A stretch of 64,000 bases of DNA. Origin: Synechococcus sp. SynAce01 (GTDB lineage: Bacteria > Cyanobacteriota > Cyanobacteriia > PCC-6307 > Cyanobiaceae). A program made the position numbers and the translations under genes. Where the stretch lies: contig NZ_CP018091.1 of the NCBI RefSeq assembly GCF_001885215.1, forward strand, positions 434,001 through 498,000. The letters run 5' to 3'. The notes under the pieces are model-generated. The model was not told the origin of the DNA, made no database searches, and was given only the letters and a program-made list of their open reading frames with translations. Each line of letters begins with the position of its first letter. Position 1 is the first letter of the stretch. Shown in pieces: positions 1 through 64,000 of this stretch.

Positions 1-267
1 AAAATCATCCGTCCGGAGAATCTGGTTCGGCTTCCCAGCCTGCTCGCGGCTGCTGGCGATGATGTCAAAACCGATCTCGGCCCGATGCAGATCGGTGGCC
101 TGATCACGGCAATGGCCACCACCACGTTGACAACCGAACGCATCGGCGGCCGGCCCTTCGATCGCGACGGCATCAGCTACTGGGAAGCTGACTGGCCCGC
201 CGTCACCGCTGGCAGCAACTCCAAGGGCGAAGGATCAGGCGAAGGCCGGTATCGCTTCTTGTTCTGA
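1..267 (+). CDS. LytR-CpsA-Psr (LCP) family protein, C-terminal fragment
   Basis: The window opens inside this gene. The frame is open from base 1 and ends at TGA 265-267, leaving about 88 residues. The fragment contains PSLLAAAGDDVKTDLG, then MQIGGLITAMATT and later the tail GRYRFLF. This matches the C-terminal part of LCP domains, where a helix and an output strand follow the catalytic core. LCP enzymes transfer undecaprenyl-linked glycopolymers to the cell wall or act in similar envelope steps. The arginine-rich active site would lie upstream, outside the window. A second, complete LCP gene sits at 33115. The family call is from the fragment only. Confidence 0.6.
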   Translation, partial: KIIRPENLVRLPSLLAAAGDDVKTDLGPMQIGGLITAMATTTLTTERIGGRPFDRDGISYWEADWPAVTAGSNSKGEGSGEGRYRFLF

Positions 268-270
268 CGC

Positions 271-1308
271 TCAGGCGGCGGCCAGATCAGCAGCCAGCTG
301 CTCGGCAAGCGCCGGAGCCGTTGCGAACGGTCCACTGAAGCCCGCGAAACTCCACAACCCCGGCGCCGCCGCTATCGGACCAACCAAAGGCCCGCCATCG
401 GCGCAGAAGGCCACCGGCACCTGGCGATAGTCGGCATCAAGGCGCGCAAGGGCTGGATCCAGCAGCGCCAGCCCTCGGCGCAAGCGTTGCTCCATCCGCG
501 TGGGATCGGGAGGCACAAGACCTCCGGGGCCGGCGGGCACCAGTGTGATCTGCCCCAATAAAGCCCCGCTCCCCCAGGGGGCCAGGCCAGCATCAACAAT
601 CCAGGCGTCCTGCGTCAGCGCGGCGGACCTGGCCTCCAGGGCCGGCCGGCGCCAGGCACGCGGTTGCACGACCCTGCCGCGCCGCACCTGCTCAAGCCAG
701 GGATTGCCAGCGGGAAGATCCCTGACAATCAGCACACCGGCCCAGCTGTGACGCAGGTTGGACACAAGAGATGGCCACAGACTCCGGCAAAACGCTCCTG
801 CGGCCAGAACAACCTGGCTGGACTCGAGGCTGGCGGATGGCGAGGGGTCCGGCCCAGCCAACCGCAGGATCCAGCCCCCCCCTGGACGTGGCTGCAGGTT
901 CAGCACCCGGGCGTCGAGCTGGTTCACCCCGGCGGCGGCAAGAACCCTTGGCAGGGCAGCCGTGAAGCGCCTACTGTCCACTTGCCCCACAGGCAACGCG
1001 GCGCTGAGCAAGGCAAGGGCTGGCGGTGGCAGTTGGTCAAGCCATCCGCCCCAGCTGTGCAGCACCAGCCCGCTGGCAGCAAAGCCCAGCGGGCCATGAC
1101 ACGACTCCAGCTGCCGCCAGTGACGGCGAGCGGAGAAGCCAAGCATGGCTCCGTAGCTCAGTGAGGTGGCCGAGCCAGGTGGATCCGCCGGATCTTCGGC
1201 TGGTGCCACCAGGGTGACGGCCAGACCGCGGCTGATCAGGGCGAGGGCAACCAGCACACCGGCCAGGCCACCGCCCACGACAACCACCGCATCGCGCGGC
1301 GCTGCCAT
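271..1308 (-). CDS. FAD-dependent oxidoreductase (DAO/glycine-oxidase-like)
   Basis: A 345-aa protein beginning with a Rossmann motif (VVVVGGGLAGV, residues 8-18) that binds the FAD adenine dinucleotide. The C-terminal part (ADGGPLVGPI...FAGFSGPFATAP) resembles the second FAD-contact region of the D-amino-acid oxidase (DAO) superfamily. Such enzymes oxidise amines or hydroxy acids with oxygen or another acceptor; the substrate cannot be read from sequence. It lies 3 bp downstream of the PsbP gene on the same strand, so the two are probably co-transcribed. The ATG at 1306-1308 is the only sensible start. Confidence 0.8.
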   Translation of the reverse strand: MAAPRDAVVVVGGGLAGVLVALALISRGLAVTLVAPAEDPADPPGSATSLSYGAMLGFSARRHWRQLESCHGPLGFAASGLVLHSWGGWLDQLPPPALALLSAALPVGQVDSRRFTAALPRVLAAAGVNQLDARVLNLQPRPGGGWILRLAGPDPSPSASLESSQVVLAAGAFCRSLWPSLVSNLRHSWAGVLIVRDLPAGNPWLEQVRRGRVVQPRAWRRPALEARSAALTQDAWIVDAGLAPWGSGALLGQITLVPAGPGGLVPPDPTRMEQRLRRGLALLDPALARLDADYRQVPVAFCADGGPLVGPIAAAPGLWSFAGFSGPFATAPALAEQLAADLAAA

Positions 1309-1311
1309 GGC

Positions 1312-1908
1312 TCAGATCTGCAGGGTGAAGGAGGTGATCACGTTGTGGAACAAGTCGCTCACTTTGGGCCAGCGGGCTTCGTTGGTGCTCGCCGCCAGGG
1401 TGTACAGACGGCCACGGTCAACAACAACGGTGGCCAGTTCGTGCCGGTCCCGATCGGCGAGATGAACGGCGTACTCCAGGTCATAGAAGGTATGGCCGCC
1501 ATCCTCACGCTCGATCGCCTCGACCAGTTCGGCCTGGCGGCCACTGCCTTCTGGGGCAATCACAATCCGGCCCAGCTTCTCTCCCACCGCCACGGCGCTA
1601 CCGAGATTCTCGAGGCTGTTGGTGTCATTCACATCGGAGATCACCAGGCTGAGGGTCTCGTCGCTGTTGATCAGATCGTGGAAGACCACCTGGGGACCGT
1701 CGCTGACGGCCACCCGATTCCAGCCGGTGGGATAGAGAAAGGCGTAGCGGCCATCGGGGCTCTGAAAGGTGTTCAGGCCCGCCCCCGACGCACTGCAGCC
1801 GCTCAGACCGGCCCCGATCAACAGGGCAGCGAGAACCCAGCTGAACAGGCGGGTGAGGAACGACGACGGCAACGACAAGGGCAGCACAGGGGAAGGGGAC
1901 GGAGCCAT
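1312..1908 (-). CDS. PsbP-family lipoprotein
   Basis: A 198-aa protein. After an N-terminal hydrophobic segment comes a lipobox-like LSGC (about residues 34-37), so the mature protein is probably a thylakoid or plasma-membrane lipoprotein. The rest (FQSPDGRYAFLYPTGW, then WPKVSDLFHNVITSF at the end) is the PsbP fold. PsbP-type proteins (CyanoP) associate with photosystem II assembly on the lumenal side. I chose the ATG at 1906-1908 because longer versions would run into recR on the other strand and lack a signal sequence at the N-terminus. The FAD oxidoreductase follows 3 bp downstream. Confidence 0.88.
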   Translation of the reverse strand: MAPSPSPVLPLSLPSSFLTRLFSWVLAALLIGAGLSGCSASGAGLNTFQSPDGRYAFLYPTGWNRVAVSDGPQVVFHDLINSDETLSLVISDVNDTNSLENLGSAVAVGEKLGRIVIAPEGSGRQAELVEAIEREDGGHTFYDLEYAVHLADRDRHELATVVVDRGRLYTLAASTNEARWPKVSDLFHNVITSFTLQI

Positions 1909-2007
1909 CAGCTGACGACCGGTGCGAGGGAGGTGCCAGAGCACCGCCGCCATTCTGAACCGTGCCAGGACGCAGGCCCCTAGATTCCGGCCAGTTGCGG
2001 CGGTTCT

Positions 2008-2607
2008 CTGAGCGGCTTCACCCGCCCACTGGCCCGGTTGATCGACCAGTTCGAGCGATTGCCGGGGATCGGGCCTCGCACGGCCCAACGCTTGGCCCTG
2101 CACCTGCTCAGGCAGCCCGAAGAACAGATCCATGCCTTCGCCGATGCCCTGCTGGCGGCTCGCAGCCAGGTGGGCCAGTGCAAACGCTGTTTTCACCTCT
2201 CGGCTGAGCCCCTTTGCGAGATCTGCCTGAATGAAACGCGCCGCAACGGCCAGCTCTGCGTGGTGGCCGATTCACGCGACCTGCTCGCCCTGGAGCGCAC
2301 CCGGGAATTCAAGGGGGCATATCACGTGCTCGGCGGTTTGATCTCGCCGATGGATGGGGTCGGACCAGACCTTCTGCATGTCCAGTCGCTGGTGCAGCGG
2401 GTGGACAGCGAGGACATCAGCGAGGTGATCCTGGCGCTGACCCCGAGCGTGGAAGGTGACACCACCAGCCTCTATCTGGCCAGGCTGCTGCGGCCGTTCA
2501 CCCCTGTCAGCAGGATCGCCTACGGCCTGCCGGTAGGCAGCGAACTGGAGTACGCCGATGAGGTCACCCTGGCGCGAGCCTTGGAAGGCCGCCGCAGAAT
2601 GGATTAG
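2008..2607 (+). CDS. recR: Recombination mediator protein RecR
   Basis: RecR works with RecO and RecF to load RecA on gapped DNA. The protein has the helix-hairpin-helix [20 protein letters not shown], a four-cysteine zinc finger (CKRC...CEIC), a Toprim domain ([14 protein letters not shown]) and the C-terminal [19 protein letters not shown]. The conserved N-terminus [15 protein letters not shown] extends upstream of the first TTG (2038). Between the in-frame TAG at 1981-1983 and that TTG there is no ATG, GTG or TTG. A CTG at 2008 gives [14 protein letters not shown], which matches the usual RecR start, so I place the start there (199 aa). If TTG 2038 is used, ten conserved residues are lost. 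lipA begins 2 bp after the stop. Confidence 0.9.
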
Positions 2608-2609
2608 CG

Positions 2610-3554
2610 ATGGCAAGGGATGCAATGAATCCAGCGGCGCAAACGGTCACCGGCCGTCGCCACAGCGCCATCGCCCCGGCCGAGCGGCTGCCGCCATGGC
2701 TGCGACGACCGATCGGCACGGCCTCAGACCTCGAGGCAGTTCAGGAGGTGGTCAAACAGCAGCGGCTGCACACGATCTGCGAAGAGGGCCGCTGCCCCAA
2801 CCGGGGCGAGTGCTACGCAGCCGGCACCGCCACCTTCCTGCTGGGCGGTCCGATCTGCACCCGCAGCTGCGCCTTCTGCCAGGTGGAGAAGGGCCAGGCT
2901 CCGGTTCCCTTCGATGCCGACGAGGCCGAACGGGTGGCCGAAGCCGTTGACACCCTCAAGCTGCGCTACGTGGTGCTCACCGCTGTCGCCCGCGACGACC
3001 TGGCCGACCACGGCGCCAGCCTGTTCACCGGAACAATGGCGGCGATACGGCGCCGCCATCCCCAGATCGCGATCGAGGTGCTCACCCCTGATTTCTGGGG
3101 CGGCCATCGCGGCGAAGCGGAAGGTGTGGCGGCCCAGCAACAGCGCCTGGGCGTAGTCCTGGCGGCAGAGCCGGTCTGCTTCAACCACAACATCGAGACG
3201 GTGCAGCGACTGCAGGGGCAGGTGCGCCGTGGTGCCACCTACTCCCGTTCCTTGGGATTGCTGGCGGCCTGCCGGCAGCTGGCCCCCGCCATCCCAACCA
3301 AATCAGGCCTGATGCTGGGCCTGGGCGAAACGCTCGAGGAGGTGATGGAGGCCCTGGCCGATCTCCGGGGCGTGGGATGCGAGCGCGTCACCATCGGGCA
3401 ATACCTGCGGCCTTCCCTGGCTCACCTGCCAGTGGATCGCTACTGGCGACCCGAGGAATTTATGAAGCTGGGAGAGCTGGCCCAAGGCCTGGGCTTTAAC
3501 CAGGTGCGCTGCGGACCACTGGTGCGCAGCAGTTACCACGCCGGCGAGAACTAA
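2610..3554 (+). CDS. lipA: Lipoyl synthase LipA (radical SAM)
   Basis: LipA inserts two sulfur atoms into octanoyl groups on lipoyl domains of 2-oxoacid dehydrogenases and the glycine cleavage system. Both iron-sulfur signatures are present: the auxiliary cluster motif C-x4-C-x5-C ([12 protein letters not shown], about residues 56-67) and the radical SAM motif C-x3-C-x2-C (CTRSCAFC, about 82-89). The C-terminal RSSYHAGE with its conserved serine is also present. Length 314 aa is normal. Start ATG 2610 is 2 bp after recR, so the pair is an operon; ATG 2625 is an alternative. A strong inverted repeat begins 5 bp after the stop. Confidence 0.96.
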
Positions 3555-3558
3555 GACG

Positions 3559-3614
3559 TCACATCTGCCGGGAGATCGGCGGATCTGATCAGTGGAACTG
3601 ATCGGCAGATGTGA
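3559..3614. repeat. Nested inverted repeat after lipA
   Basis: A perfect 12-bp inverted repeat (TCACATCTGCCG at 3559-3570 with CGGCAGATGTGA at 3603-3614) encloses an inner hairpin GATCAGT-gga-ACTGATC (3587-3603). There is no T-run, so a simple intrinsic terminator is not indicated. It could stop or stabilise the lipA transcript, or be a scar of a small mobile element. It lies directly before the disrupted gltS. Confidence 0.7.
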
Positions 3615-3681
3615 TCAGCGGGGGAGTCAACAGGAAAAACAAGCCGGGCCACAGGAACGCACCAATTCAATTCGTTCTTTT

Positions 3682-3719
3682 CAATCAGGTCTTCTCAATC
3701 AGGTCTTCTCGATCAGTTC
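3682..3719. repeat. 14-bp tandem repeat upstream of gltS
   Basis: The unit CAATCAGGTCTTCT occurs twice without mismatch at 3682-3695 and 3696-3709. A third, degraded copy begins at 3710. The repeat occupies the place where the 5' end and start region of gltS would be expected. Confidence 0.85.
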
Positions 3720-3752
3720 TCCACGAAATCACAACCCTGTTCCATACAATTT

Positions 3753-8853
<5,101 letters not shown>

Positions 8854-8888
8854 CCCTCGGCCAAAAGAGTGGGGCGAAGCTAACCCGC

Positions 8889-9428
8889 TTAGCGCAGATC
8901 TGAAGGACTGATCTGGAGCGGGGTCAGGATTGCACGGCATCGCCGCAAGCCTTCCTGGCAATCTGCCGCCATCAGCAGACCTGCCCCGCCCCAGAACACC
9001 CGCAGAACCAAGTCGAGAGGCCCACTGCCCACCGCCCGGCCAGGCACGAATCCAAAACGCCGGAAGTAGCGCACCAGGCGCTGATGTTGTCGCTGTTCAT
9101 CCCGAATCGCCAGCAGCTGGGCTCGGCGGCAGGGCGTTTGCTCCAGGGCCCAGGCAAAGGTGGCGGCCCAGATCAGCACCCCGACGATCCGGTCGTCGGA
9201 GCGCACCCGCAGGGTGTCGAGATGGAGGCCAGAGGGGAGCGGCAGGGCCCAGCCCTTGAGCTCACCGAGTAACTCCGCCGCTTCCCCCTGCCGGCAGCGG
9301 GCCACCCCGACCCGCAGGCCCCAGACCCCCAGGCGCCGGCCAACCTGGAGGCGAAGGCGCAGACCGCGTGCCGCGGCCAACAGCTCGATCGCGGCGAGGC
9401 TGGGCAGGCCTGGGGGCAGGTCGCTCAT
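8889..9428 (-). CDS. Conserved cyanobacterial GNAT-like protein
   Basis: A 179-aa protein. The central part (LDTLRVRSDDRIVGVLIWAATFAWALEQTPCRRAQLLAIRDE) followed by RLVRYFRRFGFV looks like the acetyl-CoA-binding half of an N-acetyltransferase, with the typical F-R-R-x-G-F end of the fold. The N-terminal half does not show a clear GNAT pattern. The substrate is unknown. Its ATG overlaps the stop of the GST-DUF952 gene (ATGA at 9425-9428), so translation is probably coupled. Confidence 0.6.
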   Translation of the reverse strand: MSDLPPGLPSLAAIELLAAARGLRLRLQVGRRLGVWGLRVGVARCRQGEAAELLGELKGWALPLPSGLHLDTLRVRSDDRIVGVLIWAATFAWALEQTPCRRAQLLAIRDEQRQHQRLVRYFRRFGFVPGRAVGSGPLDLVLRVFWGGAGLLMAADCQEGLRRCRAILTPLQISPSDLR

Positions 9429-10405
9429 GCCGGGTAACGCTCCACCGCAAGCACCGCGCCGATGGGCAGGGGACCGTAGAGATGGGGGAAGCGTTCACCG
9501 CCAGGCGGCACCGGCTCCAGCTTCAGGGGAGCCGTGAGCCGGTCGGGATCAATGGTGAGCAGCCGCACCGCCCCGGCATCGGCGTAGAAACGCTGGTAGG
9601 TGGCGGCCAGCTGGTGAGCCCAGCTGGCGTGGATGAATCCCACCTGCTCCAGGCTCTGGCCCCGGGTCGAGCGGAGATACACCCCTGCCGCCTCTGCCTC
9701 GTCCCATTCAGCGGCCAGTGCCAGGTGGTAAAGGAAACGGGGAGAGCGCCAGCGCAGTTGCTGGCCCATCACCGCCGAGAAAGCTTCGCTGGCCAGAAAA
9801 CGCTCGAGCCAGTGCTGCAGGGGCCCAAGCCCGGGCTCGTTGTCGAAGCCGGCCGGGTCGGCCAGGCGGAACTGACGCACGAACGGCAACAGGGCCAGAT
9901 CGGCAAGGCAGGGGCGCGAGCCCAGCAGCCAGCCGCCGGCCCCAGCGGAAATCCCGGCGGCCAATGCCGCGTTCCAGCGATGCAGAACCGCCAACGCGGC
10001 CTGGCGATGGGCCGTCGCATCGGCGCCCGGATAGCGACTGGCGTATTTGAAGCGATCGAGATGGCCCTTGAACGTTCCGTCATTGATCGCCACCAGTTCG
10101 TCGCTTCTGCGGGCCAGCTCGGGCTCGCCGCGTCGCAGCAGATCCTGGGGATCGGACTGCCCCAGCGCCCAGTGCATCACCTCCAGGCTCTCCTCAATCA
10201 CCCAGACCGGCCGGCCGCTGCTCGCTGGGCCTTCCAGCACCGGCACCGTGCCCTTCGGTGACACCGCCAAAAGCTCGGCCGGCTTGGCCTGGAGGCTCAC
10301 CTCGCGCAGCTCCACCGCCAGGCCAGCCGCGCTCAGGGCCAGCCGGGCGCGGATCGCGTAGGGGCAGCGGCGAAAACTCCACAGCACCGGAGCCTGGCCA
10401 CTCAC
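9425..10405 (-). CDS. Glutathione S-transferase fused to DUF952 domain
   Basis: A 326-aa two-part protein. Residues about 6-215 form a GST: a thioredoxin-like domain with CPYAIRARLALSAAGL and the cis-proline motif KGTVPVLE, then a helical domain. Residues about 222-322 are a DUF952 domain: FLYHLALAAEWDEAEAAGVY, the GFIHAS motif, LLTIDPDRLTAPLKLE and FPHLYGPLPIGAV. DUF952 proteins are usually short and free-standing, and their reaction is not established. The start is GTG 10403-10405, whose bases overlap the stop of the 75-aa gene (GTGA). Both neighbours are joined by 4-nt overlaps, which argues for one operon. Confidence 0.85.
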   Translation of the reverse strand: MSGQAPVLWSFRRCPYAIRARLALSAAGLAVELREVSLQAKPAELLAVSPKGTVPVLEGPASSGRPVWVIEESLEVMHWALGQSDPQDLLRRGEPELARRSDELVAINDGTFKGHLDRFKYASRYPGADATAHRQAALAVLHRWNAALAAGISAGAGGWLLGSRPCLADLALLPFVRQFRLADPAGFDNEPGLGPLQHWLERFLASEAFSAVMGQQLRWRSPRFLYHLALAAEWDEAEAAGVYLRSTRGQSLEQVGFIHASWAHQLAATYQRFYADAGAVRLLTIDPDRLTAPLKLEPVPPGGERFPHLYGPLPIGAVLAVERYPA

Positions 10406-10629
10406 CGCGCGGCCAGGAGGCGTTGCAACGACGCAGAGACGCCGACACGCTCGGCGGGATCTCCAACAAGCGTTAGCTCGCCGGACTTCGGCCACCAGTT
10501 GAGGCGAAGATTGGTATCTGGCCCACCGAAAATGAACATCTCGAACTGACCTTTGTGTTCCCAGTGGCCCTGGCCATCGAGGGAATCCACCAGAACCTTG
10601 AGCTCATCAAGCGTGCCAAGGAATGTCAT
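10402..10629 (-). CDS. Small conserved protein (75 aa)
   Basis: A 75-aa protein starting MTFLGTLDELKVLVDSL, with a central GHWEHKGQFEMFIFGG and then NLRLNWWPKSGELTLVG. It looks like a compact alpha-beta domain rich in aromatic residues; there is no signal peptide or membrane segment. I believe similar short proteins occur in other cyanobacteria, but I do not know a function. It starts 25 bp after trhO and overlaps the next gene by 4 nt. Start ATG 10629 was chosen because longer forms run into trhO and lose the typical composition. Confidence 0.7.
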   Translation of the reverse strand: MTFLGTLDELKVLVDSLDGQGHWEHKGQFEMFIFGGPDTNLRLNWWPKSGELTLVGDPAERVGVSASLQRLLAAR

Positions 10630-10654
10630 CGAGGCGGATCGCAGCAAAGCCAGT

Positions 10655-11635
10655 TTACGGAGCTGGACTGGCTTGGGGATCCACCGCCCAAGCTGCAGAA
10701 CCGATGTGGTTCTCCCCCCGCCCGCGCGCCAGGGAGATCTGGCGTTGGCGCTCGGCGAAGCGAGCACAGTCGGCGTTGCTGAATTGGCCGATGCAGTGGT
10801 GGCAGCTCACCCCTTCCACGTAGCTGGGCTGCTGGCGATCGGCCAGCGAGAGGGGCAGCCCGCAGGCATGGCAAAGGCTGTGGCTGCCGGGCTCGAGCCG
10901 GTGATTCAGCGCCACGCGCTGGTCAAAGACGAAACACTCGCCCCGCCAGCGGCTCTGGCTCTCGGGCACCTCCTCGAGATAGCGAAGGATCCCCCCCTTC
11001 AACTGGTGCACCCCCTCGAATCCCTGCTGCTGGAGATAGGCCGTGGCCTTCTCACAACGGATGCCGCCGGTGCAGAACAGGGCCAGCCGGCGGGGCTGGC
11101 GCGCCGCCACCAGAGCGTGGAGATCGCGCTCCACCCAGGCTGGAAAGTCGCGGAAGCTGGCGGTGGCCGGATCGATCGCCCCGTCGAAGCTGCCCAGCGT
11201 CACCTCATAGGTGTTGCGGGTGTCGATCACCAGGGTGTCTGGGTCCGCGATCAGGTCGTCCCACTGCTGCGGCGGAACGTCGGTGGTCTGCCGTTGCGCC
11301 GGCTGGATCTCCGGCCGGCCCATGGTGACGATTTCAGCCTTGATCCTCAGCTTCAAGCGGTGGAACACCTGCCGCTCACTCCAGCTGAATTTGGGCTCAA
11401 GATCGGCCAGGCGGGGATCAAGGCGCAGCTGATCGAGAAAGCCACGCAAGCCAGTCTCAGGCCCGCAGAGCGTTCCGTTCAGACCTTCCTCGGCCAGCAA
11501 CAGGGTGCCTTTCAGGCCAGCGGCCGCCGCCAGCGGCAGCCATTCGGCGCGCCGCTGGCGGAGCTCGCCGGGCTCGAAGCTCACGAACGCATAGAACGCC
11601 GCCACCAACCAGGGGGTATCGCCGGAATCGCTCAC
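10655..11635 (-). CDS. trhO: tRNA uridine(34) hydroxylase TrhO (rhodanese family)
   Basis: TrhO uses oxygen to hydroxylate uridine 34 in the tRNA wobble position, the first step to 5-methoxyuridine-type modifications. The 326-aa protein has the N-terminal acylphosphatase-like domain ([14 protein letters not shown]), the rhodanese domain ([19 protein letters not shown]) with active-site loop [10 protein letters not shown], and a C-terminal four-cysteine zinc-like region (CHACGLPLS...CHHC). This is the YceA architecture. GTG start at 11633-11635 overlaps the bioB stop. Confidence 0.92.
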
Positions 11636-12663
11636 ACCGTGTTGAGGCTGGGTACTTCCACGCTCACGCCCGCCGCCGCCAACAGGGCACGATCAGCCGC
11701 CACATCGGGGTTGCCCGTGGTGAGCAGGGTGTCGCCGTAAAAGATCGAATCGGCGCCCGCCTGCAGGCAGAGGATCTGGGCCTCACGGCTGAGCTGTTCG
11801 CGGCCGGCGCTCAGGCGCACCCGGCTGAAGGGCATCAGCATCCGAGCGGTGGCCACCATCCGCACCAGCTCCAGCGGATCGAGCGGTTCCTGTTGCTCCA
11901 GTGGTGTGCCCTCCACCGCCACCAGGGCATTGATCGGCACGCTCTCGGGGTGGGGATCGAGGTTGGCGAGCACCTGCAGAAGCCCGGCCCGGTCGGTGTC
12001 GCTCTCGCCCATGCCGATGATGCCGCCGCAGCAGACGGTCAAACCCGCCCGGCGCACCCTGGCGAGGGTTTCAAGGCGCTCCTGATAGGTGCGCGTGGTG
12101 GTGATCCGGCCGTAGAACTCGGGGCTGGTGTCGAGGTTGTGGTTATAGGCGGTGAGGCCAGCGGCAGCCAGCCGTTCGGCCTGCTGGTCGGTGAGCATGC
12201 CGGCGGTGACGCAGGCCTCCAGGCCCAGGGCCCGCACCCCGGCCACCATGGCGAGCATGGCGTCGAAGGGGGCACCATCGCGAATGTCGCGCCAAGCCCA
12301 GCCCATGCAAAAGCGATGGGCGCCTGCGGCCTTGGCAGCGCGGGCCCGCTCCAGCACCGGCTCCACCGCCAGCTCCGGGCGACCGCTGACATCGGCGCTG
12401 TGGTGCATCGATTGGGGGCAGTAGGCGCAGTCTTCTTCGCAGCCGCCGGTCTTGACGCTCAGCAGGGAAGCCAGCTGGACCCGATAGCCAGGATTGGCGG
12501 CCCGGTGCACCTGCTGGGCCTGCCAGAGCAACTCCAGCAGGGGTTGCTGCAGGAGATCTTCGATCTCCTGGCGGCTCCAGTTGTGACGCAGCGGAACCGG
12601 CAAGGTCTGATCGCCGTTAGCGGAGCTGACAGCGGCGGGTGAGGGGGCGGAGGGGGCGATCAA
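11632..12663 (-). CDS. bioB: Biotin synthase BioB (radical SAM)
   Basis: BioB inserts sulfur into dethiobiotin. The 343-aa protein has the radical SAM motif C-x3-C-x2-C ([11 protein letters not shown], about residues 74-84), the SVKTGGC lead-in, [14 protein letters not shown], the GGIIGMGES glycine loop and [10 protein letters not shown] near the end with the conserved arginine that contacts the 2Fe-2S cluster. Other biotin genes are not adjacent. It sits between uppS and trhO with 4-nt overlaps on both sides. Confidence 0.96.
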
Positions 12664-13496
12664 GACGGGACGTGGGAAGGGGGAGTGGGGGGAGCGACCG
12701 GCGCAGGGGCCGTGGCTGTGACACCGCCGAAGCGACGCTGGCGGTTCTGAAAATCGAGCAAGGCCTGCACCAGGGCCTGCTCGTTGAAATCGGGCCAGAG
12801 CACATCGGTGATGTGGATTTCGGCGTAGGCCAGCTGCCAGAGCAGGAAATTGCTGATCCTGTATTCACCACTGGTGCGGATCAGCAGATCCGGATCCACC
12901 TCCCCGACCGTCTGCAGCTGGCCGGCGAAGGCGGCTTCATCAATCGCGCCTGGATCGAGCTCACCCCGCGCCACCGCTTCGGCCAGCCGCCGGGCCGCCT
13001 GGACCAGCTCCCGCCGACCGCCGTAGTTGGTGCAGACGTTGAAGTGAATCCCCGTGTTGGCGGCGGTGCGGGCCGTGGCGGCAGTGATCAGTTGCTGCAG
13101 GCCCGGCGGGAGCTGCTCGAGATCGCCGAGGAAGCGGATCCGCACCTGCTCGCGCTCCAACCCCTCCAGCTCCCGGGCCAGAACCCGCTCAAACAGGGTC
13201 ATCAGAAAACTCACCTCCTCGCCCGGCCGATTCCAGTTCTCGGTGGAGAAGGCATAGGTGGTCAGGGCGCTGATGCCCCAGTCACTGCAGAGGCGCAGGG
13301 TGCGTTTCAACGCCTCCACGCCTTCGCGGTGCCCCATCACCCTGGGCAGGTTGCGCTGGCGAGCCCAGCGCCCGTTGCCATCCATGATCACCGCCACATG
13401 GGCGGGCAGGCGGGCCGGGTCGAGCAGGGCCGGTAACGGCGCGATTGCTTGCCGGGACGCCTGGATCAGGTCAGTGGTCGCCAGGGAGCGACTCAT
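12660..13496 (-). CDS. uppS: Isoprenyl transferase (undecaprenyl diphosphate synthase)
   Basis: This cis-prenyltransferase makes the C55 carrier lipid for peptidoglycan and glycans. The 278-aa protein contains [14 protein letters not shown] (catalytic Asp, about residue 39), [21 protein letters not shown] and the C-terminal [24 protein letters not shown] block. A proline-rich tail of about 20 residues is unlike the core and may be disordered. It overlaps cdaA and bioB by 4 nt each. The cdaA-uppS order is common in cyanobacteria and links wall precursor supply to c-di-AMP control. Confidence 0.95.
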
Positions 13497-14356
13497 GCGC
13501 GGGATTCGGGCGTGTCCTGCGTCACGCTACGCCCGGTGGGAAGGGGCACCACCGATCCATGGCCTGGCTTGGCAGGTGGTTTCGGAGCTGGCATCGCCAG
13601 GGCTTCGCTGAGCAGATCACGCAGCCGGCTGCTGGTGATCGGTCGCTCCAGGCGCCCCTGACGGGCCAGCGACAGGGTGCCGGTCTCTTCGGAGATGACG
13701 ATGCACAGGCAGCGGTCAAAGCGCTCGGTGATGCCCATCGCCGCCAGGTGGCGGGTGCCATAACGGGCAATCCCCTGGCGCGACAGGGGAAGGATCACCC
13801 CGGCCGAGAGGATGCGGTTGCCCTTGACCAGCACGGCCCCGTCGTGCAGAGGCGTGTCGGCGGCAAACAGGTTGAGCAGCAGGTCGACGGAGAGCAGGGC
13901 GTCGAGCTCGATGCCGGGATTGAGAAAATCCTCAGGACGCAGATCACTGCCGAGATCCAGAAGGATCAGGGCACCGCGGCGGTTCTGGGAAAGGCGTCCG
14001 GCTGCTTCAGTCAGCAGGGCAACCGAACCGGAGAGGCCGGCATCAGCGCGTTGGCTGCCGAGTAACACACCCAGCCGGCCAGTGCCGAGCAGCTCCATCA
14101 AGCGCCGTAGTTCCCCCTGCCAGAGGATGGCCAGGGCCAGGCTGCAGCCGAGCACCACCGCTTCGAGCAGACGGGTGGTGAGGGGCAGGTTGGCAAAGCG
14201 CTGGACCACCCAGACCAGGGCGACCAGAAACAGCCAGCCGCGCAGCAGCCAGAGAGTGCGCGGCTCCCGCACCCTCGCCAGCAGGACCACTCCGAGGGCA
14301 GAAGCGAACAGAAGGTCGAGAACCAGGCGAATGTCCACAAACCCCAGCCAGCCCAC
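13493..14356 (-). CDS. cdaA: Diadenylate cyclase CdaA
   Basis: CdaA makes c-di-AMP from two ATP at the membrane. The 287-aa protein has about three N-terminal membrane helices (residues 8-75) and a DAC domain (about 100-260) with [10 protein letters not shown] (DGA at 172-174), [14 protein letters not shown] and [12 protein letters not shown]. The usual RHR of the ATP-phosphate-binding motif is RHL here (residues 202-204), which should be compared with other cyanobacterial CdaA. Start is GTG 14354-14356, 24 bp after lysA. A matching phosphodiesterase, PgpH, is encoded at 54295. Confidence 0.93.
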
Positions 14357-14380
14357 AACAGGTCTTGTTCGTTGCCGTGC

Positions 14381-15796
14381 TCAGGGTACCGGCGAGAACC
14401 GCTCCGGTAAGAGGTCGTGGCGCAGCAGTTCGTCCGGCTGCTCCCGGGCCTGCACCAGCTCGGCCACGCCCCCCTGCACCAGCACGGCCGCCGGCCTGGG
14501 GATGCGGTTGTAGTTGGAGGCCATCGAGGCGTTGTAGGCCCCTGTGGCGAAGACGACGATCACATCACCCCGGCGGCTGGTCGGCAGGGCGAGGTCGTGG
14601 AGAAGCACATCACCGGATTCGCAATGCTTGCCCACCAGGGTCACGGTTTCGCTGGCAGGGGCGGTGGGCTGGTCGGCCAGAACAGCGGTGTACTGCGATT
14701 GATAGGTGATCGGCCGGGGGTTGTCGCTCATGCCGCCATCCACCGAGAGATAGGTGCGCAGGCCGGGGATCTCTTTACGACTGCCGAGGCTATAAAGGGT
14801 GAGACCAGCTGTCGCCACCAGGGAGCGACCTGGCTCACAGAGCAGGCGGGGCAGGGCTAGCCCTCGCTCACTGCAGGCGGCATTCACTGCTTCAGCCACG
14901 CCCTGCACCCAGGCCTGAATCGACGGCGGATCATCACCGGAGACATAACGAATACCGAGCCCTCCGCCCACGTTGAGATCACTGCAGGGATGGCCAAGCG
15001 AACGGGCGAGGGCGAGGGCCTCAGCCATCACGCCGGCGAGATCGTGGTGGGGCTGGAGTTCGAAGATCTGGGAGCCAATGTGGGCGTGAAGCCCTTCGAG
15101 GCGGGCCCAGCTGCAGCCGACCAGATGTTGCAGCACGGCCTCGAGCTGGTCGGGATCAAAGCCGAACTTGCTGTCGAGGTGCCCGGTGCGGATGTACTCG
15201 TGGGTGTGGCACTCGATCCCCGGCGTGAAACGCACCATCAGCCGCACCGGTTCAGGGCGGGCTGCCGCGAGCTCTTCAAGCAGCTCAAGGTCGAGCCAGT
15301 TGTCGACCACCACGGTCACCCCATGCTCCACCGCCAGTTCCAGCTCTTCGCTCGACTTGTTATTGCCATGCAGCACGATCCGATCGGCTGGCATACCGCC
15401 ACGCAGGGCAGTAAGCAGTTCGCCGCTTGAAACGGCGTCAAGTCCCAGGCCTTCCGAGGCCACTAGAGCACTGAGTACCAGGCTGCTGTTGGCTTTGGAG
15501 GCATAGAGCGCCAGGGAAGGTCCGGGGTAATGGAGGGCCAGGGCGTCGCGATAGGCGCGGCAGCTGGCGCGGAGGGTGTCCTCATCGAGCACATAGAGGG
15601 GTGTGCCGTAGCGGCGTCCCAACTCGCTCAGGCCACAACCGCCCACTTCCAGCCGCCCGAGCGCATCAAGTCGCGCGCTGAGGGGGGCGAGGTTGCGGTT
15701 GGGGCTGAGCGTGTCCTGATTAGCCTCCAGCGCTGGCTGCAGACCCGGCTCGGCGGCGGCACGATCGAGTGGACTGAGCACGTTGAAGGAGGTCAT
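14381..15796 (-). CDS. lysA: Diaminopimelate decarboxylase
   Basis: LysA makes L-lysine from meso-diaminopimelate with PLP. The 471-aa protein shows the barrel start TPLYVLDEDTLRASCRAY, the PLP lysine in LYASKANSSL, HAHIGSQIFEL, LNVGGGLGIRY, LCEPGRSLVATAG and the substrate cysteine in GKHCESGDVL. The first ~45 residues before the fold are an extension with little similarity. ATG 15794-15796 is chosen because longer forms overlap the divergent rimI. It is the first gene of the minus-strand run that ends at 5995. Confidence 0.96.
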   Translation of the reverse strand: MTSFNVLSPLDRAAAEPGLQPALEANQDTLSPNRNLAPLSARLDALGRLEVGGCGLSELGRRYGTPLYVLDEDTLRASCRAYRDALALHYPGPSLALYASKANSSLVLSALVASEGLGLDAVSSGELLTALRGGMPADRIVLHGNNKSSEELELAVEHGVTVVVDNWLDLELLEELAAARPEPVRLMVRFTPGIECHTHEYIRTGHLDSKFGFDPDQLEAVLQHLVGCSWARLEGLHAHIGSQIFELQPHHDLAGVMAEALALARSLGHPCSDLNVGGGLGIRYVSGDDPPSIQAWVQGVAEAVNAACSERGLALPRLLCEPGRSLVATAGLTLYSLGSRKEIPGLRTYLSVDGGMSDNPRPITYQSQYTAVLADQPTAPASETVTLVGKHCESGDVLLHDLALPTSRRGDVIVVFATGAYNASMASNYNRIPRPAAVLVQGGVAELVQAREQPDELLRHDLLPERFSPVP

Positions 15797-15837
15797 TGTG
15801 ATTGGCCTAGACCCTTGGGCTTTCAATCGTAAGGACC

Positions 15838-16314
15838 GTGGCGCACTCTGCTGAAACCTGGGTAGCGCAGCCACTGCCCAGGCCACTCACAACCAACGAT
15901 CTCCAGGCCTGTGCCGCCCTCGACCGGCTGGCCCTCGGCGGTCTTTGGAATGAGACGCAGTGGCAGCGGGAGCTGGCTGAACCGGATCGACCCTGCCTGG
16001 GGCTCGGTGCAGGACCCACGCTTGTGGCGATCGCGGCGGGCTGGGTGATCTTCGATGAGCTGCACATCTCGCTGGTGGCAGTTGATCCCAGTGAGCAGCG
16101 GCGGGGCCTGGGCCGTCGCGTTCTTGAGGCCCTGCTGCTGAAAGGACAGGCCATGGGCTGCAGCCGCGCCACCCTGGAGGTAGCGGTAGGCAACGGGGCA
16201 GCCCTAGCCCTGTACGGCACGCTGGGCTTTTGCACCCAGGGACGGCGTCGCTGTTACTACCGCAGCGGCGAAGACGCTCTGATCCAATGGCTCAGTCTGG
16301 AAGCCAGGGATTGA
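15838..16314 (+). CDS. rimI: Ribosomal-protein alanine N-acetyltransferase RimI
   Basis: RimI-type GNATs acetylate the N-terminus of ribosomal protein S18 and perhaps others. The 158-aa protein has the acetyl-CoA motif EQRRGLGRRVLEALL, preceded by ISLVAVDPS and followed by ATLEVAVGNGAALALYGTLGF. Start is GTG 15838 just after AAGGACC; lysA lies divergently only 41 bp away, so both promoters share a very short region. Confidence 0.88.
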   Translation: MAHSAETWVAQPLPRPLTTNDLQACAALDRLALGGLWNETQWQRELAEPDRPCLGLGAGPTLVAIAAGWVIFDELHISLVAVDPSEQRRGLGRRVLEALLLKGQAMGCSRATLEVAVGNGAALALYGTLGFCTQGRRRCYYRSGEDALIQWLSLEARD

Positions 16315-16443
16315 AGCCAGCAGGCCTGGCCAGGGCGACATTACTGGGAAAGTGCCGGGACATTCGCCAAATGGATCGCCTCAAAGGTTCGGATTGCCGA
16401 CCTTCAATGATGCGGAAGACCGCAAGATTTGGAAGGGCAAGCT

Positions 16444-16539
16444 ATGAAGATCAACACCGTGGTGCCCTGTTCTGGCAATGACTTTGGCGATTCTTGCCGC
16501 GAATCCACCGGCACCCGCTTGACCCTGATAAGTTATTAG
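16444..16539 (+). CDS. Possible 31-aa small ORF upstream of clpC
   Basis: An ATG at 16444 is preceded by GGAAGGG with about six bases between, a good ribosome-binding site. The frame gives a 31-residue peptide beginning [15 protein letters not shown], and ends with TAG 21 bp before the clpC ATG. The peptide has two cysteines and no hydrophobic segment. It could be a leader peptide, an independent micro-protein, or chance. Confidence 0.3.
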
Positions 16540-16559
16540 GACTTGCACAGGCACCGCCA

Positions 16560-19133
16560 ATGTTCGAGCGGTTTACCGAGAAGGCCATCAAGGTCATCAT
16601 GTTGGCCCAGGAAGAGGCTCGCCGTCTCGGCCACAACTTCGTTGGCACCGAGCAGATTCTGCTGGGCCTGATCGGCGAAGGCACTGGTGTGGCCGCCAAG
16701 GTTTTGAAATCCATGGGAGTCAATCTCAAGGACGCCCGGGTTGAAGTCGAAAAAATCATCGGCAGGGGCTCCGGCTTTGTGGCCGTCGAAATCCCCTTTA
16801 CGCCGCGGGCCAAGCGAGTCCTGGAACTCTCGCTCGAAGAAGCACGTCAGCTTGGGCACAACTACATCGGCACCGAGCACCTGCTGCTTGGTCTGATTCG
16901 TGAAGGCGAAGGCGTCGCCGCACGGGTGCTGGAAAACCTTGGCGTTGACCTTGCCAAAGTGCGCACCCAGGTGATTCGGATGCTCGGCGAAACCGCCGAA
17001 GTGGCAGCGGGCAGCGGCAGCAAGGGCTCGACCAAAACTCCAACCCTCGATGAATTCGGCAGCAACCTCACCCAGTTGGCTGCTGAAGGCAAGCTTGACC
17101 CCGTGGTGGGACGCCACAACGAGATTGATCGGGTCATTCAGATCCTGGGTCGGCGCACCAAAAACAACCCCGTGCTGATCGGCGAGCCTGGCGTCGGCAA
17201 AACCGCCATCGCCGAAGGCCTGGCTCAGCGGATCACGGTCGGTGAGATCCCCGACATCCTCGAAGACAAACGCGTTCTTACTCTCGATATCGGCCTGTTG
17301 GTGGCCGGCACCAAATACCGCGGTGAATTTGAGGAACGCCTCAAGAAGATCATGGAGGAGATCCGTAGCGCCGGCAATGTGATCTTGGTGATCGATGAGG
17401 TTCACACCCTGATCGGCGCTGGAGCTGCGGAAGGAGCCATCGATGCCGCCAACATTCTCAAGCCGGCTCTGGCCCGGGGCGAATTGCAGTGCATCGGTGC
17501 CACCACCCTCGACGAATACCGCAAACACATTGAGCGGGATGCGGCCCTTGAGCGGCGCTTTCAGCCGGTGATGGTGGGTGAGCCGTCCGTCGTCGACACC
17601 ATTGAGATTCTGCGGGGCCTGCGCGAGCGTTATGAGCAGCACCACCGCCTGAAGATCAGCGATGAGGCCTTGGTGGCCGCAGCCACCCTTGGCGATCGCT
17701 ACATCAACGACCGCTTCTTGCCCGACAAAGCGATCGATTTGGTGGATGAAGCCGGCAGCCGCGTGCGCCTGATGAATTCCAAGCTGCCTCCAGCCGCCAA
17801 GGAGTTGGATAAGCAGCTCAGGGGCGTGCAGAAGGAAAAAGAGAATTCTGTGCGCGAACAGGATTACGGCAAGGCCGGTGAACTGCGTGACAAAGAAGTG
17901 GAGTTGCGCGAGCAGATTCGCCTCATCCTCCAGACCCGCCGCGAGGAAGAGCCCTCCGCAACGGAGGCAACCACCGACGTCGACCCTGCCGTCGCGGTGC
18001 CCGAAACTGCCGTCGCTATTGAGTTGCCGTTAGCGGGCGCTGATGGCGACCGCAGCCCGGTGGTCACCGAGGAAGATATCGCCCAGATCGTGGCGGCCTG
18101 GACTGGTGTTCCAGTTCAGAAACTCACCGAAAGCGAATCGGTGAAGCTGCTGAACATGGAGGAAACTCTCCACCAGCGTTTGATTGGTCAAGACGAGGCC
18201 GTCAAGTCGGTGTCCAAGGCGATCCGGCGGGCCCGGGTGGGTCTTCAGAACCCGAACCGCCCGATCGCCAGCTTCATCTTCTCCGGACCGACCGGCGTTG
18301 GTAAGACGGAACTCACCAAGTCATTGGCGGCCTATTTCTTCGGTAGCGAAGACGCCATGATCCGCTTGGACATGTCGGAATACATGGAGCGCCACACGGT
18401 CAGCAAGCTGATCGGCTCGCCTCCGGGTTATGTCGGCTTCAACGAAGGTGGCCAGCTCACCGAAGCGGTCCGCCGTCGCCCCTACACCGTTGTGCTCTTC
18501 GACGAAATCGAGAAGGCCCACCCCGATGTGTTCAATCTGTTGCTGCAGCTGCTTGAAGATGGTCGTCTGACCGATTCCAAGGGCCGGACGGTTGATTTCA
18601 AGAACACCTTGATCATCATGACCTCGAACATCGGTTCGAAGGTGATCGAGAAAGGTGGTGGTGGGCTCGGCTTCGAGTTCTCTGGTGCCGCCGCTGAGGA
18701 AACTCAGTACAACCGGATTCGTTCGTTGGTGAATGAAGAGCTGAAGCAATACTTCCGCCCTGAATTCCTCAACCGTCTCGACGAAATCATTGTCTTCCGT
18801 CAACTCAGCCGTGACGAGGTCAAGGAGATCGCGGAAATCATGCTGCGTGAGGTGTTTAGCCGCATTCTTGAGAAGGGCATCGAACTCTCAGTCACCCCGG
18901 CCTTCAAGGAGCGCCTGGTCGAAGAGGGTTACAACCCCAGTTACGGCGCCAGGCCCTTGCGCCGTGCCGTGATGCGCCTGCTCGAAGACAGCCTGGCCGA
19001 GGAGTTCCTCTCGGGCCGCCTCAAGGATGGCGATTCGGCTGTCGTCGACGTCGACGACGACAAGCAGGTTGTGATCCGTCCGAAGGGTGAAACCGTCGCG
19101 CCGCAACCCGAACTCGCTGGTGCTGGCGTCTGA
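16560..19133 (+). CDS. clpC: ATP-dependent Clp protease ATPase ClpC
   Basis: ClpC is the HSP100 unfoldase that feeds ClpP/R; in cyanobacteria it is usually essential. The 857-aa protein starts [20 protein letters not shown], with two Clp-N repeats ([13 protein letters not shown] and [13 protein letters not shown]), a first AAA+ domain (GEPGVGKT, about residue 208), a UVR-like coiled middle region (about 415-470) and a second AAA+ domain (GPTGVGKT, about 576). The linker around 470-505 is Ala/Glu/Thr-rich and variable. The ATG at 16560 is the usual family start. Confidence 0.97.
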
Positions 19134-19144
19134 CCACTCTGGCC

Positions 19145-20341
19145 ATCCAACACGCGATTGCACCTGCCGTCGTCCTTCGCGGCGACGGCGCCTGGGAAGC
19201 CGCCCTTCCCCGCATCGCCAGCCTCTGCCGACGTCCCTTGCTGCTTGGGCGCAGTGACTACACAGCTGCGCTTCGCCAGCAGTTGTTGGCTGATCTGGTA
19301 AGCCAGGGTCTCGCCCCCCTGGCAGCAGAGCTGCAGTTCGATTGCTGTGAAACCGATCTCAGCAACCTGGTTCAACAGATCACCAGCGCCAAGTCCAGCC
19401 TCAACGCCAAATCGCACACCGAGGCCATTGACGCGGTGATCGCGGTCGGCGGCGGCAAGGTTCTTGATGCCGGCAAGCTTTTGGCCCATCGCCTTGGCCT
19501 GGCTTGCATCACCGTCCCTACCAGCGCCGCCACCTGCGCAGGTTGGACGGCCCTGGCCAATCTCTATTCAACCGGCGGCGCCTTTGAGCGTGACGTGACC
19601 CTGGATCGCTGCCCCGATCTTCTGGTCTTCGACCATGCCTTGGTGCGCCAGGCGCCACCGGCCACCTTGACCAGCGGAATCGCTGATGCCATGGCCAAGT
19701 GGTACGAAGCGTCGGTCAGCAGCAGCAACAGTCCCGATGGATTGGTGCAACAGGCCGTTCAGCAAGCCAGGGTGTTGCGGGATCAACTGATGCTCGAAGC
19801 GGAGGAGGCTTTCCATAACCCCGGCAGCGAGGCCTGGGTGAGGGTCGCCGAAGCCTCTGCCCTCACCGCCGGACTGATCGGCGGCGTCGGTGGTGCCAGC
19901 TGCCGCACCGTTGCCGCGCACGCCGTCCACAACGGCCTCACCCAGCTGAGTGCCTGCCACGACAGTCTCCATGGCGCCAAAGTCGGCTTTGGTGTGTTGG
20001 TCCAGCTCAGGCTGGAAGAACTCCTCAGTGAGAATCGTTTGGCCGTCCAGGCGCGCCGTCAGTTGATCAGCCTGTTCCGCAAACTCAAGCTTCCCGTCTG
20101 CCTCGAAGACCTGGGCCTGAGCCGGGTGAGCCTTGAGGAGCTCCAACAGGTCTGTGCCTTCGCCTGCCAGCCCGGCTCCGATCTACACCACCTTCCCTTT
20201 GCGGTCAGCCCCACGGTTCTGTTGGCTGCCCTGGTCAGCACCACGGAAGGCTGCGAGGCGGCGCCCGAGCCACACCGAGCAGTCATCGCCCAAGCCGAAC
20301 GGAGCCAACTTGAAGCCACTCGCACCGGACCGGACGCTTGA
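19145..20341 (+). CDS. Iron-containing alcohol dehydrogenase family protein (GldA-like)
   Basis: The protein has the fold of glycerol dehydrogenase: the NAD loop IAVGGGKVLDAGK, PTSAATCAGWTALANLYS, GIADAMAKWYEASV, and two histidines (AAHAVHNGL and CHDSLHGAKVGFG) placed like metal ligands. It should reduce or oxidise a small polyol or aldehyde; the substrate is unknown. The conserved frame begins well before the first TTG (19238): HAIAPAVVLRGDGAWEAALPRIASLCRRP is in frame. No ATG/GTG/TTG exists between the in-frame stop at 19088 and 19238. An ATC at 19145 stands where an ATG would be expected; CTG 19139 is another option. It begins 11 bp after clpC. Confidence 0.82.
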   Translation: MQHAIAPAVVLRGDGAWEAALPRIASLCRRPLLLGRSDYTAALRQQLLADLVSQGLAPLAAELQFDCCETDLSNLVQQITSAKSSLNAKSHTEAIDAVIAVGGGKVLDAGKLLAHRLGLACITVPTSAATCAGWTALANLYSTGGAFERDVTLDRCPDLLVFDHALVRQAPPATLTSGIADAMAKWYEASVSSSNSPDGLVQQAVQQARVLRDQLMLEAEEAFHNPGSEAWVRVAEASALTAGLIGGVGGASCRTVAAHAVHNGLTQLSACHDSLHGAKVGFGVLVQLRLEELLSENRLAVQARRQLISLFRKLKLPVCLEDLGLSRVSLEELQQVCAFACQPGSDLHHLPFAVSPTVLLAALVSTTEGCEAAPEPHRAVIAQAERSQLEATRTGPDA

Positions 20342-21222
20342 GCCTCTCCCCAACCCCTCCCCCTCCACTCCTGGGAGGCCGGGCACTGCTGGAGTGGGCA
20401 GCAACATCCTTGCAAGATCCCTTGGGACGGGAACTGGCTGCAGCCGTGCAGTGGTGGACGTTGCCTGGTTTGCCGGAACAATGGCCGGTAGCGGTGCTGG
20501 GCCAGGGAGAACCGCTGCTGCTCCTGCACGGCTTCGATAGCTCCTTGCTGGAGTTCAGGCGGCTGGCCCCGCTGTTGGCAGGCCGGGCCCAGTTGTTCAT
20601 CCCCGACCTTTTTGGGTTCGGATTCAGCCCCCGTTGCCGCGATGGCCCCTATTCCCCAGCCGGGGTGCTAGCCCATCTTGATGCCATGTTGGGGGCTATC
20701 GCCGGCCTCGATGCCAGGCCTGTGGGTGTGATTGGCGCCTCCATGGGTGGTGCGGTGGCGGTCGAACTGGCCCGCCGCAGACCAGAGCGGATCCGGCGGC
20801 TGCTGTTGCTGGCGCCGGCGGGGCTCACCGGCCGCCCGAAGCCATTGCCCCCGCTGCTCGACGAACTCGGCGTGTGGTTTTTGAGCCGGCCTGCCGTGCG
20901 CCGCGGTCTCTGTCGCCAGGCTTTCGCGGACCCAGAAACCAGTGTGGGGCCGGCCGAAGCAGAGGTCGCCTCGCTGCATCTACGCACGCCAGGCTGGGCC
21001 GATTCGCTGCGACGCTTTGCCCGCAGCGGTGGTTTCGCCGGTTGCGGCAGCCCGCTGCCAGCGCAGCCGCTGCAGGTGCTTTGGGGAACCAACGACCGGA
21101 TTCTGCGACCGCCGCTGAAGCGGGCAGCCATGGCCCTGCTGGGCGCGCGCGTGATGGAGCTCGAGGACTGCGGTCACCTTCCCCATCTGGATCAGCCCAA
21201 TCAAGTGGCCGCCTCCTGGTGA
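20338..21222 (+). CDS. Alpha/beta hydrolase
   Basis: A 294-aa hydrolase. The oxyanion region LLLLHGFDSSLLEFR, the nucleophile elbow GASMGGAVA (Ser about residue 136), the acid in WGTNDRIL and the histidine in CGHLPHLDQP make a full catalytic triad. Similar proteins are common in picocyanobacteria next to the GldA-like gene; the substrate is not known. The TTG start overlaps the stop of the dehydrogenase (TTGA at 20338-20341), which suggests coupled translation. Confidence 0.85.
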   Translation: MSLSPTPPPPLLGGRALLEWAATSLQDPLGRELAAAVQWWTLPGLPEQWPVAVLGQGEPLLLLHGFDSSLLEFRRLAPLLAGRAQLFIPDLFGFGFSPRCRDGPYSPAGVLAHLDAMLGAIAGLDARPVGVIGASMGGAVAVELARRRPERIRRLLLLAPAGLTGRPKPLPPLLDELGVWFLSRPAVRRGLCRQAFADPETSVGPAEAEVASLHLRTPGWADSLRRFARSGGFAGCGSPLPAQPLQVLWGTNDRILRPPLKRAAMALLGARVMELEDCGHLPHLDQPNQVAASW

Positions 21223-21272
21223 ACCAGAGGCGGCCATTGCCAAGAGGGGAGCAGGAACGCTCCTCCTGGTTC

Positions 21273-21455
21273 TCACCAGAGGCCGCGAATCGGCTCTAGC
21301 ACCGGTGCGGGCTGGAAGATCGGCTCAGTAGCCGGTGTGAACTGCATGACTGCCTCACAGGCTGGATCGATGGCATGGGCGGGAAGCGAGAGAACGGTGC
21401 TGGCCGCTGAGAGGGCAGCGCCCGCCAGCAGAGCCCTGAGGGTGGAGGAATTCAT
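21273..21455 (-). CDS. Small secreted protein (60 aa)
   Basis: A 60-aa precursor with a clear signal peptide (RALLAGAALSAASTVLSLP, cleavage after AHA at about residue 28). The mature part is only about 32 residues, with one cysteine and a repeated PIFQPAPVLEPI pattern. No function is recognised. It sits between the hydrolase and the divergent DUF2993 gene, 52 bp from the latter's ATG. Confidence 0.6.
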   Translation of the reverse strand: MNSSTLRALLAGAALSAASTVLSLPAHAIDPACEAVMQFTPATEPIFQPAPVLEPIRGLW

Positions 21456-21507
21456 GACAAGCCTGTGCTTACTGTTTCAGCGGAAACCACAACCATTCGC
21501 TGTCGGC

Positions 21508-22164
21508 ATGGCCAGAGTTGACACGGCTGACCAACCCATGGAGCCCCGCAGCGGCCCGATCCTGCAACTCATCGCGGCCGGACTTCAAGTTTGGATCGGC
21601 AGCCAATGCGAAGCCGTGCAGAACCTGGAGCTGCAGCTCCATGGCACCGCCCTGCAATTGCTGCGCGGTCAATTGCAGGGGGTCAGCCTGAGCGGCCAAC
21701 GGGTGGTGTACAGGGGTGTGGCGATTGAGTCGGTGCACCTGCGCAGCGAAGCCATCCAGGTGAAGGTGGCGGCCCTGATCAGGAGCAAGGCCGTTGAGCT
21801 CGACCATCCCTTCATCGTTCGTGGCCAGGTGTCCTTCAGTGCTGGTGGCCTGGTGGAAACCTTTCGCCACTCCCGCTGGCAGGCCTTGGGCGACAGCCTC
21901 GCCGAACAACTGCTGGGGATCACTCCGCTGGCCGATCTGCGCTTGACCGAGAACACTTTGATCTTCAGCGCGCACGCCACCGGCGAACACCCGGAGCTGG
22001 AAATTGAAACGCGCCCCTGTGCGCTGGATGGCAGCGTTGGCTTCGTCTGCCTCGATGGCACCTTGAAGCTGCGCCTGCCGATGGATCCCGCCATCCAGAT
22101 CGAATCGGCCGGCGTGCAGGACGGCAGCCTGCAACTGCAGGGTGAGGCGCTGGTATCTCCTTGA
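21508..22164 (+). CDS. DUF2993 (LmeA-like) protein
   Basis: A 218-aa protein of the DUF2993 type: LQLLRGQLQGVSLSGQRVVYRGVAIESV, then FIVRGQVSFSAGGLVETF and LRLTENTLIFSA. In mycobacteria the family member LmeA is a mannosyl-phosphatidylinositol-binding envelope protein; cyanobacterial members are uncharacterised. ATG 21508 is chosen because it keeps clear of the divergent small gene. Its stop codon lies in the first copy of a 12-bp direct repeat. Confidence 0.8.
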   Translation: MARVDTADQPMEPRSGPILQLIAAGLQVWIGSQCEAVQNLELQLHGTALQLLRGQLQGVSLSGQRVVYRGVAIESVHLRSEAIQVKVAALIRSKAVELDHPFIVRGQVSFSAGGLVETFRHSRWQALGDSLAEQLLGITPLADLRLTENTLIFSAHATGEHPELEIETRPCALDGSVGFVCLDGTLKLRLPMDPAIQIESAGVQDGSLQLQGEALVSP

Positions 22165-22194
22165 ACTCAGCTGAACAGATCCGAACTCAGCTGA
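22163..22194. repeat. 12-bp direct repeat over two convergent stop codons
   Basis: GAACTCAGCTGA occurs at 22163-22174 and again at 22183-22194. The first copy overlaps the TGA of the DUF2993 gene; the second contains the cdsA stop on the minus strand. Each copy carries TCA and TGA, that is, stop triplets for both strands. Confidence 0.8.
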
Positions 22195-23071
22195 CCAGGG
22201 GCAACACCAGGGTCACGAAGTAGAACACCACCGCCGGAGTGAACAGATAGCTGTCGATGCGATCAAGGATGCCGCCATGGCCAGGAATGGCGTCTCCGGA
22301 ATCCTTCACCCCGGCATCCCGCTTCATCATCGATTCGGTCAGATCACCCACCAAGGCGAACACCGAGACCAGAGCGCCGAGCAGGCCGCCGATCGCCCAG
22401 CCCCAGGGCCAGCCCAGCAGCACGCCACCGACGCCACCGACCAGCACACTCCAGGCCAGCCCACCGATGGCGCCCTCAATCGTCTTCCCGGGCGAAATCG
22501 GCGAGAGGGGATGGCGGCCGAGACGGCGGCCAATCACATAGGAGCCGATGTCAGTGGCGACCACCAGCAGGCAGGCCAGCAGGGTGAGTGCCATGCCTGA
22601 GCTGGCCGGCCCGCCGAGCTCTGCCAGTCGGGGGGCCAGCAAGCCGTCGCTGAGGTCACGCAGCCGCAACCAATGGCTGGGAAGAAAGCCCAGATAGAAC
22701 AGCCCGAAGATTGAGGCGGCAATATCGGCGATGGTGCCGGTGACGGGCTGCAGCAGTAACCAGGCACAGATTGCCGCCCCTGACACCGGCACGACCGCAG
22801 CGGCCAGGTCGGCGGCCATGCCACCACCGCTGCCCCACTGGGTGGCGATCAGCAGCAACTGGCAAACCACCAGGGTGGTTTTGGTCGCAGGGCGGATGCC
22901 TTTGAACTGGGCCAGGCGGAAGAACTCCAGCAAGGCCAGGTGCACGATCACGCCCACCGCCAGGGCAAACCACCAGCCGCCCAGGCCCACCACCACCAGG
23001 CCGAAGCCCCCGGCGGCAAGACCGCTGACCACCCGGGACAGCGAGGTGGGAGAACGACGGGCCTGCTTCAC
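22187..23071 (-). CDS. cdsA: Phosphatidate cytidylyltransferase CdsA
   Basis: CdsA makes CDP-diacylglycerol for phosphatidylglycerol synthesis. The 294-aa membrane protein has about eight hydrophobic segments and the family signature near the C-terminus: SMMKRDAGVKDSGDAIPGHGGILDRIDS. The region ATDIGSYVIGRRLGRHPLSPISPGKTIEG is also typical. Its start overlaps the cbiT stop (23068-23071), so lipid and cobalamin genes are translationally linked. Confidence 0.96.
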   Translation of the reverse strand: MKQARRSPTSLSRVVSGLAAGGFGLVVVGLGGWWFALAVGVIVHLALLEFFRLAQFKGIRPATKTTLVVCQLLLIATQWGSGGGMAADLAAAVVPVSGAAICAWLLLQPVTGTIADIAASIFGLFYLGFLPSHWLRLRDLSDGLLAPRLAELGGPASSGMALTLLACLLVVATDIGSYVIGRRLGRHPLSPISPGKTIEGAIGGLAWSVLVGGVGGVLLGWPWGWAIGGLLGALVSVFALVGDLTESMMKRDAGVKDSGDAIPGHGGILDRIDSYLFTPAVVFYFVTLVLPLVS

Positions 23072-23742
23072 CCGTGACGCTCGGCCGCGATCAGAAACAG
23101 GGGCTCAGCAGCCGCCAACCTGGCCTGGCTGCCGCGACGCTGCATGCGATGGACCGTGGCCTGAACCACCTGCACATCCAGCGCCTCAAGCTGACCCAGC
23201 GTGTCGGTGGCATCCACCAGCCCCTCAAGGTTGGCCGTACTGATCACGAGCCGGCCGCCAGGCTGAAGGGCGCGCCAGACAACATGGAGCACGGCCGAAA
23301 GCGGGCGCCCCACTTCCAGCAGCACCCGATCCGGATGGGGGGGCAGCAGATGGAGGTCGTCGGGGGCCTGGCCTGCCTGAATATGGAGATTCTCGATCGC
23401 AAAGCGCCGACGGTTGCGCTGCAGCAAGTCGATCGCCTCAGGGTCCCGCTCCAGGGTGTGAACCGTGCCGGCAGGCATCAACCGTGCGATCTCCAGGGCC
23501 AGGGCTCCGGTGCCGCCGCCCACATCCCAGACCACTGAGTCGGCCCGGGGACGCAGATGCGCCAGCAGCATCACCCGCAACTCCATGGGAGTGGGACTGA
23601 AGCCCGGGGCGTCCTCGAAGGCGGCATCAGGTAGGCCTGGGGTCACAAAATCCCAGGCAAAGCAAGCTCCAGAGCCAGCACCTGCAGCACCACTTGAACC
23701 GGGTGAGGATCCGAATCGATTCGCCAGGCCTCCAGCGCCCAT
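23068..23742 (-). CDS. cbiT: Precorrin-6Y C5,15-methyltransferase CbiT subunit
   Basis: CbiT methylates C15 and decarboxylates the acetate side chain of the corrin precursor. The 224-aa protein contains GFSPTPMELRVMLLAHL, the SAM-binding VVWDVGGGTGALALEIARL, the ERDPEAIDLLQRN loop and PDRVLLEVGRPLSAVL. The N-terminal ~35 residues are low-complexity Gly/Ala/Ser. It belongs to the cobalamin pathway with cobB (47447) and cbiX (56431) in the window. Confidence 0.9.
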   Translation of the reverse strand: MGAGGLANRFGSSPGSSGAAGAGSGACFAWDFVTPGLPDAAFEDAPGFSPTPMELRVMLLAHLRPRADSVVWDVGGGTGALALEIARLMPAGTVHTLERDPEAIDLLQRNRRRFAIENLHIQAGQAPDDLHLLPPHPDRVLLEVGRPLSAVLHVVWRALQPGGRLVISTANLEGLVDATDTLGQLEALDVQVVQATVHRMQRRGSQARLAAAEPLFLIAAERHG

Positions 23743-23754
23743 GGCCAGCGCCCT

Positions 23755-25146
23755 TCAGACCACAACCTTCACGCTATCAGCGATCTGACCCGGCCAGAGC
23801 CGTCGCTGCTCCTGGAGCCACTCAGCCCGCCCCTGATCGATCCGCTCTCCGGGGATGAGCAGGGGAATGCCCGGCGGATAGGGACACAGGGGTTCGGCCG
23901 CCAGCCGGCCCACTGCTTGGGCCAGGGGTACGGCCTCGCTGTCAGAACGCCAGGCCAGGCCAACGGGCAGCTCCGGCTCGGCCACCAGCGGCAACGGCGG
24001 CGGCAGAAAGGCCGGCAGCGGCACACCGCCCAGGCACGCGGCCAACCGGCTGAGCTGACGGGGCAAGCGCCGACTCAACAGCGGCGGTGGCACCTGCCCC
24101 AGACAGAAGGTGAGACAGCCAGGTTCGGGCAGCTCGGCGATCACCCCACGCTCGCTCAACCAGTCGTCGGCCACCAGGCCGTTGACGCCCAAGGCGGCCG
24201 TGTTCAGCACCAGACGGAGCGGATCCTGATTGGCGACGACCGGCAGGCCAGCTGTCTCCAGCCGTTCGCGCAACCGCGCTGCGATGCCAAGGGCGCGCTG
24301 CAACTGAAGCGCGCCGCGCGGACTGTGAAGCTGGCAGAGGGCCGCCTCCACGGAGGCGAGCAACAGGGCACTGGGGCTGGAGGTCTGCAGCCAGAGCAAG
24401 CCACGCCACAGCGCTTCGGGCTCGACCCGTTGCCCCTGCAGCAGCACCACCGCGCTCTGGCCCAGACCGCCGGCGGCCTTGTGCAACGACTGCACAACCA
24501 CGTCCGCCCCTGCCGCCAAGGCCGGGACCGGCAACAGCTTCGCTGGCAACCCCGCAGCGCCGAAATGGGCCCCGTGGGCCTCATCGACCAGCACCGGCAA
24601 GCTCCGGCGGTGGGCCAGGGCGATGCAACCCGCCAGGTCTCCGGCCAACCCCTGATAGGTGGGATGGACAAGCACGACGGCCGCCAGTGAACCGGCCTGC
24701 TCCAGCACCCGCTCCAGCCAGGCCGGCGTCGGTGGTTGCCACAAACCGGTGGCGGGATCGAAAGGCAGGTCGAACAGCACCGGCCGGAGCTGGGCAAGAA
24801 CGCAGCCGTGCAACAGGCTGCGGTGAAGGTTGCGGGGCAGCAACACCCGGCTGCCGGGGGGGGCCAGGGCCAGCAGGGCCGCCTGAAGCAGGCCGCTGGA
24901 GCCATTCACACCGAACCAGCAATGGTCAGCGCCGCAGAGGCCAGCGGCATCGGCCTGGGCCAGCGCCACCGCCCCCTCGGCCTCCAGGGGTCCGCCGATC
25001 GAGGACAGTTCGGGTAGATCCCAGCGGGCCGGCGAAGCGGCCAGCAGCCGGCGGAGACCCGGTGCCAACCCCCGGCCACGCCCATGGGCCGGCAAATGCA
25101 GCGGCAGGGTGGGGCCCGGGCCAAGAAGGGCCTGCAGCAGGCGCAT
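23755..25146 (-). CDS. PLP-dependent Orn/Lys/Arg decarboxylase-family protein
   Basis: A 463-aa fold-type I PLP protein. It has the major-domain features of the short Orn/Lys/Arg decarboxylases: LHLPAHGRG, FGVNGSSGLLQAA, LVDEAHGAHFG (cofactor Asp) and VVQSLHKAAGGLGQSAV with the Schiff-base lysine. The C-terminal LCPYPPGIPLLIPGERI is the group signature. It lacks the N-terminal receiver-like wing of the E. coli inducible enzymes. The substrate, an amino acid, cannot be chosen. ATG 25146 is used; a GTG two codons upstream is possible. It is divergent from the ABC1 kinase. Confidence 0.82.
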   Translation of the reverse strand: MRLLQALLGPGPTLPLHLPAHGRGRGLAPGLRRLLAASPARWDLPELSSIGGPLEAEGAVALAQADAAGLCGADHCWFGVNGSSGLLQAALLALAPPGSRVLLPRNLHRSLLHGCVLAQLRPVLFDLPFDPATGLWQPPTPAWLERVLEQAGSLAAVVLVHPTYQGLAGDLAGCIALAHRRSLPVLVDEAHGAHFGAAGLPAKLLPVPALAAGADVVVQSLHKAAGGLGQSAVVLLQGQRVEPEALWRGLLWLQTSSPSALLLASVEAALCQLHSPRGALQLQRALGIAARLRERLETAGLPVVANQDPLRLVLNTAALGVNGLVADDWLSERGVIAELPEPGCLTFCLGQVPPPLLSRRLPRQLSRLAACLGGVPLPAFLPPPLPLVAEPELPVGLAWRSDSEAVPLAQAVGRLAAEPLCPYPPGIPLLIPGERIDQGRAEWLQEQRRLWPGQIADSVKVVV

Positions 25147-25196
25147 GGTCACCGCCGAAGTCTCCTTAGAGTTTGTTCTGTTGAGCCTGCCCGTTC

Positions 25197-25212
25197 AGGA
25201 GCTCCTGCCATC
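25197..25212 (+). promoter_or_regulatory. Shine-Dalgarno AGGAG placed before an ATC codon
   Basis: AGGAG at 25197-25201 is followed by eight bases and then ATC at 25210, in frame with the ABC1 kinase. This is normal spacing for a start codon and is the main reason to consider ATC as the real initiator. Confidence 0.5.
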
Positions 25213-26916
25213 GTCACCCGCGCTCCGGCCCCCTTGGCACCCCCGTTCACGACCGATCGGGACCCAATTTTCTCCTACGACCCCCGGGCCGACCGTCGTT
25301 GGCTGCTGTTGCGGCCCTGGATTCTGATCGCCCGGCTGGTGGTGGTGCTCTGGCAATTGCTGGGCCTGGCCGTGGTGCTGGCGGTTCAGGGAACCAGCCA
25401 AGACGCCAAGGTTCAGCAACAGGTGGGGAAACGCATCCTCACCACCCTCACCGACCTGGGGCCCTGCTTCATCAAGCTGGGCCAGGCCCTCTCCACCCGC
25501 CCCGACCTGGTGCAGCGCGCCTGGCTCGAGCAGCTCAGCCAGCTCCAGGACAACCTCCCGCCCTTCCCCCATGCGATCGCCCTGGCGGTCATTGAGGAGG
25601 AGCTCGGCGCACCGGCCGACCAGCTCTTCGAGCATTTCCCCGCCTATCCGATTGCAGCGGCCAGCCTCGGCCAGGTCTACAAAGCGGAGCTGACAGGCGG
25701 ACACTGGGTGGCCGTCAAGGTGCTGCGTCCGAACCTGGCCTATCTGCTGCGCCGGGATCTGGTGTTGATCCGGCTGCTCGCGGTGCTCAGCGCGCCATTC
25801 CTGCCCCTGAACCTGGGGGTGGGCCTCGGCGACATCATCGATGAGTTCGGCCGAAGCCTTTTTGAGGAGATTGACTACCGCCGCGAAGCTGACAATGCCG
25901 AACGCTTTGCGGCCCTGTTCGCCACCAACCCAGCCGTCACGGTGCCAAAGGTGGAGCGGCTGCTCTCCAGTCGCCGGGTACTCACCACCAGCTGGATCCA
26001 TGGCATCAAGCTGCAGGATCGCCACGAACTGGAGTCCCATCACCTTGAGCCCGAAGCCCTGATCCGCACCGGCGTGATGGCGGGGATGCAGCAGCTGCTG
26101 GAGTTCGGCTATTTCCACGCCGACCCCCACCCCGGCAACCTCTTCGCCCTGCCTGGCAAAACCGGTCCGATGGGCCATGTGGCCTACGTCGATTTCGGCA
26201 TGATGGATTCGATCAACGATGCCGATCGCCTCACCCTGACGGCGGCGGTCGTTCATCTGATCAACCGGGATTTCCTTGCCCTGGCCGGCGATTTTCAGAC
26301 CCTCGGCTTTCTGCGCCGCAACGCCGACCTCACCCCGATCGTGCCGGCCCTGGAAACGGTGCTCGGCGGCCAGCTGGGTGAAAACGTCGGTTCGTTCAAC
26401 TTCAAGGCGATCACCGATCGTTTCTCCGAGTTGATGTTCGATTACCCCTTCCGGGTACCGGCGCGCTTTGCCCTGATCATCCGGGCCGTGGTCAGCCAGG
26501 AGGGCCTGGCTCTGCGGCTTGATCCCAGCTTCCGAATCATCCGGGTGGCCTATCCCTACGTGGCCCGCCGGCTGCTGGCAGGGGACACCGCCGAGCTGCG
26601 CGAAAAGCTGCTGGAGGTGCTCTTCGACAACCAGGGGCGCCTGCAACTGCAGCGGCTCGAAAGCCTCCTGGCCGTGGTCGAACAGGATGAGGCCAACGCC
26701 GACCTGCTGCCGGTGGTCGGAGCCGGACTGCGCCTGCTGCTGGGTCCCCGTGGCGACAGCCTGCGCCAACGGCTGCTGCTGATGCTGGTACGCGACAACC
26801 GCTTGCACACCGACGATCTCAAAGCGCTGCTCGATCTGTTGCGTCGCACGTTTTCCCCGCTCAAGCTGGCGGGCGGAATGCTGCAACGGCTCAACCCCCT
26901 GGCCCCGGCAGCCTGA
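25210..26916 (+). CDS. ABC1/UbiB-family kinase-like protein
   Basis: ABC1/UbiB kinases act in quinone or lipid homeostasis; cyanobacterial members are related to plastid ABC1K proteins. The protein has the KxGQ motif FIKLGQALSTRPD, AAASLGQVYKAEL (the Ala-rich loop), VAVKVLRP, EEIDYRREADNAERF, the catalytic FHADPHPGNL and the metal motif YVDFGMMD. The C-terminal half has hydrophobic segments. The frame has no ATG/GTG/TTG between ATG 25096 (inside the divergent decarboxylase gene) and the conserved start near 25260. ATC 25210, with a Shine-Dalgarno 8 bp before it, gives a 568-aa protein of usual size; ATG 25084 would give 610 aa. Confidence 0.93.
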   Translation: MVTRAPAPLAPPFTTDRDPIFSYDPRADRRWLLLRPWILIARLVVVLWQLLGLAVVLAVQGTSQDAKVQQQVGKRILTTLTDLGPCFIKLGQALSTRPDLVQRAWLEQLSQLQDNLPPFPHAIALAVIEEELGAPADQLFEHFPAYPIAAASLGQVYKAELTGGHWVAVKVLRPNLAYLLRRDLVLIRLLAVLSAPFLPLNLGVGLGDIIDEFGRSLFEEIDYRREADNAERFAALFATNPAVTVPKVERLLSSRRVLTTSWIHGIKLQDRHELESHHLEPEALIRTGVMAGMQQLLEFGYFHADPHPGNLFALPGKTGPMGHVAYVDFGMMDSINDADRLTLTAAVVHLINRDFLALAGDFQTLGFLRRNADLTPIVPALETVLGGQLGENVGSFNFKAITDRFSELMFDYPFRVPARFALIIRAVVSQEGLALRLDPSFRIIRVAYPYVARRLLAGDTAELREKLLEVLFDNQGRLQLQRLESLLAVVEQDEANADLLPVVGAGLRLLLGPRGDSLRQRLLLMLVRDNRLHTDDLKALLDLLRRTFSPLKLAGGMLQRLNPLAPAA

Positions 26917-26963
26917 GCAGCAGGGACAACGGCAGGGGATCGCTAGGGTCGCTATCCGATCCC

Positions 26964-27446
26964 ATGCCTGCTTTCACCGTGATCTCCGAGCCGATCGATC
27001 TGAGCGAAGCCACCGCGCTCGCCTCCGGTGGGGGCTTCACTGATCTCGACGCCCAGGAGATGCTGTTGCAGTACGTGCCGATCGGCCAACCGCCTTTTTT
27101 CCTCGCCGGCGTGGGCCTCGTGATCAGCCTGCTCTGCGGCCTCACCTTTTCCAAGCTGGTGCAGAACCGGCTGGATGGCTGGAAACAGGATCGCCTGGCG
27201 CTGTTGCCCCTGGGCACGGCCGAAACGGTGGCCTCCTACACGGGAATCATCCTTGGAGTCAGCCTGTTCATTGGCGGCAGCTTGCAGGTGTTCGGCTTCG
27301 GTGGCGGCACCGCCCTTCTGGTGGCCTTCCTGCTGTCGTTGCTCACCGCCGGTGGCCTCTGGATCCAGCTGGAGCGTCTGATGGGCCAGGTGCAGGACGG
27401 CAGTTTCAAGGCCGTGGACTTCGACAACTTCGACCAGTTTTTCTGA
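26964..27446 (+). CDS. Conserved cyanobacterial membrane protein (160 aa)
   Basis: A 160-aa protein with three predicted membrane segments (about residues 45-63, 91-110 and 113-133), separated by a short basic loop (NRLDGWKQDRLA). The acidic C-terminus ends FKAVDFDNFDQFF. I recall homologues as unnamed proteins in cyanobacteria but know no function. It is 48 bp after the ABC1 kinase in the same direction, so co-transcription is likely; the sigma-factor gene is convergent 5 bp away. Confidence 0.65.
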   Translation: MPAFTVISEPIDLSEATALASGGGFTDLDAQEMLLQYVPIGQPPFFLAGVGLVISLLCGLTFSKLVQNRLDGWKQDRLALLPLGTAETVASYTGIILGVSLFIGGSLQVFGFGGGTALLVAFLLSLLTAGGLWIQLERLMGQVQDGSFKAVDFDNFDQFF

Positions 27447-27451
27447 GGCGA

Positions 27452-28444
27452 TCAGGCCACCAGATAGCCCTCCAGGCGACGGGACTGGGAGCGGATGCCT
27501 TCGAGGGCGCGGCGCTCCAGGTTACGGGTCTTGTCGCGGCTCATGCCCAGCTCCCGGGCGATTGAGGTGAGGCTCATCGGCTCTGCGACGTCCATGCCAT
27601 AGCGCATCTTCAGCACATCGCGCTGCAGCTCCGGCAGTTGCTCCAGCAGCGCCCGCATGTCACCGCGCAGGCACTCGTTATCGACGTTTTCCTCGGGCAG
27701 GGTGCCATCGCCCTGCAGCAGGTCGAGCAACTCGGTGTCCTCGCCGTCGCCCACCTTGGTTTCCAGGCTCACCGGTTGCCGCGCCCGGCAGAGAAGGTCC
27801 TTCACTTCCTCTTCCGGCAGCTCCACCGCCACCGCCAGCTCGCTCAGGCTCGGGGTACGCCCCAGTTCCTGGCTCAGCTCACGCTGACCTTTCTTGAGCT
27901 TGTTGAGCGTTTCGGTGATGTGGATCGGCAGCCGGATCGTGCGGCTCTTCTCGGCAATCGCCCGGGTGATCCCCTGGCGAATCCACCAGTAGGCGTAGGT
28001 GGAGAACTTGTAGCCGCGGGTGGGGTCGAACTTCTCAACGCCGCGCACCAGACCGATCGTGCCCTCCTGGATCAGGTCGAGCAGCTCCATGTTCCGCTTG
28101 GTGTATTTCTTCGCCACGCTCACCACCAGGCGCAGGTTGGCGGCCACCATCCGCTCCTTGGCGCGGCGCCCGCAGGCCAGCTTGCGCTTGAGCACGGGCT
28201 GGCTCAGGCCCAGGGCCTGGGCCCACTGCGCCTGGCTGGGGGCCTGGCCTCCGGCACGCATCTTCAGCTCAATCTCCACCTCTTCAAGGCGTATCAGATC
28301 TTGAACCTGGCGGCCGAGGGTGATCTCCTGCTCATGGCTGAGCAGGGGCACCCGGCCGATGTCGCGCAGGTAGGAGCGCACCAGGTCGGCGCTGGGAATG
28401 ATCGCCGTGGAGGAATCGGCTGCGGCCATGGAAGAAGAAGGCAT
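27452..28444 (-). CDS. RNA polymerase sigma factor, group 2 (RpoD-like)
   Basis: A 330-aa sigma-70 factor without region 1.1. Region 1.2 ([22 protein letters not shown]), region 2 ([30 protein letters not shown], then [20 protein letters not shown]), region 3 and region 4 ([23 protein letters not shown]) are all present. This fits the alternative group 2 factors of cyanobacteria that respond to stress or circadian cues; the exact Sig letter is not assigned. Upstream ATG 28492 is also in frame but has a GGAG only 1 bp before it; ATG 28444 gives the usual short Ser-rich leader. Confidence 0.93.
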
Positions 28445-28596
28445 CGGGCCGGTACGCGAGTTAGGAAACCCTTGTATTTCGTAATTTACCATCTCCGCAC
28501 GCAATGCTCTGCAGCGCTTCCCCTGCTGTCTCCACTGCCGCTGCTCCTGGCTCCGGCAGACTGGCTCTCCTGGCGCAAGCAATCCGGGCAACAGCG

Positions 28597-29328
28597 ATGG
28601 CAGCGGAACGGGAACGGATTCAGAAGCTGCTGGCCGGCGCCGGACTCTGCTCCAGACGACATGCCGAGCAGCTGATGCGCGAGGGGCGGGTCCGGGTCAA
28701 CGGCGTTGTGGCCCAGCTAGGCGATCGGGCCGATTCCCGCCTCGATCGCGTCGAAGTCGACAACCAACCGCTGCCCAATCCGGCTGGCAGCCTCACCGTT
28801 CTGCTCAACAAGCCCGCCGGGGTGTTGTGCAGCTGCCATGACCCCGAAGGCCGCACAACCGTTCTGGACCTGCTGCCCAGGGAACTGACAGAGCAGACCG
28901 GACTCCACCCGATCGGGCGGCTTGATGCCCACAGCCGCGGCGCCCTGCTGCTCACCAATGACGGAGCGCTCACACTCCAGCTCAGCCATCCCCGTTATTC
29001 CCACAGCAAGACCTACCACCTCTGCCTGCGTGGCCATCCGGACCGGGCCTGCCTGGATCGTTGGCGCCAAGGGGTCCCCATTGATGGCCAGCCGTCGCGA
29101 CCCGTCGCGGTTCGTGTCTTGAACAACCCCGGCAACAGCAGCGACCACACCTGGCTGGAGCTGCGGATGCGCGAAGGTCGCAACCGCCAGATTCGGCGCA
29201 CGGCGGCCCTGTTGGGTTTTCCAGTCCTGGACCTGCAGCGAGTGGCGATCGGGGCCCTGACACTGGGAGATCTGCCCGAAGGCCGTTGGCGGCACCTTTC
29301 CGGCCAAGAATGGCTGGATCACGGCTGA
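28597..29328 (+). CDS. RsuA/RluB-family pseudouridine synthase
   Basis: A 243-aa enzyme that converts a uridine in rRNA to pseudouridine. The N-terminus is an S4 RNA-binding domain (RIQKLLAGAGLCSRRHAEQLMREGRVRVNG), and the catalytic part has LLNKPAGVLCS, the HPIGRLDAHSRGALLLTNDG active site (Asp) and RMREGRNRQIRR. It resembles RluB, which modifies 23S rRNA position 2605, but the target is not proven. The ATG at 28597 is chosen over ATG 28504 because the S4 domain begins directly after it. Confidence 0.9.
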   Translation: MAAERERIQKLLAGAGLCSRRHAEQLMREGRVRVNGVVAQLGDRADSRLDRVEVDNQPLPNPAGSLTVLLNKPAGVLCSCHDPEGRTTVLDLLPRELTEQTGLHPIGRLDAHSRGALLLTNDGALTLQLSHPRYSHSKTYHLCLRGHPDRACLDRWRQGVPIDGQPSRPVAVRVLNNPGNSSDHTWLELRMREGRNRQIRRTAALLGFPVLDLQRVAIGALTLGDLPEGRWRHLSGQEWLDHG

Positions 29329-29351
29329 CCCTCGCCTTCCCATCCGCTTCC

Positions 29352-30302
29352 ATGGCCCCCTCCTGGTTCGTTTCCTCATTCCCTGGCCCCCTTGGGCGCT
29401 GGCTGCGGCGGGCTCAGCCGGTGGCGGCGGCGGCGGCAGAACCCCCAGCCGATCCCTTGCTGACGGTGGGTCTGATGCTGCGGCGGCATCGGGAAGCGCG
29501 GGGCCTGAGCCTGCGCCAATTGGCCAACGAGACCCGGATCAGCACGCCGGTGCTGGAGGCTCTGGAGCGGGGTTGGCGGGAGCGACTGCCGGAAACGGCT
29601 TACCTGCGCACGATGCTGCCCCTGCTGGAACAGCACCTGGCCATGCCGGCAGGTTCCATGGCGAACGCCCTGCCGCAACAAGCGCCTCCAGTCCACGACG
29701 GCTGGGATTCCAGCCGGCAGCCCTTCCTCTCCCGATTCACGCCGGGCTCCATCGATGTCTTCACCACCTGGCAGGGGTCGGTGCTCTATGCCCTGATCAG
29801 TCTCGGTCTTCTCTACGGGCTGAACATCCAGCAACAACGGCTTGCGGCGGCCAACCAACTGACCCTGCGGCCGGTGTCGCCCCTGCCGCTGGCCATGCAG
29901 GACGGCCCGGCTGAGGCCAATGACGAGCTGCTCAAGGCCTATCCGGAACTGCGGCCGCTGCGGCTGGCCGAACGGGGCGTGGCGATGCAACGGCTGCGGG
30001 GGTTGGAGAGCGGCAACGCCATGCCATCGGCGGGGGTGCTGCGGCTGCAGCTGGCCGAACCGACCAGGATCGACCTGAGCAGTGAAAGCGGCGAGCGCAC
30101 GCAATTGCAGGCGGCCCGAGGCGAACTGGTGCTGCAGATGCAGCCGCCGATCCAGCTGCAGCTCAACCCCGCTCCCAGTCGACCGGCCGTGTTCTGGGAT
30201 GGTCAGGCAGTTAAGGCCGAGGCGACTCAGCCGGGCCGCTTCCGCATTCCTCCGGCGGCTGAGACAGCGGTGCCGTCCCCGGCTGCGGGCTCACGGCCGT
30301 AG
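29352..30302 (+). CDS. RodZ-like helix-turn-helix membrane protein
   Basis: A 316-aa protein. Residues about 40-100 form an HTH_25 domain (VGLMLRRHREARGLSLRQLANETRIST, then LPETAYLRTMLPLLEQHL). A single membrane segment (GSVLYALISLGLLYGLN, about 155-172) follows, and the rest is an extracytoplasmic beta domain like DUF4115 (LAEPTRIDLSSESGERTQ, ELVLQMQPPIQLQL). This is the RodZ arrangement, which anchors MreB filaments in rod-shaped bacteria. ATG 29352 is 23 bp after the pseudouridine synthase. The 3' end overlaps convergent malQ by 76 bp. Confidence 0.82.
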   Translation: MAPSWFVSSFPGPLGRWLRRAQPVAAAAAEPPADPLLTVGLMLRRHREARGLSLRQLANETRISTPVLEALERGWRERLPETAYLRTMLPLLEQHLAMPAGSMANALPQQAPPVHDGWDSSRQPFLSRFTPGSIDVFTTWQGSVLYALISLGLLYGLNIQQQRLAAANQLTLRPVSPLPLAMQDGPAEANDELLKAYPELRPLRLAERGVAMQRLRGLESGNAMPSAGVLRLQLAEPTRIDLSSESGERTQLQAARGELVLQMQPPIQLQLNPAPSRPAVFWDGQAVKAEATQPGRFRIPPAAETAVPSPAAGSRP

Positions 30303-31804
30303 CGACGGGCCAGTTCGCCGAGACCCTGCAAGGGTCCGCGCAGCGCATCGATGGGCTGCTCCAGCCGCCAACACCAGTTGCCCGTGCTGGTGCCAGGCGT
30401 GTTGAAGCGGGCGCGGTCATCGAGGTGGAGCAAATCCTGGAGGGGAACAATGGCCAGTTCGGCGGAAGAGCCCAGCGCCAGTTCCAGCAACTGCCAGCCG
30501 GGCGCGTCGATGTGCTGGCCGATCAACTCGCCGACCTGGTGACGCCGGTCCTCGCTGAGGTCCTGCCACCAGCTCAGGCAGGTGGCGTTGTCGTGGGTGC
30601 CGGTATAAACCACCCAGCGATCACCCCGATAGTTGGCAGGGAGATAGGCGTTGTCGGCGTTGCCGTCGAAGGCGAACTGGAGGATCTTCATGCCTGGCAG
30701 GGCAAAGCGATCGCGCAACGCCTCCACCTCCGGCGTGATCACGCCCAGGTCTTCGGCGATCAGGCGCAGGGGTCCATCGCCAGGCCCCAGCAGGCTGCCC
30801 AACAGGGCATGGCCAGGAGAACGTCTCCACCGGCCCGCCTGGGCCGTGGTCGCGTCGCCGGGCACGTCCCAGTAGGCCTCAAGGGCGCGGAAATGGTCGA
30901 GGCGCAGCAGATCAAAGAGCTGGAGTTGGCGCGCCAGGCGCCGTCTCCACCAGCGAAAGCCGCCCAGCCGATGCCGCCACCAGCGATACACCGGCGTGCC
31001 CCAGAGCTGGCCGCTGTCGGAGAAGTAGTCGGGTGGAACACCGCTTTGGCTGAACAGCGAGCCATCAGAACGCAGCGAAAACAGCTGACGATTCGCCCAG
31101 ACATCGGCACTGTCATGGGCCACGTAGAAGGGCAGATCGCCGATCAGTTGCACGCCCAAAGCGCCGGCATGGTCAGCGAGTCGTTGCCACTGGCGTTGCA
31201 GGTGCCATTGCAGCAGCGCTTCTTGAAGCAAGGCGTCAGCCTCCTGCCGATCGAGCTGCCGCAAAGCGGAGCGCCCATGGCGGGCCAGGGGTTTGGGCCA
31301 GAGCCACCAGGGCTGCTGGCCATGGCGATCGCGCAGCACCATGAAGCGACAATGATCCTGCAGCCAGCCGGCCTGCTGGTCGCTCCAGTTTTGGAAGGCA
31401 CGGAGCTGCTCGGCCGGTTGGCCGCTCCAGCGCCGCAGCAACAACCGCCCGAAGGCCGCAGCCCTCAGCGGGCAGGCGTTGAGGTCCAGCTGGTCGTCGC
31501 GGCTGGCCGGCAGTTCCTTCAGATCGTCAGCAGCCAGGAACCCCCCAGCCACCAACTCCGAGCCATCAAGCAACCAGGGGTTGAGGGCGAAGCCACTGGG
31601 AGAGCTGTAGGGAGAGCCGGTGCCATCGGTGGGGGCCAGGGGCAGCAACTGCCAGGCCCCGATGCCCTGCTCGGCCAGCAACTCCAGCCATTCCAGGGCC
31701 GCCGCCCCGAAACTGCCACTGCCAGACGTGCCGGGCAAGGCGGTGGGATGGAGCAGGACGCCGCAGCGCCGCGCGGCCTGCTTCTCAGATGCTGTCTTGC
31801 TCAC
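30227..31804 (-). CDS. malQ: 4-alpha-glucanotransferase
   Basis: This GH77 enzyme transfers glucan segments in glycogen degradation and resynthesis. The 525-aa protein has LLHPTALPGTSGSGSFG, the region LIGDLPFYVAHDSADVWAN, the nucleophile region LLRLDHFRALEAYW, the acid LIAEDLGVITPEVE and TGTHDNATCLSWW. The start is GTG 31802-31804, overlapping the stop of bciB (GTGA). The last ~25 residues are an Ala/Gly/Arg tail created where the gene overlaps the rodZ-like gene on the other strand. Confidence 0.95.
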   Translation of the reverse strand: MSKTASEKQAARRCGVLLHPTALPGTSGSGSFGAAALEWLELLAEQGIGAWQLLPLAPTDGTGSPYSSPSGFALNPWLLDGSELVAGGFLAADDLKELPASRDDQLDLNACPLRAAAFGRLLLRRWSGQPAEQLRAFQNWSDQQAGWLQDHCRFMVLRDRHGQQPWWLWPKPLARHGRSALRQLDRQEADALLQEALLQWHLQRQWQRLADHAGALGVQLIGDLPFYVAHDSADVWANRQLFSLRSDGSLFSQSGVPPDYFSDSGQLWGTPVYRWWRHRLGGFRWWRRRLARQLQLFDLLRLDHFRALEAYWDVPGDATTAQAGRWRRSPGHALLGSLLGPGDGPLRLIAEDLGVITPEVEALRDRFALPGMKILQFAFDGNADNAYLPANYRGDRWVVYTGTHDNATCLSWWQDLSEDRRHQVGELIGQHIDAPGWQLLELALGSSAELAIVPLQDLLHLDDRARFNTPGTSTGNWCWRLEQPIDALRGPLQGLGELARRYGREPAAGDGTAVSAAGGMRKRPG

Positions 31805-33039
31805 GCGCTGGGAAGGCGGTAGCGGCTGATGATTTTCTTGGCGAAGGCCGGTATGTGCTGATCCGCCTTCTCCGGGTGGTTGCGGCGCACCCAAAGCGCG
31901 TTGCGGGTGAAATGGGAGTCGATCGAGAAGCGACCGTATTCCAGACCTTTGGGACCCACCCGCTGCACCAGCCAGCCCACCACCTCAGCCAGCCAGCCGG
32001 GCAGCTTCACCGCCTTGTCATAGGCGCCGATGCCCTGTTGCACGGCGGCGCGCCGATCACCGCTGCTGGTCACCGGCGCAAGCTCCAGTTCAGGCTCGAC
32101 CAGATCCAGCAGCAGCTGGCCGAGCGGGTTGCGTACCACCAGCCATTGGCGGCCGAAAGTGGCACCCATGTACCCCACGACCAGATCGGCTCCGGCATTG
32201 ACGTAATCGAAACAGCTCAGGCAACTGGGCGCGAAAACATCCTTGAGATGGGGCGTGTCGAGGCCGAAGAACGGCACCGTTTCCTGGCGGCCATCGCTAT
32301 GGCGGAAATGAATGCGGAAGTCCTGCATGAACTCGTAGTGCACCACGGTGGCCGGCGAGCTGCTGGCGCTCTCCAGAAAGGTCTGCAGGCCAGCGCGGCT
32401 GACATTGTCAACACAGGGCATGCCGAGCACGTAGAGCTGCTCGAGTGGGAGGGTGTCCTGGACGGCTCGCAGGGCCTGGATCTGGCAGCCCACGCCGATC
32501 GCCAGCAGCCTGCGAATGCCGCTTCCCGGCAGTTGCTCCAGCACCTCAAGGTTGGGGGAGAGGGTGGGCTTGTTCACCCGTGCCGCCAGAACCTCTTCCG
32601 GGGTGCGGGCCAGCACCGGCACCGGCGTGAAGCGATCGTCCGGGCTCTGCTGCACGCAGAGCACCGCATCCACCAGCCCGCTTTCCAGCGCCCGCACCCC
32701 GATCCGGCTGACGATGCCTGTCCACTGGGCACCGGCGATCGGTGGACCCAGCCTGGCGCTGACCATGCGCTGGTGAACCCCGAAATACAGCTCGTCTTCG
32801 TTGTTGAGGTCACGGCTGCGGCCATGGGCTTTCTCCTCGAGACGCTCGAACTGCTGGTTGAGGAAGGCACAGGCGTTACGGACATACGCCACCCAGCGGC
32901 TGTCGCAAAGGCCGCAGTCACTGCAGAGATCCTTGGCTGGCTTGGGGCTCCCCTTGGCCAATGGCCTGGCCCGTTCGTGGGGGGGGAGAGAGGCTGTCGT
33001 CAAAGTCAAATCCTGCCGTTGAGCGGCATAGGAGCTCAC
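31801..33039 (-). CDS. bciB: F420-hydrogenase-beta-like 8-vinyl reductase (BciB type)
   Basis: A 412-aa protein of the FrhB family with the iron-sulfur pattern CSDCGLC (about residues 39-45) and later GMPCVDNVSRAGL and CLSCFDYVNAGADLVVGYMGA. In cyanobacteria this family includes BciB, which reduces the 8-vinyl group of divinyl (proto)chlorophyllide with ferredoxin; plant HCAR is related. Chlorophyll-pathway context is not visible here, so the function rests on family knowledge. It is followed by malQ with a 4-nt overlap and is divergent from an LCP gene, with 75 bp between. Confidence 0.85.
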   Translation of the reverse strand: MSSYAAQRQDLTLTTASLPPHERARPLAKGSPKPAKDLCSDCGLCDSRWVAYVRNACAFLNQQFERLEEKAHGRSRDLNNEDELYFGVHQRMVSARLGPPIAGAQWTGIVSRIGVRALESGLVDAVLCVQQSPDDRFTPVPVLARTPEEVLAARVNKPTLSPNLEVLEQLPGSGIRRLLAIGVGCQIQALRAVQDTLPLEQLYVLGMPCVDNVSRAGLQTFLESASSSPATVVHYEFMQDFRIHFRHSDGRQETVPFFGLDTPHLKDVFAPSCLSCFDYVNAGADLVVGYMGATFGRQWLVVRNPLGQLLLDLVEPELELAPVTSSGDRRAAVQQGIGAYDKAVKLPGWLAEVVGWLVQRVGPKGLEYGRFSIDSHFTRNALWVRRNHPEKADQHIPAFAKKIISRYRLPSA

Positions 33040-33114
33040 AACCTATCGGTCGTTCGGGCTGGCCTGCACGGGCTGGGCGAGAGTGGGACAAATCGATCCA
33101 GGGAACCGACGCCC

Positions 33115-34110
33115 ATGGCCGGCGGCCAGAGAAGCACAATCAGCTCCAGCCTGAGCAAGGCAGGTCAAGAGCTTGGGAACCGAGCTCGCAAGGCGCCGAG
33201 GCGCACGTATCTACTGGTCCTGGCCACAGCGACTCTGGGCCTGGCAGGCGGCATCGGCGCGCTCAATCTGGTTTGGGCCCAAGCCGATCCTGAGCGAACC
33301 GGCGCCCACCAGGCAGGAGAGCGCGCCAGGCTGAGCCCTCCGCCCACTCGCCCGATCACGGTGCTGTTGATCGGCAGCGACGCCGATCTGCTCGGGCAGG
33401 CCAGGAATGGCGCCGCCCCTTCAGGGCCCGCCAACAGCGACGCCTTGCTGCTGGCACGGGTGGATCCCGCCGGGGCCCTGCGGCTGCTGATCCTTCCCGC
33501 CGACCTGGCCGTTCAGCTACCAGGCGAGAAGCCCCCGCAGTCGCTCGGTTCGTTGTATCGAGAGGGCGGGCCAGCCCTGGCCAGCAGCTCCGTGGCAGCC
33601 CTGCTGGGGCTGGAATCCGGTCAACCCCAGCGCTATGTGGTGGTGCCCCGGGCCGCCCTGCGCAGCCTGGTTGATGGGCTGGGCGGCGTGGAGATGAATC
33701 TGGAGCAACCGTTGCGCTCCACCGACAAGACCCAGAATTTCGAGGTGGATCTGCAGGCCGGCCTGCAGAATTTCAGGGGCAATCAGGTGGAGCAGATGGT
33801 TCGCTTCCTGGAACCATCCCTGGGCGAACAGGGTCGCCGGATCCGCCAGCAGCTGGTGCTTGAAGGCCTCTTCCAACAGCTGTCCCGCCCTGAACAGGGA
33901 TCTCGGCTGCCAGAGCTGCTGACCCAACTGGCTCCGCAGGTCGACACCAACCTCTCCACCGGTGAAGCCCTCAGCCTGCTCAGTGCGGCAACGGCCAATC
34001 CCAAACAGATCCGCTTTGACCAACTGCCACTGGCGCGGCCCAGCAAGGCCGACCAACCCTTGCGGCAGCTCCAGAAGAGTGCGGCCGTGCCGCTCTGGCC
34101 CAAGGGCTGA
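33115..34110 (+). CDS. LCP-family envelope protein
   Basis: A 331-aa LytR-CpsA-Psr protein. One N-terminal membrane helix (about residues 30-52) is followed by the domain: ITVLLIGSDADL, NSDALLLARVDPAGALRLLILPADL, SLGSLYREGG, RYVVVPRAALRSLVDGLGGVEM and RIRQQLVLEGLFQQL. The usual Arg cluster is reduced: the position after the second strand reads PADL where many members have a PRD motif. It may be a divergent member. ATG 33115 follows the divergent bciB. The first gene of the window is of the same family. Confidence 0.8.
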   Translation: MAGGQRSTISSSLSKAGQELGNRARKAPRRTYLLVLATATLGLAGGIGALNLVWAQADPERTGAHQAGERARLSPPPTRPITVLLIGSDADLLGQARNGAAPSGPANSDALLLARVDPAGALRLLILPADLAVQLPGEKPPQSLGSLYREGGPALASSSVAALLGLESGQPQRYVVVPRAALRSLVDGLGGVEMNLEQPLRSTDKTQNFEVDLQAGLQNFRGNQVEQMVRFLEPSLGEQGRRIRQQLVLEGLFQQLSRPEQGSRLPELLTQLAPQVDTNLSTGEALSLLSAATANPKQIRFDQLPLARPSKADQPLRQLQKSAAVPLWPKG

Positions 34111-34111
34111 T

Positions 34112-34675
34112 TCAAGCCAGCGCCAAGCGCTGCCAGCCCAGCTGCAGGGCTGCGGCCAAGGCCAGCTCCTCGGCGTCTTGGTCGGAGCCGGAAGCAGGGT
34201 TCTCCTCTCCAACCATGCCAAGCCAGGCCAGACCTTCGCGGCGGCGCATTGGCCCCTCCCAGGGGCCGCCCCACTGAATCAGGCCCACCAGGGGCACCCC
34301 GCAGGCATGGAGAAGCGCGCTGTAGGCCGCCGGGATGCCACCGCCGGCAGCGGCTGCGGTGATCAGAAGCAGCGTGGGTTGCCGCCATGAACCCAGGGAA
34401 TCGGCCCAGCGGCCATCCGGCTCGATCCACTGCCCCGGATCCAGCGGCAACGGCGCCAGCCAGGGGCCATGGCGCTCAGCCAAGGAGGCCAGACGAGCCG
34501 TGGCTGTGGCCTGAGCCTGGGCGGGCCAGCCGGCCAGCGGCAAGGCCAGCAGGTCCGCCAGGCGGCTGGCCGCCTTCAGGGTGGTCGCGGCGTCACAGCC
34601 AGCACCGACCAGCATCAGGCGTTGCTCGGTGCGGATTGGCCCAGGCTGGACTGTTACGGCCCCTGTCTTTGCCAT
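34112..34675 (-). CDS. Conserved protein of unknown function (187 aa)
   Basis: A 187-aa protein rich in Ala and Leu. It has LMLVGAGCDAATTLKAASRLADLLALPLAGW, then LLLITAAAAGGGIPAAYSALLHACGVPLVGLIQWGG. The pattern is a Rossmann-like alternation but without a clear Walker motif. I do not recognise a family with certainty. It is convergent with the LCP gene (1 bp between ends) and divergent from prs. Confidence 0.55.
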   Translation of the reverse strand: MAKTGAVTVQPGPIRTEQRLMLVGAGCDAATTLKAASRLADLLALPLAGWPAQAQATATARLASLAERHGPWLAPLPLDPGQWIEPDGRWADSLGSWRQPTLLLITAAAAGGGIPAAYSALLHACGVPLVGLIQWGGPWEGPMRRREGLAWLGMVGEENPASGSDQDAEELALAAALQLGWQRLALA

Positions 34676-34741
34676 TTTTTGCAGTTCTAACGGCGACAGG
34701 CTTCTACCATCGGGACTAAGCCATGCGTCATCGCCGCCGCC

Positions 34742-35737
34742 GTGAGCAGTTTCTTGACCGCTGAGCAGGTGAAGCAGGGCGCGACAGCCCACGACACCAG
34801 GCGGCTGAGGCTGTTCAGTGGAACATCCAATCCAGGATTGGCCCAGGAAATCGGCGCCTACCTGGGAGTTCCGGATGGCCCGAGGGTGATCAAACGCTTC
34901 GCCGATGGCGAACTTTATATCCAGATCCAGGAATCGATTCGCGGTTGTGATGTCTTCCTGATCCAGCCCACCTGCGCTCCGGTGAACGATCACCTGATGG
35001 AGCTGCTGATCATGGTGGACGCCTGCCGCCGCGCCTCCGCCCGCCAGATCACCGCCGTGATCCCCTATTACGGCTATGCCCGCGCCGACCGCAAAACCGC
35101 TGGCCGCGAATCGATCACCGCCAAATTGGTGGCCAATCTGCTGGTGACCTCGGGGGTGGACCGGGTGCTGGCCATGGACCTGCATTCCTCCCAGATCCAG
35201 GGCTATTTCGATATTCCCTGTGATCACATCTACGGATCACCGGTGCTGGTGGATTATCTCTCCGCCCGTGATCTCGGTGAGGTGGTGGTGGTCTCCCCTG
35301 ATGTCGGTGGCGTCGCCAGAGCCCGGGCCTTCGCCAAGCGCATGCACGATGCGCCACTGGCGATCATCGACAAACGACGCTCCGGTCACAACGTGGCCGA
35401 GAGCCTGACCGTGATCGGTGATGTGGCTGGCAAAACCGCAATTTTGATCGACGACATGATCGACACCGGCGGCACGATCGCCCAGGGGGGCCAGTTGTTG
35501 CGGGAACGGGGGGCCCACAGGGTGCTGGCCTGCGCCACCCACCCCGTGTTTTCACCGCCGGCCATTCAGCGTCTCTCCGAACCGGGCCTGTTCGAAGAAG
35601 TGTTGGTCACCAACAGCATCCCGATTGCCCCCGAGTGCAGCTTCCCCCAGCTCCAGGTCTTGTCGGTGGCCAAGATGCTGGGTGAAGCGATCTGGCGCAT
35701 CCATGAGGAGAGCTCGGTGAGCTCGATGTTCCGCTAA
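34742..35737 (+). CDS. prs: Ribose-phosphate pyrophosphokinase
   Basis: Prs makes PRPP from ribose-5-phosphate and ATP for nucleotide, histidine and tryptophan synthesis. The 331-aa protein has LFSGTSNPGLAQEIGAYLG, the ATP loop YYGYARADRK, AMDLHSSQIQGYFDIP, VVSPDVGGVARARAFAK and the PRPP loop AILIDDMIDTGGTI. Start is GTG 34742; upstream the short leader runs divergent to the 187-aa gene (66 bp apart). Confidence 0.97.
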   Translation: MSSFLTAEQVKQGATAHDTRRLRLFSGTSNPGLAQEIGAYLGVPDGPRVIKRFADGELYIQIQESIRGCDVFLIQPTCAPVNDHLMELLIMVDACRRASARQITAVIPYYGYARADRKTAGRESITAKLVANLLVTSGVDRVLAMDLHSSQIQGYFDIPCDHIYGSPVLVDYLSARDLGEVVVVSPDVGGVARARAFAKRMHDAPLAIIDKRRSGHNVAESLTVIGDVAGKTAILIDDMIDTGGTIAQGGQLLRERGAHRVLACATHPVFSPPAIQRLSEPGLFEEVLVTNSIPIAPECSFPQLQVLSVAKMLGEAIWRIHEESSVSSMFR

Positions 35738-35878
35738 GGCCAAGGCCGGAACTTTGGTGGCCACCACCACTGGCAGGGGCTGGTCCGAGCCGATACTCTC
35801 CGCCCTGGTGCCACAGCTTTCACCATCGCTCCGATCCTTCCCGCAGAGCCCGAGAACCCCGCCCCAAAGGCGGAGCCC

Positions 35879-37069
35879 ATGCCGATGGCCATGCCCCTGA
35901 GGGTTCGACTCAAGGGCTCCCTGCCGGCCCTGCTCACCACCCTGCTCACCGCAGGATTACAGGGCATTGGCGCCCTGCCGGCCCTGGCGGCCAGCCCCCG
36001 GGTGGGCGTCTGGCTCACCAACAGCCCCAGCCCCCTCTACTACGACCGCCGCCGACTGGAGAAGGCCGTCGACGAACTGGCCGCCACCGGGATCAACACC
36101 CTCTATCCGAATGTCTGGAGCCGGGGAGCGACGTTCCACCGCAGCCGCTTTGCACCGATCGAGCCGGCCCTGCTCAAGGCCGATGCCTCGTTAGACCCGA
36201 TCTGTCACCTCACCAGCGCGGCCCATCGCCGGGGCATGAAGGTGATCCCCTGGTTCGAATATGGCCTGATGGAGCCGGCCGATGCCGAGGTGGTGCGCCG
36301 TCACCCGGAATGGCTGCTGCGCCGCAGCGACGGCAGCACCCTGTACGCCATGCATGGGGCCAACCTCAAAACCTCGCCGCTCAAGGATCTGCGGGTCTGG
36401 TTGAACCCCGCCCACCCTGGGGTGCGGGCCCGGTTCATCGGCCTGATCGGCGAAATCGTGCAGCGATGCAACGTGGATGGCATCCAGCTCGATGACCACT
36501 TCGCCTGGCCGGTGGAACTCGGCTACGACACCTACACCAGCGCCCTGTTCCGCAAAGACACCGGCCGTGAACCGCCGAGTGATTACAACAACAGAGAATG
36601 GATGACCTGGCGCCGCCAGCAGCTCACAGGCCTGCTGCGGGAACTGCGCCGTGAGATGAAGCGCTCCCACAGCGGCTCTGTGGTCAGCCTTTCGCCCGGG
36701 CCCTTCCGCTTCTCCTATAACCACTGGCTGCAGGACTGGGAGATCTGGGCCCTGGGCAACCTGGTGGATGAACTGGTGGTTCAGAACTACGCCTATTCGG
36801 TGAATGGGTTCGCCAAAGACCTCGACCAATCGGCCTTAGTCAAGGCCCGCCGCTGGGGCATGCCGGTCCAGATCGGCATCCTGGCCGGCTTCGGCAAGCG
36901 CACCACGCCGATGCCTGCTCTGAACCAGAAGGTGAAGCTGGCGGCCGGCAAAGGAATGGGAGTGATCTACTTCTATTGGGAAGGCCTGTGGGGGGTCCAC
37001 GCCGGCCCCGAAGGTGCGGCCGCCCGCAAAGCCGGCTTCCGCAAGCTGCACTCCAGCGCCTTCCCCTAG
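35879..37069 (+). CDS. Glycoside hydrolase-like protein (GHL10/DUF187 family)
   Basis: A 396-aa secreted protein. The signal peptide ends near ALPALAAS (about residue 37). The barrel begins RVGVWLTNSPSPLYY and includes INTLYPNVWSRGATF, HRRGMKVIPWFEYGLM, VDGIQLDDHFAWP with two Asp at the likely catalytic strand, and the end GVIYFYWEGLWG. GHL10 proteins are thought to cut glycans in the envelope; substrate unknown. A CCGCC/GGCGG hairpin precedes the ATG at 35879. Its stop lies in the first copy of a 10-bp repeat. Confidence 0.88.
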   Translation: MPMAMPLRVRLKGSLPALLTTLLTAGLQGIGALPALAASPRVGVWLTNSPSPLYYDRRRLEKAVDELAATGINTLYPNVWSRGATFHRSRFAPIEPALLKADASLDPICHLTSAAHRRGMKVIPWFEYGLMEPADAEVVRRHPEWLLRRSDGSTLYAMHGANLKTSPLKDLRVWLNPAHPGVRARFIGLIGEIVQRCNVDGIQLDDHFAWPVELGYDTYTSALFRKDTGREPPSDYNNREWMTWRRQQLTGLLRELRREMKRSHSGSVVSLSPGPFRFSYNHWLQDWEIWALGNLVDELVVQNYAYSVNGFAKDLDQSALVKARRWGMPVQIGILAGFGKRTTPMPALNQKVKLAAGKGMGVIYFYWEGLWGVHAGPEGAAARKAGFRKLHSSAFP

Positions 37070-37107
37070 ATCAGGATTTACGAGATCAGGATCGGCAAGA
37101 TCAGGAT
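37068..37107. repeat. 10-bp unit repeated three times over convergent stops
   Basis: AGATCAGGAT is found at 37068-37077, 37083-37092 and 37098-37107, an exact 15-bp period. The first copy overlaps the TAG of the GHL10 gene; the last contains the pepN stop on the minus strand (37101-37103). Confidence 0.85.
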
Positions 37108-39764
37108 TGGCGCCCTTCGCTGCCGAGGCACTGATCCACCACCTCGCGGGTGTTCGCCGAGAGTTCGGCGGCCGAGAGCCGGGCGGCGGCTTCGCGCATC
37201 CGTTCGCCGCGAAGGGGGCCGTAGCTCTGCCAACGGCTGAAGATCTTGGCCATGCGCGAGGCCGTGATCGGATTGCGGCGATCCAGGTCGGCAATCTGAT
37301 CGGCCATGAAGCGATAGCCCTCACCTCCAATGGCGTGGAACACCGGCGGGTTGCCGGCCAGTCCGCCCAGCACGGCACGGATGGAGTTGGGAGCAGCCGC
37401 ATCGAAACGCGGGTGGGCCAGCAGCCCACGCACCCGCTCAAGGCCATCGCCGAAAGGAGCGCTGGCCTCAAGGGCAAACCAGGCGTCAAGGATCACCGGT
37501 TTCTCCTGCCAACGCGCGTAGAAGGCGGCCATCGCCGCGCTGCGCTCTAGGCCCTCCCAGGGCTGCAGGGCCCGCAAGCCCGCGCGAGCCAGGGTCATCG
37601 ACGGGCCATCCACCGCGGCCGCGGCCGCCGCCATCACGCCACGATCCCCGGCGGCGGCCAGCCAGGTCCAGGCTGTGGCGGTGAGCATCCGCTCGCCATT
37701 ACCCGCTGGCCAGGCCTGATCCCAGTGCTGGCGGCAACGCTCGAGGGCCGAGCCAAGCGGGGCGGCGAGGGCTTCACCGAAGCGCCGCTGCAGGGCCAGC
37801 TGGGCCGCCAGGAGCAGCGGTGGATCCGGCGTGTCCATGGCCTGTTCAAGCTCGGCCATCCCCGGCAGGGCCATCAGGCAACTGCGGCTGGCATCGCCCA
37901 GGTCGTCTTCATTCAAGATTCGCTCAAAAGCAGCGATCAGGCCCGATTCCAGGGCGCTGTCTGCCTCACCGTCGGCGCGGCTGAGCACCGCCTGACGCAG
38001 CAGGGTCTGACCGGCATCCCAGCGGGCGAAGGGATCGGAATCGGCAGAGAAGAGCAACAGCAACTCAGGGCGTTGCCGCTCGATCTCCAGCCGCACCGGC
38101 GCTGAAAACCCCCGCAACAGCGACAAGGCCGGCGGCTCGCTGGAGCTGGGCAGATCGGCGAAACGAAAGATCTGCTCGGCCTGATCGATCACCAGCAGGC
38201 CTTGGGCGCCCAGGGGAAGCTCTTCGCCGCCAGCGCCCAGCAGGCCAAGGGCCAAAGGAATCACGAGCGGTTGCTTCTGCGGCTGCCCCGGGGTGGGCAG
38301 GGTGTGCTGGCGCACCTTGAGTTCCAGCACGCCGCCGGCCCCATCCCAGCGCCGCTCGATCCGTAGCACCGGGGTACCGGCCTGGTGATACCAGCGGCGG
38401 AAGCGCTGAAAATCAAAGCGAACGGATTGCGATTCTCCGTTCTCTGCCCCAGCGGTGGCGGCCTCTTCCATGGCCGCAACAAAGTCTTCGCAGGTGGCGG
38501 CGGTGCCGTCATGACGCTGCACATACAGCGCCATGCCAGCCATGAACAAGCGGTGTCCCAGCAGGGTGTGGAGCATGCGGATCAGCTCCGAGCCCTTTTC
38601 ATAGATCGTCGTGGTGTAGAAGTTGTCAATCGCCTGGTATTGGTCAGGCTGTACCGGATGGGCCGTTGGACCGGCATCTTCACGGAACTGGGTGTTGCGC
38701 AGCATCGAGACATCCTCGATGCGCTTGACAGCAGCGGAATGGAGATCAGCAGTGAAGGATTGATCCCTGAACACCGTAAGACCCTCTTTCAAGGAGAGCT
38801 GGAACCAGTCGCGGCAGGTGATGCGATTGCCGGTCCAGTTATGGAAATACTCGTGGGCAATCACACTCTCGATGCGCTCGAGTTCGCCGTCCGTTGCGGT
38901 GACCGCATCGGCAAGAACCAGCTTGGAGTTGAAGATGTTGAGGCTCTTGTTCTCCATCGCGCCCATGTTGAAATGGCGCACGGCCACGATGTTGAATTCA
39001 TCGAGGTCGTACTCCAGCCCATACACGCGCTCATCCCAGGCCATCGCCCGTTGCAGTGAGGCCATGGCGTGGGCGGTGAAGGGGGCATCGCCGGGCTCCA
39101 CGTGGAGGCGGAGTTGCACGCTGCGCCCCGAGGCTGTGGTGAAGGTCTCGCGCACCTCCTCCAGCCGGCCGGCCACCAGGGCAAACAGGTAAGAGGGTTT
39201 GGGGAAGGGGTCGTCCCAGATCGCATAGTGCCGATTCCCCTCCAACTCCCCCTGCTCCACACCGTTGCCGTTGGAGAGCAGCACCGGGCAGTCGCTGCGG
39301 TCGGCCTCCAGGCGCACGCGAAAACGGCTGAGCAGATCAGGACGATCAGGATGAAAACTGATCCGCCGGAACCCCTCGGCTTCGCACTGGGTCGTGAACA
39401 GTCCGCCGCTGGCGTAGAGCCCTTCAAGGGTGGTGTTGGTCTGGGGCCGGATGCGCACCAAGCTGGTGAGCAGGAAGGGCCCTGGCGGTGGCGCCAGGAT
39501 CACCAGCCGGTCGTCCTGGCGCTGGTAGGCCGCCGGCGGCAGGGTTTCGCCATCGATGGCCAGTTCCAGCAGTTCGAGGTCCACGCCGCGCAGTTCCAGC
39601 GGCGGCGATGGTGACGGGGCCTGGATGGCTGGGGCAAAGGCCAGGGCCGCCTCCACCAGGGCCTGGTCCGAGAACAGGCGCACGGTCAGGTCCGTGCGAT
39701 CGAGGCGATAGGGAAACGGCTGGTAGTCGGCCAGCCGGGTCACGCAGTGGGGAGCCAGGCTCAT
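37101..39764 (-). CDS. pepN: Aminopeptidase N (M1 family)
   Basis: PepN removes N-terminal residues from peptides in the cytoplasm. The 887-aa protein has the exopeptidase motif MGAMENKSLNIF (about residue 265), the zinc motif HEYFHNWTGNR followed by the second-sphere glutamate in LKEGLTVFRDQ, and FYTTTIYEKGSELIRML with the catalytic tyrosine. The C-terminal half is the long helical domain. Length and motifs match gammaproteobacterial-type PepN. Start is the ATG at 39762-39764. Confidence 0.97.
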   Translation of the reverse strand: MSLAPHCVTRLADYQPFPYRLDRTDLTVRLFSDQALVEAALAFAPAIQAPSPSPPLELRGVDLELLELAIDGETLPPAAYQRQDDRLVILAPPPGPFLLTSLVRIRPQTNTTLEGLYASGGLFTTQCEAEGFRRISFHPDRPDLLSRFRVRLEADRSDCPVLLSNGNGVEQGELEGNRHYAIWDDPFPKPSYLFALVAGRLEEVRETFTTASGRSVQLRLHVEPGDAPFTAHAMASLQRAMAWDERVYGLEYDLDEFNIVAVRHFNMGAMENKSLNIFNSKLVLADAVTATDGELERIESVIAHEYFHNWTGNRITCRDWFQLSLKEGLTVFRDQSFTADLHSAAVKRIEDVSMLRNTQFREDAGPTAHPVQPDQYQAIDNFYTTTIYEKGSELIRMLHTLLGHRLFMAGMALYVQRHDGTAATCEDFVAAMEEAATAGAENGESQSVRFDFQRFRRWYHQAGTPVLRIERRWDGAGGVLELKVRQHTLPTPGQPQKQPLVIPLALGLLGAGGEELPLGAQGLLVIDQAEQIFRFADLPSSSEPPALSLLRGFSAPVRLEIERQRPELLLLFSADSDPFARWDAGQTLLRQAVLSRADGEADSALESGLIAAFERILNEDDLGDASRSCLMALPGMAELEQAMDTPDPPLLLAAQLALQRRFGEALAAPLGSALERCRQHWDQAWPAGNGERMLTATAWTWLAAAGDRGVMAAAAAAVDGPSMTLARAGLRALQPWEGLERSAAMAAFYARWQEKPVILDAWFALEASAPFGDGLERVRGLLAHPRFDAAAPNSIRAVLGGLAGNPPVFHAIGGEGYRFMADQIADLDRRNPITASRMAKIFSRWQSYGPLRGERMREAAARLSAAELSANTREVVDQCLGSEGRQS

Positions 39765-39812
39765 CGGGTCTGGAAAGCAACGCTTCCTTGATCCTGGCGC
39801 CCCGTTCGGCCC

Positions 39813-40217
39813 TCACCAGGGCAGGGGGTCGCGGCCCTGGCCGGCATTGCAGCCCACCTGGGAACCCAGCAGGGCCCCAAGAGGCACGGCCCAGGTGCGA
39901 CCGTCCTGGCGCGAAGCGGCGTAACCGAGGCCGCCGCCGAGAACACCGCCGACTAAGCGGCCGATCGAGCAGCGTTGCTGAAGATTCTGGGCGTCCTGCC
40001 AGCTGCTTGGGCCCTGCTGATAGGGGGCCGAGTTGATGCGTTGGCTGGGGTAATCCTGGAAGGGGGCCGGGAAGTTCCTCGCCAGAGAGACGGGGGCCTG
40101 ATTCTGCCAAGACCTCGAGCCGGCGAGGGCTTCGGCAGGAACAGCCAGCACCAGACCAAGAACAGCGGCGGCCAAGGCGGCCGGTGCCTGAGAGCGAAGC
40201 GAGAGCGTGAAGACCAT
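39813..40217 (-). CDS. Secreted glycine-zipper protein
   Basis: A 134-aa precursor with a signal peptide (LAAAVLGLVLAVPAEALA, cleavage about residue 32). A Tyr/Gln/Ser-rich stretch leads to a glycine-zipper motif (IGRLVGGVLGGGLGYAAS, then LGALLGSQVGC) like the 17-kDa/Gly-zipper outer-membrane proteins. The ATG 40217 puts the signal peptide at the N-terminus. It is co-directional with pepN, 48 bp upstream of it. Confidence 0.75.
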   Translation of the reverse strand: MVFTLSLRSQAPAALAAAVLGLVLAVPAEALAGSRSWQNQAPVSLARNFPAPFQDYPSQRINSAPYQQGPSSWQDAQNLQQRCSIGRLVGGVLGGGLGYAASRQDGRTWAVPLGALLGSQVGCNAGQGRDPLPW

Positions 40218-40326
40218 GGCGTGTGAGGCGGTGGAGATCCCCGAAGGGATGCCATCAGCAAAGCCCCAGTCCCCGATCAAAGTGCAACTGAGAAGGCCTC
40301 CAGCTACGTCTGAATGCAACCGCCAC

Positions 40327-40764
40327 TTACGGAGCTGGAGGCCGGGCTCCGCCAGCACCCTGTTGCTTGATCGCGTCCTGCACCCGCTTGACCACATCGG
40401 CAGGGACCTCCGCTGGGCAGATCTCGACGGCTCCGATCACTGCGGATTTGGTGGACCCACGCCAGATCTCCTCGATCGTGAGTGCCTTGGTGCCCACCTG
40501 CTGGATCAAGCCCCCATGCAGCCCCTGAATCACCTGGGCGATGGTTTCGCCGGCGATGCCCACCGCTGTATCGAATTCAACCTTGGCGCTGCGTGAAATG
40601 CAGACGTTGACAGCCGCAATCCTGGTGTAAAGCGACATCTCCGCTTCGGTGGCCGGCGCGGCCTGGGCCTCGGGAACCAGCAGCGTCAGGGGGACAATCA
40701 TCAGGGAGGCCGCCAACAGACGGCTGCTCCAACGAGAGGGAAGTCGCAAAGCAAGAGTGATCAT
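40327..40764 (-). CDS. Secreted protein of unknown function (145 aa)
   Basis: A 145-aa precursor with a signal peptide (LLAASLMIVPLTLLVPEAQA, cleavage after residue ~35). The mature domain is helical with two cysteines (VNVCISRS and VEICPAEVP) that could form a disulfide, and ends in a Gly/Ala/Pro tail. I do not know a function. A TTG codon directly precedes the ATG at 40764; the ATG is preferred. Confidence 0.7.
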   Translation of the reverse strand: MITLALRLPSRWSSRLLAASLMIVPLTLLVPEAQAAPATEAEMSLYTRIAAVNVCISRSAKVEFDTAVGIAGETIAQVIQGLHGGLIQQVGTKALTIEEIWRGSTKSAVIGAVEICPAEVPADVVKRVQDAIKQQGAGGARPPAP

Positions 40765-40919
40765 CAACCCCCATGCTGAACCATGATCAGCGGGACATCA
40801 ATCCACCAGGAGTGCAGCCCATGGAGTGGCTGACCTTGGACTGGACCCAGGACTTGCCCCAATAAGCCATAGGCTGGATCCAAGTTTTGGTTCTGTGACT
40901 GGTGCCCGGCTCAGGGGAC

Positions 40920-42065
40920 ATGGTCCCCATCACCCTGGATCAGGAAGCAGCTCCTGCAACCCGTCAAGCCCTGACGCTGCTGATTGTCGCGACCTCCCAG
41001 CACCTGAGCTCGCCGGGCCTGCGCGGGGTTCTCCAATTTCTGGAGAGTCATGACTATGGCTTCGAGCTGAATCTTCAGATCGCCGATCCAGCCAAACGCC
41101 CCGAGTTGCTGGAGCTCTATCGCCTGGTGGCCACCCCCGCCGTGGTCAAGCTCCACCCAGCGCCTCGTCAGGTGTTCGCCGGCAACACCATCCTCGAGCA
41201 ACTCAAGGGCTGGTTGCCCCGTTGGCAGCAGCTGGAGATGGTGAGCGGCCTGGGAATGAGCCTGCGCCCGGTCGAGAACGATGGCAGCCGCAGCCAGCGG
41301 GAACTCCAGCTCGAAGACCAGCTGCTGGTGCTGCGCCAGGAGAATGAAACACTGATTAATCGGCTCGGGGTGCAAGAACGGCGGCTGCGGATGGTCGCCC
41401 ATGAACTGCGCACGCCCCTGACCGCCGCGAAACTGGCCCTGCAGAGCTTGCAGCTTGGACAGATCGACAACAGCCGCTGCAAGGACGTGCTGAACCGCCG
41501 GCTCGACGACATCGAGCATCTCTCCAAGGACCTGCTGGAGGAGGGCACGACCCGATGGGAAGCCCTGTTCAATCCCCAGCGCCTGGATCTCGGCTCAGTG
41601 GCAGCGGAAGCCCTGCTGGAGCTCGAAAAACTCTGGGTGGGCCGGGACTTGACACTCCTGGCCGATGTTCCCGCCGACCTGCCTGATGTCTTCGCCGACC
41701 AACGGCGCATGCGCCAGGTCCTGCTGAACCTGCTCGAAAACGCCCTGAAATTCACCCCTGAAGGGGGGCAGGTGACGCTGAGAATCCTGCACCGGACCAG
41801 CCAGTGGGTTCAGGTGTCAATCTGCGACACCGGCCCTGGAATCCCGAGGGAAGAACAGGAACGGATTTTCCTCGACCGCGTCCGCCTCCCCCAGACCTCT
41901 GCCACCACATCGGGATTCGGGGTGGGTCTGTCGGTGTGCCGGCGAATCACCGAGGCCCACGGCGGTCGCAGTTGGGTGGTCTCGGAGCCAGGCGAGGGAG
42001 CCTGCTTTCACTTCACCGTCCCGACCTGGAAAGGCCAGCACGCCCTGGCCCAGAGTCCGCCTTGA
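40920..42065 (+). CDS. sasA: Circadian input/output histidine kinase SasA
   Basis: SasA binds KaiC through its KaiB-like N-terminus and phosphorylates RpaA, carrying the clock signal to transcription. The 381-aa protein has the KaiB-like domain ([19 protein letters not shown], then [16 protein letters not shown], about residues 16-95), a coiled linker, the H-box [16 protein letters not shown] (His about 161), the N-box [16 protein letters not shown] and G-boxes DTGPGIP and [15 protein letters not shown] 40920 follows CAGGGG closely; GTG 40902 is an alternative. No kai genes are in the window. Confidence 0.95.
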
Positions 42066-42090
42066 CGAAGGGCCACTCCAAACCGTAGTT
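42062..42090 (+). promoter_or_regulatory. Candidate promoter for tRNA-Glu
   Basis: TTGACG at 42062-42067 and GTAGTT at 42085-42090 are 17 bp apart. The -35 is good and the -10 weak. The site overlaps the end of sasA and lies 45 bp before the tRNA. Confidence 0.4.
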
Positions 42091-42135
42091 TCCAACCACG
42101 GTCCGCCTGGCTTAAACGCTGTGCCCCGTGGCCTT

Positions 42136-42208
42136 GCCCCCATCGTCTAGAGGCCTAGGACACCTCCCTTTCACGGAGGCGACAGGGGTTCGAATCCCCT
42201 TGGGGGTA
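42136..42208 (+). tRNA. trnE: tRNA-Glu (anticodon TTC)
   Basis: A 73-nt cloverleaf: acceptor GCCCCCA pairs with TGGGGGT (G1-T72 wobble), D-arm ATCGTCTAGAGG..., anticodon stem CCTCC/GGAGG with loop CTTTCAC (anticodon TTC) and T-arm CAGGGGTTCGAATCCCCT. Discriminator A at 42208; no CCA is encoded. In cyanobacteria this tRNA also supplies glutamate for tetrapyrrole synthesis. Confidence 0.97.
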
Positions 42209-42510
42209 TTCAATCGAAGAGGTCGAAGCGTTTTTGCTGACTTTTCGATTGACAACCATTGGCTATTAACGGCGATTCGCTGTTTACAGCGATTGCGCAA
42301 CCATCGAGCTGTTTAGCTATTTCTGATTTAAATGGTTAGTTTTCGAGGTTTTTCCTCTTCTTTGGCTCTTGTTTTGTGCGAAAACAAACTCGCAGTTAGA
42401 AAGGGTTAATCAGTGCTGACTGGCTCTGATGATCAAGCGCTGCTAGGTGCAGCGAACAACGGCTGACCCTGCGTTCGCGATCAAACCTGATTCAGAGGCC
42501 TCGTTCAGGC
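42209..42510. other. AT-richer intergenic stretch after tRNA-Glu
   Basis: About 300 bp with clearly lower GC than its neighbours and no convincing ORF. It starts with a perfect 9-bp inverted repeat (TCAATCGAA 42210-42218 with TTCGATTGA 42244-42252) that may end the tRNA transcript. A small GAGG-TTTTT-CCTC hairpin lies near 42346. It could hold a small RNA or be a relic of an insertion at the tRNA 3' end; I see no integrase and no repeat of the tRNA end. Confidence 0.4.
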
Positions 42511-43086
42511 TCAGAACTGCTGCGGCAGGCCTTGGCTGGCCCGACGTTGGGCCTCCCGCTGCACGGCCCGCAGATTGGCGGCCAGATCCTCACGCAGTCG
42601 CTGCTCGATCAGGCCGATCGGCATGCCCTGGCGCCCCTGAACCGTCAGTTCGTAGAGAAGCCTGGAGCCCAGGCGATCACCGCTCACCCGCCAGGCCCCC
42701 TCGAAGCGCCGGAAATCACCCTGGGTCATCGCGAAGTGAAGCAGGCCTTCCTCGGGCTTTTCGGTCAACTCGAGCTCAACGCGAGCCTTGAAGCGCAGAC
42801 CGCAGAACTCCTGGCAACCGACCTGCTCCAAGCCCACCCGGGCGCCGCGGCGCCAGAGCAGGCGGGAGGTAGCGAGGTTGGGGATGAAGCGGCTGAGGTT
42901 CTCGTAATCGGTGATGACGTCCCAGACCAGGGCATGTTGCAGATCCAGGCGCAGCTGCACGGCCAGGCGGCGCACACCCTGGGGAAGGCGCTCCATGTCC
43001 TGCTGGATCGTGTCGAGGTCACAGGCCGGCTGGTTCGGATCCAGTCGAGGCTGGGGGGCAATACCGAAGGCCGAAAGTTGCGCCAA
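42511..43086 (-). CDS. SRPBCC (START-like) family protein
   Basis: A 191-aa protein of the polyketide cyclase/dehydrase type (SRPBCC fold): ALVWDVITDYENLSRFIPNL, then LRFKARVELELTEKPEEGLLHF and FRRFEGAWRVSGDRLGSRLLYELTV. These proteins have a lipid or ligand cavity; cyanobacterial members are not characterised. The start TTG 43084-43086 is the best available; no ATG or GTG precedes the conserved N-terminus closely. It is divergent from petH, with 166 bp between. Confidence 0.8.
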   Translation of the reverse strand: MAQLSAFGIAPQPRLDPNQPACDLDTIQQDMERLPQGVRRLAVQLRLDLQHALVWDVITDYENLSRFIPNLATSRLLWRRGARVGLEQVGCQEFCGLRFKARVELELTEKPEEGLLHFAMTQGDFRRFEGAWRVSGDRLGSRLLYELTVQGRQGMPIGLIEQRLREDLAANLRAVQREAQRRASQGLPQQF

Positions 43087-43194
43087 GAGAGAAACGCCGA
43101 ACTCGGGGGGTTGGGAGGTGAGGGCCGCTACACCCCGATGTCAGAACCCAAACCTAACCCTGCCGATCTGGGCGCTGGTGGGCAAGGCCTGGAA

Positions 43195-43223
43195 TTGCCT
43201 GCCTGATCAGGCTTGCCTATGAT
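43195..43223 (+). promoter_or_regulatory. petH promoter with palindrome in the spacer
   Basis: TTGCCT (43195-43200) and TATGAT (43218-43223) are 17 bp apart, a good sigma-70-type promoter. The spacer holds a perfect 12-bp palindrome GCCTGATCAGGC (43201-43212), which could be an operator. No NtcA-type GTA-N8-TAC site was seen at the usual place. Confidence 0.5.
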
Positions 43224-43252
43224 TTGGGCGCATTTTCAGGAACGGTGGCTGA

Positions 43253-44401
<1,149 letters not shown>

Positions 44402-44432
44402 AACGGGTTTCAGCCGCTGGGTTTGACGCTCT

Positions 44433-44460
44433 TGGCTTGCCTACGGGCAGGCCATTTTTT
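44433..44460 (+). terminator. Intrinsic terminator after petH
   Basis: A 9-bp stem (TGGCTTGCC with GGCAGGCCA, one T-G pair) with a TACG loop at 44433-44454, followed by six T. It separates petH from zwf. Confidence 0.8.
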
Positions 44461-44550
44461 GCCGAAACCAGCACAAATCTGCCGGCAACGCTGCGCAGGT
44501 GCCGTCCTGCCAGCTTTTGTGGGTAGATCAGCCTGAATGACGCCCTCTCC

Positions 44551-46074
44551 ATGACCAGCACCCTCACCAATCCACTCAGGGTCGGGTTGCGCCAGGAGCG
44601 CGTGATCTCGCCCCAGTGCCTGGTGATCTTCGGTGCCAGCGGCGATCTCACCCACCGCAAGCTTGTGCCTGCGCTGTTCGAGCTGTTCCGCCAGAGGCGG
44701 TTGCCCAGCGAGTTCGTCATCCTCGGCTGTGCTCGACGCCCCTGGAGTGACGACGACTTCCGCGGCAAGATGGCCGAGGCGCTGGCTGAAACGATCCGTG
44801 ATCACCCCCGCGACTGGGAGCAATTCGCTGGAAACCTCTACTACGAACCGGTCGACTTGCAGCAGAGCGAGCAGCTTCTGCGCCTGGCCGATCGCCTCGA
44901 TGGCCTCGACCGCCTGCGGGCCACGCGGGGCAACCGCACCTTCTATCTCTCCGTTTCACCTGATTTTTACGGCAGCGGCTGCCGCGCCCTCGCCGACGCC
45001 GGCCTGCTGAGCGACCCGAAGCGCAGCCGGGTGGTGATCGAAAAACCATTCGGCCGCGATTACGGCAGCGCCGAGAAGCTCAACCGGATCGTGCGGGCCT
45101 GCGCCCAGGAGAATCAGGTCTTCCGAATCGACCACTACCTGGGCAAGGAGACGGTCCAGAACATTCTGGTGCTGCGCTTCGCCAACACGATCTTTGAGCC
45201 GATCTGGAACCGCAATTTCATCTCCAGCGTGCAGATCACCGCCGCTGAAACCGTCGGGGTGGAGGAAAGGGCCGGCTACTACGAGAGTTCCGGCGCCCTG
45301 CGCGACATGGTCCAGAACCACCTCACCCAGATGCTGGCGCTCACCACGATGGAAGCGCCAGGCCGTTTCGACCCCGAAGCGATCCGCAACGAAAAGGCCA
45401 AGGTGCTGCAGGCCGCCCGCCTGGCCAACAACACGGAGCCCTGGAAATGCTGCGTGCGCGGGCAGTACAGCGCCGGCGGCAGCCCCAGCGACCCGTTCAA
45501 GGCCTACCGCGACGAGCCGGGCGTGAACCCGAACAGCACCACCGAAACCTATGTGGCGATGAAGCTGTTCATCGACAACTGGCGCTGGCAAGGCGTGCCC
45601 TTCTATCTGCGCACGGGCAAACGCCTGCCGAAGCGGCTCTCCGAGGTGGTGCTCACCTTCCGGGAAGCTCCCGTCCACCTCTTCGATGCCGCCGGCGGCA
45701 GCCCAACGGCCAACCAGCTGATCCTGCGCATCCAGCCCGATGAAGGCGCTGGCTTTGTTTTTGATGTGAAGGCGCCGGGTTCAGGCATGCGCAGCCGACC
45801 GGTCGACATGCACTTTTCCTACGACGAATCTTTCGGGGAACCGTCTGACGAGGGCTACGTGCGCCTGCTGGCCGACGCCATGCTGGGTGACCCCACCCTC
45901 TACACCCGCGCCGATGAAGTGGAAGCCGCCTGGCGGCTGTACACGCCGCTGCTGGAGCTGATCGAGGACAGCCCCTGGCAGTTGCCGGTTCAGCCCTACG
46001 AGGCCGGCACCTGGGGACCCGGTGCCGCCGACAGCCTGCTGGCCTCCGACGGCCTGATGTGGCGCCGTCCCTGA
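44551..46074 (+). CDS. zwf: Glucose-6-phosphate dehydrogenase
   Basis: Zwf starts the oxidative pentose phosphate pathway, the main source of NADPH in the dark. The 507-aa protein has the coenzyme motif VIFGASGDLTHRKL (about residue 25), the active-site RIDHYLGKETVQN (about 190), and the region RTGKRLPKRLSEVVL. Cysteines in the middle (WKCCVRG) could be part of the redox control known for cyanobacterial G6PDH. It is followed by opcA after 46 bp, the usual cyanobacterial pair. Confidence 0.97.
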   Translation: MTSTLTNPLRVGLRQERVISPQCLVIFGASGDLTHRKLVPALFELFRQRRLPSEFVILGCARRPWSDDDFRGKMAEALAETIRDHPRDWEQFAGNLYYEPVDLQQSEQLLRLADRLDGLDRLRATRGNRTFYLSVSPDFYGSGCRALADAGLLSDPKRSRVVIEKPFGRDYGSAEKLNRIVRACAQENQVFRIDHYLGKETVQNILVLRFANTIFEPIWNRNFISSVQITAAETVGVEERAGYYESSGALRDMVQNHLTQMLALTTMEAPGRFDPEAIRNEKAKVLQAARLANNTEPWKCCVRGQYSAGGSPSDPFKAYRDEPGVNPNSTTETYVAMKLFIDNWRWQGVPFYLRTGKRLPKRLSEVVLTFREAPVHLFDAAGGSPTANQLILRIQPDEGAGFVFDVKAPGSGMRSRPVDMHFSYDESFGEPSDEGYVRLLADAMLGDPTLYTRADEVEAAWRLYTPLLELIEDSPWQLPVQPYEAGTWGPGAADSLLASDGLMWRRP

Positions 46075-46120
46075 GCTCCAGACACCTGACCAACCGCCGA
46101 CCCTCCCTGCGCTCGCCCCG

Positions 46121-47422
46121 ATGTCCCCCCAGCTCACCCTTCAGGCCCCGCTCGAACTCTCCCCTGACGAGGTGCCGAATTATCTCGAGCATCTGTGGGG
46201 CAGCGAACTCGACGCCTCCACCGGAGCCTCCACCTTCACCCTGGTGGTCTGGGAGCCGTCGTGGCTGCAGCAGCAGCTGATCCGCACCGGCCACATCGAC
46301 GGGCCGATCAACGGCCTGCTCAACAAGGAGCTCTTCGCCGCCGCCCGCTCGGTCACAGCGGATTGCGGCTTGCCGCTCTGCACCGCTCCGATGGCCCCCG
46401 AGCTGTCCCACGCCCTGGGTGAGCAACCGGGTGAACACAAGGCCGAGGATCTGCGCGGTCAGTTTGTGGACCAGGCGATCAGTGCCCACCGCCCGCGCCG
46501 GCTGATCACCCTGGCCCCGACCCTGCGCGAAGACCACCCGCTGGAAACGCTGGTGGCCGCCTACTGCCCCCTACCGGAGGAGAGCAGTGGCAGCCCACCG
46601 GCCTGTGGCGACGTGGTCGTACTGCGGGGCGGCAAGGGCGCCATCGAGCAAGGCCTGGCCCTTGTGGGTCCGCTGGTGGCGGAGGAGCTCCCTTGCTGGG
46701 TGTGGTGGAACGGATCTCTCGATGAATCCCCCGATCTGCTCGAAGCCCTGGCTCTGCCCAACCGGCGGGTTGTGCTCGACAGCTCGATCGGGAATCCCCG
46801 CCGCTGCCTCGATGTCTTGGTGGACATGATCGCCACCGGACGAGCGGTGAACGACCTCAACTGGTTGCGGCAGCGCGGCTGGACCGAATCCCTGGCGATG
46901 GTGTTCGATCCGCCCGGCCGCCGTGAGGCCCTCAACAAGGTGGTGCAGCTCGACATCGACGTGGAAGGAACGCACCCGGTGCAGGGCTTGCTGCTGGCGG
47001 CCTGGATCGCCGATCGGCTCGGTTGGCATCTTCTGAACAGCTACCAGATCCCCGCCGACGGCCTGGATGTGGGCATCGGAGCTGAATTCCAGCGCTCCGA
47101 TGGCGAGAGCGTCCAGGTGCGGCTGATGTCCGTTCCCGTGGGGATTCCCAACAGCCATCCCGGTGCCCTCGTTGGTCTGCGGCTGATCTGTTGCCCGCAG
47201 GGGAAAAAACCGCTGTGCGTCATCCTCTGCTCCGAATCGGGCGGCTGCATGCGCCTCGAAGCCGGTGGGGTGGCGACGATGGAACTGGCCGAGGAGGTGG
47301 TGAGCGTCTCGGGGGACAGCGAGGAGATGGAGATGGCCCGCTTGCTCAGCGGTGGACACGACTCCACCAATCCCCTGCTCGCCGCCGCCGCGCCCCTGGC
47401 TGCCAAGCTGCTGCCTCTTTGA
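46121..47422 (+). CDS. opcA: Glucose-6-phosphate dehydrogenase assembly protein OpcA
   Basis: OpcA activates G6PDH and helps its oligomerisation, partly under thioredoxin control. The 433-aa protein has the typical regions FTLVVWEPSWLQQQLIRTGHIDGPI, RPRRLITLAPTL and LDSSIGNPRRCLDVL. There are cysteine pairs (CCPQGKKPLCVILC) that could sense redox state. Position next to zwf confirms the call. Confidence 0.95.
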   Translation: MSPQLTLQAPLELSPDEVPNYLEHLWGSELDASTGASTFTLVVWEPSWLQQQLIRTGHIDGPINGLLNKELFAAARSVTADCGLPLCTAPMAPELSHALGEQPGEHKAEDLRGQFVDQAISAHRPRRLITLAPTLREDHPLETLVAAYCPLPEESSGSPPACGDVVVLRGGKGAIEQGLALVGPLVAEELPCWVWWNGSLDESPDLLEALALPNRRVVLDSSIGNPRRCLDVLVDMIATGRAVNDLNWLRQRGWTESLAMVFDPPGRREALNKVVQLDIDVEGTHPVQGLLLAAWIADRLGWHLLNSYQIPADGLDVGIGAEFQRSDGESVQVRLMSVPVGIPNSHPGALVGLRLICCPQGKKPLCVILCSESGGCMRLEAGGVATMELAEEVVSVSGDSEEMEMARLLSGGHDSTNPLLAAAAPLAAKLLPL

Positions 47423-47446
47423 TCCGCGTCCCGACGACCCGCCGGC

Positions 47447-48898
47447 ATGGCCTGTTTGATTGCGGCCCCCTGCAGCGGCAGCGGCAAAACCCTGCTCAGC
47501 CTCTGCCTGACGGCATTGGTGCGCCAGCGGGGCGAGACGATCCAGACCTTCAAGGTGGGACCGGATTACCTCGATCCCCAGCTGCTCAGCCTGGCCAGCG
47601 GCCGGCCCTGCCGCAACCTCGACAAACTGCTCTGTGGCTCCGACTGGGTGCAGCGCAGCTTCCCCTGGTGGGGGCGGCAGGCCGATCACTGCCTGGTGGA
47701 AGGGGTGATGGGCCTCTTCGATGGCCGGGGACCTGGCCTGGAGGGCAGCTCGGCTGAACTGGCCTTGAGCCTTGAGCTGCCTGTGGTGCTGGTGGTGGAG
47801 GCCAGCCGCCAGGCTGGATCCGTGGCCGCCCTGGTGAGCGGCTTCCGCGACCATCTCGCCAGCCTCCACGTTGCCGGGGTCGTGCTCAACGGCGTCAGCA
47901 CCGAGCGACATCAGGCCCTGCTCAGCGAAGCCCTGGCGGCCATCGCCATGCCGCTGTTGGGGGTGCTGCCCCGCCACCCCAGCCTCAACTTGCCCTCACG
48001 GCACCTGGGCTTGCTCCCCGCCCACGAGCTCGAAGACGTCGAGTCCAGCCTGGAGGCCTGGTCCGATCTGGCTGAGCGCCACCTCGATCTCGGCCGGCTG
48101 CTGCCGCTGCTGGAGCCGCCGCCCAACCCAGGCCCTGCGGGCCACAGCCAGGATCCGATTCGCTGGTGCCTGAAGCAGGCCAGCCCGCAGCCTCAGCCGC
48201 GGGCCCAGTCCCAGGCCAACGCCAAGGTCCAGCCGGTGCGCCTGGCGATCGCCAGCGATGCCGCCTTTCACTTCCGCTACCCCGAAGCCAGTGAGCTGCT
48301 GGCCGGGCTCGGCCTGGCGCTGCTGCCCTGGCAACCGCTGGCCGATGAGCCCCTGCCAGCCGGCTGCCAGGGCGTGATCCTGCCTGGGGGCTACCCAGAA
48401 CTGCACGCCGCCGCTCTGGCAGCCAGTGGCCGCAGCCTTGCTGAATTGCGCCGTGCCGCCGCGGCCGGATTGCCGATCTATGCCGAGTGCGGCGGCCTGC
48501 TGCTGCTCGGCGAGCAGCTGGTGGACGACAACGGCGGGGCCCACGCCATGGCGGGGCTGTTGCCGTTCTCAGCCCGGCGCGGCGCCCTGCAGCTGGGCTA
48601 TCGCCAGGCCAGCCCCCTGGCCGACGGCCTGCTGGTCCGCCAGGGGGAGAGCCTCTGCGGCCACGAATTCCACCGCTGGGAGCTGCAGCCAGCGGGCCTC
48701 AGGCGGCCTGGGGCGGAGCCAGCGCTCTGGCAGCTCGAAGGCTGGGGCTGGCCGCAACGGCCGGAGGGCTGGAGCCGGCCGAACCTGCATGCCAGCTGGC
48801 TGCACCTGCACTGGAGCGGCTGCGCCCAGATCTGCCATCGCCTGGGGGCCGCCGCCGCCGCCGCCCAGCCGCTGGCCCCCGCCCATGCGGCAACCTGA
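47447..48898 (+). CDS. cobB: Cobyrinate a,c-diamide synthase
   Basis: CobB/CbiA amidates the a and c side chains of cobyrinic acid with glutamine and ATP. The 483-aa protein has the P-loop APCSGSGKTLLSLCLTAL, FKVGPDYLDPQLLS, LVEGVMGLFDG and a class I glutamine amidotransferase half with LPGGYPELHAAAL and the cysteine in YAECGGLLLLG. Domain order and length are typical. It follows opcA by 24 bp. Confidence 0.95.
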   Translation: MACLIAAPCSGSGKTLLSLCLTALVRQRGETIQTFKVGPDYLDPQLLSLASGRPCRNLDKLLCGSDWVQRSFPWWGRQADHCLVEGVMGLFDGRGPGLEGSSAELALSLELPVVLVVEASRQAGSVAALVSGFRDHLASLHVAGVVLNGVSTERHQALLSEALAAIAMPLLGVLPRHPSLNLPSRHLGLLPAHELEDVESSLEAWSDLAERHLDLGRLLPLLEPPPNPGPAGHSQDPIRWCLKQASPQPQPRAQSQANAKVQPVRLAIASDAAFHFRYPEASELLAGLGLALLPWQPLADEPLPAGCQGVILPGGYPELHAAALAASGRSLAELRRAAAAGLPIYAECGGLLLLGEQLVDDNGGAHAMAGLLPFSARRGALQLGYRQASPLADGLLVRQGESLCGHEFHRWELQPAGLRRPGAEPALWQLEGWGWPQRPEGWSRPNLHASWLHLHWSGCAQICHRLGAAAAAAQPLAPAHAAT

Positions 48899-48933
48899 AG
48901 CCGGCACGCCGTTCGTTTTTCACCAATCGACCC

Positions 48934-49545
48934 TTGACGACCTCCCACCAACACCCCACGTCGGAGCTGTGGTTGTTACGCCACGGCGCCACCACCTGGG
49001 CCCGCCAGGGGCGCCACACCGGCACTACCGATCTGGCCTTGTTGCCCGATGGCGAAGACGAGGCCCGCGCCCTGGCTTCGGTGCTCTCTCCCCTCAGCTT
49101 CGCAGCGGTGCTCTGCAGCCCGCTGCTGCGGGCCCGTCAGACCTGCGAGCTGGCGGGGCTGGCCGGCGCCGCCCTGCCCTGTGAGGATCTGCGCGAGTGG
49201 GACTACGGCGACTACGAGGGCATCACCACCGCCGAAATTCGCCAGCAGATCCCCGGTTGGAGTGCCTGGAGCCATGGTTGCCCAGGCGGCGAGAGTGTGG
49301 CCCAGGTGGATCAGCGCTGCCAGCGGGTGATCGCCTTGGCCCTGGCCCTGGTGCCGGCTCCCGGCCAACGGGTGGCGCTGTTTGCCCACGGACACATCCT
49401 GCGGGCCCTGGGGGGTTGCTGGCTGGGCCTGGGGGCCGCCGGCGGCGGCCTGCTGTCGCTGGCCACCGGTACGGTCAGCGTGCTCGGTCACGAACGGGAA
49501 CAACGGGTGATCCTGCGCTGGAATGCCCCCACCCCTGCCAGCTGA
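48934..49545 (+). CDS. Histidine phosphatase family protein
   Basis: A 203-aa phosphoglycerate-mutase-like phosphatase: the catalytic LWLLRHGATTWARQGRHTG, then REWDYGDYEGITTAEI and the second histidine in ALFAHGHILRALG. The location after cobB raises the possibility of CobC (alpha-ribazole phosphatase), but similar phosphatases act on sugar phosphates. Start TTG 48934 is 35 bp after the cobB stop. Confidence 0.85.
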   Translation: MTTSHQHPTSELWLLRHGATTWARQGRHTGTTDLALLPDGEDEARALASVLSPLSFAAVLCSPLLRARQTCELAGLAGAALPCEDLREWDYGDYEGITTAEIRQQIPGWSAWSHGCPGGESVAQVDQRCQRVIALALALVPAPGQRVALFAHGHILRALGGCWLGLGAAGGGLLSLATGTVSVLGHEREQRVILRWNAPTPAS

Positions 49546-49549
49546 GCCG

Positions 49550-50236
49550 ATGAACCAGGTCGGTCTCTGGGGCGAGCTGATCGCCTATGGCAGCGGCGTC
49601 AGCCTCAGCCCGATCCACATCGGCCTGCTGTTTCTGTTGCTGCTCGGTGCCAACCCGTTGCGGCGGGGAGGACTGTTCGTGCTCGGTTGGATGGTGACAA
49701 TCGCGCTGATGGTGGGCCTGCTGCTCACCGTGGGCCACGGCTTTCTGCTGAGCATGGAGCAGGGCACCAGCCACCGCACCGGCCTGGACCTGCTCGGTGC
49801 CGGTGCCCTGCTGGCCCTCGGGCTGCGCGAACTGCTGCCGAGCAAGCAGGGTCTCAAGGAGCCGCCGGCCTGGTCCAAACAGCTCGATCGCCTCAGCAGC
49901 TTGCCGTTGCCGCTGCTGATCGGCGCCAGTGCGGGCCTCGAAGTGATCAGCCCCGACGATGTCTTTCTGGTGGCCAAGGCGGCCGCCGCCCTGCTCGCCG
50001 CCGGGCTGGCCTGGCGCCAGGAGTGGATCCTCGCGGCCCTGTTCACCGTGGCCGCCAGCCTGCTGTTGCTGCTGCCCTACCTGGCTGTGGTGCTGAACCG
50101 GCAGGGGATCCTGCCGCTGCTGGAGCGGGGCAAGGCCCTGCTGCTGGCACGCAGCGATCTGGTGGTGGGCGGCCTCAGCCTGGCGCTGGCCGGCTACCTG
50201 GGCTGGCAAGGGATCGAGGGCCTGCGGCTGAGCTGA
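49550..50236 (+). CDS. GAP/LysE-like membrane protein
   Basis: A 228-aa protein with about six hydrophobic segments (LSPIHIGLLFLLLLGANPLRRGG, then WMVTIALMVGLLLTVGHGFLL, and others). It resembles the GAP-family (Sap/LysE superfamily) transporters, where a loop after the first helix carries a Pro-Leu-Arg motif. Substrate unknown. It starts 4 bp after the phosphatase. The end lies in a stretch of CTGAG repeats. Confidence 0.65.
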   Translation: MNQVGLWGELIAYGSGVSLSPIHIGLLFLLLLGANPLRRGGLFVLGWMVTIALMVGLLLTVGHGFLLSMEQGTSHRTGLDLLGAGALLALGLRELLPSKQGLKEPPAWSKQLDRLSSLPLPLLIGASAGLEVISPDDVFLVAKAAAALLAAGLAWRQEWILAALFTVAASLLLLLPYLAVVLNRQGILPLLERGKALLLARSDLVVGGLSLALAGYLGWQGIEGLRLS

Positions 50237-50263
50237 GGCTGAGTTCGGCTGAAGCTGAGTTGA
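50226..50263. repeat. GGCTGAG/CTGAGTT repeat after stop codon
   Basis: The motif GCTGAG occurs four times in about 35 bp (including GGCTGAG and GCTGAGTT variants) across and after the TGA of the membrane-protein gene, between two convergent genes. It supplies several extra TGA triplets for the plus strand. Confidence 0.65.
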
Positions 50264-50271
50264 TCGGGCCC

Positions 50272-51746
50272 TTAGCCATCGCCTGTTTCCTCCTCCTCCA
50301 ACCAGCGCCGCCAGTGGTCCGCGTCGGCTTCGCTGCCTTTGGAGCCCACCATCCAGACCGCCGTACGGGCCCGGCTGACCGCCACATAGATCAACTGACG
50401 GCGGAGCAGGGGATCGCGGGGCCAGAAGACATCGGCATCGATGAACACTTCGGAGAAACTGCTGCCCTGGCTGCGGTGCACGGTCATCACAGCAGCAGGA
50501 CCCAGTGAGGCGAAGGAATCGCGCACCAGGAAGTAGCGCCGCCAGAGGCTGCGGCCTTCTTTTTTGCCCGCCTCGCGGGCTTCCGCCGCCAGGCGGGCCA
50601 GCACCGCCTCAAGCTGCCGGCGCCCCAACGATCCAGGCGGGGGAAGGAGCCGCAGCGAGAGTGGCGTCTCGCTGCTCTCCACAGCCACCACCTGGGTGTC
50701 GATCACGGGGCCGCCACTGACGCCGAAGCCGGCCAGGTCACAGCGCTCCGGAGTGACATCGCGCACCACCAGCTCCCGATTCGAGGCCAGCACCATGTCG
50801 GGTTCTTCGCCACCCTCCTCACCCTGCGGGCAGGCCGGTGCCATCACCGCCTGGCGGGTGAGCAGCACTTCGCCGGGCAGCACCGGCAACTGATCAGCCA
50901 TGGCGCCATGGATGGCGCGACGGGCCAGGGGCACCAGCTGCTCAAGCGAGCGGTTGGTGTAACAGAGGATCCGGGCCTGATCGGGGTTGTCACATTCGGC
51001 CGCCCGGCGCAGGGCGGCCTGGGCCGCCTCCAGCCAGGGCTGACGCTCCAGCAGCGCCACCAGCCCTCCCTGCTGGCGCATCACCGGAAGCAGGGGCGGG
51101 AGCCGGCAAGGCAGGCGCTGCTCGCGCAGGCCAGTGGCGAGGCGAAGCACCGGCCCCTGGTGGCGCACCACCTCGCTCAGGGCGCAGCGGTGGGCCCGCT
51201 CGATCTCAAACACCGGACTGGAGGGGGCGCCAACGGGGGGCAACTGGGCCGGATCACCCACAAACACCAGGCGGGTGGCAAAGGGATGGGCGCCTTGCAG
51301 GGCGATCTCCAGCAGCTGGCCATCCACCATCGAGGCCTCATCGATCAGCACCAGGCCCAGGTGTTCGAGGGCCACAGCCGTCTGCTCGGTGGCCTCGCAG
51401 ACTTCGCGGCCACCCTGGCGCCGCAACTTCAGCCGCAGCAGGCGGTGCAGGGTGGAGGGATGCCAGGTGGCCCGCAAGCCGCTGAGGTCGAGGTAATGGC
51501 GCAGCACGCTGACCGCCTTGTGGGTCGGGGCCACCACCGTCCAGCAGAGGCCAAGCTGCTCAACATGGGCCAGAAACGCCATCGACAGAAAGGTCTTGCC
51601 GGTGCCGGCATAGCCACTGAGCACGAAGGGGGTGCCATCCGCAGGCCTGGCCAGCCAGCTGACGAAGGCCTCAACGGCCCGTTGCTGGCCGGCGGTGAGC
51701 GCAACCGCTGCGGCCGGACCGGGGCCCCTCAACCGATCCGAGCCAC

Positions 51747-51750
<4 letters not shown>
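50272..51750 (-). CDS. RecD-like SF1B helicase
   Basis: A 492-aa ATP-dependent DNA helicase of the RecD/Dda type: Q-motif region LTAGQQRAVEAF, Walker A GYAGTGKT (about residue 47), Walker B VLIDEASMVD, FVGDPAQLPPVG, and motifs V/VI VHRSQGSSFSEV and YVAVSRARTAV. It lacks the RecBCD partner features and resembles stand-alone ATP-dependent exonuclease-like helicases in cyanobacteria. Start TTG 51750 overlaps the DUF212 stop; a second TTG is at 51732. Confidence 0.88.

Positions 51751-51755
<5 letters not shown>
51728..51755. repeat. 10-bp direct repeat at a gene junction
   Basis: CTCAACCGAT at 51728-51737 and 51746-51755 (18-bp period). The second copy carries both the stop of the DUF212 gene and the TTG start of the helicase; the first carries an equivalent in-frame TTG. 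Confidence 0.75.
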
Positions 51756-54212
<2,457 letters not shown>

Positions 54213-54294
54213 CGCCGGCGTGCTCAGGTTGTACCAGCATGACAACCCGGCCGCCGCGGCACGCCTCGCTAGCGTTGGTGGACCGGCGGCGGAG

Positions 54295-56382
54295 ATGGTG
54301 CTGCACCTGGCTCGCGCCAAACGAACCTGGCGCCAATGGCTGCGGCGGGAATCGCCGCGTCAGGCCTTGTATTGCTGGAAGATCAGGGATTGGCTGGCTG
54401 TGCTGCTGGTCTGCGCCCTGGTGGCCCTGGTCTCGAGCTGGCCCTGGCTGGTGGAGCCGATTCTGCGGCCGGGCATCCCGGCCCCGTTCAGTGCTGTGGC
54501 ACCGCGGGAAGCCACCGTGGTCGACACGGACGCCCTGGAACGACGCCGCTCCCAGCTGGGAACCCGCACCAACGTGCAGGTTGTGGATCGCCAGGCCAAC
54601 GTCGAACTGCAGCAACGCCTGGAGCGCCAGCTCCAGGAACTGGCCCAGGTGGCCGCAGGCCCCCAGGACCGGGTGGCCCCGCTGGAGCTGGCGCCGCCTG
54701 AGCAGGACTGGCTGATGGCCCAGAACCCAGAGCAACGCGCGGCCTGGAATCAGGCCTTGCGCCAGGCCCAGCAGCGCATGCTCAGCCAGGGGGTGGTGGG
54801 AAGCGTGGCGAAACAGCAACTGGAGCAGGCCGCCAGCCTGCAGCTGGCCCCATTGCCGGAGACGGCCAAAACCCTGGGCAGCCGCCTGCTGGCGGTCAAT
54901 CTGCAGGGACGCACCAACCTGCGCAACGATGCCGGACTCAGCCAGCGCTTGATCGAAGAGCTGCTCAACCAAGAAGGGATTCCGCGCATCAGGGTGAAGC
55001 AGGGGGACCTGATCACCCAGCAGGGGGAGCCGATCAGCCCCCAGGCCTACGACGTGCTCGATTACTTCGGTATGGTGGATCGCAGGCCCTTGTTGAGGGC
55101 CTGGGTGGTCCATTTCCTCGAAGCCTTGGCCGCCTGCCTGGTGACGGTCCTGATCATCCGTCGCTGGCGCAGCAATCTCGAGCCTCGCCACGCCCTGCTG
55201 GTGCTTGGCATGCTTCTGGTGGTTCAGGGCTTCAAGCTCTGGCTCGGCAACACCGCCAGCCCCCTGGCCCTGCTGGTGCCGCCCACCTTGCTGCTCGCCC
55301 AGGCGCTGGGGACAACCACAGGCCTGGCCTGGCTGGCCTCGGCCAGCTTGTTGTGGCCCCAACCGCTCGACGACTACAGCGAGGTCCGCCTGATCGTCGC
55401 GGCGGTGGTCGCGGCGGTCGCGGCGGTCCTGGCGGGGCGACAGCGCAGTCGGGCCCAGCTGGTTCAGCTGGCGATCCTGCTGCCCAGTGGCGCCCTCGCC
55501 CTGCAGTGGCTCATGCTCCAGATCGTGGCGCTCTGGCATGGCCGCACCCGACTGCTGCCCAGCGGCAGCGAATTGGGCGGGGAGGCTTTGCTGATGGGCG
55601 GCCTGCTGATGGGCGGCCTGCTGCTCGGCCCTTTGGTGGAGAGCTTCTTTGGCCTGCTCACCCGAGCCCGCTTGATGGAACTCGCCGACCTGCAGCGGCC
55701 GCTGCTGCGGCGGCTGCAGGTCGAGGCGCCCGGAACGTTTGAGCACACCTTGATGATCTGCGGGCTGGCCGAGGAAGGAGCTCGCGCCATCCATTGCGAC
55801 GTGGACCTGATCCGCACCGGCTCCCTGTATCACGACGTTGGCAAACTGCATGCGCCGCAATGGTTCATCGAGAATCAGTCGGAGGGGCCCAACCCCCATG
55901 ACCTGCTCGATGACCCCGCCGGCAGCGCCGCCGTTCTGCAGGCCCACGTGGATGAGGGGCTGAAACTGGCTCGCAAGCACCGCCTGCCCAGGCCGCTGGC
56001 TGATTTCATCCCGGAGCATCAAGGAACCCTGCGCATGGGGTACTTCTTCCACCAGGCCCGGGAGCGAGACCCGTCGGTGCCCGAAGCGAACTACCGCTAT
56101 GTGGGACCCACCCCCCAACGCCGAGAAACGGCGATCCTGATGCTGGCCGATGGCTGTGAGGCCGCCTTGCGCTCGTTACCCCCAAACACCTCAGAGCAAG
56201 AAGCGAGTGCGATGGTGCGCCGGCTGATCGATGCCCGGCGCTTAGACGGCCAGCTCAAGGACAGCGGACTGAGCCGCGGCGAACTCGAACTGGTGATCCG
56301 TGCCTTCGTGCGGGTCTGGAAGCGGATGCGTCACCGACGCATTCCCTACCCGATTCCGGCCCGCAAGGCCTACAGCGCCTGA
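54295..56382 (+). CDS. pgpH: 7TM-HD phosphohydrolase PgpH (c-di-AMP phosphodiesterase type)
   Basis: PgpH-type proteins hydrolyse c-di-AMP. The 695-aa protein has an N-terminal helix, an extracytoplasmic 7TMR-HDED domain (about residues 60-275), a seven-helix membrane block (about 280-450) and a cytosolic HD domain. The metal and catalytic residues are all visible: FEHTLM (about 481), YHDVGK (512), QAHVDEG, EHQGTLR (574) and LADGCEA (617). ATG 54295 follows GGAG directly; other starts lie further upstream. With CdaA at 13493 it completes a c-di-AMP cycle. Confidence 0.93.
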
Positions 56383-56430
56383 ATGGTGCCCAACCCCGTG
56401 GCGATAGGGTCCATGCAGGCAGATCCGCCC

Positions 56431-57567
56431 ATGGTTTCTTCTTCGCTTCTCTCCTCCGCAGGATCTGGCTCCAGGATCGGTGTGCTGATCTGTGGCCACG
56501 GCAGCCGCAACCGACTCGCTGTCGATGAGTTCGCCCGGCTGGCCACCGGGCTGCGCCAGCGCCTGCCCCAGGTACCGGTGGAATACGGCTACCTGGAATT
56601 CGCCCGGCCGATCCTGCGCGACGGCCTCGAAAGCCTGCGCCAGCAAGGCGTGGACCAGGTGCTGGCGGTGCCCGGGATGCTGTTCGCCGCCGGCCACGCC
56701 AAGAACGACATCCCCTCCGTTCTCAACACCTACACGGCTGAAACCGGCCTGCGCATCGACTATGGCCGCGAACTGGGCATCGATCTCAAAATGATCCAGG
56801 CGGCCGCCGCCAGGATCCGTGACGCCCTCGTGCCCGCCGCTCAGACGCTCCCGTCTTTGCACGACACCCTGCTGGTGGTGGTGGGGCGGGGCTCTTCGGA
56901 CCCGGATGCCAACTCGAACGTCAGCAAGGTGACCCGGATGCTGGTAGAAGGCATGGGCTTCGGCTGGGGGGAAACGCTGTATTCGGGGGTCACTTTCCCG
57001 CTGGTGGAACCGGGTCTGCGCCATGCCGTGAAGCTGGGCTTCAAGCGGGTGGTGGTGTTCCCCTATTTCCTGTTCTCCGGCGTGCTGGTCAGCCGCATCC
57101 GCCACCACACCGAGCGGGTGGCGGCCGACCATCCAGACATCACCTTCCTTGCGGCCTCCTACCTCGGCGATCACCCCCTGGTGATAGACACCTTCCAGGA
57201 ACGGGTGGAGGAGGTGGTGCGGGGCGACACGCAGATGAACTGTTCGCTCTGCAAGTACCGCGCTGAGGTGCTGGGCTTCGAGACCGAGGTGGGAGCGCCC
57301 CAGCGCAGCCACCACCACCACGTGGAGGGGCTGATCGAAGGCTGCACCCTCTGCGAGCGCGAATGCACCGGGGCCTGCCAGCCCGACGGCGTGCCGATCC
57401 CCCTGGGGCATCAGGCCCACAGCCACGGCCACGGTCCTGACCACAGCCATGACCATGGCCACGCTCCCTACCCCCAGGCTGACCATCCGCTGGGCCCACG
57501 CAGCCTTGGCTCCAGCGGCTCAGCCGTCTCGACTCCAGGCGAGTCCCAGGAGACAAGCAACCGATAG
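56431..57567 (+). CDS. cbiX: Sirohydrochlorin cobaltochelatase CbiX (long form)
   Basis: CbiX inserts cobalt into sirohydrochlorin, the start of anaerobic cobalamin synthesis. Two CbiX domains are seen: VLICGHGSRNRLAVDEF with PGMLFAAGHAKNDIPS, and VVVGRGSSDPDANSNVSK with FPYFLFSGVLVSRI. The C-terminus has cysteine motifs MNCSLC (about 268) and CTLCERECTGAC (about 305), then a His-rich stretch, as in CbiX with an iron-sulfur cluster and metal-binding tail. ATG 56431 is used; ATG 56383 and 56413 are in frame upstream. Confidence 0.94.
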   Translation: MVSSSLLSSAGSGSRIGVLICGHGSRNRLAVDEFARLATGLRQRLPQVPVEYGYLEFARPILRDGLESLRQQGVDQVLAVPGMLFAAGHAKNDIPSVLNTYTAETGLRIDYGRELGIDLKMIQAAAARIRDALVPAAQTLPSLHDTLLVVVGRGSSDPDANSNVSKVTRMLVEGMGFGWGETLYSGVTFPLVEPGLRHAVKLGFKRVVVFPYFLFSGVLVSRIRHHTERVAADHPDITFLAASYLGDHPLVIDTFQERVEEVVRGDTQMNCSLCKYRAEVLGFETEVGAPQRSHHHHVEGLIEGCTLCERECTGACQPDGVPIPLGHQAHSHGHGPDHSHDHGHAPYPQADHPLGPRSLGSSGSAVSTPGESQETSNR

Positions 57568-57921
57568 GTTCTGCTGATCAATCAACGATTTCCCCAGCCG
57601 AAGCAGGTTTTCCCCAGCGAAAGCATGGTTTTTCCACAGGTTGAGCGGCGGGAACCGGCTTGATAGCGAGACATCTGGGGATTGTGATGAATTCATCCCC
57701 AGGAACTTGACAGCAGCGTGCCATCGCTTTTTCCAATCGACGCCGGCGGCAGGGACAGCCAAAAAACGAGCGAGCGGTTGGCTGTCTCATCCCAACGCCC
57801 GGTGGGTTTGGCTGGGATTGGTCGCTTTGACGCCAGGCCATGGTCTGTGGCTTGCTAGGCACGAACGACGCAGGACTGGCAGTTGGGCAACGGTTCAGAT
57901 CAGGGCCATCGGCACGACGAC
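57568..57921. other. Structured intergenic region with TCCCCAG sites and DnaA-box-like motif
   Basis: No convincing gene. Near-repeats of about 20 bp start at 57589 (TTTCCCCAGC...), 57608 (TTTTCCCCAGC...) and 57629. The last contains TTTTCCACA (57630-57638), identical to the cyanobacterial DnaA-box consensus I know. CTGGGGAT (57675-57682) pairs with ATCCCCAG (57695-57702). A further 9-bp inverted repeat is GACAGCCAA (57754-57762) with TTGGCTGTC (57778-57786). It may be an operator region or a structured RNA leader for the DUF2811 gene. Confidence 0.45.
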
Positions 57922-58134
57922 ATCACAGGCAACGAGCTGGTCTCCCTCGAGGCCGAAATTCCCGAGGTGCTCTTCGATGGGATGCGGGAGTTCATTCGCA
58001 GGCACCCCCACTGGGACCAATACCGGCTGGTCAGCTCCGCTCTGGCCTGCTTCCTGTTTCAGAACGGCTGCACAGACCGCAACGTCACCCAGCACTACCT
58101 CAACGGTCTGTTCCTGCGCCAGGAAGCCAGCTGA
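57922..58134 (+). CDS. DUF2811 protein
   Basis: A small cyanobacterial protein of the DUF2811 family: VSLEAEIPEVLFDGMREFIRRHPHWDQYRLVSSALACFLFQNGC, then QHYLNGLFL. The family has no known role. In-frame starts are TTG 57883 (83 aa) or ATC 57922, which gives M-TGNELVSLEAEIPE (70 aa), the usual family length; no ATG or GTG is available close to the conserved part. A strong terminator follows the stop. Confidence 0.8.
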   Translation: MTGNELVSLEAEIPEVLFDGMREFIRRHPHWDQYRLVSSALACFLFQNGCTDRNVTQHYLNGLFLRQEAS

Positions 58135-58145
58135 GGGGCACAAAA

Positions 58146-58173
58146 AAAGCGGAATCATGATTGATTCCGCTTT
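58146..58173. terminator. Bidirectional intrinsic terminator
   Basis: A perfect 12-bp stem AAAGCGGAATCA / TGATTCCGCTTT with a TGAT loop. Seven A precede it on the plus strand (T-run for minus transcripts) and T-rich sequence follows. It can serve DUF2811 (plus) and the GMC oxidoreductase (minus). Confidence 0.9.
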
Positions 58174-58271
58174 GGTTTCTCCCTTGCCCGACCCTGTGAA
58201 AGGTCGCCCCCAGATTGTGCGGCTGGCTCCTTAGAGGCGTTGTGGTCGTTGACACCAGTCGCCCGCTCCCG

Positions 58272-59945
58272 TCAGGAGCCGCGCACAAGATCGTGAGCCG
58301 CCCGTTCACAGGCTCTCCAGGTGATCGCCATCTCCGTGAGGGTGGGGCTCTGCCAACCCGAACTGGGCCAGCAGGCCCCATCGGTGAGCAGCAGGTTGGG
58401 GGCCCGCCAGCAGCGGTTCCAGGGGTCGAGCACCCCGTCCTCCGGCCGCTTCGCCATGCGGGCACCGCCCAGTTCATGGATGTAGTAGCCGGGTGGAAGC
58501 GCCTCGTTGGACACGGCCAGGTTGCGGCGCAGCAGCGGCTCGGCCAGGGGGATCAAGAAAAGGTCTTCAAGGGGTCGGATCTGCCCCCCCGCGGCTGTCA
58601 CCACCTCCCCCATCCGCTGCTGCATGTGGGCCACCAGCCGCCGTTCGTTTTCGCCCCAGTGGCAGTCGATGTGGGCGGTGGGCAGCCCCCAGGCATCCAC
58701 CTGATCGGTGTTCAACGTGAGGCGGTTGTGAGCTTCGGGGAGCACCTCGCCAAGACCGCTGAGGAAGCCCACCGCTTCGCTGCGGCGCCGTTTCAGCGGC
58801 CCGGGCGGGTCGAAGCGTTGCAGCCCCGCCCAGATTCCATAGCCGCGCAGAAACGGCAGCGCGCCCCCATCGCCGAGGTTCACGGTGTTGGGGATGAAAA
58901 CGCTGCCAGCAGCGGAGAGTTCGGCGGCTTGGCGGGGGGCTGGCTGGTCCGGGATCGCGAAAAAGCGGCAGCTGGAGATGTGATCCATCAAGTAGCGCCC
59001 CAGGCAGCCGGAGGGGTCCTCCACCCCACCGCTCTGGTGGTCGGCGCCGGAGTGCAGCAGGATCCGAACCGATTCGAGGGTGGAGGCGCAGAGCACAACC
59101 AGGGCCGCCGGGGCGCGCCGCCGGCGGCCGCTGAGCCGTTCAACAAACACCACGCCATCGGCACGGCCGCTGCGGCGATCACAGCTGACATGGCTCACCA
59201 CCGCGTTGCTGCGCAGGGTCACCCGGCCGGTGGCGAGGGCCCGGCCCAGGGCACCGGCCTGGGAGCTGGAGGAGGGCCAGGGCTGCTGCCCATCGCCGCG
59301 GTTGCCAAGGGCGAACCCACGGGAATGGATCAGGGGGAGGCCGAGATCCTTACCGATCGCCTGGCCCAGGTGCCGCTCCGCCGGGGTGTAAGGCAGCGGC
59401 GGCAGAAACTCCCCATCAGGAAGCTGGGGCAAGCCATCACGCTGGCCATGCACGCCCAGCAGCCGCTCCAGGCGGCCGTAATAGGGCGCCAGGTCTTGGT
59501 TTTCGATCGGCCAGCAGGGGCCGTGCCCATCGCGGGCAGCCGCCTTGAACTCGTAGTCGGAGAGCCGCAGGGTGATCCCTCCCCAGGTGAGGCTGCGGCC
59601 ACCCACCTGCCGGCCACGGCTCCAGACAAAGGGCCTCGCTTCGGGGGTGGTGTAGGGGTTCTGGAGCTCGTCGACGTAGAGATCGGGGTTGGTTTTCCAG
59701 TAGCCAGGGTGCTGGGCCTGGAGCCGTTGCCGACCGCTGCTGAGCTTGCTGAGCCGGCGCAGGCTGTTGAGCGGCTCACTGCCGAAGGCCTGGGATGGGC
59801 TGAGATTGGGGCCGGCTTCGAGCACCAGCACCCGTAGGCCCGCCTCCGCCAGCACCATCGCCGCGACCCCACCGGTGGCACCGGAGCCCACCACCACCGC
59901 ATCGAATCCATCGAGTTCGCCTGGGGAGGAGGAGGTCGGTGCGAT
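58272..59945 (-). CDS. GMC-family FAD oxidoreductase
   Basis: A glucose-methanol-choline type flavoenzyme. It has the Rossmann motif DAVVVGSGATGGVAAMVLAEAG, LVLEAGPNLS, the flavin region GRQVGGRSLTWGGITLR and the C-terminal NLLLTDGACWPSSGWQSPTLTEMAI, similar to sorbitol/gluconate-dehydrogenase-like and cyanobacterial GMC members. The substrate is unknown. GTG codons exist only inside the first beta strand (near 59897). An ATC at 59943-59945 gives M-APTSSSPGELDGFDAVVVG, a natural start; I use it (557 aa) with reserve. Confidence 0.85.
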   Translation of the reverse strand: MAPTSSSPGELDGFDAVVVGSGATGGVAAMVLAEAGLRVLVLEAGPNLSPSQAFGSEPLNSLRRLSKLSSGRQRLQAQHPGYWKTNPDLYVDELQNPYTTPEARPFVWSRGRQVGGRSLTWGGITLRLSDYEFKAAARDGHGPCWPIENQDLAPYYGRLERLLGVHGQRDGLPQLPDGEFLPPLPYTPAERHLGQAIGKDLGLPLIHSRGFALGNRGDGQQPWPSSSSQAGALGRALATGRVTLRSNAVVSHVSCDRRSGRADGVVFVERLSGRRRRAPAALVVLCASTLESVRILLHSGADHQSGGVEDPSGCLGRYLMDHISSCRFFAIPDQPAPRQAAELSAAGSVFIPNTVNLGDGGALPFLRGYGIWAGLQRFDPPGPLKRRRSEAVGFLSGLGEVLPEAHNRLTLNTDQVDAWGLPTAHIDCHWGENERRLVAHMQQRMGEVVTAAGGQIRPLEDLFLIPLAEPLLRRNLAVSNEALPPGYYIHELGGARMAKRPEDGVLDPWNRCWRAPNLLLTDGACWPSSGWQSPTLTEMAITWRACERAAHDLVRGS

Positions 59946-60460
59946 GGGACAAGGTCGCCGGAGGCGAGAGGCTAAACCAGTGGCAGCAACGAAGGCAGAC
60001 GCCTGGAGCAGGCCAGGGGTGCGGCCGGCCGCACAGAGATCAACAACAGAGAAACAACGCAGAGAACAACTGAGCCACTAGCAAACAACCAGCAAGAATA
60101 AAACAGCCATCAAGAATCAAACAGCGCTAAGTATCAAAAGGCGTCGAGAATCAAGCAGCTGTCAAGCACGAAGCCAACAACAAAGATTTAACGTCCGCCA
60201 GAAACGAAGCCGCTGATGGATCAATAGTCCAATTTAAATCATTCTCAGGTTCGGGATTTTCAGCTTCAGTCCATGAATCGCTGGTTATTGCGTTGCCCTC
60301 AAAGACAACCCGATTGCTGCGGCGCCAGCACCAATCAGAGATCGAAGAGGCCAAGTGCCATTCCAGGCAAGCCATCTAGAAAGGCATTCCAGTCAGCCCA
60401 TCTAGGCAAGCCTTCCAGTCATGCCAACTCGATCACGCTGAGCATCAGCCGCCCAGCATC
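59946..60460. other. Repeat-rich region with no clear gene
   Basis: About 500 bp, lower in GC. Degenerate copies of AGAATCAAACAGC-like units lie near 60110-60165, and related GGCAAGCCATCTAG / ATTCCAGTCA units near 60365-60425. A 74-codon frame on the minus strand (60151-60375) lacks a recognisable family and runs through repeats. I regard the stretch as decayed or non-coding. The tRNA-fMet terminator lies just after it. Confidence 0.5.
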
Positions 60461-60498
60461 AAAAAACCCCCAGATGCTGAACCAGCATCTGGGGGTTT
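60461..60498 (-). terminator. Intrinsic terminator of tRNA-fMet
   Basis: A perfect 16-bp stem (60464-60479 with 60483-60498, including CCCCCAGATGCT) and a 3-nt loop. On the minus strand it is followed by a run of T (A at 60461-60466 on plus), 5 bp after the tRNA gene. Confidence 0.92.
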
Positions 60499-60502
60499 GA
60501 AG

Positions 60503-60579
<77 letters not shown>

Positions 60580-60595
60580 CCGCTCTGGAATCTTA

Positions 60596-61567
60596 TCAGT
60601 CGAAGCGCAGCTCCCCTTGCACCGCCAGCTCCAGACCCAGGCCAGGCGATAGGAACTGCTGGCCGAGTTCTTCCAGTGCGAGCGGGGTGAGCCAGTCAAG
60701 TTGCTTGAGCAGATGCAGCGCCACGGCCTGTTTGGCCCGGCTGGCGCCGTCTTCCACCTTGATCGCCAGGCCCAGGCCCTCGCCCATCCGGGCCAGACAC
60801 TGAATCCCCTCGGCGCCACCCTTGCTGACAACAAGACCGTGGCTGCGGCGCATCAGCTCGGTGTCGAAGCGGCCTTCGCCCGCCACAAGCTCAGGGTGCG
60901 CCAGCATCGCCCGGCTCAGCCGCTCCAGCTCAGGCTGCTCGGAAGCCCCCAGGTGGGCGAACAGCAGAGCCATCTGGGCGAGCTGCATCTGCAGGGTGGG
61001 GGCGCCACAGTCATCGCGAGCGGCGACCAACTCCGCCCCGGGCAGGCCCAGCAACTCACCCACTTGCTTGAGCAACTGCTGCTGCAGGGGGTGGTCGGTC
61101 TGCAGGTAAGACTCCAGCGCCCAGTTCATCCGCCGGCAGGTGGCTAGAAAGGCGGCATGTTTTCCCGAGCAGTTGTGCTCCAGGGGGCTGGCGCCTGGTC
61201 GGGGCTGTGGGCACTGCAGCCGTTCAGCCTCCAGATCGGCACTCCAGAGAATCTTGAAGGCTTCGCGGGCCTGGGCGGGGGTGCCGGTATGGGAGGAGCA
61301 GGCGATCGCCAGGCCCCGATCACCGCTGCCGGTCTGGTCGGCGGCGCCGCTGCTCACGAACATCTGGGCCTGGAAGGGCTTAAGGGCCGAGCGCACGAAG
61401 CTCAGCTGCTGGGGGTCACCCGCCCGCATTAATACCCGCCCGCGCTGGTCGCAGACCACCGCATGCACCCGGTGCACCGACTCGGCAATGCCGTTCCTGA
61501 GCAGCAGCACCTCCAGGGGAGGAACCCCAGGGCGTTGGGGTGAGCTGAAGCTGGAGGGCAGGGTCAT
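60596..61567 (-). CDS. Asparaginase II family protein (Rhizobium-type)
   Basis: A 323-aa protein of the PF06089 type, related to Rhizobium etli asparaginase. It shows ESVHRVHAVVCDQRGRVL, the SFVRSALKPFQA nucleophile region, ACSSHTGTP, EHNCSGKHAAFLATC, RDDCGAPT and the final EGRFDTELM...VVSKGGAEG. These cysteine and Ser-Lys motifs are characteristic. It should hydrolyse L-asparagine, though cyanobacterial members are untested. ATG 61567 is used; a GTG lies two codons earlier. tRNA-fMet follows on the same strand, 16 bp downstream. Confidence 0.88.
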   Translation of the reverse strand: MTLPSSFSSPQRPGVPPLEVLLLRNGIAESVHRVHAVVCDQRGRVLMRAGDPQQLSFVRSALKPFQAQMFVSSGAADQTGSGDRGLAIACSSHTGTPAQAREAFKILWSADLEAERLQCPQPRPGASPLEHNCSGKHAAFLATCRRMNWALESYLQTDHPLQQQLLKQVGELLGLPGAELVAARDDCGAPTLQMQLAQMALLFAHLGASEQPELERLSRAMLAHPELVAGEGRFDTELMRRSHGLVVSKGGAEGIQCLARMGEGLGLAIKVEDGASRAKQAVALHLLKQLDWLTPLALEELGQQFLSPGLGLELAVQGELRFD

Positions 61568-61588
61568 CGCCACATCGTCAGTGCTTTT

Positions 61589-62092
61589 TCAAAGAGCCTG
61601 GCAGAGCCCGGTACCGAGCAGAATTAAGCCCGCGGCCAGCCCCAGTCCCAGTTCAAGCCGCGCCAGCACGGGACGGACTTCATGCAGGGCCACCAGCAGA
61701 TCCTGCTGGCGCCACGCCAGGGGCTTCTCCCACACCTGGCCGTCATACCAACCGGATTCTTCGTACTCCACCCGCTCAGATCGCAGGCGCCTGTGCACGT
61801 AGCTCCAACCCAGCCATTGACGCAGCAACAAAAACACCGCCGGCAGCACGGCGAAGACGGCAGCCACCAAAACGAGCCGGGGAAGGTTGTGACGCAGGGG
61901 CCAGCTGCCACTGGCAATCAACAGAGAGAGCGGCAGGCTGATCAGCCAACACCAGGCCAGGGGGCGGATCAGGCCAGAAGCCTTGACTGCCGGCCAGGTG
62001 AAAAACCAGGACGCACAGAGTTGGCGGTACTCCTCAAGGGGCCGCTGGTTCGTCGGCACCGGACAGGGTGGGGACGGGCAGGCCTGATCCAT
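61589..62092 (-). CDS. CGLD27 family membrane protein (DUF1230)
   Basis: A 167-aa protein conserved in cyanobacteria and plastids. It has the family start CPVPTNQRPLEEYRQLCASWFFTWP, two central membrane helices (about residues 46-62 and 73-90) and the C-terminal EESGWYDGQVWEKPLAWRQQDLL. In plants CGLD27 is linked to iron or photosynthesis homeostasis; the role here is unknown. Its 5' end overlaps rsfS by 59 bp in another frame. Confidence 0.85.
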   Translation of the reverse strand: MDQACPSPPCPVPTNQRPLEEYRQLCASWFFTWPAVKASGLIRPLAWCWLISLPLSLLIASGSWPLRHNLPRLVLVAAVFAVLPAVFLLLRQWLGWSYVHRRLRSERVEYEESGWYDGQVWEKPLAWRQQDLLVALHEVRPVLARLELGLGLAAGLILLGTGLCQAL

Positions 62093-62480
62093 GGGGGCGC
62101 AACGGCGGAATCTCGTCGGGCGGGAAGGAGCTTGAGCTTAAGAACGGCACCTGTTCGCCGTGCCCCCAGAACGCTTCGAGGTCGTAATACTCACGATCGC
62201 GGGCGCTGAGCACATGGACGATCAATTCGCCGTAGTCGAGCAGAACCCAGTGGCCTTCACGCTGACCCTCCTTGCCGCGGGGCAGGCGGGTGGCTTCAAG
62301 CTCCAGACGGTCTTCGACCGAGCGGGCAATCGCCCGCACCTGAACATCGGAGAGGCCGGAGCAGATCACGAACCAGTCGGCCAGTGACGACACCTCATCC
62401 ACCCGGATCAGGCAAATATCCACGGCCTTGCGGTCGTCGCAGGCCTCGGCAGCCAGCCGGGCGAGCTGATCACTATCCAT
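62034..62480 (-). CDS. rsfS: Ribosome silencing factor RsfS
   Basis: RsfS binds L14 and blocks joining of ribosomal subunits when growth slows. The 148-aa protein has the domain AAEACDDRKAVDICLIRVDEVSSLADWFVICSGLSDVQVRAIA and WVLLDYGELIVHVLSARDREYYDLEAFWG. A disordered Pro/Ser tail of about 35 residues is added where the gene overlaps CGLD27. Start ATG 62480 overlaps the DUF3318 stop (62473). Confidence 0.93.
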   Translation of the reverse strand: MDSDQLARLAAEACDDRKAVDICLIRVDEVSSLADWFVICSGLSDVQVRAIARSVEDRLELEATRLPRGKEGQREGHWVLLDYGELIVHVLSARDREYYDLEAFWGHGEQVPFLSSSSFPPDEIPPLRPHGSGLPVPTLSGADEPAAP

Positions 62481-63123
62481 AGACGTTCTCACTGGTGACG
62501 GACTGGCGACTTCCCTGCTGTTGGGCCATTTCGGCACGCGCTTTCTCCGCACTCTTGCGCAGGGCTTCGAGGCGGTCTTCGTAGAAGGAGCGTTTGCGTT
62601 TCTTGCGGGTCTGTTCCACCCGCTCTTTCAGGGCGCCACCCAGGCTCTTGTAAGCGTTGGGCAGGCTGTAGCCGAAGCGGGTGGCCAGGGAAATGGCCCG
62701 CTCGTCGGCGGCAATGGCGTCCTGCAAGCGCTTCTCAGAGTTGTTCTTGAGATACAGCCGGTAGCCGGCAAATCCCGAGAGGCCCATGGCCATCATCAGC
62801 AACAGGCCGTCCTGCACCCAGAGCTCACCGATCGCACCGCCCAGGCCGATCGCCAGGGCGGCCATCTCCCAACCGTCACGGGGCACCGCATCGTTCTGCA
62901 CCCGGCCCACCTCGTGCCAGAAGAGCAGGTTGCGGTGATCGAGGGCCAGCTGATCCCACTGATCGAGATCCACCTGGATCTCCACCTCATCGCGACCAAT
63001 CTCTTCGATCGAGATCAAGGCAGGATCGGCAGAGGCGGCGGCTTCCACAAACACCCAGCTCTGCATCTCCGGAGGGAGGAGCCCCTTCAGGCGCTGGAGT
63101 TCGCTCATGAAACCGGCGGACAT
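62473..63123 (-). CDS. DUF3318 membrane protein
   Basis: A 216-aa cyanobacterial protein of the DUF3318 type: SELQRLKGLLPPEMQSWVFVEA, then DLDQWDQLALDHRNLLFWHEVGRVQND with an HEVGR motif, two membrane segments, and a basic coiled C-terminus (RVEQTRKKRKRSFYEDRLEALRKSAEKARAEM). The HEVGR stretch recalls a metalloprotease-like helix, but only one His-Glu is present. ATG 63123 has AGGA upstream; ATG 63108 is the alternative. It overlaps rsfS by 8 nt. Confidence 0.85.
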   Translation of the reverse strand: MSAGFMSELQRLKGLLPPEMQSWVFVEAAASADPALISIEEIGRDEVEIQVDLDQWDQLALDHRNLLFWHEVGRVQNDAVPRDGWEMAALAIGLGGAIGELWVQDGLLLMMAMGLSGFAGYRLYLKNNSEKRLQDAIAADERAISLATRFGYSLPNAYKSLGGALKERVEQTRKKRKRSFYEDRLEALRKSAEKARAEMAQQQGSRQSVTSENVYG

Positions 63124-63224
63124 CGTTTCGATCCTGCATATTAGCGAGATCGGCCGCCAGCGAAGGGCAGCAGAACCATCGGGGTGCGTGAGAGGCTAAG
63201 CCCGTTTGGCCCCTCACCCATCCC

Positions 63225-64000
63225 ATGCCCCGACGGTCGGATCTGCGTCGCATCCTGCTGCTGGGTTCAGGGCCGATCGTGATCGGCCAGGCCTGCGAAT
63301 TCGATTATTCCGGCACCCAGGCCTGCAAGGCACTGCGGGATGAGGGTTTCGAGGTGGTGTTGGTGAACTCCAACCCGGCTTCGATCATGACCGATCCGGA
63401 GATGGCGGATCGCACCTACATCGAACCGCTCACCCCCGACGTGGTGCGGCAGGTGATCGAACTGGAGCGCCCCGATGCCCTGCTGCCCACCATGGGCGGC
63501 CAGACCGCCCTGAACCTGGCGGTGGCCCTGGCCGAAGACGGCACCCTTGAGCGCTTCGGTGTCGAGCTGATCGGCGCCAACCTGCAGGCGATCCAGAAGG
63601 CGGAAGACCGGCGCCTGTTCAAGGAGGCGATGGAGCGCATCGGCGTGGCGGTGTGTCCGTCCGGCATCGCCTCCTCGCTGGAGGAAGCCGAGCGGGTGGG
63701 CGAAGAGATCGGCACCTACCCCCGCATCATCCGGCCGGCCTTCACCCTCGGCGGCTCCGGTGGCGGCATCGCCTACAACCCCGAAGAATTCCAGGCCTTC
63801 TGCAAGAGCGGCTTAGAGGCCAGCCCGGTCAGCCAGATCCTGATCGAGCGCTCGCTGATCGGCTGGAAGGAGTTCGAGCTGGAGGTGATGCGTGATCTCG
63901 CCGACAACGTGGTGATCATCTGCAGCATCGAGAATCTCGATCCGATGGGGGTACACACGGGCGATTCGATCACCGTGGCGCCGGCCCAGACCCTCACCGA
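63225..64000 (+). CDS. carB: Carbamoyl phosphate synthase large subunit, N-terminal part
   Basis: CarB makes carbamoyl phosphate for arginine and pyrimidines. The window holds the first ~258 residues: [67 protein letters not shown], the ATP-grasp glycine loop [13 protein letters not shown] and [20 protein letters not shown]. The gene runs off the end of the window. It is divergent from DUF3318, with 101 bp between. Confidence 0.97.

Follow-up and report, generated by a model that had tools for sequence, protein, structure and literature searches.

The locus and its genes

The window, i.e., the whole stretch of 64,000 nucleotides analyzed here from Synechococcus sp. SynAce01 (NZ_CP018091.1, positions 434,001 to 498,000), belongs to a genome assembled as a single contig of 2.75 Mb. 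It carries a gene in which a glutathione S-transferase (GST) is followed by a DUF952 domain (Table 1). The frame is uninterrupted from its GTG start at 10405 to its stop at 9425-9427; an alternative in-frame GTG lies upstream at 10495, and the alignment of the relatives begins at about 10405. The Pfam domains score 50 bits for GST_N_3 (cut-off 22), 27.2 for GST_C_2 (cut-off 24.9), and 89 for DUF952 (PF06108; cut-off 23.7), and AlphaFold2 modeled the entire protein with confidence (mean pLDDT 94.3, pTM 0.82). The fusion proposed in the initial annotation is thus confirmed, with one frame, both domains above the Pfam cut-offs, and conservation across the Cyanobiaceae.

Table 1 Features at the locus (window coordinates)
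Feature	Coordinates	Strand	Basis
GST-DUF952 fusion gene	9425..10405	minus	single open frame, 326 aa; Pfam; AlphaFold2 model
GST half, residues 1-222	9740..10405	minus	GST_N_3 and GST_C_2; C14, P55, S73; SspA/GST structures
DUF952 half, residues 223-326	9428..9739	minus	PF06108; H227, H259, Q265, P307-H308; CC0527, Tpt1/KptA
75-aa gene	10402..10629	minus	overlaps fusion start by GTGA; no Pfam/NCBIfam match
B_179, 179-aa gene	8889..9428	minus	overlaps fusion stop by ATGA (9425-9428); no Pfam/NCBIfam match
TrhO (tRNA uridine-34 hydroxylase) gene	10655..11635	minus	NCBIfam NF001133, 282.5 bits; upstream of fusion

The four-base overlap between the 75-aa gene and the fusion recurs in the congeners G002 and G003 (GTGA, TTGA). 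Homologs of the 75-aa gene occur in 47 of 201 Cyanobiaceae genomes. Among the 19 fused loci read, the gene adjoins the fusion in three (G000, G002, and G003), all of the window's genus, and in the other genomes with a homolog either the fusion was not found or the two genes sit far apart or on separate contigs. The 75-aa gene had been regarded as a partner of the fusion; with adjacency limited to one genus, it was rejected as a general partner. Its protein family has the motifs GHWEHKG and TNLRLNWWP, and PADLOC returned a single weak match (E 0.0035). Searches of PDB and Pfam with the 75-aa and 179-aa genes yielded nothing convincing; by eye B_179 appears GNAT-like, with no confirmation in the Pfam and PDB searches. 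TrhO is a same-strand neighbor in 13 of the 19 fused loci, and so is B_179. At the 21 GST-only loci, TrhO stands beside two and B_179 beside one. Elsewhere in the window, a 988-aa frame (5995-8961) combines a Fer4_5 iron-sulfur part with a C-terminal cyclic-nucleotide-binding domain.

Distribution of the fused, GST-only, and stand-alone forms

The distribution of the fusion was examined in an even draw of 201 genomes from the Cyanobiaceae, the family of the window, in which some assemblies are incomplete. The fusion protein was matched in 156 of these genomes, and DUF952 is present in 103. Synechococcus and Cyanobium are among the named holders of the fusion. In 102 of the 103 genomes the DUF952 copy lies within an open frame of at least 317 aa, and the remaining short copy (G143) stops at the edge of its contig, GST sequence being present in the same reading frame. 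Both halves share one frame in the 56 distinct rows read. Imperfect copies were also seen, one with a TGA within the match (G094) and others matched in pieces (G084, G134, G120, G141, and G159). The GST part alone was matched in 53 of the 156 matching genomes, some of whose assemblies are incomplete. The fused form is present in about half of the sampled Cyanobiaceae genomes, and the joining is old. The long frames rule out that the fusion arose through misassembly or through loss of a stop codon. The pattern named in the initial annotation as a refutation, homologs with two separate genes and a fusion only here through such a loss, is not what was found: the fusion is conserved in the family. 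A literature search, not exhaustive, found no published description of a GST-DUF952 fusion.

Among 386 genomes drawn across the phylum, 77 had DUF952, of which 33 are Cyanobiaceae and 44 belong to other families. The DUF952 frames of these 44 are 109-230 aa long, except for a fusion to a HAD phosphatase (G245) and two broken copies (G547 and G285). With the same three exceptions, the earlier statement that DUF952 is usually alone holds for the 44 genomes. The GST half is rare in other cyanobacterial families, with matches in three of 23 genomes and a strong match in one only.

Evolutionary history of the fusion

Rooted on alphaproteobacterial homologs, the GST tree has fused forms throughout the Cyanobiaceae, and GST-only forms are nested among them, beside fused sisters. 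A single clade of all fused rows was rejected (AU test, p=4e-36), with five fused/unfused changes; the test used 54 rows, with L205-L209 and L066 omitted and fused rows thinned, ten being forced in. The nested position of the GST-only forms and the rejection of a single fused clade indicate that DUF952 was lost repeatedly. The fused state is therefore ancestral in the sampled family. On the same AU result, a GST-only ancestor was rejected. In G106 (L084), DUF952 is absent, yet TrhO and B_179 still flank the GST.

Among 55 proteins (1485 pairs), the mean identity between relatives is 58.8% and 57.4% for the two halves. They diverge at similar rates, thus neither appears freed from constraint. 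As many as 53 of 156 genomes have lost DUF952, so the domain is dispensable.

In the DUF952 tree, the 56 fused rows group together (SH-aLRT 87), with four actinobacterial rows as their neighbors (86). The insert S[TSG]xG is found in 54 of 56 fused and 62 of 65 actinobacterial rows, and in none of 35 other cyanobacterial and five other rows. A clade of fused and other cyanobacterial DUF952 was not rejected (AU p 0.158), and the fused rows need two changes versus one on the thinned tree. This test used 59 rows, with Bernardetia and Catenovulum omitted and the fused, actinobacterial, and cyanobacterial rows randomly thinned, six actinobacterial rows being forced in. Since that clade was not rejected, an actinobacterial origin of the DUF952 half, with which tree and insert agree, is no more than likely. 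Shadow frames overwhelmed the clustering of gene neighbors around the actinobacterial copies.

The GST half

C14, P55, and S73 are invariant in 54 fused, 19 GST-only, and nine outgroup rows. From their positions in the sequence, we take C14 to be the catalytic residue, P55 the cis-Pro, and S73 the glutathione-site Ser. With the N and C domains both above the curated cut-offs and the Cys, cis-Pro, and Ser positions kept, this half belongs to the GST superfamily. Comparison of its model with known structures retrieved SspA and GSTs at Z 21-22 (L132, which holds X, was excluded from the structure alignments), and SspA is also among the best PDB sequence matches (E about 1e-7). GSTs of Sphingobium, Phaeobacter, and relatives in the alphaproteobacteria are 41.9-48.8% identical over 93-97% of the GST half in 11 plasmid records; of nine alphaproteobacterial plasmid matches from another search, five were read. 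The GST half probably binds glutathione and acts via C14 as a predicted thiol transferase or deglutathionylase.

The DUF952 half and the ADP-ribosyltransferase fold

H227, H259, Q265, P307, and H308 are invariant in all 43 fused rows. DUF952 was already placed in the Pfam ADP-ribosyltransferase (ART) clan and in SCOP d.166.1.7 (PMC7955679, PMC3000352). Its description as a domain with no known reaction was right as to the reaction, none having been found, and overlooked this known fold. DUF952 spans several phyla. Modeled alone, the domain is again confident (pLDDT 95.3, pTM 0.87), and structure comparison of the model places it in the ART fold. The closest structure is CC0527 (2o0q, 2o0p; Z 15.1-15.2, rmsd 1.8 over 100 residues, 33% identity), followed by Tpt1/KptA at Z 9-10 for most entries and by other ART-fold chains at Z 6.5-8.2. 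With Foldseek, only CC0527 reached E ≤0.001, and Tpt1 stood at 0.003. In a PDB search with the DUF952 profile, CC0527 was the sole match below E 0.3.

The ribose of NAD is held in Tpt1 by the HGT motif, with arginines forming a cage around the phosphates (PMC6333775). Profile comparison of DUF952 with 11 cyanobacterial KptA sequences gave a weak signal (E 0.03 and 0.008; probability 2% and 5%), and in the same weak match two conserved DUF952 histidines stand in register with HGT and VHLS of KptA. By this weak alignment, the phosphate-caging arginines have no counterpart in the DUF952 half, and at the ART-lobe arginine column, 38 of 43 fused rows have V, whereas all 35 stand-alone rows have E. 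The PTS_2-RNA family (PF01885) gave no match to the fusion protein at E up to 1, and none in G000. The Arg-His-Arg-Arg tetrad of Tpt1 is not reproduced, by the same weak alignment, and its N-terminal RNA lobe is lacking, the N-terminal part being the GST. The first DUF952 histidine is K in alphaproteobacteria (CC0527, S. meliloti), thus it is not universal. On these grounds, NAD binding by the DUF952 half is offered as a hypothesis. Inactive members, and members with other ligands, are common among ART-fold domains.

DUF952 in other contexts

Relatives were also sought by scanning contigs with one peptide pattern, the best 80 of 575 relatives listed being kept, so that fusions elsewhere are under-sampled. 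In the analysis as a whole, DUF952 was seen once each in fusion with an arginyl-transferase domain, HAD (G245), ArsC, and chorismate mutase. An independent DUF952-ArsC fusion lies in a Bdellovibrionaceae MAG (L196, 453-1178), ArsC being a thioredoxin-fold, thiol-using enzyme. Enzymes of the ArsC type use glutathione and glutaredoxin. In Bernardetia (L122, 3203-4264), DUF952 is joined to an arginyl-tRNA-protein transferase-like domain, and in Janibacter (L140, 3455-4315) chorismate mutase and DUF952 share one frame, with a linker that has no visible start codon.

Stand-alone copies have neighbors of their own. The gene pyrD directly follows DUF952 in all five alphaproteobacterial loci read (L119 3905-5337, L123, L230, L231, and L232), and in S. 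meliloti the two overlap by four bases. The adjacency to pyrD is a stronger lead to the function of DUF952 than the GST fusion. Of 35 cyanobacterial loci with stand-alone DUF952, 11 have the same amidase nearby (L117, L089-L093, L100, L105, L107, L114, and L118). An AtzG-like gene clusters there in four loci, the assignment being Pfam-checked in L091. A phage scaffold from human faeces, itself unverified (L234, 1125-3315), holds a DUF952-like stretch (E 5e-10) and an amidase-like stretch. A DUF952 gene is also listed in a table of a Pelagibacter iron-limitation study, with the values 1.52 and 0.051 (PMC2864753).

Proposed function and alternatives

Our tentative reading, which we hold at less than even confidence, is that the fusion is a GST of the cysteine type to which an accessory, ART-like module is attached. 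In such a two-domain enzyme, the N-terminal GST would bind glutathione and work through C14. The C-terminal DUF952 would be a minimal ART-fold lobe, most likely binding an NAD-like nucleotide or a nucleotide-linked small molecule, and would modify or present the same substrate class as the GST half. Their joining would predate the diversification of the sampled family, and the core activity is taken to be that of the GST because it is retained where DUF952 was dropped. We consider it very improbable that both halves are catalytic on a shared molecule, the GST adding or removing glutathione and DUF952 transferring ADP-ribose from NAD to the same molecule or its glutathionyl group. If true, such an enzyme would tie thiol detoxification to NAD in picocyanobacteria and give DUF952 its first reaction.

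The GST half could instead be a non-catalytic module for dimerization or protein binding, as in SspA, with DUF952 as a binding domain and the whole protein as a regulator or adaptor. In sequence as in fold, SspA ranks among the structures that best match the GST half, and the Tpt1 arginines are missing from DUF952; however, C14, P55, S73, and the DUF952 histidines are invariant, as expected of working pockets, and other kinds of GST match the fold equally well, which leaves a scaffold unlikely. The initial annotation took the fusion to point to a glutathione-linked substrate, and DUF952 might act directly on a glutathione conjugate produced by the GST half. That the fusion occurs in 103 of 201 Cyanobiaceae genomes, and that DUF952 was independently fused to the glutathione-linked ArsC, would fit; but chorismate mutase, the arginyl-transferase, and HAD as partners and pyrD and the amidase as neighbors have no obvious link to glutathione, and many genomes (53 of the 156) keep the GST without DUF952. 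The pointer to glutathione is thus weak, its one favorable sign being the ArsC fusion, and direct action on the conjugate is quite unlikely.

A role on tRNA or a nucleotide, with DUF952 as a Tpt1-like lobe and TrhO as a functional neighbor, would accord with Tpt1/KptA as the nearest solved structures after CC0527, with TrhO beside 13 of the 19 fused loci, and with the transferase fusion in Bernardetia. Against it, the protein has no RNA lobe and its ART lobe no counterpart of the tetrad arginine, and the adjacency of TrhO may merely mirror a conserved DacA-UppS-BioB-TrhO order; we regard this role as distinctly unlikely. Repeated loss of DUF952 would also be expected of a neutral tail carried along passively, but its pocket residues are invariant and its identity among relatives is similar to that of the GST half, so that hitch-hiking is the explanation to which we give the least credence. 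The fusion protein is confidently modeled, its two pockets lend themselves to joint mutation and assay, and relatives with a natural loss of DUF952 provide a ready comparison. An active ART-like half would make this one enzyme a link between glutathione and ADP-ribose chemistry.

Comparison with known systems

The GST half shares the CPY motif and the fold with SspA and the cysteine-type (omega-like) GSTs, whereas its identity to them in the structural match is only about 16-24% and they are without a comparable second domain. The alphaproteobacterial GSTs, where annotated, are stand-alone genes without DUF952. On the other side, CC0527 of Caulobacter (PDB 2o0q, 2o0p, 2jqn; SCOP d.166.1.7) has the Pfam family and fold of the DUF952 half, but it stands alone, with no GST, no STRG insert, and K at the position of the first histidine. 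The RNA 2′-phosphotransferase Tpt1/KptA has an NAD-lobe fold akin to that of the DUF952 half, with histidines in register by a weak profile match; the DUF952 half differs in having no RNA lobe and no counterparts of the ART-lobe arginines, and the sequence signal between the two is weak.
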